A stretch of 64,000 nt of DNA from Maricaulis sp. (GTDB lineage Bacteria; Pseudomonadota; Alphaproteobacteria; Caulobacterales; Maricaulaceae): assembly GCF_017643475.1 (NCBI RefSeq), contig NZ_JAEPNI010000002.1, positions 620,001 through 684,000 of the forward strand. The letters run 5' to 3'. The notes under the pieces are model-generated. The model ran no database searches, was not told where the DNA came from, and saw nothing but the letters and a program-made list of their open reading frames with translations. Of this stretch, positions 1 through 64,000 are shown one piece after another (the first letter of the stretch is position 1; each line of letters begins with the position of its first letter). The position numbers and the translations under genes were made by a program.

Positions 1-2282
1 ATATTCGCAAGGAATTGGGACTTTGCCAGGTTGGCTTCTTCAGCCTCCTTGCGGCGACGCTCGATTTCCTCGCGGGCACGCACCTCAGACGTCAGGTCGA
101 AATTGATCCCGCTGAACACTTTTTCACCGTAGAGGCCTTCGCGCAGCAGTGCCTGTGAGCGGATATGGCGCACGCGGCCATCATCCAACACAATGCGGTA
201 CTCCGCATCATACTCCGCCCCCTCGCGCAGAGCCGCTTCCAGCTTTTCGCGCAACTCCGGTTCATCGTCCGGGTGGATGCGGTTTTCCCAAATCTTGAAC
301 GGATCTTCTGCTGCTTCGGGATCGACGCCGAACATGGTGTGGGATCCCTTGTCCCACCAGGTAGACCCATCATCGAGATTCATCTCGAACACGCCGATCT
401 TGCCCACTTGCAAAGCCAAGCCCAGGCGCCCGGAAAGCGTACGCACCTCTTCTTCGCGGGCTCGACGTTCAGTTACGTCCTGGAAGGAGCCGATCAACTT
501 ACTGACCTTGCCATTCTCAAACAGGGCCCGCCCAACGGCACGCACCCAAATTCTGTTTCCCTTGGCCGTAATAAACGGCAGCTCCAGATCCCAGGGTTCA
601 CCCTCCTGGATTCCGCGCTGAACCGCGTCTGTCATAACCGGCCGCGCTTCCGGGGCGTAAAAATTGATGGCCTCGTCCATTGCAGGCTCGAAATCGGCCG
701 GCACTTCATGGATCCTGCAGGTAATCTCGTCCCAGATCGGTTGGCCGGTGGCCATATCGACCTCCCAGCTTCCAATTCCGCCAAGTTCAGTCACCACCAG
801 GAGACGTTCTGTGGCCCGTCGTTTCTCCTTCTCAAGCTCGACACTGGCTGTAATGTCCTCGATGGAGCCGGCCATGCGGACCGGCTTGCCCTCGAAATCC
901 CATTCGGCCTGCCCGCGCGAACGGACAATTATGAAGCTGCCATCAGGCTTACGCAGCCGGTATTCCTGTTGATAGGGTTGTTTCTTGAACAAGTGTGCGT
1001 TCAGGGCAGTCTCGACGCGCTCTCGATCTTCCGGGTGAACAAATCCGAGGAGCACTTCGGCGCTGTTGTCGATCTGACCGCTTCCCATCTGCGGCATTGT
1101 TTCGGGCCGACCGACAATGTCCAGCAAGCGTTCCGACAGAAATGCCGTATTCTGACGCACATCGAGCTCCCAGACACCCGATGCACTGCCCTGTACAGCG
1201 AGATCGTAACGACGCTGGCTGTCGTTGAGATCAGCAATCGCCTGCTCGCGTGCGCGCTCCATGCGGTGGGCACTGACGAGATTGGAAATTGTCACCAGCA
1301 GGGGTTCGATCGCCTGTCTGATCGCCGGGTCAAACCCACCGGGGCGATTGGCAATCCCGATCATGGCCACAAACTCGCCCCGACTGAAAAGCGGGATGCC
1401 CATATAGGCCTTTAGGGGCGGGTATCCTTCCGGTAGCCCTCCCGATTCTCCGTGCTCTGATGGGTTATTGGTGATCAGCGCATCGCCGGTCCTGATCGTA
1501 TAGCCAAACGGAGTGTCGAGATTTCGGAACTCAAAACCCGTCTTGGAGTGGGTCTCATAGATCTGACGCGTTTCCTCGTCCCAGGAAATATCGGTAATCG
1601 CATGCGTCTTGAGGAAACGACCGCTCTCGTCGGTGAGGATTTCACCGATGAAACCATACTCGCTACCGGTAAGCTCCAGAGCGGCGCTGAGCAATTGACC
1701 GAAAGCGATGTTGGCATCTGCCAGATTGGCGATGTACTGGGTCTGCACCTGGGCGATAGCTGCCAATTGCCGGGTCGACGCGTCGGCAGCTCGAGTCCGC
1801 GCGCGCTCGGCAATACGCTCCTCAACGAGGCGTGCCAGGGCCGTCAGGCGTTCAAAATCATTTACCGAAAGATCGATTGGCTCGTCATGAATAACGCACA
1901 GGGTTCCGATCTTGTGTCCACCGGACTCGCGGATCGGAACACCCGCATAACCGCGAATATGCGGCTCGCCGGTCACCAGCGGATTGTCGCGGAACCTGTC
2001 ATCCTCCAGCGCGTTGGGGACGTAGAAAATTTCATCACCCTGAATCGCATGATGACAGAAAGCGACATCGCGCGGCGTCTCGTCGGCCGGAATATTGATG
2101 TTCGACTTGAACCACTGCCTGTCCCGATCTACCAGCGAGACGGCACACATACGCGTGCCGGTCAGCCCAACCGCAAGGTCGGTGAGTGTGTCGAAACCGT
2201 CCTCAGCTTCGGTATCCAGCAGGCCTAACGCATACAGGGCAGCTAGACGTGCTTCTTCAAAGTCGGTTTGCTTATCAGACAA
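1..2282 (-). CDS. GAF/PAS sensor histidine kinase, N-terminal part (C-terminus off the left edge)
   Basis: The minus frame is open from the left edge to a stop just upstream of position 2282, giving about 760 residues. The order is two GAF-like domains (roughly residues 10-160 and 170-310, with CHHAIQGDE and GYTIRTGDA blocks), then three PAS/PAC units (about 320-440, 450-570, 585-700), each ending in a PAC-like block such as GSIEDITA or GSFQDVTERR. A coiled linker follows, and the last residues LAKSQFLAN are the classic lead-in to a HisKA box (normally followed by MSHE), so the kinase core lies outside. No TM segment is seen, so a cytosolic sensor is likely. The only possible start is TTG at 2280-2282, with GGGGA five bases upstream; no ATG or GTG occurs between it and the upstream stop. 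Hybrid versus simple kinase cannot be decided. Ligand unknown. Confidence 0.85.
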   Translation of the reverse strand, partial: MSDKQTDFEEARLAALYALGLLDTEAEDGFDTLTDLAVGLTGTRMCAVSLVDRDRQWFKSNINIPADETPRDVAFCHHAIQGDEIFYVPNALEDDRFRDNPLVTGEPHIRGYAGVPIRESGGHKIGTLCVIHDEPIDLSVNDFERLTALARLVEERIAERARTRAADASTRQLAAIAQVQTQYIANLADANIAFGQLLSAALELTGSEYGFIGEILTDESGRFLKTHAITDISWDEETRQIYETHSKTGFEFRNLDTPFGYTIRTGDALITNNPSEHGESGGLPEGYPPLKAYMGIPLFSRGEFVAMIGIANRPGGFDPAIRQAIEPLLVTISNLVSAHRMERAREQAIADLNDSQRRYDLAVQGSASGVWELDVRQNTAFLSERLLDIVGRPETMPQMGSGQIDNSAEVLLGFVHPEDRERVETALNAHLFKKQPYQQEYRLRKPDGSFIIVRSRGQAEWDFEGKPVRMAGSIEDITASVELEKEKRRATERLLVVTELGGIGSWEVDMATGQPIWDEITCRIHEVPADFEPAMDEAINFYAPEARPVMTDAVQRGIQEGEPWDLELPFITAKGNRIWVRAVGRALFENGKVSKLIGSFQDVTERRAREEEVRTLSGRLGLALQVGKIGVFEMNLDDGSTWWDKGSHTMFGVDPEAAEDPFKIWENRIHPDDEPELREKLEAALREGAEYDAEYRIVLDDGRVRHIRSQALLREGLYGEKVFSGINFDLTSEVRAREEIERRRKEAEEANLAKSQFLAN

Positions 2283-2375
2283 GAAAGTCCCCGAGTCCGG
2301 ACAGATGAAAGACGCAGTCTCAGTCGCGTCGGTTTACCAAAACTAAATGCAGCCACACCCGCCCCTAAGGCATAA

Positions 2376-2407
2376 AAAAGCCGGCCCCGCGAGGGACCGG
2401 CTTTTCC
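2376..2407 (-). terminator. Rho-independent terminator
   Basis: GCCGGTCCC and GGGGCCGGC arms around a short loop, flanked by A and T runs; read on the minus strand the hairpin ends in TTTTTT. It lies just after the small TonB-domain gene and before the sensor kinase gene, so it separates the two transcription units. Confidence 0.8.
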
Positions 2408-2425
2408 GGGAGGAATTGTCCAGGC

Positions 2426-2767
2426 TTACTGGCCGAGACGGAAGTCCAGGGAATAGGTGTGACCCTCGGTGCGGGCCTCACTGGCTTCGTAGCGCCAGGT
2501 CTCGATTGCAGCCAACGCGGCACGGTCGAATACACCGGCCGGCGTGGATTCCACGATCTGGGCATCAACAACGCTGCCATCAGCGTCAATCGCATAGGAA
2601 ACCGTGACAGAACCCTCGATACCGCGACGCTCGGCGCCACGCGGGTAGTCCGGAGCCGAGCGCTCAATAGCAGCGCGATCGGTCGTCGTGATTGCAAGCG
2701 CCGGAGCACCAACAAGAGAAACAGCCATGCCAGAAGCGATGATTACGGAGAAGGTTTTTGCTTTCAT
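2426..2767 (-). CDS. Small exported TonB C-terminal-domain protein
   Basis: 113 residues from the ATG at 2767; a longer frame from 2794 exists, but the shorter one begins directly with a signal peptide (MKAKTFSVIIASGMAVS, cut near APALA). The rest is a TonB C-terminal-type domain: YPRGAERRGIEGSVTVSYAI, then VVDAQIVESTP and FDRAALAAIETWRY, the usual family blocks. It lacks the N-terminal membrane anchor and proline-rich spacer of real TonB, so it is a free periplasmic domain rather than an energy transducer. Such stand-alone domains are common in alphaproteobacteria and their partner is generally unknown. It is monocistronic, with its own terminator and a 14-base palindrome upstream at 2843-2856. 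Confidence 0.75.
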   Translation of the reverse strand: MKAKTFSVIIASGMAVSLVGAPALAITTTDRAAIERSAPDYPRGAERRGIEGSVTVSYAIDADGSVVDAQIVESTPAGVFDRAALAAIETWRYEASEARTEGHTYSLDFRLGQ

Positions 2768-2842
2768 TTCGCTCACCCAAGGAATTAAACTCAACTGAGC
2801 GCGGATATACGGGCGAAATCCTTCCGGTTACTCTCCGGGAAA

Positions 2843-2856
2843 GCTAAAATTTTAGC
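2843..2856. promoter_or_regulatory. 14-base perfect palindrome upstream of the TonB-domain gene
   Basis: GCTAAAATTTTAGC is its own reverse complement. It lies between the end of the NfeD gene (2879) and the start of the TonB-domain gene (2767), about 76 bases before that ATG. It could be an operator, or part of an imperfect terminator for the upstream operon, though no T-run follows. Function is inferred only. Confidence 0.35.
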
Positions 2857-2878
2857 GGATCCGGATATATGGTATGAC

Positions 2879-3352
2879 TCACTGCGCCTGGTGGTCGGAA
2901 ACCCGCAGGATCACACCATTGACCTCGTGCACATACAGCGTGGTTCCGGACGCCGGGTCACTGGCATCGATCATCTCCGCCGCCCACTCGGTATCACCGA
3001 ATTTCACCCGACCTCTTGCCGCAGCAAAATCACTCACAGCGACAACCCGCTGGCCGATCATGCGCTGGGAGCGGTCATTGAGACCGGTGCTGGCTCCGGC
3101 CTTGAGACGCGGACGCACCCAGCGGTCGCCTGCCCAGATCAGCGCGATCGAGGAGAAGGCAAAGAAAGTCAGCTGGAGGGTCCAGCTCGCGCCGATAAAC
3201 TCCAGCGCGATGAAACCGGTCAGGAACGCTGCCGCAGCAGGCCAGAGGAGGTAGGTTGTGCCTGTCAGCAACTCCGCGATCAGGAGCACGCCGGCAATTG
3301 CCCACCATGCCCACAGGTTCAGCTTCTCAAGCAGTGAAACAATCGAATCCAT
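2879..3352 (-). CDS. NfeD family membrane protein
   Basis: 157 residues: two or three TM helices in the first 75 residues (WAWWAIAGVLLIAELLTG, then a Trp/Ala-rich pair), followed by a soluble OB-fold-like tail of about 70 residues (IGQRVVAVSDFAAARGRVKF ... WAAEM). That is the short-form NfeD layout, without the N-terminal ClpP-like protease domain. NfeD proteins pair with SPFH/stomatin proteins and are thought to assist their membrane-domain assembly. The gene follows the SPFH gene by about 25 bases on the same strand, which is the conserved pairing. GAGG precedes the ATG. Confidence 0.85.
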   Translation of the reverse strand: MDSIVSLLEKLNLWAWWAIAGVLLIAELLTGTTYLLWPAAAAFLTGFIALEFIGASWTLQLTFFAFSSIALIWAGDRWVRPRLKAGASTGLNDRSQRMIGQRVVAVSDFAAARGRVKFGDTEWAAEMIDASDPASGTTLYVHEVNGVILRVSDHQAQ

Positions 3353-3377
3353 ATCTGACCTCCTCTACCCGTTACAC

Positions 3378-4316
3378 TTATTCTTTGTGCGTGGCTTCGC
3401 TTACGGCCTTGTGCGCCGCCTTGCCCAGCTCACCCACACCGGTGATGGTCCCGATGATATTGGAGAACTCTGCCGGGATGATCACTGTCTTCTGCTGATC
3501 GCTGATTGCGAGATTGGCGAACGCATCGACATATTTCTGACCCAGGAAGTAGTTGATCGCGGAGACGTCACCCTTGCCGATCGCGTCAGAGACCATTTCG
3601 GTCGCCTTGGCTTCGGCTTCAGCTTCACGCTCGCGCGCCTCGGCATCGAGGAAGGCAGAGGCCTTGCGACCCTCGGCCTCGCGGATCGCCGCTTCCTTCT
3701 CACCTTCAGCCCGCAGGATCTGGGACTGTTTGGCGCCCTCGGCTTCCAGGATCTCTGCACGCTTGAGACGCTCGGCCTTCATCTGGCGGGCCATGGCCTC
3801 GGTGATATCCATGGGCGGCGACAGGTCGCGGATCTCGATCCGGGTCACCTTTACACCCCAGGGGTTGGTCGCCGCATCGATCACGGACAGCAGGCGCGCA
3901 TTGATCTCGTCCCGCTTGGACAGGGTTTCGTCGAGATCCATGGAACCGACCACAGTCCGTACATTCGTCAGCGCCAGGTTGATGATGGCAAAGTCGAGAT
4001 TGTCGACTTCATAGGCCGCGCGCGGCGCATCCATCACCTGGATGAAGACCACGGCGTCGACCGAGACGGTCGCATTGTCCTTGGTGATCACATCCTGGTT
4101 GGGAACATCGAGAACACGCTCACGCATGTTCATCTTGTAACCAATGCCGTCCACGAACGGGACGATGAAGTGAAGACCGGGCGTAAGGGTCCGCGTGAAA
4201 CGTCCGAAACGCTCCACCGTAAATTCCTGTCCCTGCGGTACTGTCTTGATCACCGACATGATGATCGCCAGTGCGAGGAAAAACAGTACGGCTATGCCAA
4301 TCAAACCGAAATCCAT
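3378..4316 (-). CDS. SPFH/Band 7 domain protein, stomatin/QmcA type
   Basis: 312 residues. An N-terminal TM anchor (about residues 3-23) is followed by the Band 7 domain (about 25-190; VPQGQEFTVERFGRFTRTL, GLHFIVPFVD, IEIRDLSPP), then an Ala/Glu-rich coiled coil (about 190-245, repeated EAEG and EAKA units). This is the slipin/QmcA arrangement. The family forms ring- or cage-like oligomers in the inner membrane, linked to membrane microdomains and protease regulation. It is followed closely by its NfeD partner and preceded by a peroxiredoxin 30 bases upstream, so the three may form one operon. Confidence 0.9.
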   Translation of the reverse strand: MDFGLIGIAVLFFLALAIIMSVIKTVPQGQEFTVERFGRFTRTLTPGLHFIVPFVDGIGYKMNMRERVLDVPNQDVITKDNATVSVDAVVFIQVMDAPRAAYEVDNLDFAIINLALTNVRTVVGSMDLDETLSKRDEINARLLSVIDAATNPWGVKVTRIEIRDLSPPMDITEAMARQMKAERLKRAEILEAEGAKQSQILRAEGEKEAAIREAEGRKASAFLDAEAREREAEAEAKATEMVSDAIGKGDVSAINYFLGQKYVDAFANLAISDQQKTVIIPAEFSNIIGTITGVGELGKAAHKAVSEATHKE

Positions 4317-4345
4317 GCGGACCCTCCCATTAAGTCACGAGTTGT

Positions 4346-4843
4346 TTATGCGGACACGCTGTCGAGCTGTCCGAGAATGTGGTCGGCGGACGAGACCTTG
4401 AATTCGCCCGGAGCCTCGACATTCAGCTCGGACACTACGCCGTCCTTGACCAGCATGGAGAAACGCTGCGCGCGCACACCCATGCCAAAACCGCTGCCGT
4501 CGAACTCGAGGCCAACGGCCTTGGCGAACTCGGCATTGCCGTCGGCCAGCATCATCACATCTTCACCCGCCTTTTGGTCAGCGCCCCAGGCGCCCATGAC
4601 GAAGACGTCGTTGACGGACATGCAGGCGATGGTGTCGACACCCTTGCCTTTGATGGCTGCGGCGTTCTCGACAAAGCCCGGCAGGTGCTTGGCCGAACAG
4701 GTCGGCGTGAACGCGCCTGGTACAGAGAACAGGGCAACAGTCTTGCCGGCAAAAACATCGGACGTGGACACCGGGGCTGGGCCATCGGCCGTCATCGTCA
4801 TGAAAGTGGCCTCGGGGAGGCGGTCACCGACCTTGATCGTCAT
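4346..4843 (-). CDS. Peroxiredoxin, Prx5 type
   Basis: 165 residues. The peroxidatic cysteine is Cys49 in PGAFTPTCS, with the active-site threonine three residues before it and a conserved Arg in GVRAQRFS near residue 130. A second cysteine at 74 (TIACMSVND) is in a Prx5-typical place but is not the classical resolving position. Prx5-type enzymes reduce hydroperoxides and alkyl peroxides using thioredoxin or glutaredoxin. The gene heads the SPFH/NfeD group on the minus strand and is divergent from yqgE, so 4844-4941 must hold promoters for both directions. Confidence 0.9.
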   Translation of the reverse strand: MTIKVGDRLPEATFMTMTADGPAPVSTSDVFAGKTVALFSVPGAFTPTCSAKHLPGFVENAAAIKGKGVDTIACMSVNDVFVMGAWGADQKAGEDVMMLADGNAEFAKAVGLEFDGSGFGMGVRAQRFSMLVKDGVVSELNVEAPGEFKVSSADHILGQLDSVSA

Positions 4844-4941
4844 GGTCTATTCTCCTGAAGGTTTATTTATGCGTGCTTGCGCACTTTAAGATAGCGGGAA
4901 CCCGGCTAGACGCATCCCCTATTTGAGGCGATCATGCCGGT

Positions 4942-5529
4942 ATGACTCGGAAAGATGATACGCTGACAGCCGACAGATATCTGGGAGGCAAGTTGTTGAT
5001 CGCCTCCCCTTCTATCGGCGACCCGCGTTTCGATCGCACCGTCATCCTCATGTGCGATCATTCCGAGGATCATGCAATGGGAATCGTACTGAACAAGCCT
5101 GTTGAAGGCCTCAGACTTCCATCCCTGCTGGAACAATTAGGCATCGAGGGCGAGCCCCATGCCCCGGACCGCGCCGTACTGGTGGGCGGACCGGTCGAAC
5201 GAGATCGCGGTTTTGTTCTGCATAGCGCTGATTTCGAATCGAATGATTCGACCCTGCCCGTAAGCGACACGATCGGGCTGACGGCGACCAAGGACGCGCT
5301 GGAGGCCATCGCCTCGCCCAGACCACCTCGCCGCAGCCTGCTCGCGCTGGGTTACTCCGGCTGGGGAGCTGGACAATTGGAAGAGGAACTGGCCAGCAAT
5401 GCCTGGTTTGTCGCAGATCCAGACGAGGACCTGATCTTTGCCGAAAGCGCTGACGACAAGTGGGAACGCGCCCTGGAGCTACTGGGCATCAACCTGGAAC
5501 GCCTGTCCAGCCTCAGCGGCAATGCCTAG
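4942..5529 (+). CDS. YqgE/AlgH family protein
   Basis: 195 residues, full length for UPF0301. Family blocks are visible: GGKLLIASPSIGDPRFDRTV near residues 13-32, then the MGIVLNKP motif and VLVGGPVERDRGFVLH around 85-100. The C-terminal LGYSGWGAGQLEEEL is also typical. The biochemical role is not settled; AlgH was linked to alginate regulation in Pseudomonas. The upstream ATG at 4934 runs into a stop after three codons, which supports 4942. The stop codon overlaps the end of the convergent EAL gene by four bases. Confidence 0.9.
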   Translation: MTRKDDTLTADRYLGGKLLIASPSIGDPRFDRTVILMCDHSEDHAMGIVLNKPVEGLRLPSLLEQLGIEGEPHAPDRAVLVGGPVERDRGFVLHSADFESNDSTLPVSDTIGLTATKDALEAIASPRPPRRSLLALGYSGWGAGQLEEELASNAWFVADPDEDLIFAESADDKWERALELLGINLERLSSLSGNA

Positions 5530-6659
5530 CTGGCGGCCCTGAACCGGCCTTCCAGTCCAGCCCCGATCAGTTCATACGCATCCTGCGGTGCCAGCGCGCC
5601 GGAATAGCGATAGCCCTGCGCAAAGTCACAGCCGATCTCGGCCAGCAGGCTGGCGGTTTCGGCCGTCTCCACGCCTTCTGCGACGACCTTCATCTTGAAG
5701 TGTTTGGCCAACTGCACCACGGACTGCACCACAGTTGTCGCACTTTCATTCCCGATCATGGCGCGCACGAAATACTGGTCGACCTTGACCACATCAAAGG
5801 GCAGCATTTCCAGCCGCGCGAGCGAGGAATAGCCGGTTCCGAAATCATCCAGCGCCAGGGCAATGCCTGCTTCGGACAGACGCGCCATGGCGTCGGCCGC
5901 AGCGTCCGGATCGTGCATGATCTCGGTTTCGGCGATCTCCAGCTTGAAGACACCGGCGGGCAGGCCGGCGCGTTCGACATAGGCAATGATGCGATCCTGG
6001 AAGCCGGGATCGACCAGCTCGCTGACCGAGACATTGGCCGCTACGAACAGATCCTGTGCCTGAGGCGAACTCCGGCGCCAGGCCGAGAGATCATCCACCG
6101 CGTTGGAACGAATATTCGAGCTCAGCTTGCCCAGCTGATCGATATCATCCGCCATGGCCAGGAAATCCGGCGGAGCGAGCACACCAACACCCGGGCGACG
6201 CCAGCGGGCCAGCGCTTCGAAACCCACAAGGCTCTGCGTCTTCAGACAGATGATCGGTTGGTAAAAGGCCAGCACCTCGCCCGCCTCCACAGCCCGCGCC
6301 AGGGCGTGCTCGTCGGCAATCCGGTTGGCCTTGTGGACCGTGTTCCCGGCCGGGATCATCAGACCGTCGACCCGCTCACCCTCACGCCGGGCACCGATCA
6401 GACGCACATAACTCAGCTGCTGGTCCAGACCGGTCAGGCGCAAACGCACATCGATCCGGCCCGCCGCCAGGTCCCGGCGCACCGCATCCTGGTCCGTCGG
6501 GCCCATGCGCGCGAGGAAGACCTCCAGCGTCAGGGTATCACCATTGAGGCCAAAGCGAGCTCGCTCGCCGGACAGGGTCACGGCGCCGGTCCCAGGATGG
6601 ATGCTGAACGCCACCGCGCCCGCGGCTGCGGCACCGGCTTCAAACGGATCGGAACTCAT
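5526..6659 (-). CDS. EAL-domain cyclic-di-GMP phosphodiesterase
   Basis: 377 residues: about 120 N-terminal residues of weak PAS-like character, then a complete EAL domain. Catalytic signatures are present: GFEALARW, the Asn of AANVSVSEL, LEIAETEI, LALDDFGTGYSSL, VKVDQYFV and VVAEGVETAE, so hydrolysis of c-di-GMP to pGpG is expected. No GGDEF domain and no TM segment. Its ATG overlaps the stop of the upstream acetyltransferase (ATGA), so the two are translationally coupled; no functional link between them is known to me. Confidence 0.9.
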   Translation of the reverse strand: MSSDPFEAGAAAAGAVAFSIHPGTGAVTLSGERARFGLNGDTLTLEVFLARMGPTDQDAVRRDLAAGRIDVRLRLTGLDQQLSYVRLIGARREGERVDGLMIPAGNTVHKANRIADEHALARAVEAGEVLAFYQPIICLKTQSLVGFEALARWRRPGVGVLAPPDFLAMADDIDQLGKLSSNIRSNAVDDLSAWRRSSPQAQDLFVAANVSVSELVDPGFQDRIIAYVERAGLPAGVFKLEIAETEIMHDPDAAADAMARLSEAGIALALDDFGTGYSSLARLEMLPFDVVKVDQYFVRAMIGNESATTVVQSVVQLAKHFKMKVVAEGVETAETASLLAEIGCDFAQGYRYSGALAPQDAYELIGAGLEGRFRAAS

Positions 6660-7234
6660 TTGCGCTCGTCAGTGCTGAGCAGGGCAAAACGATCATGATC
6701 ACGCCACTCGCCAGCAATATTGAGGAAGGAACGCGAGCGCCCCTCGAACTGGAAGCCGACGCCCTCCAGCAATTTGCGGGAGGCATGGTTTTCCGGACGA
6801 CAGGCCGCCTCGACACGATGCAGGCCCAGGGAATCGAAAGCGAAGCACAAGACACGTTTCACCGCGGCGCGGGTATAGCCCTTGCGGACATAGGGGCTGC
6901 CGACCCAGTAGCCGATATCCGCCGCCTGCAGCACGCCGCGCCGGACATTGTTCAGATTGCACGCGCCAAGCAGGACATCATCCTCCCGCCGCACGATGAA
7001 AAACGGATAGCCCAGACCGGACTGGCGGTCGGCCTGGTACCGCGCAATACGGCGGCGGAACGCACCCTTGGACAATTCATCAACCGTCCAGGCCGGCTCC
7101 CAGGGTTCGGTGTGGGCGCGCGAGGCGCCGCGCAGCTTTGCCCAGGCATCATAGTCCTCGAGCACGGGTGCCCGCAGCTTGATGCCCTGACCGAACAGGA
7201 TGTCTTCTTCCGGATCATCGCGCCAAAGTGCCAC
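6656..7234 (-). CDS. GNAT N-acetyltransferase, RimJ/RimL type
   Basis: 192 residues. The GNAT core shows IKLRAPVLEDYDAWAKLR at the start, a central sheet (ADIGYWVGSPYVRKGYTRAA, covering the acetyl-CoA pyrophosphate loop) and the family signature GLHRVEAACRPENHASRKLL. This is the RimJ/RimL subgroup, which acetylates protein N-termini, classically ribosomal proteins S5 and L12. The substrate here cannot be read from sequence. It is the first gene of a two-gene unit with the EAL gene, overlapping it by four bases. Confidence 0.88.
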   Translation of the reverse strand: MALWRDDPEEDILFGQGIKLRAPVLEDYDAWAKLRGASRAHTEPWEPAWTVDELSKGAFRRRIARYQADRQSGLGYPFFIVRREDDVLLGACNLNNVRRGVLQAADIGYWVGSPYVRKGYTRAAVKRVLCFAFDSLGLHRVEAACRPENHASRKLLEGVGFQFEGRSRSFLNIAGEWRDHDRFALLSTDERK

Positions 7235-7295
7235 GCATCTCTCCCAATACGGCGGGCTGTTACCCGCTCTTATAACATGTTCCGCCGAAGCGGGC

Positions 7296-7955
7296 TTATT
7301 GGCGACGCTTGAACAGCATCGCGGCGTAGACCGCCATCAGCGCGAGGGCCAGTCCGAACCAGGTCAGCGCATATCCAAAATGTTTGGAGGGAGGCGTCTG
7401 ACTGAGGCTCGCCGGCATGCCACTGTCCTCACGGATCCAGACCGGCAGGAGCTGGTCCGGATCGATATCCAGGGCACGCGCCATTTCGATCCGGTCAAAG
7501 CTATACCACTGATTGGTATCTGCTTCGTTGCCAGGTGTGAACAGTCCTGCAGTGACCGCAGGCTCTGCCCGCCAGACGCGGGGACGGGAGACACGCTCGC
7601 CCTCCAGGGTTTCGAAAGCGCTCTCGATGAGGACAGAACGCTGTTCGCCGGTCTCGCAGTCAGCAACCCGCAAACTGCCCAGGCGCACCCAGCCGGGCTG
7701 GCCGCGCAGGGCATAGAGGCGCAATTCCTGTCCGGAAAGCGGCGCCGGCCCCGATACGCGCGGGCTGAACTGGCTGTCACCCAGCGCGCAGACCGCCGCC
7801 TGGAAACTGTCCGCCTCGCCTCGCGCCTCATACTGGTCGATCAGCGCGCTCTTCCAGGCCATGCGTTGCAACTGCCAGGTGCCGAGGCTCAGCAGGATTG
7901 CGAGAGAGGCGATCGTGAAAACAGTCAGCCAGATGGGAAAACGGGTCGGTGTCAT
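7296..7955 (-). CDS. SURF1 family cytochrome oxidase assembly protein
   Basis: 219 residues with the SURF1 layout: one TM helix near the N-terminus (VFTIASLAILLSLGTWQLQR), a periplasmic domain, and a second TM helix near residues 195-215 (LTWFGLALALMAVYAAML). The motif GTWQLQRMAWK is the family's N-terminal signature and the block before the last helix (SKHFGYALTWFGLA) is its C-terminal one. SURF1/Shy1 helps insert heme a into subunit I. It is the last gene of the cox operon. Confidence 0.92.
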   Translation of the reverse strand: MTPTRFPIWLTVFTIASLAILLSLGTWQLQRMAWKSALIDQYEARGEADSFQAAVCALGDSQFSPRVSGPAPLSGQELRLYALRGQPGWVRLGSLRVADCETGEQRSVLIESAFETLEGERVSRPRVWRAEPAVTAGLFTPGNEADTNQWYSFDRIEMARALDIDPDQLLPVWIREDSGMPASLSQTPPSKHFGYALTWFGLALALMAVYAAMLFKRRQ

Positions 7956-8029
7956 GAGTGCCGGTCTAATCCGCCTTGGCAGGAAACACCAGTCGCTAGG
8001 ATGTCGCGGGAATGTCCCACCAACAGCCG

Positions 8030-8392
8030 TCAGTCGTCCAGGCGTGCTTCCTGGGCATCGTGCTTGAACTGCAATGCAAAGAGCACCCCCTTGAGCGGGC
8101 GGATGCAGGCGATCGTGGCGATCGGGATCATCGGGAGCTGGATCAGCAAATGCACCCAGATGGGTGGATGGTTGAAGGCGACGGCGACGAGCAGGAAAAC
8201 CACCATCGCAAGAAAGCCGACAATGAAGAGGGCAAAAACCGATGCGCCATCACCGACATCGGCATCCTCAAAAGAAACGCCGCAGGCATCACACCGCGGC
8301 GCTATCTTGAGCAGTCCGTTGAACATGGAACCCTCTCCGCATTTTGGACAACGGCAGTGAAAGCCGGTCGCAAACGGAGAGGGATTGTCCAT
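8030..8392 (-). CDS. DUF983 family membrane protein
   Basis: 120 residues. Two CxxC pairs near the N-terminus (CRCPKCGEG and PRCDACGVSF) suggest a small zinc or redox-sensitive ribbon, followed by two TM helices (VFALFIVGFLAMVVFLLVAV and a second ending near residue 105). This is the DUF983 pattern, which in alphaproteobacteria sits between ctaE and SURF1 in cox operons, as here. A role in oxidase assembly is inferred from context only. It starts 12 bases after ctaE ends. Confidence 0.88.
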   Translation of the reverse strand: MDNPSPFATGFHCRCPKCGEGSMFNGLLKIAPRCDACGVSFEDADVGDGASVFALFIVGFLAMVVFLLVAVAFNHPPIWVHLLIQLPMIPIATIACIRPLKGVLFALQFKHDAQEARLDD

Positions 8393-8403
8393 GCAGTCTC
8401 GCC

Positions 8404-9255
8404 TTACTGGTAGACGACGTAGACAAAGGCGAACAGGAAGAGCCAGACCACGTCGACGAAGTGCCAGTACCAGGCAGCGGCCTCGAGACCGAAATGCTTC
8501 TCCGGCGTGAAATGCCCGGCCATCAGGCGCAACAGGCAGACGGCGAGGAAGATGGTACCGATGATGACGTGTGCACCGTGGAAACCGGTCGCCATGTAGA
8601 AGGTGGAACCATAGAGGTTGCCGCCATCCGCCATGGAGAAGGCGAAGTGGGCTTCCTGGTACTCGTAGACCTGCAGTGCGGTGAAGCAGAGGCCCAGGAT
8701 TACCGTGAACAACAGACCCAGCTTGGCGCCTTTGCGGTCATCGTGCTGCAGCGCGTGGTGCGCCCAGGTCACGGTGGTGCCGGAGAGCAGCAGGATGAGC
8801 GTGTTCATCAGCGGGATGTGCCACGGATCGAAAGTCTCGACACCGGCCGGCGGCCAGGTCGCGAGGCCCGGATCAAGACGCACCTCGTGGAAGATCGCGT
8901 ATTCGAAAAAGGCCCAGAACCACGCAACGAAGAACATCACTTCGGAAGCGATGAACATGATCATGCCGTAGCGCAGGTGGATATCGACAACCGGCGTGTG
9001 GTCACCCGCACGCGATTCCTTGATGACATCTGCCCACCAGCCGAACATCGTGATCAGCACGATGAGCAGGCCAATGAAGAAGCCTGCAGAGGCGTTCGGA
9101 CCGTAGAAGAAGGCCAGCGGGTGCTCGGCACCGACAAGTCCCTTCATCCAGGCGACCGCACCAACGGCCAGCAAAAAGGCGCCCAACGAGCCGAAGAACG
9201 GCCACGGGGACGGGTCCACAAGGTGGTAGTCGTGCTTAACAGCCTGCCCAGCCAT
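8404..9255 (-). CDS. ctaE: Cytochrome c oxidase subunit III
   Basis: 283 residues, seven TM helices. Signature stretches include [18 protein letters not shown] at the N-terminus, the conserved Glu in [20 protein letters not shown] and [15 protein letters not shown] near residues 210-225. Subunit III stabilises the aa3 core and influences proton uptake; it has no metal cofactor. It sits in the expected place after ctaG. The start at 9255 begins with [12 protein letters not shown], normal for the family. Confidence 0.97.
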
Positions 9256-9325
9256 CGCGAATCTCCTGCGATATCAAATCAGCCACTTGGCCCGGTGATA
9301 CCCGGACACGGCGAAAGGTTCAATG

Positions 9326-9892
9326 CTAAGGCGCGGCGTCGCTGGAAGCGGAAGCAGCACCATCGGTTTCAAAGAAGGTGTAAGAGAGGGTGAAGGCGCT
9401 CACATCGTCCATGCGGCGCTCGTCATCGATCAGCGGATCGACAAAGAACAATACCGGCATATCCATGCTCTCGCCCGGCTCCAGCGTCTGCTCGGTGAAA
9501 CAGAAACACTGGATCTTGGAAAAATACAGCGCGGCCTTGTAGGGCGAAACATTATAGGAAGCGATACCGGTGACCGGCTGGTCCGACGTATTCGTCGCGC
9601 GGTAATAGGCCAGCCCGCTCTCGCCCACACGCACGGTCAGCGAACGCTGCAGCGGCTCGAACGTCCACGGCATGTCACGCTCGGTATTGGCGTCGAAATA
9701 GACCGTGACTTCACGCTCGAGGATTTCGCCGGCCTCGCCCACGGCCACCTGCGTCGTGCCGCCATAACCCGTCACGCGGCAGAACAGGTCATACAGCGGC
9801 ACCGCTGCAAAGGCAGCGCCCACCATGGTCAGGGCGCCAAAGGCAGCCATCACGGCAACACGGGTGTTCTTGTCTTGCGGAAGGCGGATCAT
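9326..9892 (-). CDS. ctaG: Cytochrome c oxidase assembly protein CtaG/Cox11
   Basis: 188 residues. One N-terminal TM helix (about 12-32) anchors a periplasmic immunoglobulin-like copper-binding domain. The CuB-delivery motif is present as IQCFCFTEQ near residue 130, and VPLYDLFCRVTGYGG after the helix is the family block. Cox11 delivers copper to the CuB site of subunit I. Its start codon overlaps the stop of the upstream unknown membrane gene by four bases (ATGA), implying the unknown protein is made together with it. Confidence 0.95.
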   Translation of the reverse strand: MIRLPQDKNTRVAVMAAFGALTMVGAAFAAVPLYDLFCRVTGYGGTTQVAVGEAGEILEREVTVYFDANTERDMPWTFEPLQRSLTVRVGESGLAYYRATNTSDQPVTGIASYNVSPYKAALYFSKIQCFCFTEQTLEPGESMDMPVLFFVDPLIDDERRMDDVSAFTLSYTFFETDGAASASSDAAP

Positions 9893-10962
9893 AAGCTCAG
9901 CACGAAATAAACGAGAAAATTCTCGCCCATAAACAGGAGTCCGGCCAACAATACAAGAGCGGCATAGCGGCGCAGCCTGCGTGCTGTTGCCGCATCATAG
10001 GTCTGAACCGTTCCGCCCATCATTTTCCTGACCATCGCTTCGAGTAATACCACTCCAAATAGGGCGATGGCGATCATCTGGAAGAGCGCGACGTGCTCGT
10101 TCATCGCCTGCAAGGCGGAATAATCCAGGTCCAACTGACTGGTCGGCTGGGCCCGCAAGTCGTCGCCCTGCATGTAACGCCAGATCGAGGTTACATCCCT
10201 ACCCATCCCAAAGAAGGCCAGCGTCAGCGGTCCGACGAGTGCAGCGCCCAGATGCAGGGTCACCAGCACGCGATTGAAACGAACCCGCCACATCCGATCA
10301 AACCAGAAATACCAGCTGACCATGACTGCGGTGCCCAGCACGGCATGAGATTCGCCCCCGTGTACGACCGAGAAGCCCTGCTCGCTCAGCAGTATAGCAG
10401 TCAGATTTTTTACAGCCTGAATCAGGCCCGGCAGGACCAGAATTGCGATGAAACAGATTTCCCACCAGGCAGCGAGACTGGGGCGCACCGCCTTCATACG
10501 CGACAGAACGCGGAACTTAAGGACCGTCGGCCAGCAGACCGCGAACAACGCCAACAGATCACAAAGAAGGTAGGCATGGCCGGAGAAGCCGGTCCCGCTA
10601 TAGAGAGCAACATCTCCCAGCCAACGAGTAAGTATGACGAGCAAAATCGCCGCTGCGCTCACTACCAGGCCTCGGCGTATGGTCGGCCCGGCCTCTGTCA
10701 GCCAGAAAGACGCAATACCCTGCAAAAACAGGATCAGAAGCGGCTCAAAAGCCTGATGATCGACCAGTCGTCGCAATCCTGCGAAAAGCGCGACGACGTC
10801 AACGCTGATTGAACGCGACTGAGCCAGCAGGGTCAGGCCATACCAAAGCTGCGCGCCGGCCCAATTGAGCCCCACCAGCAAGCACAGGCCGATCACCCAA
10901 TACTTGCGATCCAGCGGTTCAAACCGGTCGGCAATCTGATTGTTGATGTCTTGAATGCTCAC
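9889..10962 (-). CDS. Unknown polytopic membrane protein inside the cox operon, faintly oxidase-subunit-I-like
   Basis: 357 residues with about nine predicted TM helices; I do not recognise a named family. It lies between the small CoxF-like gene (39 bases upstream) and ctaG (four-base overlap), where most cox operons have nothing. Two stretches resemble the C-terminal half of the neighbouring subunit I: SWYFWFDRMWRVRFN matches [15 protein letters not shown], each following a His-containing segment (ESHAVLG against HFHYVLSLG), and ALFGVVLLEAMV resembles [12 protein letters not shown] near the end. The helix-X HxH heme-ligand pair is not preserved. It could be a degenerate heme-copper-oxidase relative or an unrelated assembly factor. 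Start chosen at 10962, with AAGGTG just upstream. Confidence 0.6.
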   Translation of the reverse strand: MSIQDINNQIADRFEPLDRKYWVIGLCLLVGLNWAGAQLWYGLTLLAQSRSISVDVVALFAGLRRLVDHQAFEPLLILFLQGIASFWLTEAGPTIRRGLVVSAAAILLVILTRWLGDVALYSGTGFSGHAYLLCDLLALFAVCWPTVLKFRVLSRMKAVRPSLAAWWEICFIAILVLPGLIQAVKNLTAILLSEQGFSVVHGGESHAVLGTAVMVSWYFWFDRMWRVRFNRVLVTLHLGAALVGPLTLAFFGMGRDVTSIWRYMQGDDLRAQPTSQLDLDYSALQAMNEHVALFQMIAIALFGVVLLEAMVRKMMGGTVQTYDAATARRLRRYAALVLLAGLLFMGENFLVYFVLSL

Positions 10963-11001
10963 CTTGCCCCCGCGCCGACGGGGAACTCACAACGTCCAGC
11001 G

Positions 11002-11274
11002 TCAGCTGGCTACGTTTTGGCTCAACCGGGTGACGGTGACAAGGAAAACCACAACCATGAAGCCAATCAGGCTCCAGGCGATGGCGATATTGCGCTTCTT
11101 GCGCGCGGCGAGTTGTTCCTCGGTCAGGCTGACACTCTCGCCGGAAGGCTGGCCTTCGCGGTGATGGAACCCGAAATTCTCGCTGGCTGGCGCACCGGAA
11201 CTGTCGAGACGCTCCGGGGCAGTCTCGTCATTCGCGTTGTCACCAGTCGTGTCGGAACCGTTTTCGGGGGCCAT
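11002..11274 (-). CDS. Small single-TM protein of the cox operon, CoxF-like
   Basis: 90 residues from the ATG at 11274, which overlaps the ctaB stop (TAATG) and is therefore translationally coupled; the longer frame from 11301 is less likely. The first 55 residues are acidic and polar, then EEQLAARKKRNIAIAWSLI leads into one TM helix (about 65-85). Alphaproteobacterial cox operons often carry a short protein with a basic stretch plus one helix at this position between ctaB and ctaG, sometimes called CoxF. This one has a longer hydrophilic N-terminus than I would expect. Function unproven. Confidence 0.7.
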   Translation of the reverse strand: MAPENGSDTTGDNANDETAPERLDSSGAPASENFGFHHREGQPSGESVSLTEEQLAARKKRNIAIAWSLIGFMVVVFLVTVTRLSQNVAS

Positions 11275-12266
11275 TACAAGTTTACTCCGGGAACTGCCCA
11301 ATAAGCATCAAATGCGTGCTCAACAATCAATGCGGCAAAAAGGACCGTCAGATAGCCGATCGAGAAAGCGAACAGGTCGCGGGCGGCCTTGTCGCCGGCG
11401 CGAACGGCATAGAGCGCGCCGTCTTCAGCGGAACCGGCCTCGCCGGCCCGGGAATTATAGATACGCCAGGCCAGAAGCAGGAAAAGCGCGCCACCGCCAA
11501 GCGATGTCGCTGCATAGACCAGCCCGCCCAGGCCCGTCAGCACCGGCGCTCCGGCAAAAACGACCAGAACAATCGAATAGAGCAGGATCTGCAGGCGGGT
11601 GGACTTGGCGCCCTTGGCGACCGGCATCATCGGTACATTGGCCTCGGCATAGTCGCCGGACTTGTACAGGGCCAGGGCCCAGGAATGCGGCGGCGTCCAC
11701 AGGAAGATGATCATGAACAGGATCACCGCATCCAGCGAGATCTCACCGGTCGCAATCACCCAGCCGATCATCGGCGGGAAGGCACCGGCCGCACCACCAA
11801 TGACGATATTCTGCGGCGTCGAGCGCTTGAGGATCATCGTGTAGATGACGGCGTAGAAGAAGATCGAGAAGGCCAGCAGGCCGGCCGCCAGATAATTGGC
11901 CGCCAGGGCCATCATCAGCACAGACAGGATGGAAGCCACCAGGCCCATGCCATAGGCATTGGAGATGGACACCGCACCGCGCGGCACCGGGCGCTTCTGC
12001 GTGCGCTTCATGGTGGCATCGATATCGGCGTCATAAGCCATGTTGAGCGCGCCAGCCGCGCCCGCCCCGATGGCCAGGGACACAATCGAGATCAGCGCCA
12101 GGAAAGGATCGACATCCGTCGGCGCTGCGATGAGACCCGCAAAGGCTGTGAAGACGACAAGCGTCATCACCCTGGGTTTCATCAGGTCAAAATAGTCGCG
12201 GGGCGAGGCTGTTGAAACAGCCTCGCCCTCTGCGCGATGAACGCTTGAGTTCGTCGAGTGGTCCAA
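11274..12266 (-). CDS. ctaB: Protoheme IX farnesyltransferase (heme o synthase)
   Basis: 330 residues, a UbiA-superfamily prenyltransferase with about eight or nine TM helices. The first Asp-rich site is seen in NMAYDADIDATMKRTQKRP, with DIDATMKRT the diagnostic CtaB block; the second region is WTPPHSWALALYKSGDYA. PRDYFDLMKPRVM is the N-terminal signature. It farnesylates heme b to heme o, the precursor of heme a for this oxidase. It follows ctaD by seven bases. Confidence 0.96.
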   Translation of the reverse strand: MDHSTNSSVHRAEGEAVSTASPRDYFDLMKPRVMTLVVFTAFAGLIAAPTDVDPFLALISIVSLAIGAGAAGALNMAYDADIDATMKRTQKRPVPRGAVSISNAYGMGLVASILSVLMMALAANYLAAGLLAFSIFFYAVIYTMILKRSTPQNIVIGGAAGAFPPMIGWVIATGEISLDAVILFMIIFLWTPPHSWALALYKSGDYAEANVPMMPVAKGAKSTRLQILLYSIVLVVFAGAPVLTGLGGLVYAATSLGGGALFLLLAWRIYNSRAGEAGSAEDGALYAVRAGDKAARDLFAFSIGYLTVLFAALIVEHAFDAYWAVPGVNL

Positions 12267-12273
12267 GATCTAC

Positions 12274-14795
<2,522 letters not shown>

Positions 14796-15197
14796 GGCTT
14801 CCCCATACAAGTCAGGCGTGAAGGCAGGGTAGCCCCTGCCGATGGCGGCGGAATATAGTGCCGGTCGCAAGCGCTGTCAGGCCATCAACGGCATTTTTTG
14901 ATGATCATTAGCACCCGCAGCCCGCTGACGCTATGAAATCCATCAAAATCAACACCTTGACCATGCAGAATCGAAACCACGACTGCACATCAATCCGTCG
15001 TAAGTCAGAACTGACACTCTTTATACCGTCAGCCAGAGCTATGTGCTGTGCCAAATCGTCTCACTTTCTGCGTCTTGCGAGAGGCTCGCAGTTTCCGATT
15101 CGAGTTCCGGCTCGGCCCGCTGATGTGGCTGATCTGTTTGCACTCCCGGCGCACTCCATTATGTCTGGTACATCCGATTTGCGAAGCGAGCCCCGCC
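14796..15197. other. Intergenic region between ctaC and tldD
   Basis: About 400 bases without a convincing gene. The half nearest ctaC holds the cox promoter (14852-14880). The rest is AT-richer than its surroundings around 14890-15030; I see no clear promoter for tldD and no conserved RNA fold. An open frame runs into tldD from 15048, but it lacks coding character before 15198. Confidence 0.5.
14852..14880 (-). promoter_or_regulatory. Sigma-70-like promoter of the cytochrome oxidase operon
   Basis: On the minus strand CTGACA, a 17-base spacer and TATATT: five of six matches to each consensus hexamer at ideal spacing. It would start transcription near 14845, about 50 bases before the ctaC ATG. 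No other candidate as good is seen upstream of the operon. Confidence 0.55.
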
Positions 15198-16610
15198 ATG
15201 TCCAACGATCCGATCGAACAATTCGACTTTACCGCGGACGATGTCCTGCCTGTTCTAGAGAACACGATGGCCGGGGCAGATGATGGCGAGCTCTTCCTGG
15301 AGACAGCCACCTCGGAGGCACTCGTCTTTGACGACGGGCGGCTGAAATCCTCCAGCTTCGATTCCAGTCGCGGCTTCGGACTGCGCTGCGTCCAGGGAGA
15401 GGCCTTCGGCTTTGCGCACTCTTCTGACTCCACGCTGGATGCTGTAAAACGCGCCGCCGAGACCGCTGCAGCCGTCAAGCGCGGTGCTGCTGGTTCGCTC
15501 GCTGCCCCGCCTGTGGGAACGAACACCAGGCTCTATGACGCCGTCGACCCGGTCTCATCGCCCACCTTCGAGGTAAAATCGGCCCTGCTGCAGGAAATCG
15601 ATGCCTATTGCCGGGCCAAGGATGGCAGTGTGGTGCAGGTCAGCGCCTCGATCGCCGGCTCGCGCCAGGCGATCTCCGTCATTCGCGCGGATGGTGACAT
15701 CAAGTCCGACATTCGCCCGCTGGTCCGCCTCAATGTCTCGGTGACCGTGGAACGTGATGGTCGCCGCGAGAGCGGTTCGGCCGGCGCCGGCGGCCGCGCC
15801 ATGTTTGACGAATGGATCAAGCCGGACAGCTGGAAGGCCCTCGCCGACGAAGCCATGCGCATCGCCCGGGTCAACCTGGACGCCGTCGACGCGCCCGCCG
15901 GTGTCATGGACGTGGTTCTGGGCGCAGGCTGGCCTGCCGTCCTGCTGCACGAGGCTGTCGGTCACGGTCTGGAAGGCGATTTCAACCGCAAGGGTTCTTC
16001 CGCCTTTGCTGGCCGCATGGGCGAGCGGGTCGCCGCTGCAGGCGTCACCGTTATCGATGACGGCACCATGGCGGAACGCCGCGGCTCGCTGACGATTGAT
16101 GATGAAGGCACGCCAACCGAACGCACGGTGCTGATCGAGGATGGCATCCTGACAGGCTATATGCAGGACCGCATGAATGCCCACCTTATGGGCCAGAAGC
16201 CCACCGGCAATGGTCGCCGCCAGTCTTATGCCCACCCGCCCCTGCCGCGCATGACCAATACCTACATGCTGGCCGGCCAGCACAAGCGTGACGAAATGGT
16301 CGAAAGCCTGAAGGACGGCATCTATGCCGTGAATTTCGGTGGCGGCCAGGTCGACATCACCTCCGGCAAGTTCGTCTTCCAGTGTACCGAGGCCTATCGC
16401 GTCATCGACGGCAAGATCGACACCCCGGTCAAGGGCGCAACCCTGATCGGCGACGGCCCCACCGCACTCACCCAGATCACCATGATCGGCGATGATTTCG
16501 AAATGGATCCGGGCGTCGGCGTCTGCGGCAAGGCAGGACAAGGTGTCCCGGTCGGTGTCGGCCAACCCTCGTTGAAAATCGCCGGCCTTACGGTTGGTGG
16601 TGCCGGCTAA
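15198..16610 (+). CDS. tldD: Metalloprotease TldD
   Basis: 470 residues from the ATG at 15198 (MSNDPIEQFDFTADD); the frame is open further upstream, but family members begin here. The zinc site is LLHEAVGHGLEGDF (HExxxH plus a downstream acidic ligand), the hallmark of TldD as opposed to the inactive partner TldE/PmbA. The C-terminal block (ITMIGDDFEMDPGVGVCGK, GQGVPVGVGQPSLKI) is complete. TldD/TldE process small modified peptides and antitoxins. No pmbA lies in the window. The promoter is not obvious. Confidence 0.95.
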   Translation: MSNDPIEQFDFTADDVLPVLENTMAGADDGELFLETATSEALVFDDGRLKSSSFDSSRGFGLRCVQGEAFGFAHSSDSTLDAVKRAAETAAAVKRGAAGSLAAPPVGTNTRLYDAVDPVSSPTFEVKSALLQEIDAYCRAKDGSVVQVSASIAGSRQAISVIRADGDIKSDIRPLVRLNVSVTVERDGRRESGSAGAGGRAMFDEWIKPDSWKALADEAMRIARVNLDAVDAPAGVMDVVLGAGWPAVLLHEAVGHGLEGDFNRKGSSAFAGRMGERVAAAGVTVIDDGTMAERRGSLTIDDEGTPTERTVLIEDGILTGYMQDRMNAHLMGQKPTGNGRRQSYAHPPLPRMTNTYMLAGQHKRDEMVESLKDGIYAVNFGGGQVDITSGKFVFQCTEAYRVIDGKIDTPVKGATLIGDGPTALTQITMIGDDFEMDPGVGVCGKAGQGVPVGVGQPSLKIAGLTVGGAG

Positions 16611-16734
16611 GCACCATTCATCGCGTGAAAACCACGGCTCGTCCGAGGAAGTCCCTTCTGACCCTTTGCTCCCACTCCCCGCCTCTCTAGGCCGGGGACA
16701 GGAGTAACCCGGGTTCAGGAGAATTGGACTCTGC

Positions 16735-18774
16735 ATGCGTAATCTCATCTTGCAGGCGACCAGTGCCGTCGCTCTCGCCCTCGCCCTGACAACAGCCAGC
16801 GAGGGCCGTCAGGACGCACCCTCCAACACCGACGCCGTGGTCCGCTATGAGACCGGCTTTTTCGATCGTTTTAATCCGGTCACAGCGCTGGACATGATCC
16901 AGCAACTGCCCGGCTTTGCGCTGTCTTCGGGCGATGATGACCGCCGCGGCCTGGGTGACAGTTTCGGCAATCTGCTGATCAATGGCGAACGCCCGTCCAA
17001 CAAGTCGCTGACGCTGGAAACGGTGCTGGGGCGGATCCCGGCAGACTCGGTTGCTCGCATCGAGCTCATCCAGGAAGCCCTGCCCCAGTTCGATATGCGC
17101 GGACACGCCCGTCTGGCGAATGTGGTCGTGGAAGACAATGGAAGCTCCGGCGCCTGGTCTTTCACACTCGAAAGGTCCGACTCCAACCGGATCGGTCCGC
17201 GCGGCAACATCTCCTGGAGCACCCGGCTCGGCTCGGCAGAAATCACCATGAGCCTGAATGGCGAACTGTATGGCAATCGCGGCCGGATCGATCAGCAGGT
17301 CTATTCCAATGGCGGCAGTGAGCTGACGGAAACGCGCCGCATCAATGAACAATATGTCTGGGCGCCGCTGCGCTCCTCCTTTTCGATGAACACGCCGCTG
17401 GGCTCTGACACCAGCCTGCGCCTCGATGCCTTTGCGGAGGCCTGGGTCTGGCATCTGGATCGCTGGCGCCAGGACTTCGACCCGGCAGACCCGGGCTCGG
17501 AGCCGATCGCGCTGGAACGCGGTTTCAACGACCGCTGGTCCAGCAACACGACGCTGCTGGTGCGCCGCGACCGGGAGCGCCAGGGTCCACATCATTTCAA
17601 TCAATGGCAGGCCGGTGTCGGCTTTGTCGGCGCATCGGTGATCGAGGGCGATTACGACATCGAGGAAACGGCACTGCGTCAGACTGTCTCCTGGAATCCG
17701 AATGAACGTCACAGCCTGGAATTTGGCGCCGAGACGGCCCTGAATTCGCGCGATAGCGATCTGCGCCTCTTCACCGATGACGGCAACACCGTCACCGAGG
17801 TCGACCTTCCCGTCTAGGCAACACGCGTCGAGGAAGATCGCCAGGAAATCTTCACCACCCACACCTGGACACTGTCTGACACACTGCAGCTGGAATCCGG
17901 GCTGCGCGTCGAGTTTTCCGAGATCACCCAGAGCGGCGATGCGGAGCAGAGCCGCTCGTTTGAATATCTCAAGCCCGGAGCCATTCTGACCTGGCGCCAG
18001 GATACCCGCACGCGTTGGCGCTTTTCGGTCCTGCGAGACGTCGCCCAGCTGCAGTTCGGGAAATTCGCCAGTTCCGTCGACCTCAATGATGATACCAGCG
18101 TGGTGGGCAATCCGGACAATGTGCCCCAGCGCTACTGGATCGCCGAAGCGGAATGGGAAAGACGGTTCGGAGATGACGCCTCGATCTCGCTCACGGCCCG
18201 CTACAGCGATGTCCAGGATCTTGATGGCTGGCTGGCTGGCGGCTGAGCGCAATGGATCTGTCTTCGACACACCAGGCAATATCGGTGATGCCAGCCGGCT
18301 CGACCTGCTGCTCTCCGCGACAACGCCACTGGATGCCATGGGCCTCAGCAATGCCGTGCTCGATATCGATCTGAGCTGGAATGATACCGAAGTCACCGAT
18401 CCACTGACCGGCGAAACCCGCCGCTGGAGCGGACCACGGGAGTGGGGTGGACAAATGGACTTCCGTCAGGATTTGCCGGTCAGGCAAGTGGCCTGGGGTT
18501 GGGATTTCAGCGCCTATGCGGACAGCGAAGCCTTCCGGGCCCGCGAATATCGCGCCGTTGATTCCGGCGAGCGTAGCCTGAACGCCTTCGTGGAAACGAC
18601 ACGTCTTGCCGGCGTAACCTCGCGTCTGGGCGTGCGGCATATGTTCGGCAATATCCACAATCGAGAGCGTGTATTTTTCACGGGATCGCGCGCGATGGCA
18701 TAATCAATGCCGTAGAACATGAACAGCGCAAATCTTTCGGTGTGTTCTACATCACGTTCTCCGGAGCATTCTAA
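16735..18774 (+). pseudogene. TonB-dependent receptor pseudogene with three lesions
   Basis: A plug-plus-barrel receptor closely related to the intact gene at 18935. Shared landmarks include TALDM(I/V)Q, SFGNLLINGxRPSNKSL and RIELIQEALPQ. Comparison exposes three defects: an in-frame TAG at 17815-17817 where the paralog reads on after DLPV; an extra GGCT unit in a short tandem tract at 18226-18240, which shifts frame and meets TGA at 18244; and a one-base loss near 18694, after which the conserved end (GIINAVEHEQ ... FYITFSGAF) is in another frame and stops at 18774. The first 360 codons retain a signal peptide. Removing one GGCT unit restores DGWLAAERNGSVF against DGWVPIESNGTVF in the paralog. 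Recent decay after duplication is the simplest reading; three base-calling errors are less likely. Confidence 0.85.
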
Positions 18775-18934
18775 GCGGCTGAATTACATCAGATAGCCGT
18801 CCGCTAGCGAGGGGCGCACAAGCCCCTCCTCACGCCCCGGTGATGGACCTTACAGATTATTACATGGTTCCGGCCAACCACCTCGACTATCCCGAAACGC
18901 GGGGAAGTTGGGCAGGCACAAACCCGGGGAACAC

Positions 18935-21040
18935 ATGCGAGGGAAATATCTGCGCGCGACAGCACTGGTCGCGCTGCTTTCGGCTTTCCAGCCGATGGCT
19001 TGGGCACAACAGGAAGTCATAGCAACAGAAGCCGCCACGGTCGTCGAGGTCCAGGCTGGCGTGTTGAGCTATGCACCATCATTTTTCACAGCCTTTTCAC
19101 CGTCGACCGCCCTGGACATGGTCCAGCGTGTACCCGGCTTCTCGCTCTCCGGGGGGGATGAGCAGCGCCGCGGTCTGGCCGACAGTTTTGGCAATCTGCT
19201 GATCAACGGCGCACGGCCTTCGAACAAGTCTCTGTCCCTGCAGACCGTCCTGCAGCGGATCAATGCCGGCGATGTCGAACGCATCGAACTGATCCAGGAA
19301 GCCCTGCCGCAATACGACATGCGTGGCAACCCGCGGCTGGTCAATGTGATCCTGCGCGAAGGCGCCGGCAATTCCGGTTCCTGGGCCGCAGTTGCCCGCC
19401 TGTCTGAATCGCACCGGATCGGGCCGGGTGGCGAGATTTCCTACAAGACCCAGGTCGGATCGGCAGAGATGACATTCGGCTTCGAGGGCGGCTGGCAAGG
19501 CAATCTCTTCCGTCGCCGTGAATCCCTCTATGACAATGGTGGACAGGACCTGGCCGAGCTACGCTGGGACAATGACCAGCGGCACTTCCAGGAATTCATC
19601 CCGACCTTCTCGCTGAACTGGCGCATCAATGACACGTCTTCCTTGCGGACGGACCTGCGTTACCAGACCTGGGAGTGGCGCCGGAACCACCGCTCCAACG
19701 TTGTCGACGGCACGGGTGCGGATCTGCGTTTCGAGGAAAGCTCGGCGGATGATGAGAACACCAACTGGTCTCTGTCATCGACCTATTCCCGGGACTTCTC
19801 TGACAATTTCTCGTCCGAGACGATCGCGTTGGTGACCCGCGAGGAATGGACCAACAATCCGGAATTCTTCAGCATCTACCTGCCGACCACCGGTTTTGAC
19901 CGCGCCTCGATCTATGAGGGTGAAGGCGAGTACAAGGAAACGGCTATTCGCCAGACGTTCTCGTACAACCCCAATGATCGACATGCCGTCGAATTCGGTG
20001 GCGAGACGGCGGTTAACTCCCGCGATACCGACTTCACCATTTCAGTTGATGACGGCACGACCGTGACCATGCTGGACCTGCCGGTCTCTGACACGATGGT
20101 CGAGGAAACCCGTTCCGAGCTTTTCGCCAACCACACCTGGACGGTCACCGATCGCATCAGCCTGGAAAGCGGCCTGCGTTACGAATTCTCCGAGATCGAG
20201 CAGACCGGTGATGCCGAGCAATCGCGCTCCTTCACCTACGCCAAGCCGTCCTTTACGCTGAATTATCGCCAGGACGATCAGAACCGCTACCGCGTCACCC
20301 TGCGCCGCGATGTGGCCCAGCTGAATTTCGGCCGTTTCGCCAGCCAGGTGGACCTGACCGACAACAACTCCACGCTCGGCAATCCGGATTACGTGCCCCA
20401 GCGCACGTGGACGCTTGAGGGCGAATGGGAACGCCGGTTTGGTGACGGATCCTTCTCTCTGGTGATCGGCTATGACTCGATCCAGGATCTCGATGGCTGG
20501 GTGCCGATCGAATCCAACGGCACTGTCTTCGACGCACCCGGCAATATCGGAGACGGCTCAAACTTCCGGGTGACGACGAACATCACATCACCACTGGACA
20601 ATCTGGGTCTCTCGAATGCCGTCCTCGACGTGTTCCTGGAATACTATGACACCAATGTCGAAGACCCTCTGACAATGGTCGACCGCCACTGGTCAGGCTA
20701 TCGCATGTGGGAGCTACGCCTCGATTACCGCCAGACATTCCCGGAGCGTCAGTTCGCCTGGGGTTGGGATTATTTCTGGCTGTCGGATGGCGAGATTTTC
20801 CGCGCCCAGGAATACCGTGTCCAGGGCTTCACCGATGGTGATCTCGACCTCTACGTCGAAACCACACGCTGGCTTGGCCTGACCCTGCGAGCCGGTGTCG
20901 ATGGCGTCATCAATAATGGCGATGACCGCGAGCGCGTCTTCTACGACGGCTCCCGGGCTGACGGCATTATCGACCGTATCGAGTACCAGAATGAATCCAT
21001 GGGCAAGACGTTCTACATCCGCGCACGCGGCACATTCTGA
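18935..21040 (+). CDS. TonB-dependent outer membrane receptor
   Basis: 701 residues from the ATG at 18935, preceded by GGGGAACAC; it opens with a signal peptide (MRGKYLRATALVALLSAFQP, cut after AWA). VVEVQA shortly after is a weak TonB-box candidate. The plug domain (about 50-150) carries ALDMVQRVPGFSLSGGDEQR and DSFGNLLINGARPSNKSLS; the remainder is a beta-barrel ending in aromatic F (YIRARGTF), the outer-membrane insertion signature. Substrate not predictable by motif; the two secreted aspartic proteases downstream and the POT transporter suggest peptides. It is the intact copy of the pseudogene just upstream and ends in its own terminator. Confidence 0.88.
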   Translation: MRGKYLRATALVALLSAFQPMAWAQQEVIATEAATVVEVQAGVLSYAPSFFTAFSPSTALDMVQRVPGFSLSGGDEQRRGLADSFGNLLINGARPSNKSLSLQTVLQRINAGDVERIELIQEALPQYDMRGNPRLVNVILREGAGNSGSWAAVARLSESHRIGPGGEISYKTQVGSAEMTFGFEGGWQGNLFRRRESLYDNGGQDLAELRWDNDQRHFQEFIPTFSLNWRINDTSSLRTDLRYQTWEWRRNHRSNVVDGTGADLRFEESSADDENTNWSLSSTYSRDFSDNFSSETIALVTREEWTNNPEFFSIYLPTTGFDRASIYEGEGEYKETAIRQTFSYNPNDRHAVEFGGETAVNSRDTDFTISVDDGTTVTMLDLPVSDTMVEETRSELFANHTWTVTDRISLESGLRYEFSEIEQTGDAEQSRSFTYAKPSFTLNYRQDDQNRYRVTLRRDVAQLNFGRFASQVDLTDNNSTLGNPDYVPQRTWTLEGEWERRFGDGSFSLVIGYDSIQDLDGWVPIESNGTVFDAPGNIGDGSNFRVTTNITSPLDNLGLSNAVLDVFLEYYDTNVEDPLTMVDRHWSGYRMWELRLDYRQTFPERQFAWGWDYFWLSDGEIFRAQEYRVQGFTDGDLDLYVETTRWLGLTLRAGVDGVINNGDDRERVFYDGSRADGIIDRIEYQNESMGKTFYIRARGTF

Positions 21041-21058
21041 CCGAAATGCTTCATCACA

Positions 21059-21082
21059 GGGACGGGGAAACCCGTCCCTTTT
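21059..21082 (+). terminator. Rho-independent terminator after the TonB receptor
   Basis: Perfect stem GGGACGGG / CCCGTCCC with a GAAA loop, followed by TTTT. It isolates the receptor from the aspartic protease genes, which therefore need their own promoter in 21083-21190. Confidence 0.85.
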
Positions 21083-21190
21083 CACGCCGATGTGTTCAGG
21101 CCTGTCTTGAAGCGGGACAAATCCTTTCAGAGAATAGGGAAATAAGGAACACGCGGCGTTGAAGCTGGCACCGGCAAGAGGAGAGTTTCA

Positions 21191-22150
21191 TTGACCACAA
21201 GAAGCGCTGTTTCCTTCGCTCTGACTGCCCTCTGCCTGTTCGCCAGCATCGGTTCCAGCACCGCGACTGCCCAGGAGACTGAAACCACCACCCTTCACCT
21301 GGGATCCACGCCAGCAGGCCACCCGACTGTCGTCATCAATGTCGGTGAGTTTGGCCCCTACAATTTAATTCTCGATACCGGTGCCAGTCACACGGCAATT
21401 GCGCTTCCAATGGCAATGGAGGTCGGCTTTACGCCGAGTGAGACCTCGATGAGTGATGTGCAGGCGCTCGACACGGTTTTTGTCGCAGAAGAGTTCCAGA
21501 TGCCAACGGTGGCCGTAAACGGCCATCCCATTGGCGAGGTTCACAGCATTGTTCTGCCTGCCGAAGGCGAAGAGCCTCTGAACTATATGGGCTTCCTCGC
21601 TACCAATGCGCTGGGAGTTGACCGCTACCGGCTGGATTTCGGGGCGGATCAGCTCATCCTCAATTCTGCCGCGCCGGAACATCAGGACGGCGTGTTTTCG
21701 ACGGAACGAGGCCTGATCTATGCCGAAGCAAGGATCGGCAACCGCCGCGCCCGAATTCGCGTCATGATCGATACCGGATCGCCGCGCACTTTCGTCAATG
21801 CGAGAATGCGCAACATGCTGCCAGATCGCGGCACCCGCATCACCTTCAACACCCGCGGCGTCGAGCAGGTTCGCCCGACAGCGACACGGGCGGTCACATT
21901 GCGCAGCCTGCGGGTCGGCGGCGCCTGTTTCGATACGGTACCCGCCCTGTTCGCCAATCTTGATATCTTTCGCTCTCTCGGCTGGCTGGACGAGCCTGCA
22001 ATCATCCTGGGGATGGATGCCATGCAGTACCTCAACCTCGTCGTCGACCGGGAAAACGGAATTGTCGAACTCAGCCCCTCTTCAGAAGAAAACTTCTGCC
22101 GGCGGCCGCGAGTTCAGTTCAGTGGAGTGCTCACACCCAGCATGCCCTGA
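21191..22150 (+). CDS. Secreted bilobed aspartic protease, first of a tandem pair
   Basis: 319 residues from a TTG start at 21191 with AGGAGAG seven bases upstream. A signal peptide (MTTRSAVSFALTALCLFASI, cut near ATAQE) is followed by two retropepsin-like lobes: LILDTGASHTAIA near residue 60 and VMIDTGSPRTFVN near 195, each with the catalytic Asp-Thr-Gly and a hydrophobic-Gly element later (LGVDRY, ILGMDAM). One chain thus provides both aspartates, as in pepsin. Expected to be a periplasmic or secreted endopeptidase, or a zymogen-like chaperone if inactive. The second copy starts 17 bases downstream. Confidence 0.85.
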   Translation: MTTRSAVSFALTALCLFASIGSSTATAQETETTTLHLGSTPAGHPTVVINVGEFGPYNLILDTGASHTAIALPMAMEVGFTPSETSMSDVQALDTVFVAEEFQMPTVAVNGHPIGEVHSIVLPAEGEEPLNYMGFLATNALGVDRYRLDFGADQLILNSAAPEHQDGVFSTERGLIYAEARIGNRRARIRVMIDTGSPRTFVNARMRNMLPDRGTRITFNTRGVEQVRPTATRAVTLRSLRVGGACFDTVPALFANLDIFRSLGWLDEPAIILGMDAMQYLNLVVDRENGIVELSPSSEENFCRRPRVQFSGVLTPSMP

Positions 22151-22167
22151 CACGGGCGGGAGGAAAC

Positions 22168-23106
22168 ATGAAGCCATCCGATCGACTGACCCGCGCCCTG
22201 GCCCTTGGCCTGGGCCTCGCCTGGCTTCCCGCCCCTGCCCTGCCACAGACCATTGAACTCGGCCGGACCGTGTCCGGACATGTCATCATGGATGTCGAAG
22301 TCGGCGAACACGGGGAGCATGTCTTTGTTGTCGACACCGGTGCCAACCGAACTGCCATAGCCCAGGCTGTCGCCGAACAGATGGGCTTCCAGTCCAGCTG
22401 GGTCGTCTCCGATGACGTCCAGTCCCTGACACGGATGTTCGAGGCCGAGCGGTTTGAACTGGCAGATGTCCGCCTGCCACACATACCCCCGCAGACGCTG
22501 CAGAGCGTCGTCATCCCGGATTCCACCACACGCAACACCATGATCGCCGGGCTTCTTGGCATGGATGCCTTTGCCGGGCGCCGCTACGGGATCGACTTCA
22601 CCGACGGCCATATCCAGCTGGAACCGGAACACGTCTTTTTCGATGATGGCATCCTGGACCCCGAGAACGGTCTTCTCTACGGCGCGGCGCGACTGGGTAC
22701 GGGTGAGCGGATTTTCCGCGTGGTCATCGACAGCGGCTCCGCCGTGTCCATCGCCAACCATGCCCTTCATTCGCGTTTTGTCCCTCGTAATGTGCTGAGC
22801 TACGAGCTGTCCGGCGTTGACGGTCGCATGGGCGACAACGCCAATGCCTTTCCGATCCGCCAGTTCCAGATTGGCGATCTGTGTATCAGCCGCCAGTACA
22901 TAATGCGCGCCAATCTCGACATCTTCTACGCGCTGGGATGGGAGAATGCGCCAGCCCTGGTCATCGGCATGGACATCCTCTCCCAGGCCCGCGTAACCAT
23001 CGACCAGCGCACCGGGGTCTGGGACATCCAGCCCACCGGCCGAGAGAACCAGTGCCGCAATGATGACCGCATCCAGCTGAGTGACCTGGAAGAACTCAGT
23101 CACTGA
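22168..23106 (+). CDS. Secreted bilobed aspartic protease, second of a tandem pair
   Basis: 312 residues, ATG after GGAGGAAAC. Signal peptide MKPSDRLTRALALGLGLAW (cut after ALPQ). Lobe one has VVDTGANRTAIA near residue 53; lobe two has VVIDSGSAVSIAN near 190. The Ser in DSG is allowed in pepsin-like enzymes, and ALVIGMDIL near 270 is the closing motif, so activity is plausible. It is about as long as its upstream neighbour, with the same block order and similar ends, indicating a tandem duplication that has diverged considerably. Translated from the same message. Confidence 0.85.
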   Translation: MKPSDRLTRALALGLGLAWLPAPALPQTIELGRTVSGHVIMDVEVGEHGEHVFVVDTGANRTAIAQAVAEQMGFQSSWVVSDDVQSLTRMFEAERFELADVRLPHIPPQTLQSVVIPDSTTRNTMIAGLLGMDAFAGRRYGIDFTDGHIQLEPEHVFFDDGILDPENGLLYGAARLGTGERIFRVVIDSGSAVSIANHALHSRFVPRNVLSYELSGVDGRMGDNANAFPIRQFQIGDLCISRQYIMRANLDIFYALGWENAPALVIGMDILSQARVTIDQRTGVWDIQPTGRENQCRNDDRIQLSDLEELSH

Positions 23107-23133
23107 TCAGCACAACCGGATAAGGGCCAAAGA

Positions 23134-23164
23134 AAAAGCCGCGGAGCGAACGCCGCGGCTTTTC
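23134..23164. terminator. Bidirectional terminator between protease and transporter genes
   Basis: Stem AAAAGCCGCGG / CCGCGGCTTTT around an eight-base loop, with A and T runs on the two sides. It lies between the convergent aspartic protease (plus) and POT transporter (minus) genes and can serve both. Confidence 0.85.
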
Positions 23165-23183
23165 CTGTCTGTGTGGAGAGGGA

Positions 23184-24986
23184 TTAGCTGGCCGGACGGT
23201 CAGGTCCTGCGCCCGCTGCCTCTTCCTGGGCAAGGGTCGGCGTTGTCGCCTTGTCGGCATCAACCATAAGCCATTTGATCACCGGGGAGATCAACAGCAT
23301 GCCTACAGCGATGGCCATCGCGACCAGGCCTACGTTCGAATACACCTCCGCATAACCTGACTTGGCCGCAGCGACATCGGTGATTTGACCACCAATGGTC
23401 TCCGCACCTGTCTGTGCTGCGATAACTGAAGCCAGGAAGTTGGACAGACCGGAATACAGGAACCAGGCGCCCATGGTCATGCCAACGACACGCGCCGGCG
23501 CCAGCTTGGTCACAGATGACAAGCCGACCGGCGAGACCATCAGCTCACCCATGGTGTGGATCCAGTAGATCAGGAAAATGAAATAAACTGCAGTGAGCCC
23601 CGTCTCACCGGAAAGCCCCATGCCACCCACAAGAGCGTAGAAACCCAGGCCCGCCAGGAAGACACCAAACGCGAACTTCACCGGCGTGGACGGGTTCATC
23701 TTGCGCTTTTCCAACCACAGCCACAGCCAGGCCAGCATCGGAGCGAAGACGATGATGTAGCCTGCATTGAGGAACTGGAACACCGGCGCAGGTACGGATA
23801 CGCCGAACATGCTGCGATCTACCAGACGGTCTGTGAAGAGATTCAGCGAAGACCCAGCTTGCTCGAACAGAGCCCAGAACGGGATCTGAGCGAGAACAAA
23901 ATAGATGGCCGCAAACATCTTCTTGCGTTCGTCACCCTGTGTCTTCACGAGGGCATATCCCACCAGAAGCACGAACATGGCGATACCAATATATCCGGCA
24001 ACGTCCGCAAACAGGTCAGGGAATTTTACGATCATCATGGAAACCGCGACGATCGCGATACCGGTCAGATAGCAAGCCCACTCGACATTGATCGGTCCGA
24101 GCACTTTCTGCTTCAGCTTTTCGGGATTTGGAGGCTCGGCCTTACCTTCCAGCCAGGGCTGGAAGAAGAGGAATGTGAGAAGGCCAAACAGCATGCCGAC
24201 GCCCGCTAGGCCAAAACCCCAATTCCAACCCCATGCAATGCCGATAATACCGACCGTCAGGGACGAGATGAAAGACCCCAGATTGATGCCCATATAGAAG
24301 AGCGAGAAACCGGAATCCCGACGCACATCCCCGACATCGTAGAGCTCCCCTACAATCGTTGAGATATTGGCTTTGAGGAAACCAACACCGGCGATGATCA
24401 GCGCCAACGCGAGATAGAGGATATTGACGTAGAGCTCTTCGCGCTCAATGCGCGTCATGTCGGAAGAGAACTCGAGACTGGCCGGCAAACCGACAACGTC
24501 CGGCTCTGCCACCACAAGCCGCGTGCCCGCGTCCTCGAAGGATATCTGCGACTGACCGGAGTCCGACACGATGATCTGGTTGGCGTCGCCGCCGCGGCCA
24601 TCCAGAGTAATCTGGTACTCCGCACCCTCATACGTAAAGATCTCGCGAGAACCGCTGCCTTCAAAGGCCATGAGACCGTGACCAGCAACCAAAAGAATGG
24701 CGCCGTAGGTCACTGCTTTCCTCTGACCGAGATAGCGGTCAGCGAGTGAGCCACCAATGATTGTCATGATGTAAACCAGCGCCGTATAGGCGCCGTACAT
24801 GATCGTGGAGCTCTCGTCAGAGAACAGGAAATGCTGGGTCAGGTAGATGATCAGCAGGCCACGCATTCCGTAATAGGAAAAACGCTCCCACATCTCAGTC
24901 AGAAACAGGATGGCCAGCCCGCGTGGATGACCAAAGAACGACGTATCGTGCTTGGAACGCACGACCGCCTCGGTATTGTCAGTCAA
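23184..24986 (-). CDS. POT/PTR family proton-coupled peptide transporter with enlarged periplasmic loop
   Basis: 600 residues, longer than the roughly 450-500 typical of bacterial POTs. EMWERFSYYGMRGLL in TM1 contains the ExxER proton/peptide-coupling motif, GGSLADRYLGQRKAV is the MFS loop signature, and GFLKANISTIVGELYD matches the TM4 PTR motif. A stretch of about 75 residues (about 115-190; REIFTYEGAEYQITLDG onward) without TM character is inserted in the TM3-TM4 loop, which should face the periplasm. Symports di/tripeptides with protons. It is convergent with the aspartic protease pair and so not co-transcribed with it. Confidence 0.9.
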   Translation of the reverse strand: MTDNTEAVVRSKHDTSFFGHPRGLAILFLTEMWERFSYYGMRGLLIIYLTQHFLFSDESSTIMYGAYTALVYIMTIIGGSLADRYLGQRKAVTYGAILLVAGHGLMAFEGSGSREIFTYEGAEYQITLDGRGGDANQIIVSDSGQSQISFEDAGTRLVVAEPDVVGLPASLEFSSDMTRIEREELYVNILYLALALIIAGVGFLKANISTIVGELYDVGDVRRDSGFSLFYMGINLGSFISSLTVGIIGIAWGWNWGFGLAGVGMLFGLLTFLFFQPWLEGKAEPPNPEKLKQKVLGPINVEWACYLTGIAIVAVSMMIVKFPDLFADVAGYIGIAMFVLLVGYALVKTQGDERKKMFAAIYFVLAQIPFWALFEQAGSSLNLFTDRLVDRSMFGVSVPAPVFQFLNAGYIIVFAPMLAWLWLWLEKRKMNPSTPVKFAFGVFLAGLGFYALVGGMGLSGETGLTAVYFIFLIYWIHTMGELMVSPVGLSSVTKLAPARVVGMTMGAWFLYSGLSNFLASVIAAQTGAETIGGQITDVAAAKSGYAEVYSNVGLVAMAIAVGMLLISPVIKWLMVDADKATTPTLAQEEAAGAGPDRPAS

Positions 24987-25121
24987 TGTAATCTCCCCGT
25001 CCCCGCTCCCCGCGAGGCGTTACTCGGGCGTCAATTGACCATGTGAGAGCGCGACCGACAAGCTTTAGTGACGGCTGGAACTGAGGCCCAGCCTCACAAT
25101 TTCGCCTGTTAGCGCTGACAC

Positions 25122-26495
25122 CTAATAGGCGGCTTCAGTGAAGACCGGTTCGATGGAACCGTCCCATTCGCCGTTGAAACGTTCGATCAGCGCGTCGGCC
25201 CGCGTACGGCCGCTGGCCACGATCTCGTCGAGCTCGTCGAGGAAATGGCCTTCATTCTCGCCATAACCGTTCAACATGCGTCGCTTGTTGAGCCCTTCAC
25301 GGGAGATCGCCAGCACTTCGCGGGCAAGTTCCGTCATGGAATGATCGCGCCAGCCGGCCCGCAGACCGTGGCGCCCCGCGGCGAGACGCAGACCCTCGCG
25401 TTCATCCGCGGTCCAGTCCTTGACCAGGTCCCAGGCCGCATCCAGCGCAGTATCGTCATACAGGAGCCCAACCCAGAAGGCCGGCAGGGCACACAGGCTG
25501 TCCCACGCACCGCTGTCCGCGCCACGCATTTCCAGGAAAGTCTTCAGACGCACTTCCGGGAAAAGGGTCGAGAGATGATCTTCCCAGTCGCTCATCACCG
25601 GCTTCTCGCCTGGCAGGGCCGGCAGACGTCCGTCCAGGAAGTCGCGGAAACTCTGCCCCGTCGCGTCGAGATACTCGCCATTGCGTTTGACGAAATACAT
25701 CGGCACATCAAGGGCATAATCTGCGTAACGCTGGAAGCTCATCCCGTCGTCGAAGACAAAGGGCAGCATGCCGGTGCGGTTATTGTCGGTGTCGGTCCAG
25801 ACGTGCGAGCGATAGGACTGGAAACCGTTGAGCCCGCCATCGCCAAAGGGGGAATTGGCAAACAGCGCCGTCGCCACCGGCTGCAGGGCCAGGGAGACGC
25901 GGAATTTCTTGACCATGTCCGCCTCGCTGGAAAAATCCAGATTGGTCTGGACCGTACAGGAGCGGAACATCATCTGATGGCCCAGCGTGCCGACCTTGGG
26001 CATGTAGGCCTTCATCAGGCCATAACGGGCCTTGGGCATCATCGGCGTGTCTTCCAGCGACCATTTCGGCGAGAAGCCCAGCCCCAGGAAACCGGCACCG
26101 ATCTCGTCGGCGACTTCACGGACTTCCTTGAGGTGACGGTTCACTTCGGCGCAGGTCTGGTGGACATTTTCCAGCGGGGCACCGGACAGTTCAAACTGGC
26201 CACCCGGCTCCAGCGTGATCGAGGCACCATTGCGCTTGAGCGCAATCAGATACCCGCCCTCTTCCACCGGTTCCCAGTCGAAACACTTGAGACCCTCAAG
26301 CATTTTAAGCACCGAGGGCCCTTCCGTGTCATAGGGAAGCGGGTCATGCGTCTCGAGCGCGAAACCGAATTTTTCGTGCTCGGTGCCAATGCGGAAATTC
26401 TCCGCCGGCTTGCAGCCTGCCGCGAGGTATTCACCCAGCTGGTCGATGGATTCAATCGGAGCGCCTTCGCCACCGGGATTATAAGTGCCGCTCAT
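25122..26495 (-). CDS. gshA: Glutamate-cysteine ligase, plant/alphaproteobacterial type
   Basis: 457 residues from the ATG at 26495 (MSGTYNPGGEGAPIESID); an upstream frame to 26606 adds a region without family similarity. Signature stretches: ENFRIGTEHEKFGF near residue 33, the GGQFELSGAPLENVHQTC block, SCTVQTNLDFSSEADM and FADYALD-like residues around 245. This class forms gamma-glutamylcysteine from glutamate, cysteine and ATP, the first step of glutathione synthesis, and is distinct from the enterobacterial GshA. gshB is not in the window. A 160-base gap separates it from rsmE on the same strand, so a shared message is possible. Confidence 0.92.
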   Translation of the reverse strand: MSGTYNPGGEGAPIESIDQLGEYLAAGCKPAENFRIGTEHEKFGFALETHDPLPYDTEGPSVLKMLEGLKCFDWEPVEEGGYLIALKRNGASITLEPGGQFELSGAPLENVHQTCAEVNRHLKEVREVADEIGAGFLGLGFSPKWSLEDTPMMPKARYGLMKAYMPKVGTLGHQMMFRSCTVQTNLDFSSEADMVKKFRVSLALQPVATALFANSPFGDGGLNGFQSYRSHVWTDTDNNRTGMLPFVFDDGMSFQRYADYALDVPMYFVKRNGEYLDATGQSFRDFLDGRLPALPGEKPVMSDWEDHLSTLFPEVRLKTFLEMRGADSGAWDSLCALPAFWVGLLYDDTALDAAWDLVKDWTADEREGLRLAAGRHGLRAGWRDHSMTELAREVLAISREGLNKRRMLNGYGENEGHFLDELDEIVASGRTRADALIERFNGEWDGSIEPVFTEAAY

Positions 26496-26655
26496 CAAAG
26501 CGCCCCCGCCTGTAGAATGTCCGCAACAGATATGTGGGTGTTCGGGGTGAAACAAGAGGCGACCGCTGAGATTCACGGTGAAGTGAGCGAGCAATGGCGG
26601 CTTCACACCCTGTCCTCACCGTCACCTGTGGCACGCTCGCGCCGGCAAGGCCGAC

Positions 26656-27420
26656 CTACTCCCAATCCCCGCAAACGCTCTGCCACAGCGTCAGCGCCGA
26701 GATCACCGCCGTCTCGGCGCGCAGGATGCGCGGGCCCAGACTGACGGCGTGGACAAAATCCAGACTGCGCAGGCGCTCGCGTTCTTCCGGGGTGAAACCG
26801 CCTTCCGGACCGATCAACAGGGCTGCGGGTTTGCCGCGCAGCTCGGTCAATGGACCCAGCGCCTGACTGGCCCGACCGCTATCGCCGCCCCAGGGACGGG
26901 CGCCGTCATCGCCGGCTTCATCGCAATAGATGATCACCCGGCTCTCATCCCAGTCCTCGAGCATCTGGTCGAGCTTCACAGCCTCGTGGATCACCGGCAG
27001 GTCGAGGCGTTCGGTCTGTTCGGCTGCCTCCTTGGCGATGATCTCGAAACGATCAAGACGCATACGTTCAGACTGGGTGCGTGTGGTGATGACCGGGCGG
27101 ATATCCGCCACGCCCAACTCGGTCGCCTTTTCCACGATCAGCTCGTTTTTCTGGCGTTTGACCGGGGCGAACATCAGCCAGAGATCGGGCACAGCGGCCT
27201 GTGGCCGGTTCTGTGTATCACAGGCCAGCACCGCGTTTTTCTTGTGTGCCTTGGCCACCGATGCCTGCCATTCGCCATCGCGGCCGTTGAACAGGCGAAC
27301 ATGGTCACCCTCTTCCCGGCGCATGACATTGATCAGATAGTGGCTGTCCTCCCGCGAGAGCGGCACAGCCTGCCCCTCGCCCAGGGGTGCATCGATGAAA
27401 AGGCGTGGATCCGTGCTCAT
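26656..27420 (-). CDS. rsmE: 16S rRNA (uracil-1498-N3)-methyltransferase RsmE
   Basis: 254 residues from the ATG at 27420 (MSTDPRLFIDAPL), with GCGAAGG upstream. An N-terminal PUA-like part (HYLINVMRREEGDHVRLFNG) leads to a SPOUT methyltransferase fold with the deep-trefoil-knot motifs LLIGPEGGFTPEERE and LGPRILRAETAVISAL near the C-terminus. It methylates U1498 of 16S rRNA in the mature 30S subunit. It is divergent from ubiA, the two starts only 77 bases apart. Confidence 0.95.
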   Translation of the reverse strand: MSTDPRLFIDAPLGEGQAVPLSREDSHYLINVMRREEGDHVRLFNGRDGEWQASVAKAHKKNAVLACDTQNRPQAAVPDLWLMFAPVKRQKNELIVEKATELGVADIRPVITTRTQSERMRLDRFEIIAKEAAEQTERLDLPVIHEAVKLDQMLEDWDESRVIIYCDEAGDDGARPWGGDSGRASQALGPLTELRGKPAALLIGPEGGFTPEERERLRSLDFVHAVSLGPRILRAETAVISALTLWQSVCGDWE

Positions 27421-27497
27421 GCCTTCGCTTTGCCCCGTGCTGCCCTTGTCCGTCAACCTGCCTTGATCTCGCCTTCGAGCTTTGCGAAACCACCGCC

Positions 27498-28424
27498 ATG
27501 CAACTGAATTTCGACCGACGAGTCGCTGACAGCATCCCCCAGACCTGGGTGGATCGAGCGCCGACCGCTCTGAGACCCTATCTGCGCCTGGCGCGTTATG
27601 ATCGACCGATCGGCTTCTGGCTGCTCGCCCTGCCCTGCTGGATGGGACTGTTGCTGGCGCGCGCCAATACCGGCCTTGGCTGGATCGATCTCTATTACGC
27701 GGCCCTGTTCGCGATTGGTGCGATCGCCATGCGCGGTGCCGGCTGTACCTATAATGACATCATCGATCGTGATCTGGATGCCCAGGTCGCCCGCACCGCG
27801 GATCGGCCGCTGGCGGCAGGAACCGTATCGCTGAAACAGGCCTGGGCCTTCCTGGGCGCACAAAGTCTGGTCGGACTGATCGTGCTGGTGCAATTGCCGC
27901 TGATCGCCATTTTCACCGGCCTCGGTTCGCTGGTGCTGGTCGCGGCCTATCCCTTCATGAAGCGCATCACCTGGTGGCCACAGGCCTGGCTGGGCCTGAC
28001 GTTCAACTGGGGTGTGCCTGTTGCCTATGTCACCGCAAGCGGCCAGTTCGATTTCGCCGTGCTCGCACTTTACGCTTCCTGCATATTCTGGACGCTGGGA
28101 TATGACACCATCTATGCGCACCAGGACAGCGAGGACGATGCCCTGGTCGGGGTGCGCTCGACGGCCCGCCTGTTCGGCCAGCACTCCCCCATCTGGGTCG
28201 GCGCCTTCTACGGGCTGACAGCCGGACTGGCCGGCGTGGCGCTTTACCTGGTCAACGCCTCGCCCTTTGCCGCTCTCCCCTTCGCGCTTTATTCCGCCCA
28301 CCTGTTCAACCAGATCCGCCTGACCGATATCGAAGACGATGCCGCTTGCCTGAAAGTCTTCAAGTCCAACCGCGAAACCGGGCTCCTGCTGAGTGCGACC
28401 TTCGCGCTTGTTACAATCCTGTAA
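27498..28424 (+). CDS. ubiA: 4-hydroxybenzoate polyprenyltransferase
   Basis: 308 residues from the ATG at 27498. A UbiA-type membrane prenyltransferase: first Asp motif NDIIDRDLDAQVARTADRP near residue 85 and second GYDTIYAHQDSEDD near 205, both intact for binding polyprenyl diphosphate via magnesium. PYLRLARYDRPIGFWLL is the N-terminal signature. It prenylates 4-hydroxybenzoate in ubiquinone synthesis. A ubiD homolog lies 7 kb downstream, in a separate unit. Confidence 0.93.
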   Translation: MQLNFDRRVADSIPQTWVDRAPTALRPYLRLARYDRPIGFWLLALPCWMGLLLARANTGLGWIDLYYAALFAIGAIAMRGAGCTYNDIIDRDLDAQVARTADRPLAAGTVSLKQAWAFLGAQSLVGLIVLVQLPLIAIFTGLGSLVLVAAYPFMKRITWWPQAWLGLTFNWGVPVAYVTASGQFDFAVLALYASCIFWTLGYDTIYAHQDSEDDALVGVRSTARLFGQHSPIWVGAFYGLTAGLAGVALYLVNASPFAALPFALYSAHLFNQIRLTDIEDDAACLKVFKSNRETGLLLSATFALVTIL

Positions 28425-28511
28425 TACCAGAAGGCGATTTGATCGTTTGACCCGGCCCGCGTGCTGGGCTCACATGCGCCCCGTCCTGAGTTTGAGCGAT
28501 ATGGGGAGAGC

Positions 28512-29930
28512 ATGACGATCAAACAGAGCTTGGCGCTGGGCCTTGGAGCCCTCGCGCTGGCGGCCTGTCAGCCTGCTACGGATAGCGGGGATCAAGGCGC
28601 CACCACGGACAGTGCGACACAATCCACTGTTTCCACCAATTTCACCGTCGATGTCAGCTATCACACGCTCGACAACGGCCTGCGCGTTGTCCTGTCCGAG
28701 GACCACACCGTGCCGACCGCGACTGTCGCCGTCTATTACGGTGTCGGCTTCCGCAACGAGCCGCGCGGCCGGACCGGTTTTGCGCACCTGTTCGAACACC
28801 TGATGTTCCAGGGTTCGCGCAATTTGCCGCACGGCGCCTTTGATACGCTGATCTATGGATCGGGCGGCGTGAACAATGGCTCCACCCGGTATGACTTCAC
28901 CAACTATTTCGAGGTCGTCCCGTCCAACGCGCTGGAAGCGATCATCTGGGCCGAGGCCGACCGCATGGGTCAGCCGAACCTGGACGAAAGCCAGCTGGAC
29001 AATCAGCGCGAAGTCGTTCGCAACGAGGTCTTCGTCAATGTCATCAACCAGCCCTATGGCGGCTGGATCTGGATCGACCTGCCGATGGTCGCCAATGAAA
29101 ACTGGCACAATGCGCACAATTTCTACGGCGATCTGACCGATCTCGACGCGGCATCACTGGAAGATGCGCAGGCTTTCTTCGACCAGTTCTATGCGCCGAA
29201 CAATGCGGTCATCGTTGTCGCCGGCGATATTGACAAGGACGAGACGCTGGGCTGGATCGAGCAGTATTTCTCCTACATCGAGGCGGGCGATCCCCTGCCG
29301 GAGATCGACACCTCCGAACCGCGCCAGGAAGAAGAGAAGTTCGACTATATCGAGGACAACCTGGCCAACCAGCCAGCCCTCGCCGTCGGCTATCACATGC
29401 CTGAACGTGGCACGCCGGAATATTACGCCATGATCCTGATCGACCAGCTGCTGGTCCAGGGTGATGACAGCCGCCTGACCCAGTCCCTGGTGTCGGAGGA
29501 AGGTTATGCGTCCGGCGTGTTTGGCGGCATCAACCTCCTGGGCAATGCCTTCAACTATTCCGGTCCGATGCTGTGGACTGTCGGCCTGATCCACGACAGC
29601 GAGTTCACCGTGTCTGAAGTCATGGGCACGATGGACACCACGATCGAGGGCATCCGCACCTCGCCAGTGACCGAGGCAGAGCTGGAGCGTGCGCGCACCA
29701 AGCTCTTGTCCGATTTCTACGGCACCGTGGACACATCCACGCGTTTCGGTCTCGTCGACCTGCTGGCCTCCTTTGCCATGTTCGATGACGATCCCAGCCG
29801 CATCAACCGGATCACGGAAGGCTTTGAACAGGTCACGCCGGAACTGGTGATGAGCACGGCGCAGGAATATCTGCGTCCGACCAACCGCACCGTGCTGGAA
29901 GTTCGCCTTGCCGGCGATGACAGCCAGTAA
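28512..29930 (+). CDS. M16 family zinc metallopeptidase, catalytic subunit, lipoprotein
   Basis: 472 residues from the ATG at 28512 (GGGGAGAGC upstream). The signal peptide ends in a lipobox, LALAACQP, so the mature protein is lipidated, probably at the periplasmic face. The inverted zinc motif HLFEHLMFQG (HxxEH) is near residue 95, with the distal Glu expected about 75 residues on (NEVFVN). Like bacterial two-subunit M16 enzymes, it is followed 19 bases later by a sister gene lacking the zinc motif. Likely degrades peptides in the periplasm. Confidence 0.92.
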   Translation: MTIKQSLALGLGALALAACQPATDSGDQGATTDSATQSTVSTNFTVDVSYHTLDNGLRVVLSEDHTVPTATVAVYYGVGFRNEPRGRTGFAHLFEHLMFQGSRNLPHGAFDTLIYGSGGVNNGSTRYDFTNYFEVVPSNALEAIIWAEADRMGQPNLDESQLDNQREVVRNEVFVNVINQPYGGWIWIDLPMVANENWHNAHNFYGDLTDLDAASLEDAQAFFDQFYAPNNAVIVVAGDIDKDETLGWIEQYFSYIEAGDPLPEIDTSEPRQEEEKFDYIEDNLANQPALAVGYHMPERGTPEYYAMILIDQLLVQGDDSRLTQSLVSEEGYASGVFGGINLLGNAFNYSGPMLWTVGLIHDSEFTVSEVMGTMDTTIEGIRTSPVTEAELERARTKLLSDFYGTVDTSTRFGLVDLLASFAMFDDDPSRINRITEGFEQVTPELVMSTAQEYLRPTNRTVLEVRLAGDDSQ

Positions 29931-29949
29931 GCCCCGGGGAGAAAAAGCC

Positions 29950-31374
29950 ATGACAGTCAAACTGTTCAGTGCCGCCCTCGCGGCCGCCAGCCTGATCGCC
30001 GCTCCGGCGATCGCGCAGATCAACGAGCAACCGGCTCTGGGTGAACCGGTCTCCTTCAACGTGCCGGACAATCGCAGCTTCACGCTGGATAACGGCCTGG
30101 AAGTCACCTTTATCCAGTACGGCCTGGCCCCGACCACGCAGATTTCCCTGCGCGTTCGTGCCGGCAATATCGATGATGGCAGCGATACCTATATCGCCGA
30201 CCTGACCGCCAGCATGATGGAAGAAGGCTCCAACGGCCGCACGGCCGAGGAGATCGCCACCGAGATCGCCGCCATGGGTGGCGAGCTGGGTGTCGGTGTC
30301 GGCTGGCATTCCACCAATATCGGCGTGAATGTCCTGTCCCAGTATGCGACCGATGCAATGGGCATCATCGCTGATGTCGTCATGCGTCCGGACTTTGCTG
30401 ATAGCGAGTTTGATCGTGTCCGCCAGAACCTGGTTCGCGATGTCTCCGTCTCTCGCGCCCAGCCGGGTCCGATTGCCACGGAAGCCTATCGTCGCCTGCT
30501 GTTCGGCGGTGACCACCCCTACGGCAATTCCCTGCCGACCGAGGACCAGGTCCGCGCTTTCGAGCTGAGCGATGTCCAGGCTTTCTATGACGCCAATTAC
30601 GGCGCAGGCCGCACCCGCATCTATGTTGCCGGTCGTTTCGACGAAGCCGCCATGGAAGCGGCCATCCGTGAAGCGTTTGCCGACTGGGCGAGCGGTTCTG
30701 CTGATGCCTTGACCCCGGCCGCTCCGAGCGGTGGTCCGGTTGTCCAGTTCATCGATCGCCCGGGCGCCCCGCAATCCACGCTGCGGGTCGGTTTCCCGGC
30801 TGTCGGGATCGATCATCCGGATGCGCCAGACCTGGCCGTCATGAACGCCCTGCTGGGCGGCAGCTTCACCTCCCGTCTGACCCGCAATCTGCGTGAGGAC
30901 AAGGGGTATACCTACTCCCCGGGCAGTGGTGTCACCTGGGGCATGGGCGGCGGTTACTGGACCTTCAATGCCGATGTGAACACCGAGGTGACAGGCGCAG
31001 CCCTGATGGAAACCTTCGGCGAGATCACGCGCCTGTCCGAAAACGCGCCTGACGCTGTTGAAGCGGACGGTATCCGCACCTGGATGTCCGGCATCTTCAT
31101 CCTGCAGAACGCGTCCACGGGCGGGATTATCGGTCAGCTCAGCCTCCGCGATCTCTATGACCTGCCGGAAGACTATCTGGAAAACTACGTGCCCAGCCTC
31201 AATGCCGTCACCAATGACGACATTTCCCGCGTGGCCTCGACCTATCTCGACCTGGACAATGTTGTCCTGGTTGTCGTGGGTGACCTGTCCGTCATCGAGG
31301 AACAGGTGCGTGCCCTGCCGGAACTGGCCAATGCACGCTTCATCCTGCCGGCCCCGGCAGACGCTGAAGAGTAA
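29950..31374 (+). CDS. M16 family protein, non-catalytic partner subunit
   Basis: 474 residues from the ATG at 29950, with a signal peptide (MTVKLFSAALAAASLIAAP, cut after AIAQ) but no lipobox. The fold is M16, yet the HxxEH position reads ASMMEEGS, so no zinc is expected. The C-terminal substrate-binding Arg/Tyr pair is present (LREDKGYTYSPGSG), as in the partner subunits of mitochondrial processing peptidase-like heterodimers. Forms the second half of the enzyme with the upstream lipoprotein. A strong terminator follows. Confidence 0.9.
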   Translation: MTVKLFSAALAAASLIAAPAIAQINEQPALGEPVSFNVPDNRSFTLDNGLEVTFIQYGLAPTTQISLRVRAGNIDDGSDTYIADLTASMMEEGSNGRTAEEIATEIAAMGGELGVGVGWHSTNIGVNVLSQYATDAMGIIADVVMRPDFADSEFDRVRQNLVRDVSVSRAQPGPIATEAYRRLLFGGDHPYGNSLPTEDQVRAFELSDVQAFYDANYGAGRTRIYVAGRFDEAAMEAAIREAFADWASGSADALTPAAPSGGPVVQFIDRPGAPQSTLRVGFPAVGIDHPDAPDLAVMNALLGGSFTSRLTRNLREDKGYTYSPGSGVTWGMGGGYWTFNADVNTEVTGAALMETFGEITRLSENAPDAVEADGIRTWMSGIFILQNASTGGIIGQLSLRDLYDLPEDYLENYVPSLNAVTNDDISRVASTYLDLDNVVLVVVGDLSVIEEQVRALPELANARFILPAPADAEE

Positions 31375-31398
31375 GCCGTATCCTTGATGCGAAACGAG

Positions 31399-31428
31399 AC
31401 GGCCGGGCCCAGCGCCCGGCCGTTTTGT
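31399..31428 (+). terminator. Rho-independent terminator after the M16 pair
   Basis: Ten-base-pair stem ACGGCCGGGC / GCCCGGCCGT around CCAGC, then TTTTG. It lies inside the longest open frame of the next gene, which argues for the downstream GTG start chosen for that gene. Confidence 0.85.
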
Positions 31429-31497
31429 CCTGTGCCGGCTGAACTTGCACCGCACCGGGCATGCGTTATGTCGAAGAGGCAAACCGCAGGAACGCCC

Positions 31498-32160
31498 GTG
31501 AAGCCGCTATCGCTCGACGACCCCCAGGCCTTTATCCGTGAGCACACCGACGTGCTGACACCGCCACTGGTGCCGGAAATCAAGCTGCACCTGGCCACCG
31601 AGACCGTGGACATCTGGGAACAGACCGAGGAAGCGCTGGGCGAGATGGGCCTGCCGCCCCCCTTCTGGGCCTTTGCCTGGGCGGGCGGGCAAGCGCTGGC
31701 GCGCTATTGCCTGGACAATCCTGACATCGTCAAAGGCAAACGCGTGCTTGATTTTGCGGCTGGTGGCGCTGTCTCCGGCATCGCCGCGAAAATGTCCGGC
31801 GCCGAACAGGTGACCGCCAGCGAGCTCGACGCCTTTGCGATCGAGGCCTGCCGGGCCAATGCCACACTCAACGCAGTCGAGCTGGATACCGAACTGGGTG
31901 ATGTGGTCGGGCGTTTCGACGCCTGGGACGTGATCATCGCCGGAGATGTCTTCTACGAGGATGAAGGCGCCCGTCATATCGGTGCCTGGCTCGAGGAAAG
32001 CGCCCGCCGCGGCACACGCGTCCTGATCGGAGACCCGGGCCGATCCTTCCTGCCGCGCGAAAAACTCGACCGGCTCGCAGAGTATACAGTACCCGTCACC
32101 CGCGACCTCGAGGACCGCGAGGTTCGCTACGCCAAGGTCTGGTCCTTCAACACCCCGTGA
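31498..32160 (+). CDS. Protein lysine methyltransferase, ETF-beta/NNT1-like
   Basis: 220 residues from a GTG at 31498 with AGGA six bases upstream; ATGs at 31468 and 31384 have poorer ribosome sites, and the latter precedes a terminator. Class I SAM-dependent fold: motif I KRVLDFAAGGAVSGIAA, the acidic VTASELDAFAIEA loop, and the family signature DVIIAGDVFYED. This matches the subgroup that includes bacterial electron-transfer-flavoprotein beta-subunit lysine methyltransferases. The true substrate is an inference. Confidence 0.75.
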   Translation: MKPLSLDDPQAFIREHTDVLTPPLVPEIKLHLATETVDIWEQTEEALGEMGLPPPFWAFAWAGGQALARYCLDNPDIVKGKRVLDFAAGGAVSGIAAKMSGAEQVTASELDAFAIEACRANATLNAVELDTELGDVVGRFDAWDVIIAGDVFYEDEGARHIGAWLEESARRGTRVLIGDPGRSFLPREKLDRLAEYTVPVTRDLEDREVRYAKVWSFNTP

Positions 32161-32275
32161 ATTCGCCCTTTGCGGTCGCAATTTCGTTTACAGTCACAGC
32201 CGTTTAGGGCAATGTCCCGCCGGTAAATTCGCTTCCGGCGCGAGCTCGCTGCGCCTCTACCAGTGGAGACTTGTC

Positions 32276-32707
32276 ATGGCCCGCGTACGTGCGGTGGATC
32301 GCCGGCTGTTCTTGTTGCTCGAAATCGCAGCGCGCAAGCTCAATCGCGAGGCTGATGCCCGTCTCAAGGCGGAGGCCGGCGTGACCTCAGCACAGGCGGC
32401 CGTACTCTTCCTGCTGGCTCGCCGCGGCGAGCGCCGCATGGGCGAGATCGGCGAGATGCTGTCTTTGAACCCGCCTGCTGTAACCGGGCTGGTCAATCGC
32501 ATGACAGCGCTCAACCTGGTTACCAAGACCGCTTCAGCCGATGACAAGCGCTCCGCGATCGTCTCCCTGACCGAAAAAGGCCGCGCCATGGGCGATGCAG
32601 CTGATCATGTTTTCAAGGACATGAACCAGGAGCTGGAAACCCAGCTGGGCGATGATGACAGCGATATGCTGCACCGGGTTCTGACAAGTCTGGCGGTCAG
32701 CGCCTGA
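32276..32707 (+). CDS. MarR family transcriptional regulator
   Basis: 143 residues with a winged helix-turn-helix: SAQAAVLFLLARRGERRMGE, recognition region LSLNPPAVTGLVNRMTALNL and the wing TKTASADDKRSAIVSLTEKG. N- and C-terminal helices supply the dimer interface. MarR proteins usually repress adjacent genes and respond to aromatic or acidic ligands. The enoyl-CoA hydratase gene 40 bases downstream is a plausible co-transcribed partner. No clear self-operator seen upstream. Confidence 0.9.
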   Translation: MARVRAVDRRLFLLLEIAARKLNREADARLKAEAGVTSAQAAVLFLLARRGERRMGEIGEMLSLNPPAVTGLVNRMTALNLVTKTASADDKRSAIVSLTEKGRAMGDAADHVFKDMNQELETQLGDDDSDMLHRVLTSLAVSA

Positions 32708-32719
32708 ACGCTCTAGTTT

Positions 32720-32743
32720 GCCCTCCATAAAATAAAGGAGGGC
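32720..32743 (+). promoter_or_regulatory. Hairpin sequestering the ribosome binding site of the enoyl-CoA hydratase gene
   Basis: GCCCTCC pairs perfectly with GGAGGGC across an AT-only ten-base loop. The 3' arm contains the GGAGG ribosome site of the GTG start at 32748, so folding would hide it. No T-run follows, so it is not a standard terminator. Translational control (temperature, coupling with marR, or a small RNA) is inferred. Confidence 0.5.
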
Positions 32744-32747
32744 CCAA

Positions 32748-33524
32748 GTGAGCTCACTGGTTTTGGTCGATGATGCGGAGGGGATCCGCACAATCCGGTT
32801 TAATCGCCCGGACAAGAAAAACGCGCTGACACGCGAGATGTACGCCGCTGCTGCCGAGGCGCTGGAAAGCGGCGACACGGAACAATCCGTCAAGGTCTTC
32901 ATCATCACTGGCACCGATGGTGTCTTTACCGCTGGCAATGATATCGGTGATTTCATGGAACGCCCGCCGCATGTCGGCGGTGGCGACATGCCACCGGTGG
33001 AGCGCTTCATGCGTGCCCTGCTCGAGGTCAAGAAACCGGTCGTGGCCGCCGTGGACGGCCTGGCCATCGGTATCGGCGTTACCCTGTTGATGCATTGTGA
33101 CATCGTCTATTGCTCTGATCGGGCGACCTTCAAGACCCCGTTCGTGGACCTTGCGCTGGCGCCGGAGTTCGGATCGAGCCAGGTCATGCCACAGATGTTC
33201 GGCCATGCCGTTGCGGCAGACCTGCTGATGCTCGGCGCCACCTGGGATGCCAATCGCGCACTGCAGGCTGGCCTGGTGACCGGCGTGCACAGTGCCGATG
33301 ATCTTGCCGGCGCCGCCCATTTCGCGGCCAGCGTCATGGCGGCCAAGGCACCCGGCTCCATGCGTGCCGCCAAGGCCCTCATGCGTACCCCGCCCGAAGA
33401 CCTGTCCGACCGCATCTCGCGTGAGGGCGGCCTGTTCGCGGAATTGTTACGCTCTGACGAGTTCGCCGAAGCAGCTGCGGCCTTCATGGAAAGACGCCTG
33501 CCGGACTTTTCGCGTTTCGGCTGA
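32748..33524 (+). CDS. Enoyl-CoA hydratase/isomerase family protein
   Basis: 258 residues from a GTG with GGAGG upstream, that site being inside a hairpin. Crotonase fold: RFNRPDKKNALTREMYAA, first oxyanion-hole region VFTAGNDIGDFM, second ALLEVKKPVVAAVDGLAIGI. LALAPEFGSSQVMPQMFG carries one acidic residue in the place typical of delta-enoyl-CoA isomerases (PE-GSS) rather than the two Glu of hydratases, so isomerase or a non-standard crotonase is as likely as hydratase. Follows a MarR gene that may regulate it. Confidence 0.85.
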   Translation: MSSLVLVDDAEGIRTIRFNRPDKKNALTREMYAAAAEALESGDTEQSVKVFIITGTDGVFTAGNDIGDFMERPPHVGGGDMPPVERFMRALLEVKKPVVAAVDGLAIGIGVTLLMHCDIVYCSDRATFKTPFVDLALAPEFGSSQVMPQMFGHAVAADLLMLGATWDANRALQAGLVTGVHSADDLAGAAHFAASVMAAKAPGSMRAAKALMRTPPEDLSDRISREGGLFAELLRSDEFAEAAAAFMERRLPDFSRFG

Positions 33525-33544
33525 ACCGGGTTGAGGGGAAAATC

Positions 33545-34909
33545 ATGATCCTGCGTATTGTCGGCTGCGTTGTCGCCGCTGTGTTCCTGGGCGCCATTGC
33601 CTATCTGAACCTGTCCACGGTCGGGCGTATATACCTGCCCTCGGGTACCGGCATCACGGCCAAACAGCTCTGCTCGATGGTCTTTGTCTCCCGTCTCGAC
33701 GAGGACTTCGCCCGCCAGGCCTATATCGACCCGCTGCTGGGCGATGCGGCCGACCTGCTCAGCGTCTCGGTGAACCATGATCGCCAGAGCGTGAAGGCCA
33801 GCGTGTTCGGCCTGTTCTGGCGCCAGCACGCGATTTATCGCGAAGGCCTGGGCTGTACGCTGGATCGGGGTGGGCGCCAGTTCGACCGGGACCTCGCTAT
33901 TCCCTTCGACCAGGACTTCACACCACTGGAGCTCGATTCAGCCCATCGCGACGCGAATTTCGACGTCGAGGCCATCAATGCCGCGCTGGACCAGGCCTTT
34001 GCCGACAGCGCACCGGCGATGCGGCACACGCTCGGTGTCGCAGTCCTGCACCAGGGACGCCTGGTCGCCGAGCGTTATGCTCCGCAAGCCAACCGCAACA
34101 CGCGTTTCCTGGGCTGGTCGATGACCAAAAGCGCCACCGCTACCCTGGCCGGCGTGCTGGTCCAGGATGGTGACATCACGCTGGATCATGTCCCCGCCAG
34201 TTTTGAAGGACTGGAAGATCGCCAGGACATCACACTGGAAAACCTGTTGCGGATGAATGCCGGTCTGGCCATTCGCGAAGGCAATGACGGTACGGATCCG
34301 AACTCGCAAATGCTGTTCACCCAGCGTGACATGGCCGCTTTTGCAGCGACACGTGAACGCCTGCACGCGCCGGGCGAGCACTGGGAGTACATGAGCGGCA
34401 ATACCGTTCTGGCCACCCGCGCCCTGCAAGACCAGATGGGCGGAACGCTGGAAGACCAGGTCATTGCCATGCGCGAACGTCTGTTTGAACCGCTGGGCAT
34501 GCACACGGCCGTGATGGAACCGGATGCGTCTGGCACGCTGATCGGCTCCTCCTACATGTATGCGACTGCGCATGACTGGGCACGGCTGGCACAACTTTAT
34601 CTGGACGGCGGTCTGGTGGATGGCGAGCGCCTGATCCCGGCCAACTGGCCGGACCTGGCAACCGACGCCACGCCGGGTTCAGCCGACCCTTATGGTCTGG
34701 GCTTCTGGAACCCGCCAGCAAGCAATAATCTGCCTTCCGGCACCTATACGATGCACGGTTTCCAGTCCCAGCTGGCCTTCATCATGCCGGAGCAAGAGCT
34801 GATCGTTGTGCGTTTCGGCGCCACCAATTACGTCAGCTCGGGGTCATATGATCTGGCCCGCAGCATCGCTGCGGCCCTGCGCCCCGCAGAACGGGCGCCT
34901 GCCGAGTAG
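33545..34909 (+). CDS. Serine hydrolase, class C beta-lactamase-like family
   Basis: 454 residues. One N-terminal TM segment (about 3-22) is followed by about 130 residues of variable sequence, then the hydrolase domain. The catalytic SxxK is in WSMTKSATATLAG near residue 197; Y-M-S in WEYMSGNTVLA is the Tyr motif and MHGFQSQLAF near 400 takes the place of the HxG/KTG element. This EstB/6-aminohexanoate-dimer-hydrolase type group is broad (esterases, peptidases), so substrate is open. Twenty bases after the enoyl-CoA hydratase, probably the same message. Its stop abuts the convergent BLUF gene. Confidence 0.85.
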   Translation: MILRIVGCVVAAVFLGAIAYLNLSTVGRIYLPSGTGITAKQLCSMVFVSRLDEDFARQAYIDPLLGDAADLLSVSVNHDRQSVKASVFGLFWRQHAIYREGLGCTLDRGGRQFDRDLAIPFDQDFTPLELDSAHRDANFDVEAINAALDQAFADSAPAMRHTLGVAVLHQGRLVAERYAPQANRNTRFLGWSMTKSATATLAGVLVQDGDITLDHVPASFEGLEDRQDITLENLLRMNAGLAIREGNDGTDPNSQMLFTQRDMAAFAATRERLHAPGEHWEYMSGNTVLATRALQDQMGGTLEDQVIAMRERLFEPLGMHTAVMEPDASGTLIGSSYMYATAHDWARLAQLYLDGGLVDGERLIPANWPDLATDATPGSADPYGLGFWNPPASNNLPSGTYTMHGFQSQLAFIMPEQELIVVRFGATNYVSSGSYDLARSIAAALRPAERAPAE

Positions 34910-35350
34910 TCACGCCGCCGCTGTCACCAGCGGCGGGGTTTCGGCAACCACCCCGGATGAGATGAGGTGACGGACATGGGTCCGCACCTCATCTGCAGTC
35001 GGGACGATGGTCTTTGCCTTCTTGATCAGGGCAGCGGGCTTGGATCCGGTTCGCGCCCCCCCCACGCCCCACGTCTGGTATTCGCGCCGCATGGCCTGCA
35101 CGAATTCCAGCTGACGGTAGTCCTGATGGCGGCCGTCCCGGGCCACCGTCTCCATGAAGTCGCGAAGGTGATCGGGATCCCCCTCGAGCACTTGCATGAA
35201 GTAGCCAGAATCCCAGATCAGCGCGCCTGTTAGCCGCAGATCCACGCATGACATCAAGCTACATGAAATGATACGCCCCAGCTCGCCATTGAGGGCCCCA
35301 AAACCCAAGGCGACCTTGGCGCGTGACATCATCACTGCGCGAAAAATCAT
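34910..35350 (-). CDS. BLUF-domain-like protein lacking the photoactive tyrosine
   Basis: 146 residues, single domain. From residue 40 it is a clear BLUF domain: LTGALIWDSGYFMQVLEG, then the LRDFMETVARDGRH helix and YQTWGVGGA. Gln53 aligns with the flavin-switch glutamine. The N-terminal strand IFRAVMMSRA keeps the Ser of YxS but has Met7 where the light-active Tyr belongs, and there is no Tyr at all before residue 50; the flavin-contacting Asn site is also not preserved (around Cys35). Four extra residues lie in the loop between. A 50-residue tail has no known domain. Probably not a standard blue-light sensor. The last codons lie in a GC-rich hairpin (34915-34936). Confidence 0.8.
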   Translation of the reverse strand: MIFRAVMMSRAKVALGFGALNGELGRIISCSLMSCVDLRLTGALIWDSGYFMQVLEGDPDHLRDFMETVARDGRHQDYRQLEFVQAMRREYQTWGVGGARTGSKPAALIKKAKTIVPTADEVRTHVRHLISSGVVAETPPLVTAAA

Positions 35351-35751
35351 GCTGCCGTCCCGTTTCCTGATCGAGTGTTCGTGTCGATGGGCAAACTACT
35401 AGGCGCCAGGATTGAACAGCGGCTCAACAATTCGCGATGAATTTGCCTTAAATACCTGGAAAATTTATCTCAAATTGAATTCAAAAGCGGCGATTACCTG
35501 CCAGCACAGGGCACCCGCCCGGGCAGGCATGACCATGCTATCCCGGCTCATATGATATGAGACTGCGGACGCGTCAGAACAACACGGGGTGGAACAGGCC
35601 GCGCAGCCATTCATCGAGAGGTTCTCGCCGAGACGCCCGGACAGATTTACGGCGCCGCACGCCTCATCCCGGACTGCCACACCTTGCCGCACCGGACTTG
35701 GCGCAGCAGGCCGATCATCCTAGGTTCCGCCCATACGAAAGCGGAGCCCCC
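35351..35751. other. Intergenic region between the BLUF-like gene and ubiD
   Basis: About 400 bases between divergent genes. The BLUF side (35360-35500) is AT-rich and probably holds its promoter. The only marked element is the 15-base palindrome at 35547-35561. An open frame continues upstream of ubiD to 35557 but has no coding similarity. Confidence 0.5.
35547..35561. promoter_or_regulatory. 15-base perfect inverted repeat between divergent genes
   Basis: CTCATAT-G-ATATGAG, seven-base arms with a single central base, about 190 bases from both the BLUF-like start and the ubiD start. Typical size for a dimeric repressor site; the cognate protein is unknown. Confidence 0.4.
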
Positions 35752-37266
35752 ATGGCGTATAAATCCCTGCGCGAATTCATCGACATGCTGGAAGCCGAAG
35801 GCGACCTCTTGCGCATCTCCCACCCGGTCTCCACCGACAAGGAGATGACCGAGATCCACAAGCGCACCCTGCATGCAGGCGGTCCGGCGCTGCTGTTTGA
35901 GAACGTCATCAACGAGAAGGGCGAAAAGAGCGAGATGCCCTGTCTCGTCAACCTGTTCGGTACGGTCAAACGCGTCGCCCAGGCCGTCACGCTGGGCGGT
36001 GAAAGCCGGACCACGGGCGAGGAATTGCGCGAAGTGGGCGAACTGCTGGCCTTCCTGCGGCAGCCGGAACCGCCGCGCGGTGTGAAGGACGCGATGGAGA
36101 TGCTGCCACTGGCCAAGACGGTCATGTCCATGCGCCCGAAAAATGTGTCGCGGGCGCCCTGCCAGGACGTGGTGCTGACCGGCGATGAGATTGATCTCGA
36201 CCGCCTGCCCATCCAGACCTGCTGGCCGGGTGAGCCTGCCCCGCTGATCACCTGGCCGCTGGTGGTCACCCAGGGACCCAATGTGAAGGGCGATCGCCAG
36301 GACGACTATAATCTCGGCATCTACCGCATGCAGAAGCTGGGCAAGGACAAGACGCTGATGCGCTGGCTGAAACACCGCGGTGGTGCCCAGCACTATCAGC
36401 GCTGGAAAGACAAGAAGCCTGACCCGCTCCCGGCAGCCGTCGTGCTGGGTGCTGACCCGGGTACGATCCTGGCGGCGGTCACGCCGGTCCCGGACACACT
36501 GTCGGAATACCAGTTCGCCGGCATTCTTCGCGGCAAGAAGGCCGAGCTGGTCGATTGCAAGACGGTGCCGCTGAAAGTCCCTGCCGAGGCGGAGATCGTG
36601 CTGGAAGGCCATGTCATGCTCGACGAGTATGGCCCGGAAGGCCCCTATGGCGATCACACCGGCTATTACAATTCGGTGGAGCATTTCCCGGTCTTCAAGG
36701 TCAGTGCCATTACCATGCGCAAGGACCCCATCTATCTGACCACCTATACCGGCCGGCCGCCGGACGAGCCGGCCATACTCGGCGAGGCTCTGAACGAGGT
36801 CTTCATCCCGCTCCTGCAACAGCAATTCCCGGAGATCCTGGATTTCTGGCTGCCGCCGGAAGGCTGTTCCTACCGCATCGCCGTCATCTCGATGAAGAAG
36901 GCCTATGCCGGTCACGCCAAGCGCGTGATGATGGGTGCCTGGTCCTTCCTGCGCCAGTTCATGTACACCAAGTGGATCATCGTCGTGGACGAGGACATCA
37001 ATGCGCGCGACTGGAAAGACGTGATGTGGGCCGTCTCGACCCGCATGGACCCCGCCCGCGACATCGTCACGGTCGAAAACACCCCCATCGACTATCTCGA
37101 CTTCGCCTCCCCGGTCTCCGGCCTCGGCTCCAAGATCGGCCTGGACGCCACCAACAAGATCGGCAACGAGACCCAGCGCGAATGGGGTGAGAAGCTGGAC
37201 ATGGATGACACGACCAAGGCGCGAGTTGATGAGATCTGGGGGGCGTTGGGGATCACGCTTCCATAA
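35752..37266 (+). CDS. ubiD: UbiD family decarboxylase
   Basis: 504 residues from the ATG at 35752 ([20 protein letters not shown]), the usual UbiD beginning. The prenylated-FMN site blocks are visible: [29 protein letters not shown] near residues 185-190, and the catalytic Glu region [16 protein letters not shown] near 290. UbiD decarboxylates 3-polyprenyl-4-hydroxybenzoate in ubiquinone synthesis using prenyl-FMN made by UbiX; no ubiX in the window. Length is normal for the ubiquinone-type enzyme rather than catabolic homologs, but function within the family is inferred. Confidence 0.9.
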
Positions 37267-37297
37267 GTGCACCGAAGGCGGGCCTCGCGCAGGTCGT

Positions 37298-37480
37298 GCA
37301 ACAACGGGCCTTATCCTCCCCCTCGGAGAGGTGTCCTTCGTAGCCTTGGCGAAGAAGGACGGAGGGGCCGGAGGGCGCAGCGCGGAGGATTAGGGCTCAC
37401 TCGCGTTCGCGCCCCCTTCGACCTCGCCTTCGCCGTAGGCTTCGGCGAGCCCACTTCCCCGCGAGCGGGGAAGATATCCA
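37298..37480. repeat. Palindrome-rich intergenic repeat, probably dispersed
   Basis: Contains GTCCTTC / GAAGGAC arms (37333-37360), a CGCCTTCGCCG / CTTCGGCGAG fold near 37430 and a perfect CTTCCCCGC / GCGGGGAAG hairpin (37454-37473). Such C-rich Cys-less palindromic blocks between genes resemble REP-type or BIME-type elements of alphaproteobacteria. Only one copy is in the window, so dispersal is inferred. Confidence 0.4.
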
Positions 37481-37828
37481 CAGCGCTCAAACCTCGGGCA
37501 TACTCTCCGGTGATCCATGTCGTGGGAGGCGAGAGCTCAGTCTTTTCGGGCGTGGATGTACGGGAAGCGTCTGCCGACCCTTAAGGGTTAATTCTGGCAT
37601 GGCAGACAGCAAACCCGTGTGCGGGAGGCCTTTAACCCCTGCTCTAGACTAAATTCCGGTTTCACCGGTCTCCCGCATGCCTCTCACTCCAGATCGCGAG
37701 ATCGTGGGGGTTTTGGTGCTTGCCCCTCCCCCGCTTCGGGACACCTCTCCCAATTTCCCCCGCCCCACCCCCTATCTCTGCTACCCTCCCCCGGTTCCGC
37801 GTAAAAAAATTCACCCACCCTCTTGCAA

Positions 37829-37866
37829 TGTGAGCACATACTCACAATATGCGAGTGAGCGCTCAC
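37829..37866. promoter_or_regulatory. Double operator upstream of the aldo/keto reductase
   Basis: Two dyads: TGTGAG-N6-CTCACA (37829-37846) and the perfect 12-mer GTGAGCGCTCAC (37855-37866), centres 23 bases apart. Both use the same GTGAG/CTCAC half-site. The second equals the core of a symmetric lac operator, so a LacI/GalR or TetR-type repressor is likely. Located 40-80 bases before the ATG at 37908. Confidence 0.55.
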
Positions 37867-37907
37867 AGCAGCGCATTGGAAACCATCCTGACGCAGGGGA
37901 TTTGAAC

Positions 37908-38894
37908 ATGATCACACGCGAAATCGGACATACGGGAATTTTTGTGAACTCCATCGGACTGGGCTGTATGGGCCTGTCGGAGTTCTATGGGCCGGCCACG
38001 GAGAAGAGTGAGGCCATCGGCCTGTTGCACAAGGCGATCGATCTGGGCGTGAACCATTTCGACACCGCGGAAATGTACGGCATGGGCGCCAATGAAGCCC
38101 TCTTGGGCGAAGCCTTTGCGGGACGGCGCGACAAGGTGGTGATCGCCACCAAGTTCGGACCCTTGCGCGACAAGTCGACAGGCGAGTTTGTTGGCATTGA
38201 CGGCTCGGAGGCCAATGCCCGCCGCGCCGTTGAAGAGTCGCTGAGCCTGCTCAAGACGGACTATATCGACCTGTATTACATGCACCGCATGGATCAGAGC
38301 CGCCCGATCGAGGAAACGGTCGGGGCGATGGCCAAGCTGGTCGAGGAAGGCAAGGTCCGCGCGATCGGCCTGTCGGAAGCCTCTGCCGAGACACTCAAAC
38401 GCGCCAATGCCGTCCACCCGATTGCAGCCCTGCAGTCGGAATACTCCATCTTCTCGCGCGACATTGAAGCCGAGCAGTTTCCCGTGCTGGAAGAGACCGG
38501 CGGGTCACTGGTCGCCTATTCCCCGCTGGGCCGTGGCATGCTGACCGGTCGTTTCACCGCCGAGAACCGACCGGCTGATTTCCGCTCTGCAGCCTACCAG
38601 CCGCGTTTTGCCGACGGGGCGTTTGAAGCCAATCTCGCCCTGGTGGAAGAGATCAAGGCAATCGCCGAAAGTCTCAAGGTGGAGGCCGCCCAGATCGCCC
38701 TGCGCTGGGTGCTCAATCGCGGTGAGAACATCCTCACGATTCCGGGCACGACCAAGCTGGCCAATCTCCAGGTCAATCTGGGCGCAGCAGATGTCGAGTT
38801 GAACGAGGACCGGATGGCGTCCCTCAATGCGCTCGCCGACAAGGTCCAGGGAGCGCGATACAACGAACAGGGCATGGCCTCGATCGACGGGTAA
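37908..38894 (+). CDS. Aldo/keto reductase
   Basis: 328 residues from the ATG at 37908, with GGGG ten bases upstream. AKR fold, AKR13-like: GLGCMGLSEFYGPATE, catalytic Asp and Tyr in NHFDTAEMYG, Lys in VVIATKFGPLRD, His in YYMHRMDQS, and the NADPH-binding C-terminal block ILTIPGTTKLANLQVNLGA. It reduces carbonyls using NADPH; natural substrate unknown. Two palindromic operators precede it, so expression is probably inducible. The LysR gene downstream is separated by a hairpin at 38910-38942 without a T-run. Confidence 0.92.
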   Translation: MITREIGHTGIFVNSIGLGCMGLSEFYGPATEKSEAIGLLHKAIDLGVNHFDTAEMYGMGANEALLGEAFAGRRDKVVIATKFGPLRDKSTGEFVGIDGSEANARRAVEESLSLLKTDYIDLYYMHRMDQSRPIEETVGAMAKLVEEGKVRAIGLSEASAETLKRANAVHPIAALQSEYSIFSRDIEAEQFPVLEETGGSLVAYSPLGRGMLTGRFTAENRPADFRSAAYQPRFADGAFEANLALVEEIKAIAESLKVEAAQIALRWVLNRGENILTIPGTTKLANLQVNLGAADVELNEDRMASLNALADKVQGARYNEQGMASIDG

Positions 38895-38909
38895 CCCGTA
38901 GTCACGGAT

Positions 38910-38942
38910 GGCCGCTTCGGACTTTTACAGTCCGGGGCGGCC
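38910..38942 (+). terminator. Hairpin after the aldo/keto reductase gene, possible terminator
   Basis: Two stacked stems, GGCCGC/GCGGCC outside and CGGACT/AGTCCG inside, around TTTAC. The T-run is missing, so it may be a weak or Rho-assisted terminator. Confidence 0.4.
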
Positions 38943-39014
38943 GCCCAGCTCGCGCTTTGTACTGAATAGTTTATGGTGCGGTCTCATCTTGAGTCGTGGC
39001 TGGAGACCGCGCCC

Positions 39015-39908
39015 ATGGATTGGGACAAGCTGAAAACCTTTCACGCCGCCGCACAGGCGGGTTCGCTGACCAAGGCGGCGGAGATGCTGGGTCTGTCCCA
39101 GTCCGCTGTCAGCCGCCAGATCGCGGCACTGGAAGACGATCTGGGCGTGACCCTGTTTCACCGCCATGCCCGCGGGCTGATCCCGACAGAGCCGGGAAAT
39201 GTGCTTTACGAAGCGGCTCACGACATTGCTGCCCAGGTGGCGATTGCGGAAGCGAAGGTTCACGACACACGCGACGAACCCTCCGGTGAGCTCAAGGTCA
39301 CCGCTCCGACGGCTCTGGGCGCCATGTGGCTGGCCCCGCGCCTGAGCGAGTTTCACGACGAGTTTCCCAATATCCACATCCGCCTGATGCTGGATGACCA
39401 TGAGCTGGATCTGGCCGGGCTTGAGGCCGAAGTCGGCATCCGCCCCTGGCCCTCGACCCAGAATGACCTGGTCCAGCGCAAGCTGATGAGCGCCAGCCAA
39501 CACCTCTATGCCAGTCCGGAATACCTCGCCCAGCGTGGCGAGCCGAAAACGCCGGACGATCTGGACGAACATTCCATCATCCAGTACGGCCCGCCGCAGA
39601 TGGCACCGATCCCGGGACTGGACTGGGCGGCACGCCTGGGCCGGGACGAAAACGAAAATCCGCGTCCCGCCGTGATCGAGGTCAATACGATCTATGGCGT
39701 GGCCAAGACGGTGCAATCCGGCATGGGCATTGCTGCTCTGCCGGACTATGTGGCGCGGGAAAATCCGAATCTCAAACGCGTCCTGCCGCAGATCGACGGA
39801 CCCGATTTCGAGATCTTCTTTGTCTATCCGAGCGAGCTACGCGGCTCCCGCCGCATCGCGTCCTTCCGCGACTTCCTGATCGAACAAGCCCGTCGCTGGG
39901 ACGCCTAG
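39015..39908 (+). CDS. LysR family transcriptional regulator
   Basis: 297 residues from the ATG at 39015, GGAG upstream. N-terminal winged helix-turn-helix: [40 protein letters not shown]. The effector domain follows from residue 90 ([20 protein letters not shown]). The subgroup with [20 protein letters not shown] resembles alphaproteobacterial regulators next to aldo/keto reductases or dehydrogenases, but I cannot name the effector. It follows the aldo/keto reductase gene on the same strand and could control it. Confidence 0.92.
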
Positions 39909-41290
39909 ACCAGGCGGCGTTTCTCGATCAACGCCTCAAGCAGGCCGATCACATCGGCTGATGCGGCTTCCATCGCTTCGGCAGCCTCTTCGGCAGCCTC
40001 GCGATCACCCTGTTCATGCAACTCGGCCGCCAGCTTGCCCTGGCGGTGGAATTCGGCGTGCGGCTCGATCAGTCGCTGGAAAAGCGGGTCGCCGACAAAG
40101 GCCGGATCCTGGACAGCGTCATACCATTTGCCGAGACGACATTCATGATGATCGGCCAGGTCGCAGGCCCGGATCGTATTGCGGCCGACAAACTTCTCCG
40201 AGAGGTTCTTCTTCCACAGGAAGTGATCCGACTTGGCGCGATGGAGGACATAGTCCCGCACATCACGCTGTTCCAGATCAGCGAAACTCTCATTGACGAT
40301 TTTCTCGGACGCAGCCACGGCCTCGATCACGGCTTCGGCACGTTCGGTTGCCCTGCGGGAGGCGGTCGCGACGCCTGAGACACCACGCGACAGCTCCTGG
40401 GCCGCTCCGGTCTGCTCACTCATAAGACGGGCGATCTCGGAAACCAGATTGGACGAGCTTTGCACCAAATCAACGCCGGAACGAACGCTCGCAGCCGCAT
40501 CATCACTGGCAGACTTGCCATCCTGGATCGCGGTCATGGAACCATGAACAGCATCAATAATGCCGGTGACCTCGCTTTGCAGATTGTCGATGCGTTCCCG
40601 GATATCCCCGGTCGCCTTCTCCGTCTGGCCAGACAGCGCTTTCACCTCCTCGGCAACAACCGAGAAGCCACGCCCCGCCTCGCCGGCTCGGGCCGCCTCG
40701 ATGGTGGCGTTCAGCGCCAGCAGATTCGTCTGGCCAGCAATCGCGGAGATCGTATCGACAATATTGGTGATCTGGGCAGACGCCGCTTCGAGCTGTTCGA
40801 CCCGGCCGACAATGCTGCCATAGGCCGTCTCGATGGATTCCATCTGTTCGGCGGAATTGGAGACCTGTTCCAGGCCATGGGACGTCGCTTGCACACAATC
40901 AGACAGATTGTCAGCAGCGGTACCGGTGAAGCTGGAGATCTGCTGGATCGACGCATTCAGCTCCTCGATAGCGGAGGACATTGACTGGGCCTGCTGGTCC
41001 ACATCTCGAATATCCCCCGTGGCACGCGACACAGAGGCCATGGCGTCACTGGCATGCATGGAGAAACCAACCGAGCGCTCCAGCGTTACCTGGTCACGCG
41101 ATTCCATTGATCCATAGAGACGCGCCAAAGCCCCCGCGAGCGCGTCCGGCAAATCAGGAAGTGCCGGCTTTTCCCCCTGGGCAATCCGGTCAAGTACAAT
41201 CGCCAGCTCGTCAATCCAGTCCGGCTGAACGGTGACCACCTCGGCGGATTCGGTCATCGCTGGCCGGGACGCGCGTTTGAGCAGCATCAT
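39905..41290 (-). CDS. Soluble methyl-accepting chemotaxis protein with C-terminal CZB domain
   Basis: 461 residues with no TM segment. The long helical signalling hairpin runs from about 80 to 320, with the highly conserved tip [20 protein letters not shown] near residues 184-203 and [13 protein letters not shown] after it. The C-terminal 120 residues form a chemoreceptor zinc-binding domain: [17 protein letters not shown], then [13 protein letters not shown] with the characteristic His and Cys. CZB domains bind zinc and have been linked to sensing of oxidants such as hypochlorous acid. A cytosolic receptor is therefore expected. The stop overlaps the convergent LysR gene by four bases. Confidence 0.92.
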
Positions 41291-41371
41291 CTGAATATCC
41301 GTATTCCTCTACCCCAGGCGTTCTCATCGCAATCTGACGGTTAAGAAAGGGTAAGAGTTCCCGTTTTGGGA

Positions 41372-41377
41372 TATAAT
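41372..41377 (+). promoter_or_regulatory. Perfect TATAAT box, candidate -10 of the small RNA
   Basis: TATAAT in AT-rich sequence 80 bases from the chemoreceptor start and 150 bases before the small-RNA hairpins. No good -35 hexamer is seen at 16-18 bases, so it is only a candidate; a transcript from here to the terminator would be about 230 bases. Confidence 0.3.
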
Positions 41378-41526
41378 CAAACCAGCTACACGCGCATGGG
41401 ATTTAGAACTTGATGCCGCATTTATGCATAGCAAGTCTGCGACATCATGTCTTCTGCCGCGACGCAGCATGGGGCATATATCTCCTCACAGACGCAGCGG
41501 CGAGCCCGCAGCCTCACCAAGTTGAC

Positions 41527-41610
41527 GCATACCGAACTCCTCCCCTTAATCGGTATGCTGTTTCTGGCGCCGGTCCTTTCTCCTCCCCTTTTTGGACCGG
41601 CGCCTTTTTC
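41527..41610 (+). ncRNA. Probable cuckoo-type small RNA with two anti-Shine-Dalgarno loops
   Basis: Two consecutive hairpins. The first, GCATACCGA / TCGGTATGC (41527-41558), has a 14-base loop containing CTCCTCCCC at 41537-41545. The second, GGCGCCGGTCC / GGACCGGCGCC (41566-41604), followed by TTTTTC, is a textbook terminator and its loop holds the same nine bases at 41580-41588. Identical CCTCC-type loops on tandem hairpins, ending in a terminator, are the definition of the alphaproteobacterial cuckoo RNA family (CcsR RNAs of Rhodobacter), stress-induced Hfq-dependent regulators; here the core is CTCCTCCCC. No DUF1127 gene, the common upstream companion, is present. It lies between the minus-strand chemoreceptor and dps genes. 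The 5' end is not defined. Confidence 0.7.
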
Positions 41611-41629
41611 TTTGCCTAACTCACGAACA

Positions 41630-41660
41630 AAACCCGGCCGCTCTGGCCGGGTTCTTTTTT
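41630..41660. terminator. Bidirectional terminator between the small RNA and dps
   Basis: Stem AACCCGGCC / GGCCGGGTT around GCTCT, with A-run before and CTTTTTT after. It ends dps transcription on the minus strand and backs up the small RNA terminator on the plus strand. Confidence 0.8.
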
Positions 41661-41682
41661 GCTCTGAATTAGATGTGGAAAA

Positions 41683-42150
41683 CTAACCCAGCGTCGAGCG
41701 CAACATCCAGGCGGTTTTTTCGTGAGCGGTCAGGCGCGGGGTGAGCACGTCCGCCGTGGCTTCATCGCCGTGCTCGCCCGCCAGTTCCAGCGCCTTGCGG
41801 ATGGTGGCGACGACAACTTCATGGCCCTTGAGCAGGTCGGCGACCATTTCATCGGCACTGCTGGCACCGGCGTCAGCGTCGAGACTGGCAGCCTCATTCA
41901 TGGCGCCATAGGAGTTGGGTGCCGCAACGCCCAGCGCTCGGATCCGCTCGGCGATTTCGTCCGTCGCAGTCCACATCTCGTTATACTGCAGTTCGAACAG
42001 CGCATGCAGGTCGTGAAACCGCGGTCCGGTGACATTCCAGTGATAGACATGCGTCTTGAAATAGAGCGCATAGGTGTCCGCCAGCACTGCGGTGACAGCC
42101 TTCGCCATTTCCTGACGCTGGTTCTCGCTCAGACCCATATTGAAGCTCAT
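41683..42150 (-). CDS. dps: Dps family DNA-protecting ferritin-like protein
   Basis: 155 residues. Ferritin-like four-helix protein with the inter-subunit ferroxidase site: YHWNVTGPRFHDLHALFELQ (two His plus downstream acidic residues DLHALFE) near residues 36-55. The remainder (NEMWTATDEIAERIRALG) is the usual helix. Dps oxidises iron with hydrogen peroxide and coats DNA under starvation or oxidative stress. It has a palindromic site upstream at 42226-42241 and its own terminator. Confidence 0.95.
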   Translation of the reverse strand: MSFNMGLSENQRQEMAKAVTAVLADTYALYFKTHVYHWNVTGPRFHDLHALFELQYNEMWTATDEIAERIRALGVAAPNSYGAMNEAASLDADAGASSADEMVADLLKGHEVVVATIRKALELAGEHGDEATADVLTPRLTAHEKTAWMLRSTLG

Positions 42151-42225
42151 TTCGCTCTCCCTGTTTCAAATGCAGCGCTTGCTGCGTTGAAGAGAGTTAT
42201 GGCGGAACGCGTTCAATAGATCCAA

Positions 42226-42241
42226 TTAGTAATAACTAATC
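42226..42241. promoter_or_regulatory. Inverted repeat upstream of dps
   Basis: ATTAGT-AATA-ACTAAT, six-base perfect arms, 76-91 bases before the dps ATG and just outside the end of the aminotransferase gene. It does not match an OxyR or Fur consensus I recognise. Confidence 0.4.
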
Positions 42242-42262
42242 GAGCAATCAAATATTCCAATA

Positions 42263-43549
<1,287 letters not shown>

Positions 43550-43651
43550 TCACAATCACTGGAACGAACCACCCTTGCAAAATTGCAAGACCATCCCGAC
43601 CTGTCCGCCAACGCCCCACGGGGCGCCGCACAAAAACAGGACATCCTCCCG

Positions 43652-44221
43652 ATGACTGACTTCACGCTGCACACACCCGAAAGCGCCCCGGAAGGGTCGC
43701 AGCCCTTTCTTGAGAACTCTCTCAACGGATTTGGCTTCATCCCCAACCTTCATGCTGTGATGGCTGAATCACCGGCGACGCTGGAGGCTTACCAAACAAT
43801 CGGAGGACTGTTTTCTCGATCCAGCCTGAACGCTGTCGAGCAGAATGTGGTATGGCTGACCATCAATGTGGAGCACAATTGCCACTACTGCGTACCGGCC
43901 CATACCGGCATCGCCCATATGCAAAATGTTCCGGAAGACGTGATCAGCGCGCTGCGCGAAAACCGCGAACTACCCGACGCCAAACTCGAAGCCTTGCGCC
44001 AGTTCACCCTGTCAAGCCTGCGCAATCGGGGTGTTGTCGAGAAGGCCGAGGTCGAGGTCTTTCTGGCAGCGGGTTATACCCGGGCCAATCTTCTCGATGT
44101 CGTTCTGGGTCTCTCGCACAAGGTTTTGTCGAACTATGTGAACCATTTCGCGGACACGCCGGTGGATGAACGTTTCCAGCAATTCGACTGGACACCGCGC
44201 GAACCCGTCGCGGCCGAATAG
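43652..44221 (+). CDS. Carboxymuconolactone decarboxylase (AhpD-like) family protein
   Basis: 189 residues from the ATG at 43652; a very long open frame continues upstream into the aminotransferase but is antisense to it. AhpD-type redox motif with two Cys and a His: TINVEHNCHYCVPAHTGIAH near residue 70. This all-helical family reduces partner peroxiredoxins or acts as a small alkylhydroperoxidase. It is divergent from aatA and followed by a strong terminator. Confidence 0.88.
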   Translation: MTDFTLHTPESAPEGSQPFLENSLNGFGFIPNLHAVMAESPATLEAYQTIGGLFSRSSLNAVEQNVVWLTINVEHNCHYCVPAHTGIAHMQNVPEDVISALRENRELPDAKLEALRQFTLSSLRNRGVVEKAEVEVFLAAGYTRANLLDVVLGLSHKVLSNYVNHFADTPVDERFQQFDWTPREPVAAE

Positions 44222-44228
44222 GATAATC

Positions 44229-44254
44229 GGGGGAGGCAGCACCCTCCCCCTTTT
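44229..44254 (+). terminator. Rho-independent terminator after the AhpD-like gene
   Basis: Eight-base-pair stem GGGGGAGG / CCTCCCCC with a CAGCAC loop followed by TTTT. The convergent serine hydrolase ends at 44257; the A-poor reverse side makes it a plus-strand terminator. Confidence 0.8.
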
Positions 44255-44256
44255 CC

Positions 44257-45771
44257 TTACTCGTTTCGCCAATAATGCGAGCTCGCATTGGCGATGTGAA
44301 AACTCATCGAATTCACCTCGCGTGTCGCATCGCGGTGGAATTCCAGCTCCGCAACACCCTCACGCATGCCCAGCCCATCGATCACAAAGCGAGTTGGGGA
44401 TACCGGCACAAGCGGAATATTGATGTCTCCGCCGGCCGCACCGGCAAAGAGTTGACCATCAACCAGCGCCACTTCCAGCTCCATGGCGAAAATCCCGCTG
44501 ACCATCTGCTGGCGGTGATCCAGCGGCACGCGGTCATCGACGACATAACGACCGGTCATCGCCTCCAGCATCTCAACAGGCACATCGATCTGCGGATATC
44601 GGATGGCTGAATTGATCTGCCAGCCCATCGTATCAGCGACCGCATTGCGGATCTCCATGTGCAGGCCATTGCCCCGGGCCCCATTGGTCAGCACGACCAG
44701 CCCGTCACCCGTCGCCAGATGCCCCTCCACCCAGCTCTGATAGGAGTTGTTCGCGCCGGCATGGTGGAAGAAGTACTGGTCGCCTGCATGTTCGATCCGG
44801 GGCCCGAGCCCATGCTGGGTCCGCGCGACGCGCGACATCATGTCGACCGCCGTGGCGTGTTCCAGATACTCACCGTCGCCGCGATACGCATCGATCAGGG
44901 CCTCGACCAGGAGCCCCATATCGCTGGCGCTGACCCACAGGCCTGACGCCGCCATTTCCGGCATGGTCTCATAGCCGCGCGGTAGTGCTGCCGGCTGGCC
45001 GTCACGGTCATGCGCACGGGCGATATTGCCATGCGAGGCAGGAAGCGGATTGGCAAAGCTGGACCGGCTCATGCCAAGCGGTTCAAACAGGTGTGTCTCG
45101 GCCGCACTTTCAAACGCAGTGCCCGTCTGATCCGTAATAATCAGCTGGGCCAGGGTAAAACCACCCCCGGAATAGCGATAGGTCGAGCCCGGCTCAAAGG
45201 TCAGTTCCAGGGCTCCGTGGCGCGCTGGTGGCTCCCCGTTCAGCGTCTGATAGACGCTCGGCAACTCCTCGCCCGGCTGGAAATCCGGGAAACCGTGGAT
45301 ATTGAAACCCGCCGTGTGCGAGAGAATGGTACGCAGGGTCACTGCCTGGTTGTCGAACGCGCTCTGTGGCAGTTCCCAGCTCCTCAGCTGGCCCGACACG
45401 GGCGCATTGATGTCCAGAAGACCGGCATCATGCAGGCGCAGGGTCAGGGCCGAGGTCGCGATCTTGCTGACAGAGCCGGCCGAGAAGACCGTGTGTTCGT
45501 CCACGGGCTCGCTGCCGCCCGTCTGCAGCACACCGAAACCCTGCGCATAAACGACCTCGCCATCTGCCAGGACGGCCACCGCGACGCCGGGCACATTGTA
45601 GTGCTGCATACGCTCGGCCAGGCTGTAGCGGGTTCCACCCTCGCCCACATGGAAACGGGGGCGCAATTGCGAGGTGAAGTCGGACGGGCTCTGGGCCCAG
45701 GTTGCCGGTGAGAGCAGGCAAGCCGCTCCCGCCAGCGCGGACAGGCATGCCCGCGCAGTGATCGTGTTCAT
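44257..45771 (-). CDS. Secreted serine hydrolase, beta-lactamase/PBP-like, third gene of a BlaI/BlaR-type operon
   Basis: 504 residues with a signal peptide (MNTITARACLSALAGAACLL, cut after TWAQ). Catalytic SxxK in FSAGSVSKIATSALTLRLHD near residue 100; Tyr motif YRYSGGGFTLAQ near 200; HAGANNSYQSW near 330 replaces the KTG element. A C-terminal domain of about 120 residues (ITGRYVVDD-like onward) resembles the DUF3471-type lipocalin-like tail of such enzymes. It belongs to the broad class C/EstB group, so true beta-lactam activity is not implied. It follows the M56-ankyrin gene by 26 bases and is probably under BlaI control. Confidence 0.85.
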   Translation of the reverse strand: MNTITARACLSALAGAACLLSPATWAQSPSDFTSQLRPRFHVGEGGTRYSLAERMQHYNVPGVAVAVLADGEVVYAQGFGVLQTGGSEPVDEHTVFSAGSVSKIATSALTLRLHDAGLLDINAPVSGQLRSWELPQSAFDNQAVTLRTILSHTAGFNIHGFPDFQPGEELPSVYQTLNGEPPARHGALELTFEPGSTYRYSGGGFTLAQLIITDQTGTAFESAAETHLFEPLGMSRSSFANPLPASHGNIARAHDRDGQPAALPRGYETMPEMAASGLWVSASDMGLLVEALIDAYRGDGEYLEHATAVDMMSRVARTQHGLGPRIEHAGDQYFFHHAGANNSYQSWVEGHLATGDGLVVLTNGARGNGLHMEIRNAVADTMGWQINSAIRYPQIDVPVEMLEAMTGRYVVDDRVPLDHRQQMVSGIFAMELEVALVDGQLFAGAAGGDINIPLVPVSPTRFVIDGLGMREGVAELEFHRDATREVNSMSFHIANASSHYWRNE

Positions 45772-45797
45772 TGTAGAAGTCCCTCTAGTCTATCAGC

Positions 45798-47435
45798 CTA
45801 CTCAGCAGGCGGCTGATGTTGCGCCCCCCGGCGCGTCAACCAGTCTTCCATGTCGCCATGTCCCATGCGGCGCGCTTCGCTCACCGGCGAGCGGTATTCT
45901 TCCTGTCCTTGACGGTTGGGCGAGCGCACAGTCAGGGAGATGTCGGCACCGGCCTCGACCAGCAGTTCCGCCATGCGCACATCGCCTTTCTGGGCAGCGG
46001 CAACCATCGGCGTCTCGTCACCCCAGACATAGGCATCAACCTCGGCGCCCGCCTCCAGCAGGAATTCAACCATGTTGCGGTCACCCGCCTGGACGGCGGC
46101 GATCAGCGGATTGCCGTCCCCCTCGACACCCGCATCCAGGGAGGCACCGCTGGAAAGCATCAGCTGCAGCATTTCCAGCTGGCCATTGCGGGCTGCCGCA
46201 ATCATCGGCGAACCATCACCGCTGACGGGCAGGTTCGGATCGGCTCCGTACTGCATCAACAGGTCGAAAACATCGCGACGTCCGGCTCGGATGGCAGCAA
46301 ACAGCGGCGCGCCATCACCAATGGACACCTCGTTCGGATCAGCGCCAGCCTCGAGCATGGCACGGACCTCGCTGATCCGGCCACGGGCTGCGGCGTGGAA
46401 AAGCGGCGAAACGTCTTCAACATCATAGGACACTTCCCAGCGCTCGCTTCCGACAGCAGCGCCAACCTTGGGCGTGGCAATGAAAGCGACAGCGGCGACG
46501 GCAGGCAGGATAAGGGCGATACGCATGACGGGGGTCCTTTGGGTTTTCAGATCAATGGAGGAAAGGTGATGAACACGACTGGCCAGCGCGGTGCGGCTGG
46601 AGCCGGCAGCGAGGGCAAGCGAGGGGTGCGCCAGCTGACGCTGGGCGGTGTCCAGAAGGGCATGGGCAAGCTGGATCGGTTCACCGGTGACACGGGCGGC
46701 GACCTCATCGCACAGCGCTTCACGGCTTCGGCTCAACATCCGCTGGAGTGCATAAAGCGGCACCACCCAGCAGAACACAGCGGTGATGAAGCGCAGACCC
46801 AGCACGGTCCAGGCATCACCCCGCGTTAGATGGGCGATCTCATGTTCCAGGATCGGGCGCGCAGACCCGTCCAGTTTGAAGTCTGCAGGCAGATATATCG
46901 CCGGGCGCAGATAGCCCGCCATCAATGGCGACGGCACGCGGTCGGACCGACGGATCTCGACCGGGCGAGACAGGTACAAACCGCACGGCAGGGCCGTGCG
47001 TTTACTGCGATGACGCAGCAGCGACAGCGCCCCCAGGTCCAGGCACAGGCGCAGCAACATCAAGGCGCTGCCGGTCATCCACGCCACAAAGGACAGCGAG
47101 GCCCAGGGCAATTGCACGGGGATCAGGTCACCGACAGTCCGGGTCAGCGGATTCGGGGTCGAACCGGCCTCAGGTTTTGGTCCGGGCGCGGCGTCGGCCA
47201 CCGTGATGGCTTCGTTCACTCCGGTCGGCAGGAAGTCCACTTCCTGCACGGCGGGCCTTGGTTGCAGGGCCAGGGCAAAGACCAGCGGCACCACCAGAAG
47301 CGCAGCCAGCGTCAGATCATGACGTTCCCGCATCATGCCGCTTGGCGCAAACCGGTCAAATGCCCACAATGCGACCAACAGGAGGCAGGAAGCAATCAGC
47401 GCCACAAGGCCCGCATCGAACAAAGCCGGGTTCAT
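45798..47435 (-). CDS. BlaR1/MecR1-like M56 membrane protease with C-terminal ankyrin repeats
   Basis: 545 residues. N-terminal M56 part: helices near 5-25 and 40-58, a cytosolic/loop stretch, a further helix near 110-135, then the zinc-protease site LEHEIAHLTRGD (His198-Glu199, His202), with the distal acidic ligand expected near ALCDEVAAR. After a helix near 305-325, residues 340-535 form about five ankyrin repeats (each with a GADxxLPV-like turn), where BlaR1 carries its penicillin-binding sensor. Which face the repeats occupy depends on the helix count; by analogy, the periplasm. Its ATG overlaps the BlaI stop by four bases. The ligand is probably not a beta-lactam. Confidence 0.85.
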   Translation of the reverse strand: MNPALFDAGLVALIASCLLLVALWAFDRFAPSGMMRERHDLTLAALLVVPLVFALALQPRPAVQEVDFLPTGVNEAITVADAAPGPKPEAGSTPNPLTRTVGDLIPVQLPWASLSFVAWMTGSALMLLRLCLDLGALSLLRHRSKRTALPCGLYLSRPVEIRRSDRVPSPLMAGYLRPAIYLPADFKLDGSARPILEHEIAHLTRGDAWTVLGLRFITAVFCWVVPLYALQRMLSRSREALCDEVAARVTGEPIQLAHALLDTAQRQLAHPSLALAAGSSRTALASRVHHLSSIDLKTQRTPVMRIALILPAVAAVAFIATPKVGAAVGSERWEVSYDVEDVSPLFHAAARGRISEVRAMLEAGADPNEVSIGDGAPLFAAIRAGRRDVFDLLMQYGADPNLPVSGDGSPMIAAARNGQLEMLQLMLSSGASLDAGVEGDGNPLIAAVQAGDRNMVEFLLEAGAEVDAYVWGDETPMVAAAQKGDVRMAELLVEAGADISLTVRSPNRQGQEEYRSPVSEARRMGHGDMEDWLTRRGAQHQPPAE

Positions 47436-47821
47436 GACTTGTCTCCGTGTTTGGCGATCAGCTCGGCCCGCAGCGCCTCGATATCATCCAGGGTCAGCTG
47501 TTCCTCGGCGACAAGATGCTGGGCCAGCTCCCGCGGCGAACCACCAAACAGGGATTGCATCACTGTTCCGATCGCCTTGCGCTGGGCGCCTTCGCGGGAG
47601 AGTTTCGGGCGGAAGATGTGGGCGCGGCCATCCTTGCGGAAATCGACATATCCCTTGTCCGCCATGATCCGGACTGTGGTCAGCACCGTGGTGTAGGCGA
47701 GGCCGTATGTCGGCTCGAGCGCTTCGGTAAGCTGGCGAACACTCGCCTCCTTCATGGTCCAGAGCTGGTCCATGATGCGCTGCTCGGCCTCGGTCAGTTG
47801 GGGGGATGTCGGACGCGCCAT
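47432..47821 (-). CDS. BlaI/MecI/CopY family repressor
   Basis: 129 residues, winged helix-turn-helix at the N-terminus: LTEAEQRIMDQLWTMKEASV, TYGLAYTTVLTTVRIMADKG as recognition region and wing, then a C-terminal dimerisation helix bundle. In the classical system the M56 protein cleaves this repressor on sensing an inducer. Two TTAGT-type dyads upstream (47832-47844 and 47876-47889) are likely its own operators. It is the first gene of the three-gene unit. Confidence 0.92.
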   Translation of the reverse strand: MARPTSPQLTEAEQRIMDQLWTMKEASVRQLTEALEPTYGLAYTTVLTTVRIMADKGYVDFRKDGRAHIFRPKLSREGAQRKAIGTVMQSLFGGSPRELAQHLVAEEQLTLDDIEALRAELIAKHGDKS

Positions 47822-47831
47822 CTACGAATTC

Positions 47832-47889
47832 CTTAGTAACTGAGCCTAGGGATAAACGAGCGTAAAATCCATTCAACTAAATTTTTAGT
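47832..47889. promoter_or_regulatory. Two candidate BlaI operators
   Basis: CTTAGT-A-ACTGAG at 47832-47844 (one mismatch) and ACTAAA-TT-TTTAGT at 47876-47889 (perfect arms), sharing the ACTAA/TTAGT half-site. They lie 11 to 68 bases ahead of the BlaI start, where autoregulatory sites are expected, although the sequence is not the classical TACA-N-TGTA. Confidence 0.5.
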
Positions 47890-48036
47890 AGGGAATCCCG
47901 AACGCCCCCGATTTGCCCCAATTCTTCCTGCAATCGCCGCAAACGTGCCCTCTCCCATCCTTGATCCCGGAGCATTTTCCGTAGCGGAAGGGAAGCGGGT
48001 TGTCATCTTGGCTCGCTGAGATTGGGGAGGAAGTCG

Positions 48037-50259
48037 ATGACTTCACACGCACGCAACGCCGCCGGCGGCCAGGCCTGGTTCGGCCTCGTCATCGCCATAG
48101 CCACCTTTGCCGCCAGCCTGCTGCTCTGGTCTGATGCCTGGGCCGACGAGGGGCCGCAAACGCCAGATGGCATGGTTCGCCTGAGCGAGATCAATGAGGG
48201 CGCCCTCCTCCTGAAAACCATGGATCACGGCGTCTATGTCCCCGCCCCCATGATCGCCACCGATATCGAACTGGACATTTCCGGACCGGTCGTTCGCGCC
48301 ATTGTCACGCAGCGTTTCGAAAATCCCTCCGAGGCCTGGGTTGAGGGCACCTATGTTTTCCCCATGCCGGAAGACAGTGGTGTGGACCGGCTGCGCATGC
48401 AGATCGGCGACCGTTTCATCGAAGGCGAGATCCATGAGCGCCAGCAGGCCCGCCAGATCTATGAGCGCGCTCGCGAGGCCGGGCAGCGCGCCAGCCTGGT
48501 CGAACAGGAACGCCCCAACATGTTCACCACGTCCGTGGCCAATATCGGGCCGGGCGAGACCATCATCGTGCAGATCGAATACCAGGACATTGCCCGCCTG
48601 GACGACGGTCAGTTCGAAGTCCGAGTGCCGCTGGCGATCACCCCACGCTACATCCCGCAGGATGTCGGATACCTGCTCGCGTCCACAGGCTCGATGCAGA
48701 ACTCGACCGTACCTGACGCAGACCGGATTACCCCGCCTCTGATGCTGCCTGAGGGCGAACCGGAAGAAGGTCTGCGTCTGCCGGTAACCATCCGCGCTCA
48801 TCTGGATGCCGGTTTCGAACTGGGCCAGATCGCCGGCCGCTTCCACGCCACCCTGGTTCGTCACACCGCCCCGGGCGAGGCCTCCATCGAGTTGGCCAAT
48901 GGACCCATTCCGGCCGACCGGGATTTCGTGCTGACCTGGCAGCCCGCAGACCGCACGCGTCCCAGCGCTGCGCTCTTCACCGAGGAGTGGAACGGCCAGA
49001 CCTATATGCTCGCCCAGATCCTGCCGCCGGCCGAGCTGAGTGCGGACATCCCACGTCGCCCGCGCGAAACAATCTTCGTCATCGACAATTCCGGTTCCAT
49101 GGCCGGCACCTCGATGCAGCAGGCCCGGGAAGCGCTGATCTTTGCCCTGGAACGCCTGCATCCCACCGACAATTTCAATGTCATCCGTTTTGACAACACG
49201 ATGGAACAGGTCTTCCCGCAGGCCGTGCCTGCCAATTGGGAGAATGTCGGGACCGCACTGGAATTTGCCCGTGGCCTGGATGCCGAGGGCGGCACGGAAA
49301 TGTTGCCGGCACTGGTCGCAGCGCTGCGTGACGGCAATGCTGACGACACCTCCCGGGTACGCCAGATCGTCTTCCTGACCGATGGCGCCATCGGTAATGA
49401 GGCCCAGTTGTTTGAAGCTATCCATCGCGGCATGGGACGGTCCCGCCTCTTCCCGGTTGGGATCGGTTCTGCCCCCAACACCTACTTCATGAGCCGCGCC
49501 GCGCGCCTGGGCCGCGGCACCTTCACCCATATCGGTCAGGTGTCTGACGTGGCCGAGGAGATGGAAAACCTGTTCACGGCTCTGGAACGCCCGGTGATGA
49601 CCAATCTGGACGCCATCTTCCCGCAGGACGCCATCAGCGAGATCTGGCCTGCCCCGCTGCCGGACCTCTATTACGGCGAGCCTGTGGTGATGACGGCCCG
49701 GCTGAACAATCCGCAGGGCGTGATGATCCTGGAAGGCCAGACGGCAGGTGAAACCTGGCGCGAACAGCTCTCCCTGTCGGACGCCACCCAGTCCAGCGGC
49801 ATCGCCACCCTGTTTGGTCGCAACCGCATTCGCGGTATCGAGGAAACCCGTTTCCAGGGCGCGAACATGGAGCAGGTCGATGCCGGTGTTCTGCAGACCG
49901 CGCTCGACTTCCATCTTGTCTCCCGCCTGACCAGCCTGGTGGCGATCGACGCCACGCCAGCGCGACCCAGCGACGAGACGCTTGTCGCGCGTCAGACACC
50001 AAACATGATCCCGGACGGCTGGGATTTCGAGGCCGTGATGGATGACCAGGCCCTGCCCGTCCAACACGCCAGCCTGGACACCGCGCTAATCGACCAGCTG
50101 CGACCAGGTCTCGACCCCAGCCAGACCCGGCTGGATGAAAACGGCCTGCCGCTGCCCGCTACCGCGACGCCGCGTGAGCTGCTGACCTGGCTGGGCGCCC
50201 TGATGATGTTGCTGGGTCTGATCTGGCTGCTGACGCACCAGGAGCGCCGGCTGTGGTAA
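48037..50259 (+). CDS. VIT/vWA-domain marine proteobacterial sortase target protein
   Basis: 740 residues from the ATG at 48037, preceded by a near-perfect ribosome site (GGGGAGGAAG); an upstream TTG is less likely. Signal-anchor near 20-37, a VIT domain (about 55-190), then a von Willebrand A domain with an intact MIDAS, VIDNSGSMAGTSMQQA near residue 350. The C-terminal tail is LPLPATATPRELLTWLG, a TM helix and basic end: the LPxTATP-type signal used by class GN sortases. The gene overlaps the sortase gene by seven bases. A known but still poorly understood two-gene system; adhesion or surface sensing is the usual guess. Confidence 0.92.
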   Translation: MTSHARNAAGGQAWFGLVIAIATFAASLLLWSDAWADEGPQTPDGMVRLSEINEGALLLKTMDHGVYVPAPMIATDIELDISGPVVRAIVTQRFENPSEAWVEGTYVFPMPEDSGVDRLRMQIGDRFIEGEIHERQQARQIYERAREAGQRASLVEQERPNMFTTSVANIGPGETIIVQIEYQDIARLDDGQFEVRVPLAITPRYIPQDVGYLLASTGSMQNSTVPDADRITPPLMLPEGEPEEGLRLPVTIRAHLDAGFELGQIAGRFHATLVRHTAPGEASIELANGPIPADRDFVLTWQPADRTRPSAALFTEEWNGQTYMLAQILPPAELSADIPRRPRETIFVIDNSGSMAGTSMQQAREALIFALERLHPTDNFNVIRFDNTMEQVFPQAVPANWENVGTALEFARGLDAEGGTEMLPALVAALRDGNADDTSRVRQIVFLTDGAIGNEAQLFEAIHRGMGRSRLFPVGIGSAPNTYFMSRAARLGRGTFTHIGQVSDVAEEMENLFTALERPVMTNLDAIFPQDAISEIWPAPLPDLYYGEPVVMTARLNNPQGVMILEGQTAGETWREQLSLSDATQSSGIATLFGRNRIRGIEETRFQGANMEQVDAGVLQTALDFHLVSRLTSLVAIDATPARPSDETLVARQTPNMIPDGWDFEAVMDDQALPVQHASLDTALIDQLRPGLDPSQTRLDENGLPLPATATPRELLTWLGALMMLLGLIWLLTHQERRLW

Positions 50260-50873
50260 CGCGCTCGAAACAGAATGGGGCGCGCCCAGGTCTGAGGCGA
50301 GCGCTGGTTCCACTCGCGGCCATCGCGCTCGTCCTCAGCGGCGCCACCCTTGTTGGTCAGGGAGTCTGGATCTCGGCCAAGGCAGAAATCGCACAGGTCC
50401 TGCTCGCAAGAGCCTGGACCCGTGCCCAGGAAGGAGAGACCGCGCCGACACCATGGCCCTGGGCCGATACCTGGCCCGTGGCGCGGCTCTCCGTCCCGTC
50501 ACTGGGACAACACGCCATCGTACTGGCTGAAGCCGGCGGTGAAGCCCTGGCCTTCGGCCCCTCACATCTCGCCGCGACGCCGCCCCCGGGCGCTGCCGGC
50601 ACGAGTGTAATCGCTGCACATCGCGACACGCATTTCGCTTTCCTGCGGGATGTGGAGATCGGGGATGAAGTGGTGCTGGAACGGGTGGACGGTGAGCGGG
50701 TTCTCTTCCGCATCACTCACACGGAAGTGGTGCACGCGGACCGCTCGGGCATTCAGCCGGAAGGCGGCCCGGCCAGGCTGGCACTGGTCACCTGCTGGCC
50801 CTTCGGCGCAGTCACACCCGGGCCGGAACGGTACGTGGTGTGGGCGAAAATGGTGGAGACGCTGGAGGTTTGA
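50253..50873 (+). CDS. Class GN (marine proteobacterial) sortase
   Basis: 206 residues from a GTG at 50253 overlapping the target gene stop, with GGAG upstream. One N-terminal TM helix (about 15-35). Sortase catalytic set: His in AAHRDTHFAF near residue 120, Cys in LVTCWPFG near 183 and Arg in PGPERYVVW near 195. It should cleave and transfer its partner's C-terminal LPxTA-type signal. Because this is a Gram-negative without pilin substrates here, the acceptor is unclear. Confidence 0.93.
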   Translation: MVTRSKQNGARPGLRRALVPLAAIALVLSGATLVGQGVWISAKAEIAQVLLARAWTRAQEGETAPTPWPWADTWPVARLSVPSLGQHAIVLAEAGGEALAFGPSHLAATPPPGAAGTSVIAAHRDTHFAFLRDVEIGDEVVLERVDGERVLFRITHTEVVHADRSGIQPEGGPARLALVTCWPFGAVTPGPERYVVWAKMVETLEV

Positions 50874-50891
50874 CCTCTTCCTGCGCAGGCG

Positions 50892-51030
50892 TTGTCATCC
50901 CGGACGCATGCCGAGCCCTGAGCCAGGCGAAGATCCGGGACCCACAGGTCACAATCATGGGTCCCCACTCTGCGCCCGCTTTCGCGGGGCAGTCGTTTGT
51001 CCCTGCGAAGGCACGGGGCGGGGATGACAA
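50892..51030. repeat. Palindromic intergenic element with terminal inverted repeats
   Basis: 139 bases bounded by TTGTCATCCC and GGGATGACAA (perfect ten-base inverted repeat). Inside, GGGACCCA and TGGGTCCC form a second hairpin (50937-50965). The nested layout resembles small non-coding palindromic elements (MITE or REP-like) frequent in Caulobacterales intergenic DNA. No open frame. It separates the convergent sortase gene and inositol phosphatase gene. Confidence 0.55.
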
Positions 51031-51049
51031 GTTCAAGCGGGGAGGATGC

Positions 51050-51844
51050 TTAACGCGCCGCGTCCAGCTTGCCCTTCAGCGCTGCCAGCATGACTTCATT
51101 GCCGGCCACGATCGAACCGGTTTCGAGCAGGTCAGGCTTGTCGTCGATCTCGGCGACAAAACCACCCGCCTCTTTCACCAGCACGATACCGGCAGCGATG
51201 TCCCAGGAATTTAGATTGCGTTCCCAGAAACTGTCGTAACGACCTGCTGCGACCCAGGCGAGATCCAGTGCGGCAGAGCCCATGCGACGAACACCGGCGG
51301 CGTGCGGCATGACCTGGTGCAGTTCCTTGAGGAATTGCGCATGGCCCTTCTTGCCGGCGAACGGCATCCCGGTCGCTACGACGCTCTCGTCGAAATGCTT
51401 GCGATTGGCAACACGCAGGCGACGGTCCGCCAGCCAGGCACCACGGCCCTTCTCGGCGTGGAACATCTCGTCGGTGGCCGGGTTGTAGACAACACCCGCA
51501 ACCAGCTCGCCCTCACGCTCCAGCGCGATGGAAACGGCAAAGTGCGGCATGCCGTGCAGGAAGTTCAGCGTGCCGTCCAGCGGATCAACGATCCAGCGGT
51601 GGGACTTGTCAGTGCCTTCAACAACACCGCCTTCTTCCATGAGGAAGCCATATCCCGGACGCGCCTCGTTGAGACGGTCATAAATGATGGACTCGGCCTT
51701 CTTGTCCGCAATGGAGACAAAGTCCGAGGGTCCCTTCTTGGAGACCTGCAGATGCTCGACATCACGAAAATCGCGGTTCAGCGCACGCCCGGCACGACCG
51801 GCAACGTCCGTCATCAGGGTGAGAAGTGGTGAAAGTGTGCCCAA
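51050..51844 (-). CDS. Inositol monophosphatase family protein (SuhB-like)
   Basis: 264 residues. Metal-site motifs: SKKGPSDFVSIADKKAES near residue 40, VDPLDGTLNFLHGMPHFAVS near 86-105 and the second WDIAAGIVLVKEAGG near 215. SuhB-type enzymes dephosphorylate inositol-1-phosphate and related substrates and can have a role in rRNA transcription; sequence alone cannot separate them from 3'-phosphoadenosine-phosphate phosphatases. It is followed four bases from the efp stop, in the same direction (efp upstream). Confidence 0.92.
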   Translation of the reverse strand: MGTLSPLLTLMTDVAGRAGRALNRDFRDVEHLQVSKKGPSDFVSIADKKAESIIYDRLNEARPGYGFLMEEGGVVEGTDKSHRWIVDPLDGTLNFLHGMPHFAVSIALEREGELVAGVVYNPATDEMFHAEKGRGAWLADRRLRVANRKHFDESVVATGMPFAGKKGHAQFLKELHQVMPHAAGVRRMGSAALDLAWVAAGRYDSFWERNLNSWDIAAGIVLVKEAGGFVAEIDDKPDLLETGSIVAGNEVMLAALKGKLDAAR

Positions 51845-51847
51845 GAC

Positions 51848-52414
51848 CTAGTCCGCCCGCTTTACGTATGAACCGTCTTCGGTGGCGACGACAATGCGCT
51901 CGCCCTGGCCGATAAACGGCGGAACCGCGGTGCGGACACCGTTTTCCAGAATAGCCGGCTTGAAGGAGTTGGCTGCCGTCTGGCCCTTGATGACCGGCTC
52001 GGTCTCGGTGATTTCGAGGGTGACGTGCTGCGGCAGGGACAGACCGATCGGACGTTCTTCGTGGAATTCCACGACGATGGTCATGCCATCCTGCAGGTAG
52101 CGCGCGCGATCCTCACCGACAAAATCCTTGTTGAGCTCGATCTGCTCATAGGTCTCGGCATCCATGAAGGTCAGGGTTTCGCCACTGTCGAACAGGAAGG
52201 TGTGATCCTTCTGCTCAAGGCGAACGCGCTCGACCTTGTCCGCGGCGCGGAAACGTTCGTTGAGCTTGCGGCCATCGAGCAGGTTCTTCAGCTCCACCTG
52301 GGCAAAGGCACCGCCCTTGCCCGGCTTTACGGCTTCGGCCTTGACGGCCACCCACAGCGTATCCTGGTGCATGATCACGTTGCCGGGTTTGATCTCATTG
52401 CCGTTGATCTTCAT
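51848..52414 (-). CDS. efp: Elongation factor P
   Basis: 188 residues from the ATG at 52414 ([14 protein letters not shown]). Full-length three-domain EF-P. The modified Lys lies in [11 protein letters not shown] near residue 34, so lysylation by EpmA-type enzymes is possible. NGLRTAVPPF-type end ([13 protein letters not shown]) matches domain III. It relieves ribosome stalling at polyproline. AGGT precedes the ATG. Confidence 0.96.
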
Positions 52415-52518
52415 CGCGTCACCTATCGGGGAATGCATACATGCGGCGCAAACAGCCGCGAAAGTCGCGCTCTCCTATCAGCGAGCACGCAAAACAGCAA
52501 GTTTGCAGGTCGGTTGGG

Positions 52519-53673
52519 TTAGCGAAGCGAATTGATCTCGTAACGGATCTGTTCGCGCAGGTCCGGCGGCAGATCGCCTTCGATCGCGCCCTGAAGCCCC
52601 GCCCGGCGGGTCTCGTCCACCGGCTGGCCGGTGAAATCCTCATGCGCCAGCAAGGACCAGCGATAGGCCTGGCCCAGCAGGTTCACATCGCGATTATCCA
52701 CCGCCTCGCGCGCCAATACATACGCCAGCAGGAAACGGCTTTCGCCATCTCCACCCATGGCGCCCTGTTCGAACCAGTAGCGGGCCATGTCGGGATCGGC
52801 CTCGCCGCCGCGGCCCTGCAACATCAACAGGCCAAACTGGCCCTGGGCCGGGGCGTAACCGGACTCAGCCGCCTGACGAATATACGCCCAGCCTCGCTCG
52901 GCGTCGGCCGGACCGCCAACACCTTCAACCCACATTACTCCGGCCTGCAATGCAGCCTCGGCATGACGCTCCGCGGCCGCGCTTTCATACCAGGTTCGTG
53001 CGCTGGCCAGGTCCTGTTCACCGCCAATCCCCAGATCGAGCAATTGCGCAAACTGGTACATGGCCTCTGCAAACCCCTGCTGGGCTGCTCGTTCGGCCCA
53101 TTCGCGCGACCGGACCCGCTCCTGTGGGATGGGCGATTCCCGCAGCTCCAGCGCATAGGCCACCATGCCCGGAACGTGGCCCACGCGGGCGGCACGTTCA
53201 AACCAGCTGCGCGGATCGGTAACCCCCGGCACTTCCCGGCGGGCCAGACGGCCCATCTCGTAAAGCGCCAGTGGATGATCCTGTTCGGCCGCGCGTGAGA
53301 ACCAGCTGGCCGCCAGCGCATAATCCGGTTCGCCCGTTGCACGACCGTCTCGGGCGATAAGACCCGACATGACCGCCGCCGTCACATCACCGCCAGCCGC
53401 CGCTGTTTCCGCGTATTGGCGGGCAGACACCCAGTCTTCGTCAATCCAGGCAATCTGCGCGCGATAAAGCGCCTCTTCCGCCGCCGTCATACCCATCGGG
53501 ATGGCCGCGTCTTCAGCGCTGGACGCCTCCTCAGCCGCTCGCTGCACATCCTCGGGAACCAGGGAGAGCTCTTCCGGGAAAACGAAAGCCGGCCCGTTTT
53601 CCGGCGGGTCCTGCGCGATAGCGAGGCCGGAAACACAAAGACCGAGAACAAGCGGGGTCAGCAAAATCTTCAT
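52519..53673 (-). CDS. Exported Sel1-repeat (TPR-like) protein
   Basis: 384 residues from the ATG at 53673, with a signal peptide (MKILLTPLVLGLCVSGLAIA). From about residue 90 there are six to seven Sel1 units: repeats such as AMYQFAQLLDLGIGGEQDLA, SAAAERHAEAALQAGVMWVE and APAQGQFGLLMLQGRGGEAD with the alternating A/G/L pattern. Sel1 proteins act as scaffolds in envelope signalling; ligands unknown. Single gene between efp and thiE, all on the minus strand but with gaps of about 60-100 bases. Confidence 0.9.
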   Translation of the reverse strand: MKILLTPLVLGLCVSGLAIAQDPPENGPAFVFPEELSLVPEDVQRAAEEASSAEDAAIPMGMTAAEEALYRAQIAWIDEDWVSARQYAETAAAGGDVTAAVMSGLIARDGRATGEPDYALAASWFSRAAEQDHPLALYEMGRLARREVPGVTDPRSWFERAARVGHVPGMVAYALELRESPIPQERVRSREWAERAAQQGFAEAMYQFAQLLDLGIGGEQDLASARTWYESAAAERHAEAALQAGVMWVEGVGGPADAERGWAYIRQAAESGYAPAQGQFGLLMLQGRGGEADPDMARYWFEQGAMGGDGESRFLLAYVLAREAVDNRDVNLLGQAYRWSLLAHEDFTGQPVDETRRAGLQGAIEGDLPPDLREQIRYEINSLR

Positions 53674-53736
53674 GCCGGGCACTCAGCCGCCGCAATGCGG
53701 CAACGTCAAGGCCACAGCTGTGGCGTGACGGAAAAG

Positions 53737-54363
53737 TTAGTCAGCCTCGCCGTTGATCACAGAGTTGAAAGCCGTCACTGCCGCACCCGGTCCGTCCGGA
53801 TGATCCCAGACACCAGACGACACGGCGAGGAAATCCGCCCCGGCCTCGATCAGCGGCGCCGCATTATCGACTGTGATGCCGCCAATGGCGACACAGGGAA
53901 GCTCGAACAACTCCACCCACCAGCGCAACACGTCCGGCTCGGCCTGGGTAGGCGCCTGTTTCGTTGTCGTCGGATAAAAGGCACCAAAGGCGACATAGTC
54001 GGCTCCCGCCTCACCCGCGATCATCGCCAGGTGTTTGCTGTCATGACAGGTAACACCGACCGAACGCTCCTTGCCCATGATCGCGCGTGCATCCTTCACC
54101 CGGCCGTCATCCTGGCCGATATGCACACCATCGCAGCCCAGCTCGTGCGCAAGCTCGGGGTCATCATTGAGGATGGCGGCCGCGCCGGCGTCCTGGATGA
54201 TCCTGATCAATTCGGGCGCACCCGCGCGGATCTCCTCGCGGCTATGCTCCTTGAGCCGGATCTGCACAGCAGCGACTTCACCGCCCGCGAGCGCATCTTT
54301 CAGCGCACTCACCAATTCAGGGGATAGGCGGGGGGGCGTAATGAGGTAAAGTTGGCACGTCAT
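53737..54363 (-). CDS. thiE: Thiamine phosphate synthase ThiE
   Basis: 208 residues, TIM-barrel. Pyrophosphate/pyrimidine sites: [16 protein letters not shown] near residue 32 and [20 protein letters not shown] near 64, then [20 protein letters not shown] and [20 protein letters not shown]. It joins HMP-PP and THZ-P to give thiamine phosphate. No TPP riboswitch-like leader is seen, and no other thi gene is adjacent. Confidence 0.93.
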
Positions 54364-54502
54364 GAGCGGCTTTTGACCGATTTTGCCGAGGGTTTCCAGC
54401 CTATTTGCGCCAGGCGTTCATATTGAGGTCATGCAAGCACGTTCATAGTCATGAATGAGAGGGGCGCAGCCTGGCGCCATTTCACAACCCAAGGGGACAG
54501 AC

Positions 54503-54970
54503 ATGTCGTTTAAAACTATTGCTGCTGCAGCTCTTGTTGCTGCTTCTACCGCCGGTATCGCCGTTGCCCAGGACTGGTCGCTCAACCCGACCTTCGGCTC
54601 TGTATCGCTGAACGGCGGTTTCACACCGGATCCGTACACCGTGGCCATCACGGCTGGCGGCACGATCGATGCTACCCAGGTTTTTGACCGTTGCCGCGGC
54701 ATGATCGCCAACGCGCCGGACTTCCGCCTGAACTTCAACCCGGGCAGCCTGCCGCTGACGATTGGCGCACAGTCGAACACCGACACAACGATCGTGATCA
54801 ACGCGCCGGACGGCCAGTGGTATTGCGATGATGACAGTGGCGACGGCCTCAATCCGAGCGTCACTTTCAACAATCCGCAGCAAGGCCAGTATGATATCTG
54901 GATCGGCACCTACGGATCCGGCTCCGATCTCGCGAACTCCACGCTGACGATCTCCGAGCTCGGCCGCTAA
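54503..54970 (+). CDS. Small secreted beta-rich protein, PPC-like domain
   Basis: 155 residues from the ATG at 54503 (AGGGGACAGAC upstream). Signal peptide MSFKTIAAAALVAASTAGI cut after AVAQ. The mature part has INAPDGQWYCDDDSGDGLNP near residue 100 followed by QQGQYDIWIGTYGSGS, which resembles bacterial pre-peptidase C-terminal (PPC) domains. One Cys pair could form a disulfide. Stand-alone exported versions have no firm function. A perfect terminator follows. Confidence 0.75.
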   Translation: MSFKTIAAAALVAASTAGIAVAQDWSLNPTFGSVSLNGGFTPDPYTVAITAGGTIDATQVFDRCRGMIANAPDFRLNFNPGSLPLTIGAQSNTDTTIVINAPDGQWYCDDDSGDGLNPSVTFNNPQQGQYDIWIGTYGSGSDLANSTLTISELGR

Positions 54971-54991
54971 TCACGCCATGCTTTGAACGCG

Positions 54992-55022
54992 AAACGGGGC
55001 CCCGACGGGCCCCGTTTTTATT
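54992..55022. terminator. Terminator after the secreted PPC-like gene
   Basis: ACGGGGCCC and GGGCCCCGT arms around CGAC, then TTTTTATTT. The minus-strand gene ends at 55044, so it may serve both directions, though the A-run on the other side is short. Confidence 0.8.
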
Positions 55023-55043
55023 TGCGCGCACCTTTGGCAGGCT

Positions 55044-55742
55044 TCACAGGTCGATGCCCAGCGCCCTGGCAGTCTCCGGCCCGACCATGCCGTCCGCCGC
55101 CAGGCCCTTGAAAGCCTGGAAATTGAACACCGAAGCTTCCGTCAGCGGGCCGTAGACACCGTCCGCCCGGCCCGGATGGAAACCGCGCTTGCGCAAGGCT
55201 TTCTGGATGCGTTCGACGACCTCGCCGCGCATGAAGGGGTGGCGAACCCGATAGAGCATGCTGACCCTTGGCGGCGGCGCAAGCGGCGCGCCCTGGCTGT
55301 ACTCGACGCCGGGCACCAGCGCACCGCCATCCCAGGCACGCCCCCGCGCATCCTCGGTCTCGACAACACCATAGGCGCGGCCACGCGCCTCAACGGTGCC
55401 GCCATCGCCACGCGAAAATCCGACATGCCCGATGGCATTCGCTCCCGGCTTGCGCAACAGGACCGCGCCCGGCGTCACAAACGCCTCCTCCAGCGAGATC
55501 AGGGTGCCGGCCTTCTGCGCATCCTCCCACCATTTCCCGGAATAGGCGTCCGCTGTGCGCGGATCGCGTCCATAGGTGCCAAACACGATGCCGTAGGCCT
55601 GGTAACAGCACCAGGAGGCCAGCTCGGCACAATCCCAGGGCCCCTTGTGGTCCTTGTTGGCCAACACCGCCCGCGCGCCCAGCACATATTTCGCGCCGAT
55701 ATACTTCCGCGCGACCTCAAGTACGTCTTCGCCCCTGAACAT
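55044..55742 (-). CDS. Cysteine peptidase-like (NlpC/CHAP type) protein with peptidoglycan-binding domain
   Basis: 232 residues from the ATG at 55742, GGAGG eight bases upstream. The N-terminal half is an amidase-like domain: VLEVARKYIGAKYVLGARAV, Cys in GPWDCAELASWCCYQAYG near residue 40 and His in NAIGHVGFSRGDGG near 105. The C-terminal 60 residues (MRGEVVERIQKALRKRGFHP, GRADGVYGPLTEASV) form a peptidoglycan-binding domain of type 1. There is no signal peptide, so it may be released by another route, or act on imported or phage peptidoglycan. Confidence 0.8.
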   Translation of the reverse strand: MFRGEDVLEVARKYIGAKYVLGARAVLANKDHKGPWDCAELASWCCYQAYGIVFGTYGRDPRTADAYSGKWWEDAQKAGTLISLEEAFVTPGAVLLRKPGANAIGHVGFSRGDGGTVEARGRAYGVVETEDARGRAWDGGALVPGVEYSQGAPLAPPPRVSMLYRVRHPFMRGEVVERIQKALRKRGFHPGRADGVYGPLTEASVFNFQAFKGLAADGMVGPETARALGIDL

Positions 55743-55808
55743 GAAAACACCCTCCGGTTGCTGACCCAAGAATGATCCCGCAACAGGTGATTTTCAAGAT
55801 AGCCCAAC

Positions 55809-55838
55809 AAAAAAAGGGCCCGCCAATCGGCGAGCCCT
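55809..55838 (-). terminator. Terminator after fba
   Basis: Stem AGGGCTCGCC / GGCGGGCCCT with a four-base loop and T-run on the minus strand, just after the fba stop codon. Confidence 0.8.
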
Positions 55839-55864
55839 CGGAAATCGGCAAAGAAACCCCGGCC

Positions 55865-56902
55865 TTACGCCAGCTCTTTTTCCATGTCGGCTTCCCACTC
55901 ACCCAGAGCGGCGAGGCAGTTCATCTTGGCGCGGTGGTTGAAGGCCGCCTGGCCTGCTGCGATGTTCTCCGGCTTGCCGCCCCAGGCTTTCAGCGGAGCA
56001 GCCTGCAGGGCGCGACCATAGGAGAAGGTCAGCGGCCACGGCAGTTCGTAAGAGGCGTTCATGGCGTTGAGGTGTGCAGTGGCTTCCTCGTCCGTCTGGC
56101 CACCGGACAGGAAGGCGATGCCCGGAACGGCGGCCGGCACACAATTGGCCAGGCACTGGACGGTCATGTCAGCGACCTCCTCGATGCCCGCACGGTCCGG
56201 ACCGGTGGTGCCGGAGATGACCATGTTCGGCTTGAGGATGGAGCCTTCCAGAACAACACCCTGGTCGAACAGCTCGCGATAGAGCGTCTTGAGGGCGAAC
56301 TCGGTCACTTCGTAACAACGCTCGATGGAGTGGTCGCCATCCATGATGACTTCCGGCTCGACGATCGGAACGATGGACGCTTCCTGGCAAAGCGCAGCAT
56401 AGCGCGCCAGGGCATGCATGTTGGTCGCGATGCAATACTGGCTCGGCACGGCATCATCACCACCCTGGCCGATATTGATCACGGCGCGCCACTTGGCGAA
56501 ACGCGCACCCAGCTCGAAATAGTCGGCCAGGCGGTCACGCAGGCCGTCGAGACCCTCGGTGATCATCTCGCCTTCGGCACCGGCCAGCGCTTTCGCGCCC
56601 GTATCAACCTTGATGCCCGGGATGGAGCCGGCGTCCTGGATCAGCTTGACCAGCGGCGTGCCGTCAGCGGCTTTCTGGCGGATGGTTTCATCATACAGGA
56701 TGACACCGGAGATACGCTCGCTCATCGCTTCTTCGGTGCGGAAGAGCATTTCGCGCCAGTCACGGCGATTGTCCGGGGTGTTGTCCAGGCCGATGGAAGC
56801 GAAACGCTTGCCGATCGTGCCGGTGGACTCGTCCGCCGCGAGAATGCCCTTGCCCGGTGCGACCATGGCGCAGGCGGTTTCGTTGAGAAGGTCGAGATCC
56901 AT
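55865..56902 (-). CDS. fbaB: Fructose-bisphosphate aldolase, class I
   Basis: 345 residues, Schiff-base class I aldolase. Catalytic Lys regions: LEGSILKPNMVISGTTG near residue 225 and GKGILAADESTGTIGKR near 19-35; VPIVEPEVIMDGDHS near 185 matches the substrate phosphate site. Start ATG follows GGGGATTACA. It cleaves fructose-1,6-bisphosphate into glyceraldehyde-3-phosphate and DHAP. The symbol is given for the class; the E. coli FbaB subgroup is different, so treat it as provisional. It ends a three-gene run with pgk and gap, but 130 bases separate it from pgk. Confidence 0.88.
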   Translation of the reverse strand: MDLDLLNETACAMVAPGKGILAADESTGTIGKRFASIGLDNTPDNRRDWREMLFRTEEAMSERISGVILYDETIRQKAADGTPLVKLIQDAGSIPGIKVDTGAKALAGAEGEMITEGLDGLRDRLADYFELGARFAKWRAVINIGQGGDDAVPSQYCIATNMHALARYAALCQEASIVPIVEPEVIMDGDHSIERCYEVTEFALKTLYRELFDQGVVLEGSILKPNMVISGTTGPDRAGIEEVADMTVQCLANCVPAAVPGIAFLSGGQTDEEATAHLNAMNASYELPWPLTFSYGRALQAAPLKAWGGKPENIAAGQAAFNHRAKMNCLAALGEWEADMEKELA

Positions 56903-57032
56903 TGTAATCCCCAGCAGTGGTTATGCGGCGAACCGCGTTTGTCTGTCTTTCGACACATCAGGTACCGTCCCTGAACGAGACCCGATGCGTTAACGATAAC
57001 ATGCCTTCTATGACAGGCTATCTGCTTATTGG

Positions 57033-58244
57033 TCAAGCCACCTCTTCGGCGGTTTCGACCAGAACACCTACACCCGGCAATTCCTTGCCTTCCATCCATT
57101 CCAGAAAAGCGCCACCGGCGGTGGAAATGAAGGTGAAGTCGTCTGCGACCCCGGCCTGGTTGAGCGCGGCAACGGTATCACCGCCACCGGCAACCGCAAC
57201 CAACCCATCATCCTTGGCCAGTTTAGCAGCCTGGTTCGCTGCAGCGACAGTGGCCGCATGGAAAGGCGGTGTCTCGAACGCGCCCAGTGGGCCGTTCCAG
57301 ATCAGTGTCTTGGCACTATCCATGGCCAGCGACAGCGCCGTCACAGTGGCCGGGCCACAATCCAGGATCATCTCGTCGTCATGGACATCGGAAACAGCCG
57401 CCAGGCGGGTCTCCGGGTTCGGGGCGAATTCCCGGGCCAGGACCACATCGCTCGGCAGCATGATCTTGCAGCCACTTTCCTCGGCATTGGCCAGGATCAT
57501 GCGCGCGGTGTCGATCAGGTCTTTCTCGCACAGGCTCTTGCCGATCTCCACGCCCTGCGCGAACAACAGCGTATTGGCCATGCCACCACCGACAAAGAGG
57601 ATGTCGACCTTCTTCACCAGGTTCTGCAGCAAGTCGATCTTGGTCGAGACCTTAGCGCCGCCGACGAGGGCGATAACCGGACGCTCCGGCTTTTCCAGGG
57701 CGGCGACCAGGTGGTCGATCTCGCGCTGCATGGCCAGGCCGGCATAAGCCGGCAGGATGCGCGCGACACCGTCCGTCGTGCCGTGGGCGCGATGCGCGGC
57801 AGAGAAGGCATCATTGACGTAGATATCGCCGAGATCGGCCAGCGCCTGTGCGAAGTCCGGATCATTCTTCTCTTCGCCGGGCTCGTAACGGGTGTTCTGC
57901 AGCAACAGGACATCACCGTCATTGAGGTCGGCGATCGCGGACAGCGCATCATCGCCAACCGTGTCATCGACGAAACAAACCTCGCTGCCCAGCAGGTCCG
58001 CCAGCGGCTGACCGACCGGCTCCAGGCTCATCTCGGCAACACGCTGCCCCTTTGGGCGACCGAAATGCGCGAGCAGGATGGTCTTGGCACCCTGCTCCTG
58101 CAGGTATTCAATCGTCGGAAGCGCCGCCTTGAGGCGCGTGTCATCACTGACAGCGCCGTCTTTCATCGGCACATTGAAATCGACACGGACGAGGACGCGC
58201 TTGCCGGCGACCTCTGCATCCTGAATGCGACGGATCTGGGTCAT
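57033..58244 (-). CDS. pgk: Phosphoglycerate kinase
   Basis: 403 residues from the ATG at 58244 ([20 protein letters not shown]); the open frame continues upstream into non-coding sequence. All PGK blocks are present: [70 protein letters not shown] and GGGDTVAAL near the end. Converts 1,3-bisphosphoglycerate to 3-phosphoglycerate with ATP formation. Its start is 24 bases after the gap stop, so gap-pgk form an operon. Confidence 0.97.
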
Positions 58245-58267
58245 CAAAGCGCGTCCTTTTCCAAGCC

Positions 58268-59281
58268 TTAGAGGTATTTGCCCATCGCGACCGTGGTGTC
58301 GATCATGCGGCAGGCAAAGCCCCACTCATTATCGTACCAGGTCATGACGCGGGCGAGGCGTTCATCGATCACCTTGATCTTGTCCAGGGCAACAACAGAC
58401 GAGCGGCTGTCATGATTGTAGTCGATGGAGACGAGCGGGATATTGTCATAACCCAGAACGCCCTTCATCGGGCCGTCCGCTGCGGCCTTGACCGCTTCCG
58501 CCAGTTCCTCGGCGGTGGTGGCCTTGCCCGGCGTGAAGACCAGGTCAATCAGGGAGACGTTCGGCGTCGGCACGCGGACGGCAGCACCGTCCAGCTTGCC
58601 CACCAGTTCCGGCAGAACCAGACCAACGGCCTTGGCCGCACCCGTGGAGGTCGGAACCATGGACATGGCCGCAGCGCGGGCGCGGTGCAGGTCCTTGTGG
58701 TTGCGGTCCAGGGTCGGCTGGTCACCGGTGTAGGCGTGGATCGTGGTCATGTGACCGCGCTCGATGCCAACGGCGTCGTTGAGGACCTTGGCGACCGGCG
58801 CCAGGCCGTTGGTGGTGCACGACGCGTTGGAGACGATGATATCGTCGGCCGTCAGCTGGTCGTGGTTCACGCCATAGACGATGGTCTTGTCGGCGTTCTT
58901 GGCCGGTGCGGAACACAGGACACGCTTGGCGCCGGAACCTTCGATGTGGGCCATCGAGGCTTCCTTGGAGTTGAACTTGCCGGTGCATTCCAGAACGATG
59001 TCGATGCCCAGATCGTCCCAGGGCAGTTTGGACGGGTCACGGTTGGAGACTTTCTGGATCTTGCCGAAACCGGCATCAATCCAGTCATCACCGACCTTGA
59101 TCTCGCCCGGATAGCGGCCATGCACGCTGTCATAGGTCAAAAGGTGCGCATTCGTTTCCGGCGTGGAGCTGTCATTGATGGCAACAACCTCGACCTCCCC
59201 CCAACGCTTCTCTTCGAGAACTGCGCGCAGGGCCAGGCGGCCAATACGTCCAAAACCGGTGATCGCAACACGAAGGGCCAT
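58268..59281 (-). CDS. gap: Glyceraldehyde-3-phosphate dehydrogenase
   Basis: 337 residues from the ATG at 59281, with AAGGAG seven bases before it; a second ATG two codons further upstream is less well placed. [11 protein letters not shown] begins the NAD-binding domain, and the catalytic Cys is in [15 protein letters not shown] near residue 155. [20 protein letters not shown] and the C-terminal [12 protein letters not shown] are as expected. The N-terminal part favours NAD over NADP. First gene of the glycolytic unit. Confidence 0.97.
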
Positions 59282-59697
59282 ACCCACTCTCCTTCAGACA
59301 GGCGCAATATTGCGCATGAATTTTGGCGCGCATTTAGCTCCGTTTACGGTTCAGGTCCACCTTTGGCGGCCCTGATTCTTTATATGGAAGTATTTTTTTG
59401 CAGAAACAGGGATAACGGGGCGAACGCCCGCGCATGAGTTTATTCGCAGAACAAGAAATCTAAACTTCGCCCAACCGCGCAATATTTAACTTATGTTCGC
59501 GCTATCACGCCTTCGACCGTCTGCAAAGCGGCCGTTCTAAAGAACAGAACAGCGAGAAGCACTTGGTTCGCCAAAGACACGAACGACAATCTGCAACACC
59601 ACCTGCGCTGCGCATATGCAGGGCTTGAAATGCCAAGCCCTGCCTGCAAAAACATGCGCTGGGACATCAAAAGGACGCCTCGGCTGGCGTGAGACTT
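59282..59697. other. Divergent intergenic region between gap and sqdB
   Basis: About 415 bases. It holds the 14-base palindrome GCGCAATATTGCGC (59302-59315) just upstream of gap and a second GCGCAATATT half at 59477-59486. Several short AT-rich stretches (59380-59400, 59440-59500) could contain the promoters, but I see no full -35/-10 pair. No open frame of note. Confidence 0.55.
59302..59315. promoter_or_regulatory. Perfect 14-base palindrome ahead of gap
   Basis: GCGCAATATTGCGC, 20-35 bases before the gap start, so in the untranslated leader or core promoter. GCGCAATATT recurs at 59477-59486 on the sqdB side. Candidate repressor site for central carbon metabolism; the protein is unknown. 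Confidence 0.45.
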
Positions 59698-60909
59698 ATG
59701 AAAGTACTGATTCTTGGTGGTGACGGCTTCTGTGGATGGCCGACCGCCCTGCACCTTTCCAATCTGGGCCATGACATTGTGATCGTCGACAATCTGTCGC
59801 GTCGCAAGATCGATATCGAGCTCGAGGTTGAATCGCTGACGCCGATCCGGCCGATGAGCGAACGTCTCGCCGCCTGGAAAGAGGTTTCCGGTCGCGACAT
59901 CAAATTTGTCGACATGAATATCGGCAAGGACTACCAGGAATTGCTGGATCTGATCGCGGACGAGAACCCGGACACGATCGTCCACTTCGCCGAACAGCGT
60001 GCCGCGCCCTACTCGATGAAATCCGCGCGCCACAAGCGCTATACGGTCGACAATAACCTCAACGCCACCAATGACGTGCTGGCCGCGATTGTCGATAGCG
60101 GCAAAGACATCCACCTCGTCCACCTCGGCACGATGGGCGTTTACGGCTACGGCACGGCGGGAATGAAGATCCCCGAGGGCTATCTCAAGGTGAAGGTTGA
60201 GACGTCCGAAGGCCTGAAGGATCAGGAGATTCTCTATCCGGCCAATCCGGGTTCGATCTACCATATGACCAAGACCCAGGATCAGCTCTTCTTCCACTTC
60301 TACAACAAGAATGACAAGGTGAAGATCACCGATCTTCACCAGGGCATTGTCTGGGGCACCCAGACGGAAGACACCAAGCGCGATGCGCGCCTGATCAACC
60401 GTTTCGACTATGACGGTGACTATGGCACGGTCCTCAACCGCTTCCTGATGCAGGCCGCTGTCGGTTATCCGCTGACCGTGCACGGCACCGGCGGCCAGAC
60501 CCGCGCCTTCATCCACATCCAGGACACGGTTCGTTGCATCCAGCTGGCTGTCGAGAACCCGCCAGCGGCAGGCGCCAAGGTCCAGATCATGAACCAGATG
60601 ACTGAGACGCACCGTGTGCGCGATCTGGCCAAAATGATCGCTGACATGACGAACGCCGAGATCCAGCTGGTTCCGAACCCCCGCAACGAAGCGGACGAGA
60701 ACGACCTGCACGTTGAAAATGACACCTTCCTGCAGATGGGCCTCAAGCCCATCACGCTGGCCGCCGGCCTGATGGAAGAAGTCACCGAGATCGCCCGCAA
60801 ATTCTCCGATCGCTGCGACCGCTCGAAGATCCCGTGCATCTCCTACTGGGGCAAGGGCCGTGAAGAAGCGGCTGCCGAAGCGCCAGCCGAGACCACGGCA
60901 GCGGAGTAG
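59698..60909 (+). CDS. sqdB: UDP-sulfoquinovose synthase
   Basis: 403 residues from the ATG at 59698; an upstream GTG at 59689 is possible. Extended SDR fold with the NAD motif LGGDGFCGWPTALHLSNLG. SqdB-specific blocks: IVHFAEQRAAPYSMKS, the catalytic SxxxYxxxK-type YHMTKTQDQLFF, DLHQGIVWGTQT and RLINRFDYDGDYGTVLNRF, ending in AVGYPLTVHGTGGQTRAFI. It makes UDP-sulfoquinovose from UDP-glucose and sulfite, the head group of the sulfolipid SQDG. The glycosyltransferase (sqdC/sqdD) is not in the window. Terminator follows. Confidence 0.93.
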   Translation: MKVLILGGDGFCGWPTALHLSNLGHDIVIVDNLSRRKIDIELEVESLTPIRPMSERLAAWKEVSGRDIKFVDMNIGKDYQELLDLIADENPDTIVHFAEQRAAPYSMKSARHKRYTVDNNLNATNDVLAAIVDSGKDIHLVHLGTMGVYGYGTAGMKIPEGYLKVKVETSEGLKDQEILYPANPGSIYHMTKTQDQLFFHFYNKNDKVKITDLHQGIVWGTQTEDTKRDARLINRFDYDGDYGTVLNRFLMQAAVGYPLTVHGTGGQTRAFIHIQDTVRCIQLAVENPPAAGAKVQIMNQMTETHRVRDLAKMIADMTNAEIQLVPNPRNEADENDLHVENDTFLQMGLKPITLAAGLMEEVTEIARKFSDRCDRSKIPCISYWGKGREEAAAEAPAETTAAE

Positions 60910-60930
60910 GATCCGCTGGATAGGAATTGA

Positions 60931-60959
60931 AAGGGCGCCCGTCGTGGCGCCCTTTTTAT
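60931..60959 (+). terminator. Terminator after sqdB
   Basis: AAGGGCGCC / GGCGCCCTT around CGTCGT, then TTTATT. Overlaps the end of the convergent GrpB-family gene by a few bases. Confidence 0.85.
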
Positions 60960-61453
60960 TGCGCGGCCCAGGCGAGGGCTCGGTGTTCCAAGGCGGCGAC
61001 AAATGCGCCTTTCCCGGACTGGTAGGCCTTGCGATCGGCGCCCGCCTCGACCAGCGCGAGCTTGGCAGCTGTATAGGCATCACGCTCATGGGCGTGGATC
61101 CTGAGATAATCGCGAAACACCAGATGGCGGCGATGGCTCTCATCGCCCTGCTGATAGACATGGATATGGTGGGAACGTGACCCGTCCGGCGCATGCCGAC
61201 GCAAATAGCGACGCCCGACCAGTCCGTATTCACCCAGGACGTCATAACCCGCTGCCTGTAACACGCCTGCTTTTTCGTCGAGACGCTCCACTGCCTCAAC
61301 GGCAACCAGAATGTCGATGATCGGCTTGGCAGCGAGACCGGGGACGGATGTGCTGCCGATGTGATCGATGGAAACAGCCTCGATCAACCCCTGCAGGCGC
61401 TGCCGCTCCAGCGCGAAAGATCTCGGCCAATCCGGGTTGTAGGGCGTGATCAC
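60956..61453 (-). CDS. GrpB family (UPF0157) nucleotidyltransferase-like protein
   Basis: 165 residues from a GTG at 61453 overlapping the argE stop (GTGA); an ATG at 61495 lies inside argE and is rejected. Family blocks: ITPYNPDWPRSFALERQRL, IDHIGSTSVPGLAAKPIIDI near residue 35, then RSHHIHVYQQGDESHRRH and FRDYLRIHAHERDAYTAAK. The fold is a minimal nucleotidyltransferase; some members have been reported as dephospho-CoA kinase fusions or tRNA-related. No function can be assigned here. Translationally coupled to argE. Confidence 0.85.
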   Translation of the reverse strand: MITPYNPDWPRSFALERQRLQGLIEAVSIDHIGSTSVPGLAAKPIIDILVAVEAVERLDEKAGVLQAAGYDVLGEYGLVGRRYLRRHAPDGSRSHHIHVYQQGDESHRRHLVFRDYLRIHAHERDAYTAAKLALVEAGADRKAYQSGKGAFVAALEHRALAWAAQ

Positions 61454-62616
61454 GCCCCCATCATCCCCGTCATCTTGTCCAGGAACACGCAGCACTGGTC
61501 GAGCTGGCTGATCGTCACGAACTCATCCGGCTGGTGGGCCTGTTCGATGGAGCCGGGGCCGCAAACGACGACCGACAGGCCGGCGGCCTGGAACTGGCCG
61601 GCCTCGGTGCCATAGCTGACCACGCGCGTGGAGTTGTCGCCGGTGATCTGGCGCGCCAGGCGTTCGGCAGCGCCGTCATCCTCTGGGGCGAAGGCCGGGA
61701 CGTCCGAGCGGACTTCAACCGTCACGGACGCATCGGGCGCATGCTCGCGCATGCGCGCCTCGACTTGAGCTGCGCGTGCTTTCAGCCCCTCTGCGATGGC
61801 GTGCACATCATCCCACGGGCAGGGTCGCATCAGTGAACCGAACTCGGCATCCAGCGCGAGAATGTTCAGCGCGGTTCCGCCCTTTACCTCGCCAATGGTC
61901 AGCGTGCCGTGCCGCGGGTCGAACGGGCTGTCATCCGGTGCGGCCTCCCGCATAACCCCGGCCTGTTCAACCAGGTAATTCATCAGCGGCACGGCATGGG
62001 TCACGGCGCAGGCGCCATCATTGACCAGCGAGCTGTGGGCTTCCTTGCCGCGCAGTTTGACGATGATCGAGAAGAGGCCCTTATGGGCGGTGACAACCCT
62101 CATGTCCGTCGGCTCGCCCACCACGACAGTTTCGGGCTTGAAAGCGCCTTTCATGATCTGGTCAATCATCGACGGAGCCCCGAGACAGCCGACCTCCTCG
62201 TCATAGGACAGGGCGATATGGACCGGCCGCTTCAGGTCAGCAGCGGCGATTTTCGGCGCCAGCGCCAGGATGCAGGCCGAAAAGCCCTTCATGTCACAGG
62301 TCCCGCGCCCGTAGAGCAGGCCGTCCTTCTCGGTCAGATCCCAAGGGTCAGTCGTCCAGGGCTGACCATCCACCGGCACCACATCGGTATGGCCGGACAG
62401 CACGATACCGCCATCCACCTTGGGGCCAAATACCGCGTGCAGATTGGCCTTGCGCCCGTCCGGACTGGGAATGCGTTCACACCAGGCCCCCAGCGCTGTG
62501 AGCTTGCCCTCGACATAATCGATCAGCTCGAGATTGGAGTTTCGGGAGGTCGTATCAAAGGCGACGAGCGTGCGCAGCTCGTCGATGGCGGTGTCAAGGA
62601 AGACGCTGTTCGGCAT
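61450..62616 (-). CDS. argE: Acetylornithine deacetylase / M20 family metallopeptidase
   Basis: 388 residues. Di-zinc M20 ligands: SGHTDVVPVDGQPWTTDPWD near residue 74, the bridging Asp in GRGTCDMKGFSACILAL near 107 and the catalytic Glu in SYDEEVGCLGAPSMIDQ near 140. KGLFSIIVKLRGKEAHSS begins the dimerisation insert. The best family match by block order is ArgE (N-acetylornithine to ornithine). M20 enzymes with succinyl-diaminopimelate specificity look similar, so the symbol is probable. Coupled downstream to the GrpB-family gene. Confidence 0.82.
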   Translation of the reverse strand: MPNSVFLDTAIDELRTLVAFDTTSRNSNLELIDYVEGKLTALGAWCERIPSPDGRKANLHAVFGPKVDGGIVLSGHTDVVPVDGQPWTTDPWDLTEKDGLLYGRGTCDMKGFSACILALAPKIAAADLKRPVHIALSYDEEVGCLGAPSMIDQIMKGAFKPETVVVGEPTDMRVVTAHKGLFSIIVKLRGKEAHSSLVNDGACAVTHAVPLMNYLVEQAGVMREAAPDDSPFDPRHGTLTIGEVKGGTALNILALDAEFGSLMRPCPWDDVHAIAEGLKARAAQVEARMREHAPDASVTVEVRSDVPAFAPEDDGAAERLARQITGDNSTRVVSYGTEAGQFQAAGLSVVVCGPGSIEQAHQPDEFVTISQLDQCCVFLDKMTGMMGA

Positions 62617-62710
62617 GGCATTTTCGCTAAAATTAGTCGTGTTCGGGAACCCATCCTTAAGACGCCCGCCCTATGCTGTCAGGTAGAAAAGGCGCAAATG
62701 CGCCCGGGTG

Positions 62711-64000
62711 ATGGTGAAAATGCTGAACTGGCTACGCGATTTCTGGAGAGATCGTCGCGGTAATGTCGCGATGATTTTCGCCCTGTCCTTGTTGCCCGTG
62801 ACGGTATTGTCCGGCGGCGCCGTCGACTTCTCCCAGGCCATGAATGCGCGCACCCGCCTGTCCCAAGCCCTCGACGCTGCGGCTCTGGCCGTGGGCGTGA
62901 ACCCAAGCATTTCCGACGCGGATGCGCTGGATATCGCGCGTGATTTCATTTCAGCGAACTATCCGGGGCGCGAACTGGGCGATGTCGTAAATGTCCAGGT
63001 GTCGATGAACAATCAGTCCGACACCGTCACTGTAACAGGGCAAGCCAAGGTTCAAACGATTATCCTGGGCCTGATCGGGATCGATTATCTCACCGTGAAC
63101 TGGCAGACAGAGGTCCAGCGCGCCCGCTCGCGCCTGGAACTCGTCATGGTGCTCGACAATACGGGTTCGATGGGTGGCTCCAAGATTCGTGATCTGCGGG
63201 ACAGCGCGGAACTGCTGACCGAAATCCTGCACGAAGCCGCCGAGGAACCCGGTGATGTACGCATTGGCCTGGTGCCGTTTGCGGCGACGGTGAATGTGGG
63301 CACCAATTACGAGCGAGTCTGGTGGATGGATCCCAATGGCGACAACCCCGATCATGGCGATTGGTCAGGGGGCCGCGACGCCAATCACTGGGATCTGTTT
63401 GATCGCATGCGTTACGAGGACTGGGACGGCTGCGTTGAAGCGCGCGCCATTCCGATGGACATCGACAACACGCCCCCTTCGCCCGGCGATCCGTCAACAT
63501 TGTTCTTCCCGTATTTCGCACCAGACGAACCTGACAATGACAGTGATTACAGGAACGATTATCTCAACGATGGCCGTACCGGTAACTACCGTCAGCGCCT
63601 GCGTCAGATGGGCAAATACAACGATGCCCAGATCCTGCGTGACTACGGCCCGAATATGCGCTGCACGACGACGCCGATCACGCCTCTGACGACCTCGCAA
63701 AATACTATTGAAAACGCGATTGACCGCATGGGTGCGAGTGGCACGACCAACATCCCCCAGGGTGTCGGCTGGGGCATCCGTGTGATCTCTCCGGAAGAAC
63801 CTTTTACGGAAGGCACGACCTGGGATGATCGCGAGGTCATCAAGGCTATGGTGATCCTGACCGACGGCGAAAACGTGATGTACGGCCGATCGACTGATCT
63901 CCGCTCCGATTACGGTGCTTACGGTTTTTCTCGCTTCGGGCGACTCGGCACGACCTCGAGCAGCTTCTCGACGCTGGCAAGCCGTCTAAACAGCCGGCTC
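62711..64000 (+). CDS. TadG-like Flp-pilus-associated protein with vWA domain, C-terminus off the right edge
   Basis: 430 codons in the window from the ATG at 62711 (an ATG nine bases on, at 62720, is also possible). The first 60 residues are the TadE/TadG-type leader: DRRGNVAMIFALSLLPVTVL, one TM helix, then the FSQAMNARTRLSQALDAAAL block. From about 140 a von Willebrand A domain follows, with MIDAS LVMVLDNTGSMGGSKIRD; VILTDGENVMYG near 380 is the later metal-site block. TadG-like proteins belong to tight-adherence pilus loci or are envelope proteins. No other tad gene is in view. Confidence 0.8.
   Translation, partial: MVKMLNWLRDFWRDRRGNVAMIFALSLLPVTVLSGGAVDFSQAMNARTRLSQALDAAALAVGVNPSISDADALDIARDFISANYPGRELGDVVNVQVSMNNQSDTVTVTGQAKVQTIILGLIGIDYLTVNWQTEVQRARSRLELVMVLDNTGSMGGSKIRDLRDSAELLTEILHEAAEEPGDVRIGLVPFAATVNVGTNYERVWWMDPNGDNPDHGDWSGGRDANHWDLFDRMRYEDWDGCVEARAIPMDIDNTPPSPGDPSTLFFPYFAPDEPDNDSDYRNDYLNDGRTGNYRQRLRQMGKYNDAQILRDYGPNMRCTTTPITPLTTSQNTIENAIDRMGASGTTNIPQGVGWGIRVISPEEPFTEGTTWDDREVIKAMVILTDGENVMYGRSTDLRSDYGAYGFSRFGRLGTTSSSFSTLASRLNSRL

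Follow-up and report, generated by a model that had tools for sequence, protein, structure and literature searches.

Small RNAs (sRNAs) that carry anti-Shine-Dalgarno (aSD) sequences have been described in Alphaproteobacteria under several family names (ar14, ar15, aR8, CcsR and SorX), which are scattered and seemingly unrelated. Sinorhizobium meliloti LsrB, a LysR-type regulator, activates two of them, AbcR1 and NfeR1 (PMC8844928, PMC10746234). In Agrobacterium and Sinorhizobium, the genes abcR1 and abcR2 are described as the immediate downstream neighbours of vtlR/lsrB. GCAT-N3-TG-N3-T has been published as the VtlR/LsrB box (PMC7486931; also PMC8844928), and in the S. meliloti promoter PabcR1 this box is reported at -61 to -49, upstream of CTTGAC-N17-CTATAT, where its removal lowered promoter activity more than 22-fold (PMC8844928). 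NfeR1, the founder of ar14, is about 123 nt long and is described as presenting an aSD nonamer in hairpin loops while the stems differ, with CCUCCUCCC in all three hairpins; LsrB activates it through a box at -72 to -57 upstream of a sigma70 promoter, which also has an NtrC site (PMC10746234).

Three other families are relevant. The cuckoo RNAs CcsR1-4 have aSD loops in successive hairpins and are reported to be processed from the transcript of a DUF1127 gene (ccaF1) with an RpoHI/RpoHII promoter (PMC10253847); our statements on this family rest on papers that cite its defining paper. SorX of R. sphaeroides is described as a processed 3' UTR of RSP_0847, a gene called OmpR-like. The SisA-D RNAs (aR8) of Caulobacter crescentus, which belongs to the same GTDB order as the genome studied here, are described as aSD sRNAs that pair upstream of the start codon and repress, through a UUUCCUCCCU stretch that is single-stranded and follows a weak hairpin (PMC12559287). 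In the open-licence literature, a scope that excludes the defining paper of the cuckoo family (PMC4615179), none of the titles listed concerns a Maricaulis sRNA. No paper treating both SorX and AbcR1 was found in that literature.

The window, which is the whole stretch of 64,000 nucleotides of Maricaulis DNA that was analysed, contains a predicted sRNA gene (Table 1) that the first-pass annotation had reported as a cuckoo-type RNA of 84 nucleotides at 41527-41610. The likely RNA, as judged from its promoter and terminator, spans about 41488-41610 and so exceeds those limits, and its presumed control region (41426-41480) lies upstream of them. We consider it probable that this is an LsrB-activated, free-standing and trans-acting sRNA of the Maricaulaceae that blocks ribosome-binding sites in the manner of AbcR1 and NfeR1 and that constitutes a sequence family of its own.

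Table 1. Coordinates of the predicted sRNA, its putative control elements and the neighbouring genes in the window.
Feature	Position	Strand	Basis or remark
LsrB/VtlR-type LysR regulator gene, 311-aa frame, presumed activator	38973..39908	+	Pfam LysR_substrate and HTH_1
Chemoreceptor (MCP) gene, PF00015 and CZB domain	39905..41290	-	between the LsrB-type gene and the sRNA
LsrB-box-like element GCATAGCAAGTCT	41426..41438	+	degenerate form of GCAT-N3-TG-N3-T; GCAT 49 nt before the -10
-35-like hexamer TTCTGC	41452..41457	+	17 nt before the -10
-10-like hexamer CATATA	41475..41480	+	aligned across homologs
Predicted sRNA, about 123 nt	41488..41610	+	limits deduced from the -10 (start) and the terminator (end)
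Weak 5' hairpin without aSD motif	41494..41512	+	computed fold
Hairpin 1, 9 pairs, aSD loop CTCCTCCCC at 41537-41545	41527..41558	+	
Hairpin 2, 11 pairs, aSD loop CTCCTCCCC at 41580-41588	41566..41604	+	Rho-independent terminator
U-tract after hairpin 2 (TTTTT)	41605-41609	+	
Second terminator-like hairpin between the sRNA and dps	41631..41653		terminator scan
Dps/ferritin-like gene, convergent neighbour	41683..42150	-	PF00210

The two strong hairpins, each with the same nonamer in a single-stranded loop, were already recognized in the first-pass annotation, and the computed fold agrees. Positions 41520-41615 fold at -39.4 kcal/mol (ViennaRNA; z -8.3), a value that none of 200 shuffled sequences equalled, with both nonamers unpaired. 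The second hairpin had also been called a Rho-independent terminator, which its 11-pair stem and the TTTTT that follows bear out. This terminator was missing from the list of the terminator scan because its loop of 17 nt exceeds the 8 nt that the scan accepts. The scan did list the hairpin at 41631..41653, which is possibly the transcription end of dps. The nonamer alone is not rare, as CTCCTCCCC occurs twice in the window where 0.73 occurrences are expected (at least two in 19 of 100 shuffles), and 21 times in the genome, where the reversed control pattern occurs 32 times. What is unusual is how close the two are, as no other two of the 21 genome sites lie within 200 nt of each other on the same strand; about 0.006 pairs within 100 nt would be expected from scattered sites.

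Relatives were first sought through DNA similarity in 61 genomes (E<=0.01) and through the dps neighbourhood. The similarity search gave 11 genomes, several of them with unrelated stretches. Sixteen homologs were aligned (alignment A1), and the covariance model R1 was built from this alignment; in the window R1 matches 41526-41611 with an E value of 2.0e-12. With both helices specified, 96.7% of the 275 cells in A1 pair, and sliding the helix partners by one to three columns lowers pairing to 43.9% or less. Changes on both sides were found in 10 of the 18 pairs, with 35 such cells compared to 10.4 in shuffled alignments, and none of 500 shuffles reached this number. For example, stem 1 switches from GCAUACC/GGUAUGC to GUGCGCC/GGGCGCA. 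The sole unexceptional measure was that of further pair types, for which 79 of the 500 shuffles scored as high. Judged from this alignment, the hairpins are a real, conserved and structured RNA gene.

The alignment also indicates the strand. The seven wobble cells are all G-U when read on the + strand and none is A-C, and the U-tract is also on that strand. This bears on the reading that the functional RNA lies on the - strand, as a dps 3' UTR whose loops, GGGGAGGAG, could bind a CsrA-like protein. The - strand loops do contain GGA and dps is transcribed in that direction. However, none of the wobble cells is G-U on the - strand, the promoter as well as the U-tract is on the + strand, and dps was not found beside the RNA in eight of 37 sRNA-bearing relatives (it is downstream and opposite in the other 29). 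Function on the other strand was rejected as extremely improbable, since the wobble cells place the RNA on the + strand.

R1 was used to determine the distribution of the RNA. Within the genus, 18 of the 19 Maricaulis genomes had a match at E<=2.2e-7, and the nineteenth, which is 65% complete, gave only a weak and dissimilar one. Within the family it matched 26 of 59 genomes at E<=1.8e-5 and 33 at E<=0.1, and within the order 42 of 299 genomes at E<=0.001, of which 36 belong to the family. Three of the six order genomes outside the family were inspected (G204, G110 and G253) and have no two-loop plan. In the class, four of 385 genomes matched, a count that includes the window's own genome, and the other three matches were inspected. 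One of these, in a genome outside the order (G475:C1:1226411-1226492; E 5e-5), looks like a cuckoo RNA, with several CUCC-rich hairpins. By these matches, the sRNA as a sequence family appears essentially limited to the window's family (a GTDB family, Maricaulaceae by its named members). Two side observations were made in Maricaulis. One genome has a tandem duplicate of the sRNA (G010:C187:8292-8369 and 8558-8636), in which the terminator loops have diverged. Other terminators with CUCCC- or CCCCCC-rich loops (L115-L118, L120, L123 at G000:C7:267915, and L007) are weak R1 matches (E 1e-4 to 0.05) at unrelated loci.

Loops were counted in 45 strong homologs, one per genome, so that the additional copies of G010 and G242 are excluded. 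The most strongly conserved part is loop 1, which is exactly CTCCTCCCC in 42 of the 45 and is kept in 26 of the 27 homologs from other genera. The terminator loop is exactly CTCCTCCCC in 17 (14 of 18 in Maricaulis and three of 27 elsewhere) and has a relaxed form of it in 22, and most homologs outside Maricaulis have one aSD hairpin. The description of two identical loops thus holds for the window and mainly for Maricaulis. The aSD motif also appears in the 5' region of some relatives, as CTCCTCCCC in G032 and G070 and as CCCCTCCTCCCCC in G030, and several Maricaulis genomes have CTCCCC there. The pattern is one near-invariant loop, with additional loops gained and lost across relatives.

These counts decide on another reading, that of a mere terminator with a pyrimidine-rich loop next to a chance hairpin. 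Terminators with C-rich loops do exist elsewhere in Maricaulis, for example L115-L118, L120 and L123. However, it is hairpin 1 and not the terminator loop that is conserved, both stems covary, and the promoter spacing described below is conserved. The mere terminator was rejected on the covariation and on the conservation of loop 1, and we regard it as highly improbable. The first-pass annotation had named a pattern that would speak against it, with varying loops and a kept terminator stem; the relatives show the opposite, since loop 1 is near-invariant and the terminator loop less kept. As a check it had proposed to look for conservation of both loops with compensatory stem changes; the stem changes and the conservation of loop 1 were found.

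The structured RNA lies near a gene that the first-pass annotation overlooked. It had placed the RNA alone between a chemoreceptor and dps, and these neighbours are right; in the window an LsrB-type gene lies beyond the chemoreceptor gene, and in most relatives it is directly upstream of the RNA, so the statement is incomplete. The product of the gene at 38973-39908 matches the solved Agrobacterium tumefaciens LsrB (structure entry 9hh1; PMC11975290) with an E value of 1.4e-82, and the next chain with 4.4e-29. When aligned, 19 letters of its DNA-reading region are close to those of LsrB (LSQSAISRQVSALEQDVGV). Of the 37 sRNA-bearing relatives, 30 have an LsrB-type gene upstream in the same orientation, and in 23 of these 30 the distance is 130-220 nt. 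The chemoreceptor gene is at the same place in four of the 37 (G001, G002, G006 and G008) and was not found there in the other 33; it is not thought to be a functional part of the system. Since it is on the opposite strand between the LsrB-type gene and the RNA, the RNA in the window and in these four relatives is no 3' UTR product of the LsrB-type gene.

The sequence upstream of the RNA looks like a sigma70 promoter with an LsrB box, judging from the alignment of its homologs, although the consensus promoter scan listed no promoter at the -10 (41475..41480) or in the upstream region. CATATA is common to the upstream regions of the homologs. In the promoter counts a -10 was accepted with at least five of six matches, and one locus at a contig edge (L138) was excluded. 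The distance from GCAT to the -10 is 48-49 nt in 38 of 44 homologs (49 nt in 36 and 48 nt in two), with the spacing counted solely where GCAT is present, so that the count presupposes GCAT and does not demonstrate it. The 17-nt spacer is likewise presupposed, and the free columns are results. The next commonest distances are 57 nt (nine loci, some of which have a second GCAT 8 nt upstream) and 47 nt (six loci). Taking -7 as the end of the -10 places the first base of GCAT at -61. In the free columns of the 38 promoters, C occupies box position 7 in all 38, G position 9 in 34 and T position 13 in 36; the -35 place begins with TT in 32 and with TGG in six. Compared with the published consensus, 15 of the 38 boxes agree at all three further positions, 18 deviate at one and five at two. 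The box of the window is among the last five and is without TG; this degeneracy speaks against tight LsrB control in the window's strain.

The degenerate box also favours the reading that this is a real aSD-loop sRNA independent of LsrB, with the box-like element serving another regulator, or none in the window's strain. In seven of the 37 relatives (L126-L130, L133 and L141), moreover, an LsrB-type gene was not found within the fetched stretch, which covers up to 8 kb per side. Against this, the element agrees with the published box in its position, its spacing and its free columns, the regulator is beside the RNA in the other 30 relatives, and all seven relatives that have no LsrB gene nearby keep the spacing of 48-49 nt, a persistence that points to regulation in trans. 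We hold LsrB-independence to be rather unlikely and keep to LsrB activation as the probable reading. The signal may differ from that described in A. tumefaciens, where LsrB has a redox-sensing thiol switch (PMC11975290). The window's regulator has no cysteine, and neither do the regulators of 17 of the 30 relatives in the aligned part. Thus, that thiol switch cannot apply to them.

Membership in the known families was assessed with the Rfam models. The CcsR1 model (RF02791) scored 23.7 bits in the window (E 0.0011; cut-off 65.3) and 32.5-36.4 bits at best in homologs. The ar14 model (RF02344) scored 35.7 bits over 41492-41608 (E 3.5e-5; cut-off 58.8), and the best homolog 40.1. The aR8/MmgR model (RF00519) scored 12.5 bits in the window, where the cut-off is 41, and found nothing at E<=0.001 in the genome that contains the window. 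In one relative, a near-threshold aR8/MmgR match (33.8 bits versus 41) overlaps the sRNA homolog at G013:C29:116150-116235. Neither ar15 (RF02345; gathering score 40 bits) nor SorX (RF02784) was among the window's Rfam matches with E<=10. A search for ar15 in 142 genomes of the class gave no match, and since the controls gave none either, it is uninformative. The DUF1127 domain (PF06568) had no match in the window's whole genome at E<=0.001, and the usual partner gene of cuckoo RNAs was thus not detected; among 14 controls, E. coli alone matched.

With these scores below the cut-offs and no DUF1127 match, membership in CcsR/cuckoo and in ar14 was rejected by the curated tests, and the family assignment of the first-pass annotation was not supported. 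The promoter also departs from it, being sigma70-like with an LsrB-box-like element, unlike the RpoHI/RpoHII promoter reported for ccaF1-CcsR (PMC10253847). It could still be argued that this is a true member of cuckoo/CcsR (CIN1) or ar14 whose sequence has drifted and whose DUF1127 partner has been lost. Several homologs have ar14 and CcsR1 matches comparable to those of the window, also below threshold, and NfeR1 is likewise LsrB-activated (PMC10746234). However, all of the matches are below the curated cut-offs and the genome is without a DUF1127 match, the third hairpin of the window has no aSD loop, and most homologs outside Maricaulis have one aSD hairpin; short C-rich loops could also have originated independently. 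We regard such drifted membership as unlikely.

The comparison with each system is consequently mixed. Like the cuckoo RNAs, the Maricaulis RNA has repeated hairpins with an identical aSD loop, CUCCUCCCC in both, the reported cuckoo motif being CCUCCUCCC. As in ar14 and cuckoo RNAs, and as the first-pass annotation had stated, the loops are complementary to ribosome-binding sites. With NfeR1 it shares the predicted length and the aSD nonamer in loops on differing stems, and it may likewise be activated by LsrB through an upstream box at a sigma70 promoter. It differs from NfeR1 in having CUCCUCCCC in two hairpins; the three aSD hairpins of ar14 are not seen, since the 5' hairpin of the window has no aSD loop, and some relatives show CUCCCC or CUCCUCCCC in that third hairpin. 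NfeR1 differs further in its additional NtrC site. With AbcR1 (ar15) it shares a sigma70-like promoter, the position of the box-like element, the predicted aSD pairing and, in the 30 relatives with an adjacent regulator gene, the place downstream of lsrB/vtlR on the same strand, the chemoreceptor gene intervening in the window and four relatives. SisA-D resemble it as aSD sRNAs and differ in the form of the aSD stretch and in locus. SorX-like RNAs are found behind LsrB-type genes in other Alphaproteobacteria, as described below; SorX of R. sphaeroides itself differs in its origin from a 3' UTR. The name cuckoo thus probably fits the mode of action, and not a demonstrated family membership. The RNA is best described as an LsrB-linked aSD sRNA, which would act like ar14 and cuckoo RNAs, sits like AbcR and reaches the curated cut-off of none of these models.

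In the mechanism we propose, the LsrB/VtlR-type regulator encoded beside the sRNA would bind the putative box near -61 and activate the sigma70-type promoter. The predicted RNA of about 123 nt would then be made, with a weak hairpin near its 5' end followed by two strong ones that display CUCCUCCCC in their loops, the second of which would also terminate transcription. By pairing with G-rich ribosome-binding sites, the loops may exclude ribosomes from mRNAs, so that translation of several genes would be lowered. The hairpin 1 loop appears to be under the strongest selection, and the additional loops may be optional and provide redundancy. The strong hairpins rest on folding and covariation; we infer the activation, the transcript and the pairing, the translational block in particular from complementarity and by analogy with NfeR1, AbcR1 and SisA.

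Such an RNA would be a global regulator, and its targets were sought in the window's genome. None of the 19 genome sites outside the sRNA has the complement of the full nonamer at a convincing gene start, so real targets would need shorter or imperfect pairing. For example, GGGGAGGAG occurs 6 nt before an ATG at one site (L305), where the frame has 12 codons, and another (L309) has only doubtful GTG frames near the complement. The ATG of the gene at 48037 (+), which encodes a VIT/VWA-domain protein of 740 aa, is preceded by GGGGAGGA, a stretch complementary to eight loop bases; the gene is a possible target, as a single example without statistics. The genome has one other strict TTTDTGCATARC site (G000:C7:509817), which lies within a terminator-like stretch and is probably due to chance.

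The association of LsrB with aSD RNAs was also followed outside the family. Of 120 genomes of the order, 71 have an LsrB-type gene (E<=1e-40), as do 165 of 289 genomes of the class (E<=1e-60), mostly as one copy. These counts conflict with a published section heading, based on a small tree, that reads "LsrB is a LTTR unique to Rhizobiales" (PMC11975290), and agree with the statement that VtlR/LsrB is present in many Alphaproteobacteria (PMC7486931). From the class, 69 loci among the best by LsrB score were taken; one without downstream DNA (L246) was dropped, and 620 nt downstream were scanned in the remaining 68. CCTCCCTGT was present on the LsrB strand at 37 of the 68 loci and at none on the other strand, CTCCCAGACG at 30 and none, and the looser CCTCC at 55 and 15. 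Upstream of LsrB (28 loci), the counts were 0 for CCTCCCTGT, 0 for CTCCCAGACG and 3 for CCTCC. A script that requires a terminator plus an aSD motif at fixed coordinates was positive at 38 of the 69 class loci and at none in antisense, and it missed several visible cases. Behind LsrB-type genes at L228-L296, and in the same orientation as these genes, there is a widespread RNA-like block, ACGTCTCCCAGACGTGAAGCCTCCCTGTT, with a terminator after it; L265 and L287 have this block in two or three tandem copies.

The promoter matrix trained on the family was applied to 84 loci of other families. The mean score was -6.0 in sense and -14.9 in antisense (Wilcoxon p 1e-7), and 23 sense scores were above every antisense score; most sense scores were low, with a clear match at about a quarter of the loci. 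In Rfam, 20 loci searched at a relaxed threshold gave SorX-like matches in 12; these lie on the LsrB strand, have E values of 2.4e-7 to 0.033 and all fall short of the cut-off. Some of the loci also gave weak SorY or aR8 matches. Another 20 loci searched at the curated threshold gave one match at the SorX cut-off (L240) and no other. R1 was compared with 39 of 85 LsrB-adjacent loci of other families (99 kb), most of which were chosen for showing an aSD RNA. By manual reading, 18 of its 20 matches with E<=1 were at the RNA behind LsrB and on its strand. The best E value was 0.0033 in 99 kb, which is too weak, so common descent of the RNAs is not demonstrated.

The LsrB-linked RNAs of other families share position, promoter logic and aSD motif with the Maricaulaceae RNA. 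One explanation is an ancient locus, an LsrB-type gene followed by an aSD sRNA under an LsrB box, which was kept across many Alphaproteobacteria while the RNA was repeatedly rebuilt. We advance this tentatively, as a serious possibility that falls somewhat short of probable. If it is true, the AbcR RNAs of Rhizobiales, the SorX-like RNAs and the Maricaulaceae RNAs would be positional orthologs that differ in the number and placement of their aSD loops, and the redox LsrB of rhizobia and the cysteine-free LsrB of Maricaulis would operate the same translational brake in response to different signals. An aSD RNA in the AbcR position outside Rhizobiales, with a box-like element at the published distance, suggests that the pairing of LsrB with aSD RNAs may predate the named families. 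The question of which RNA belongs to LsrB becomes answerable for each genome, and LsrB-type proteins without the redox cysteines are predicted to sense another signal. LsrB has been studied mainly in plant-associated relatives, and Maricaulis is marine; there, the sRNA may be a master switch for many genes.
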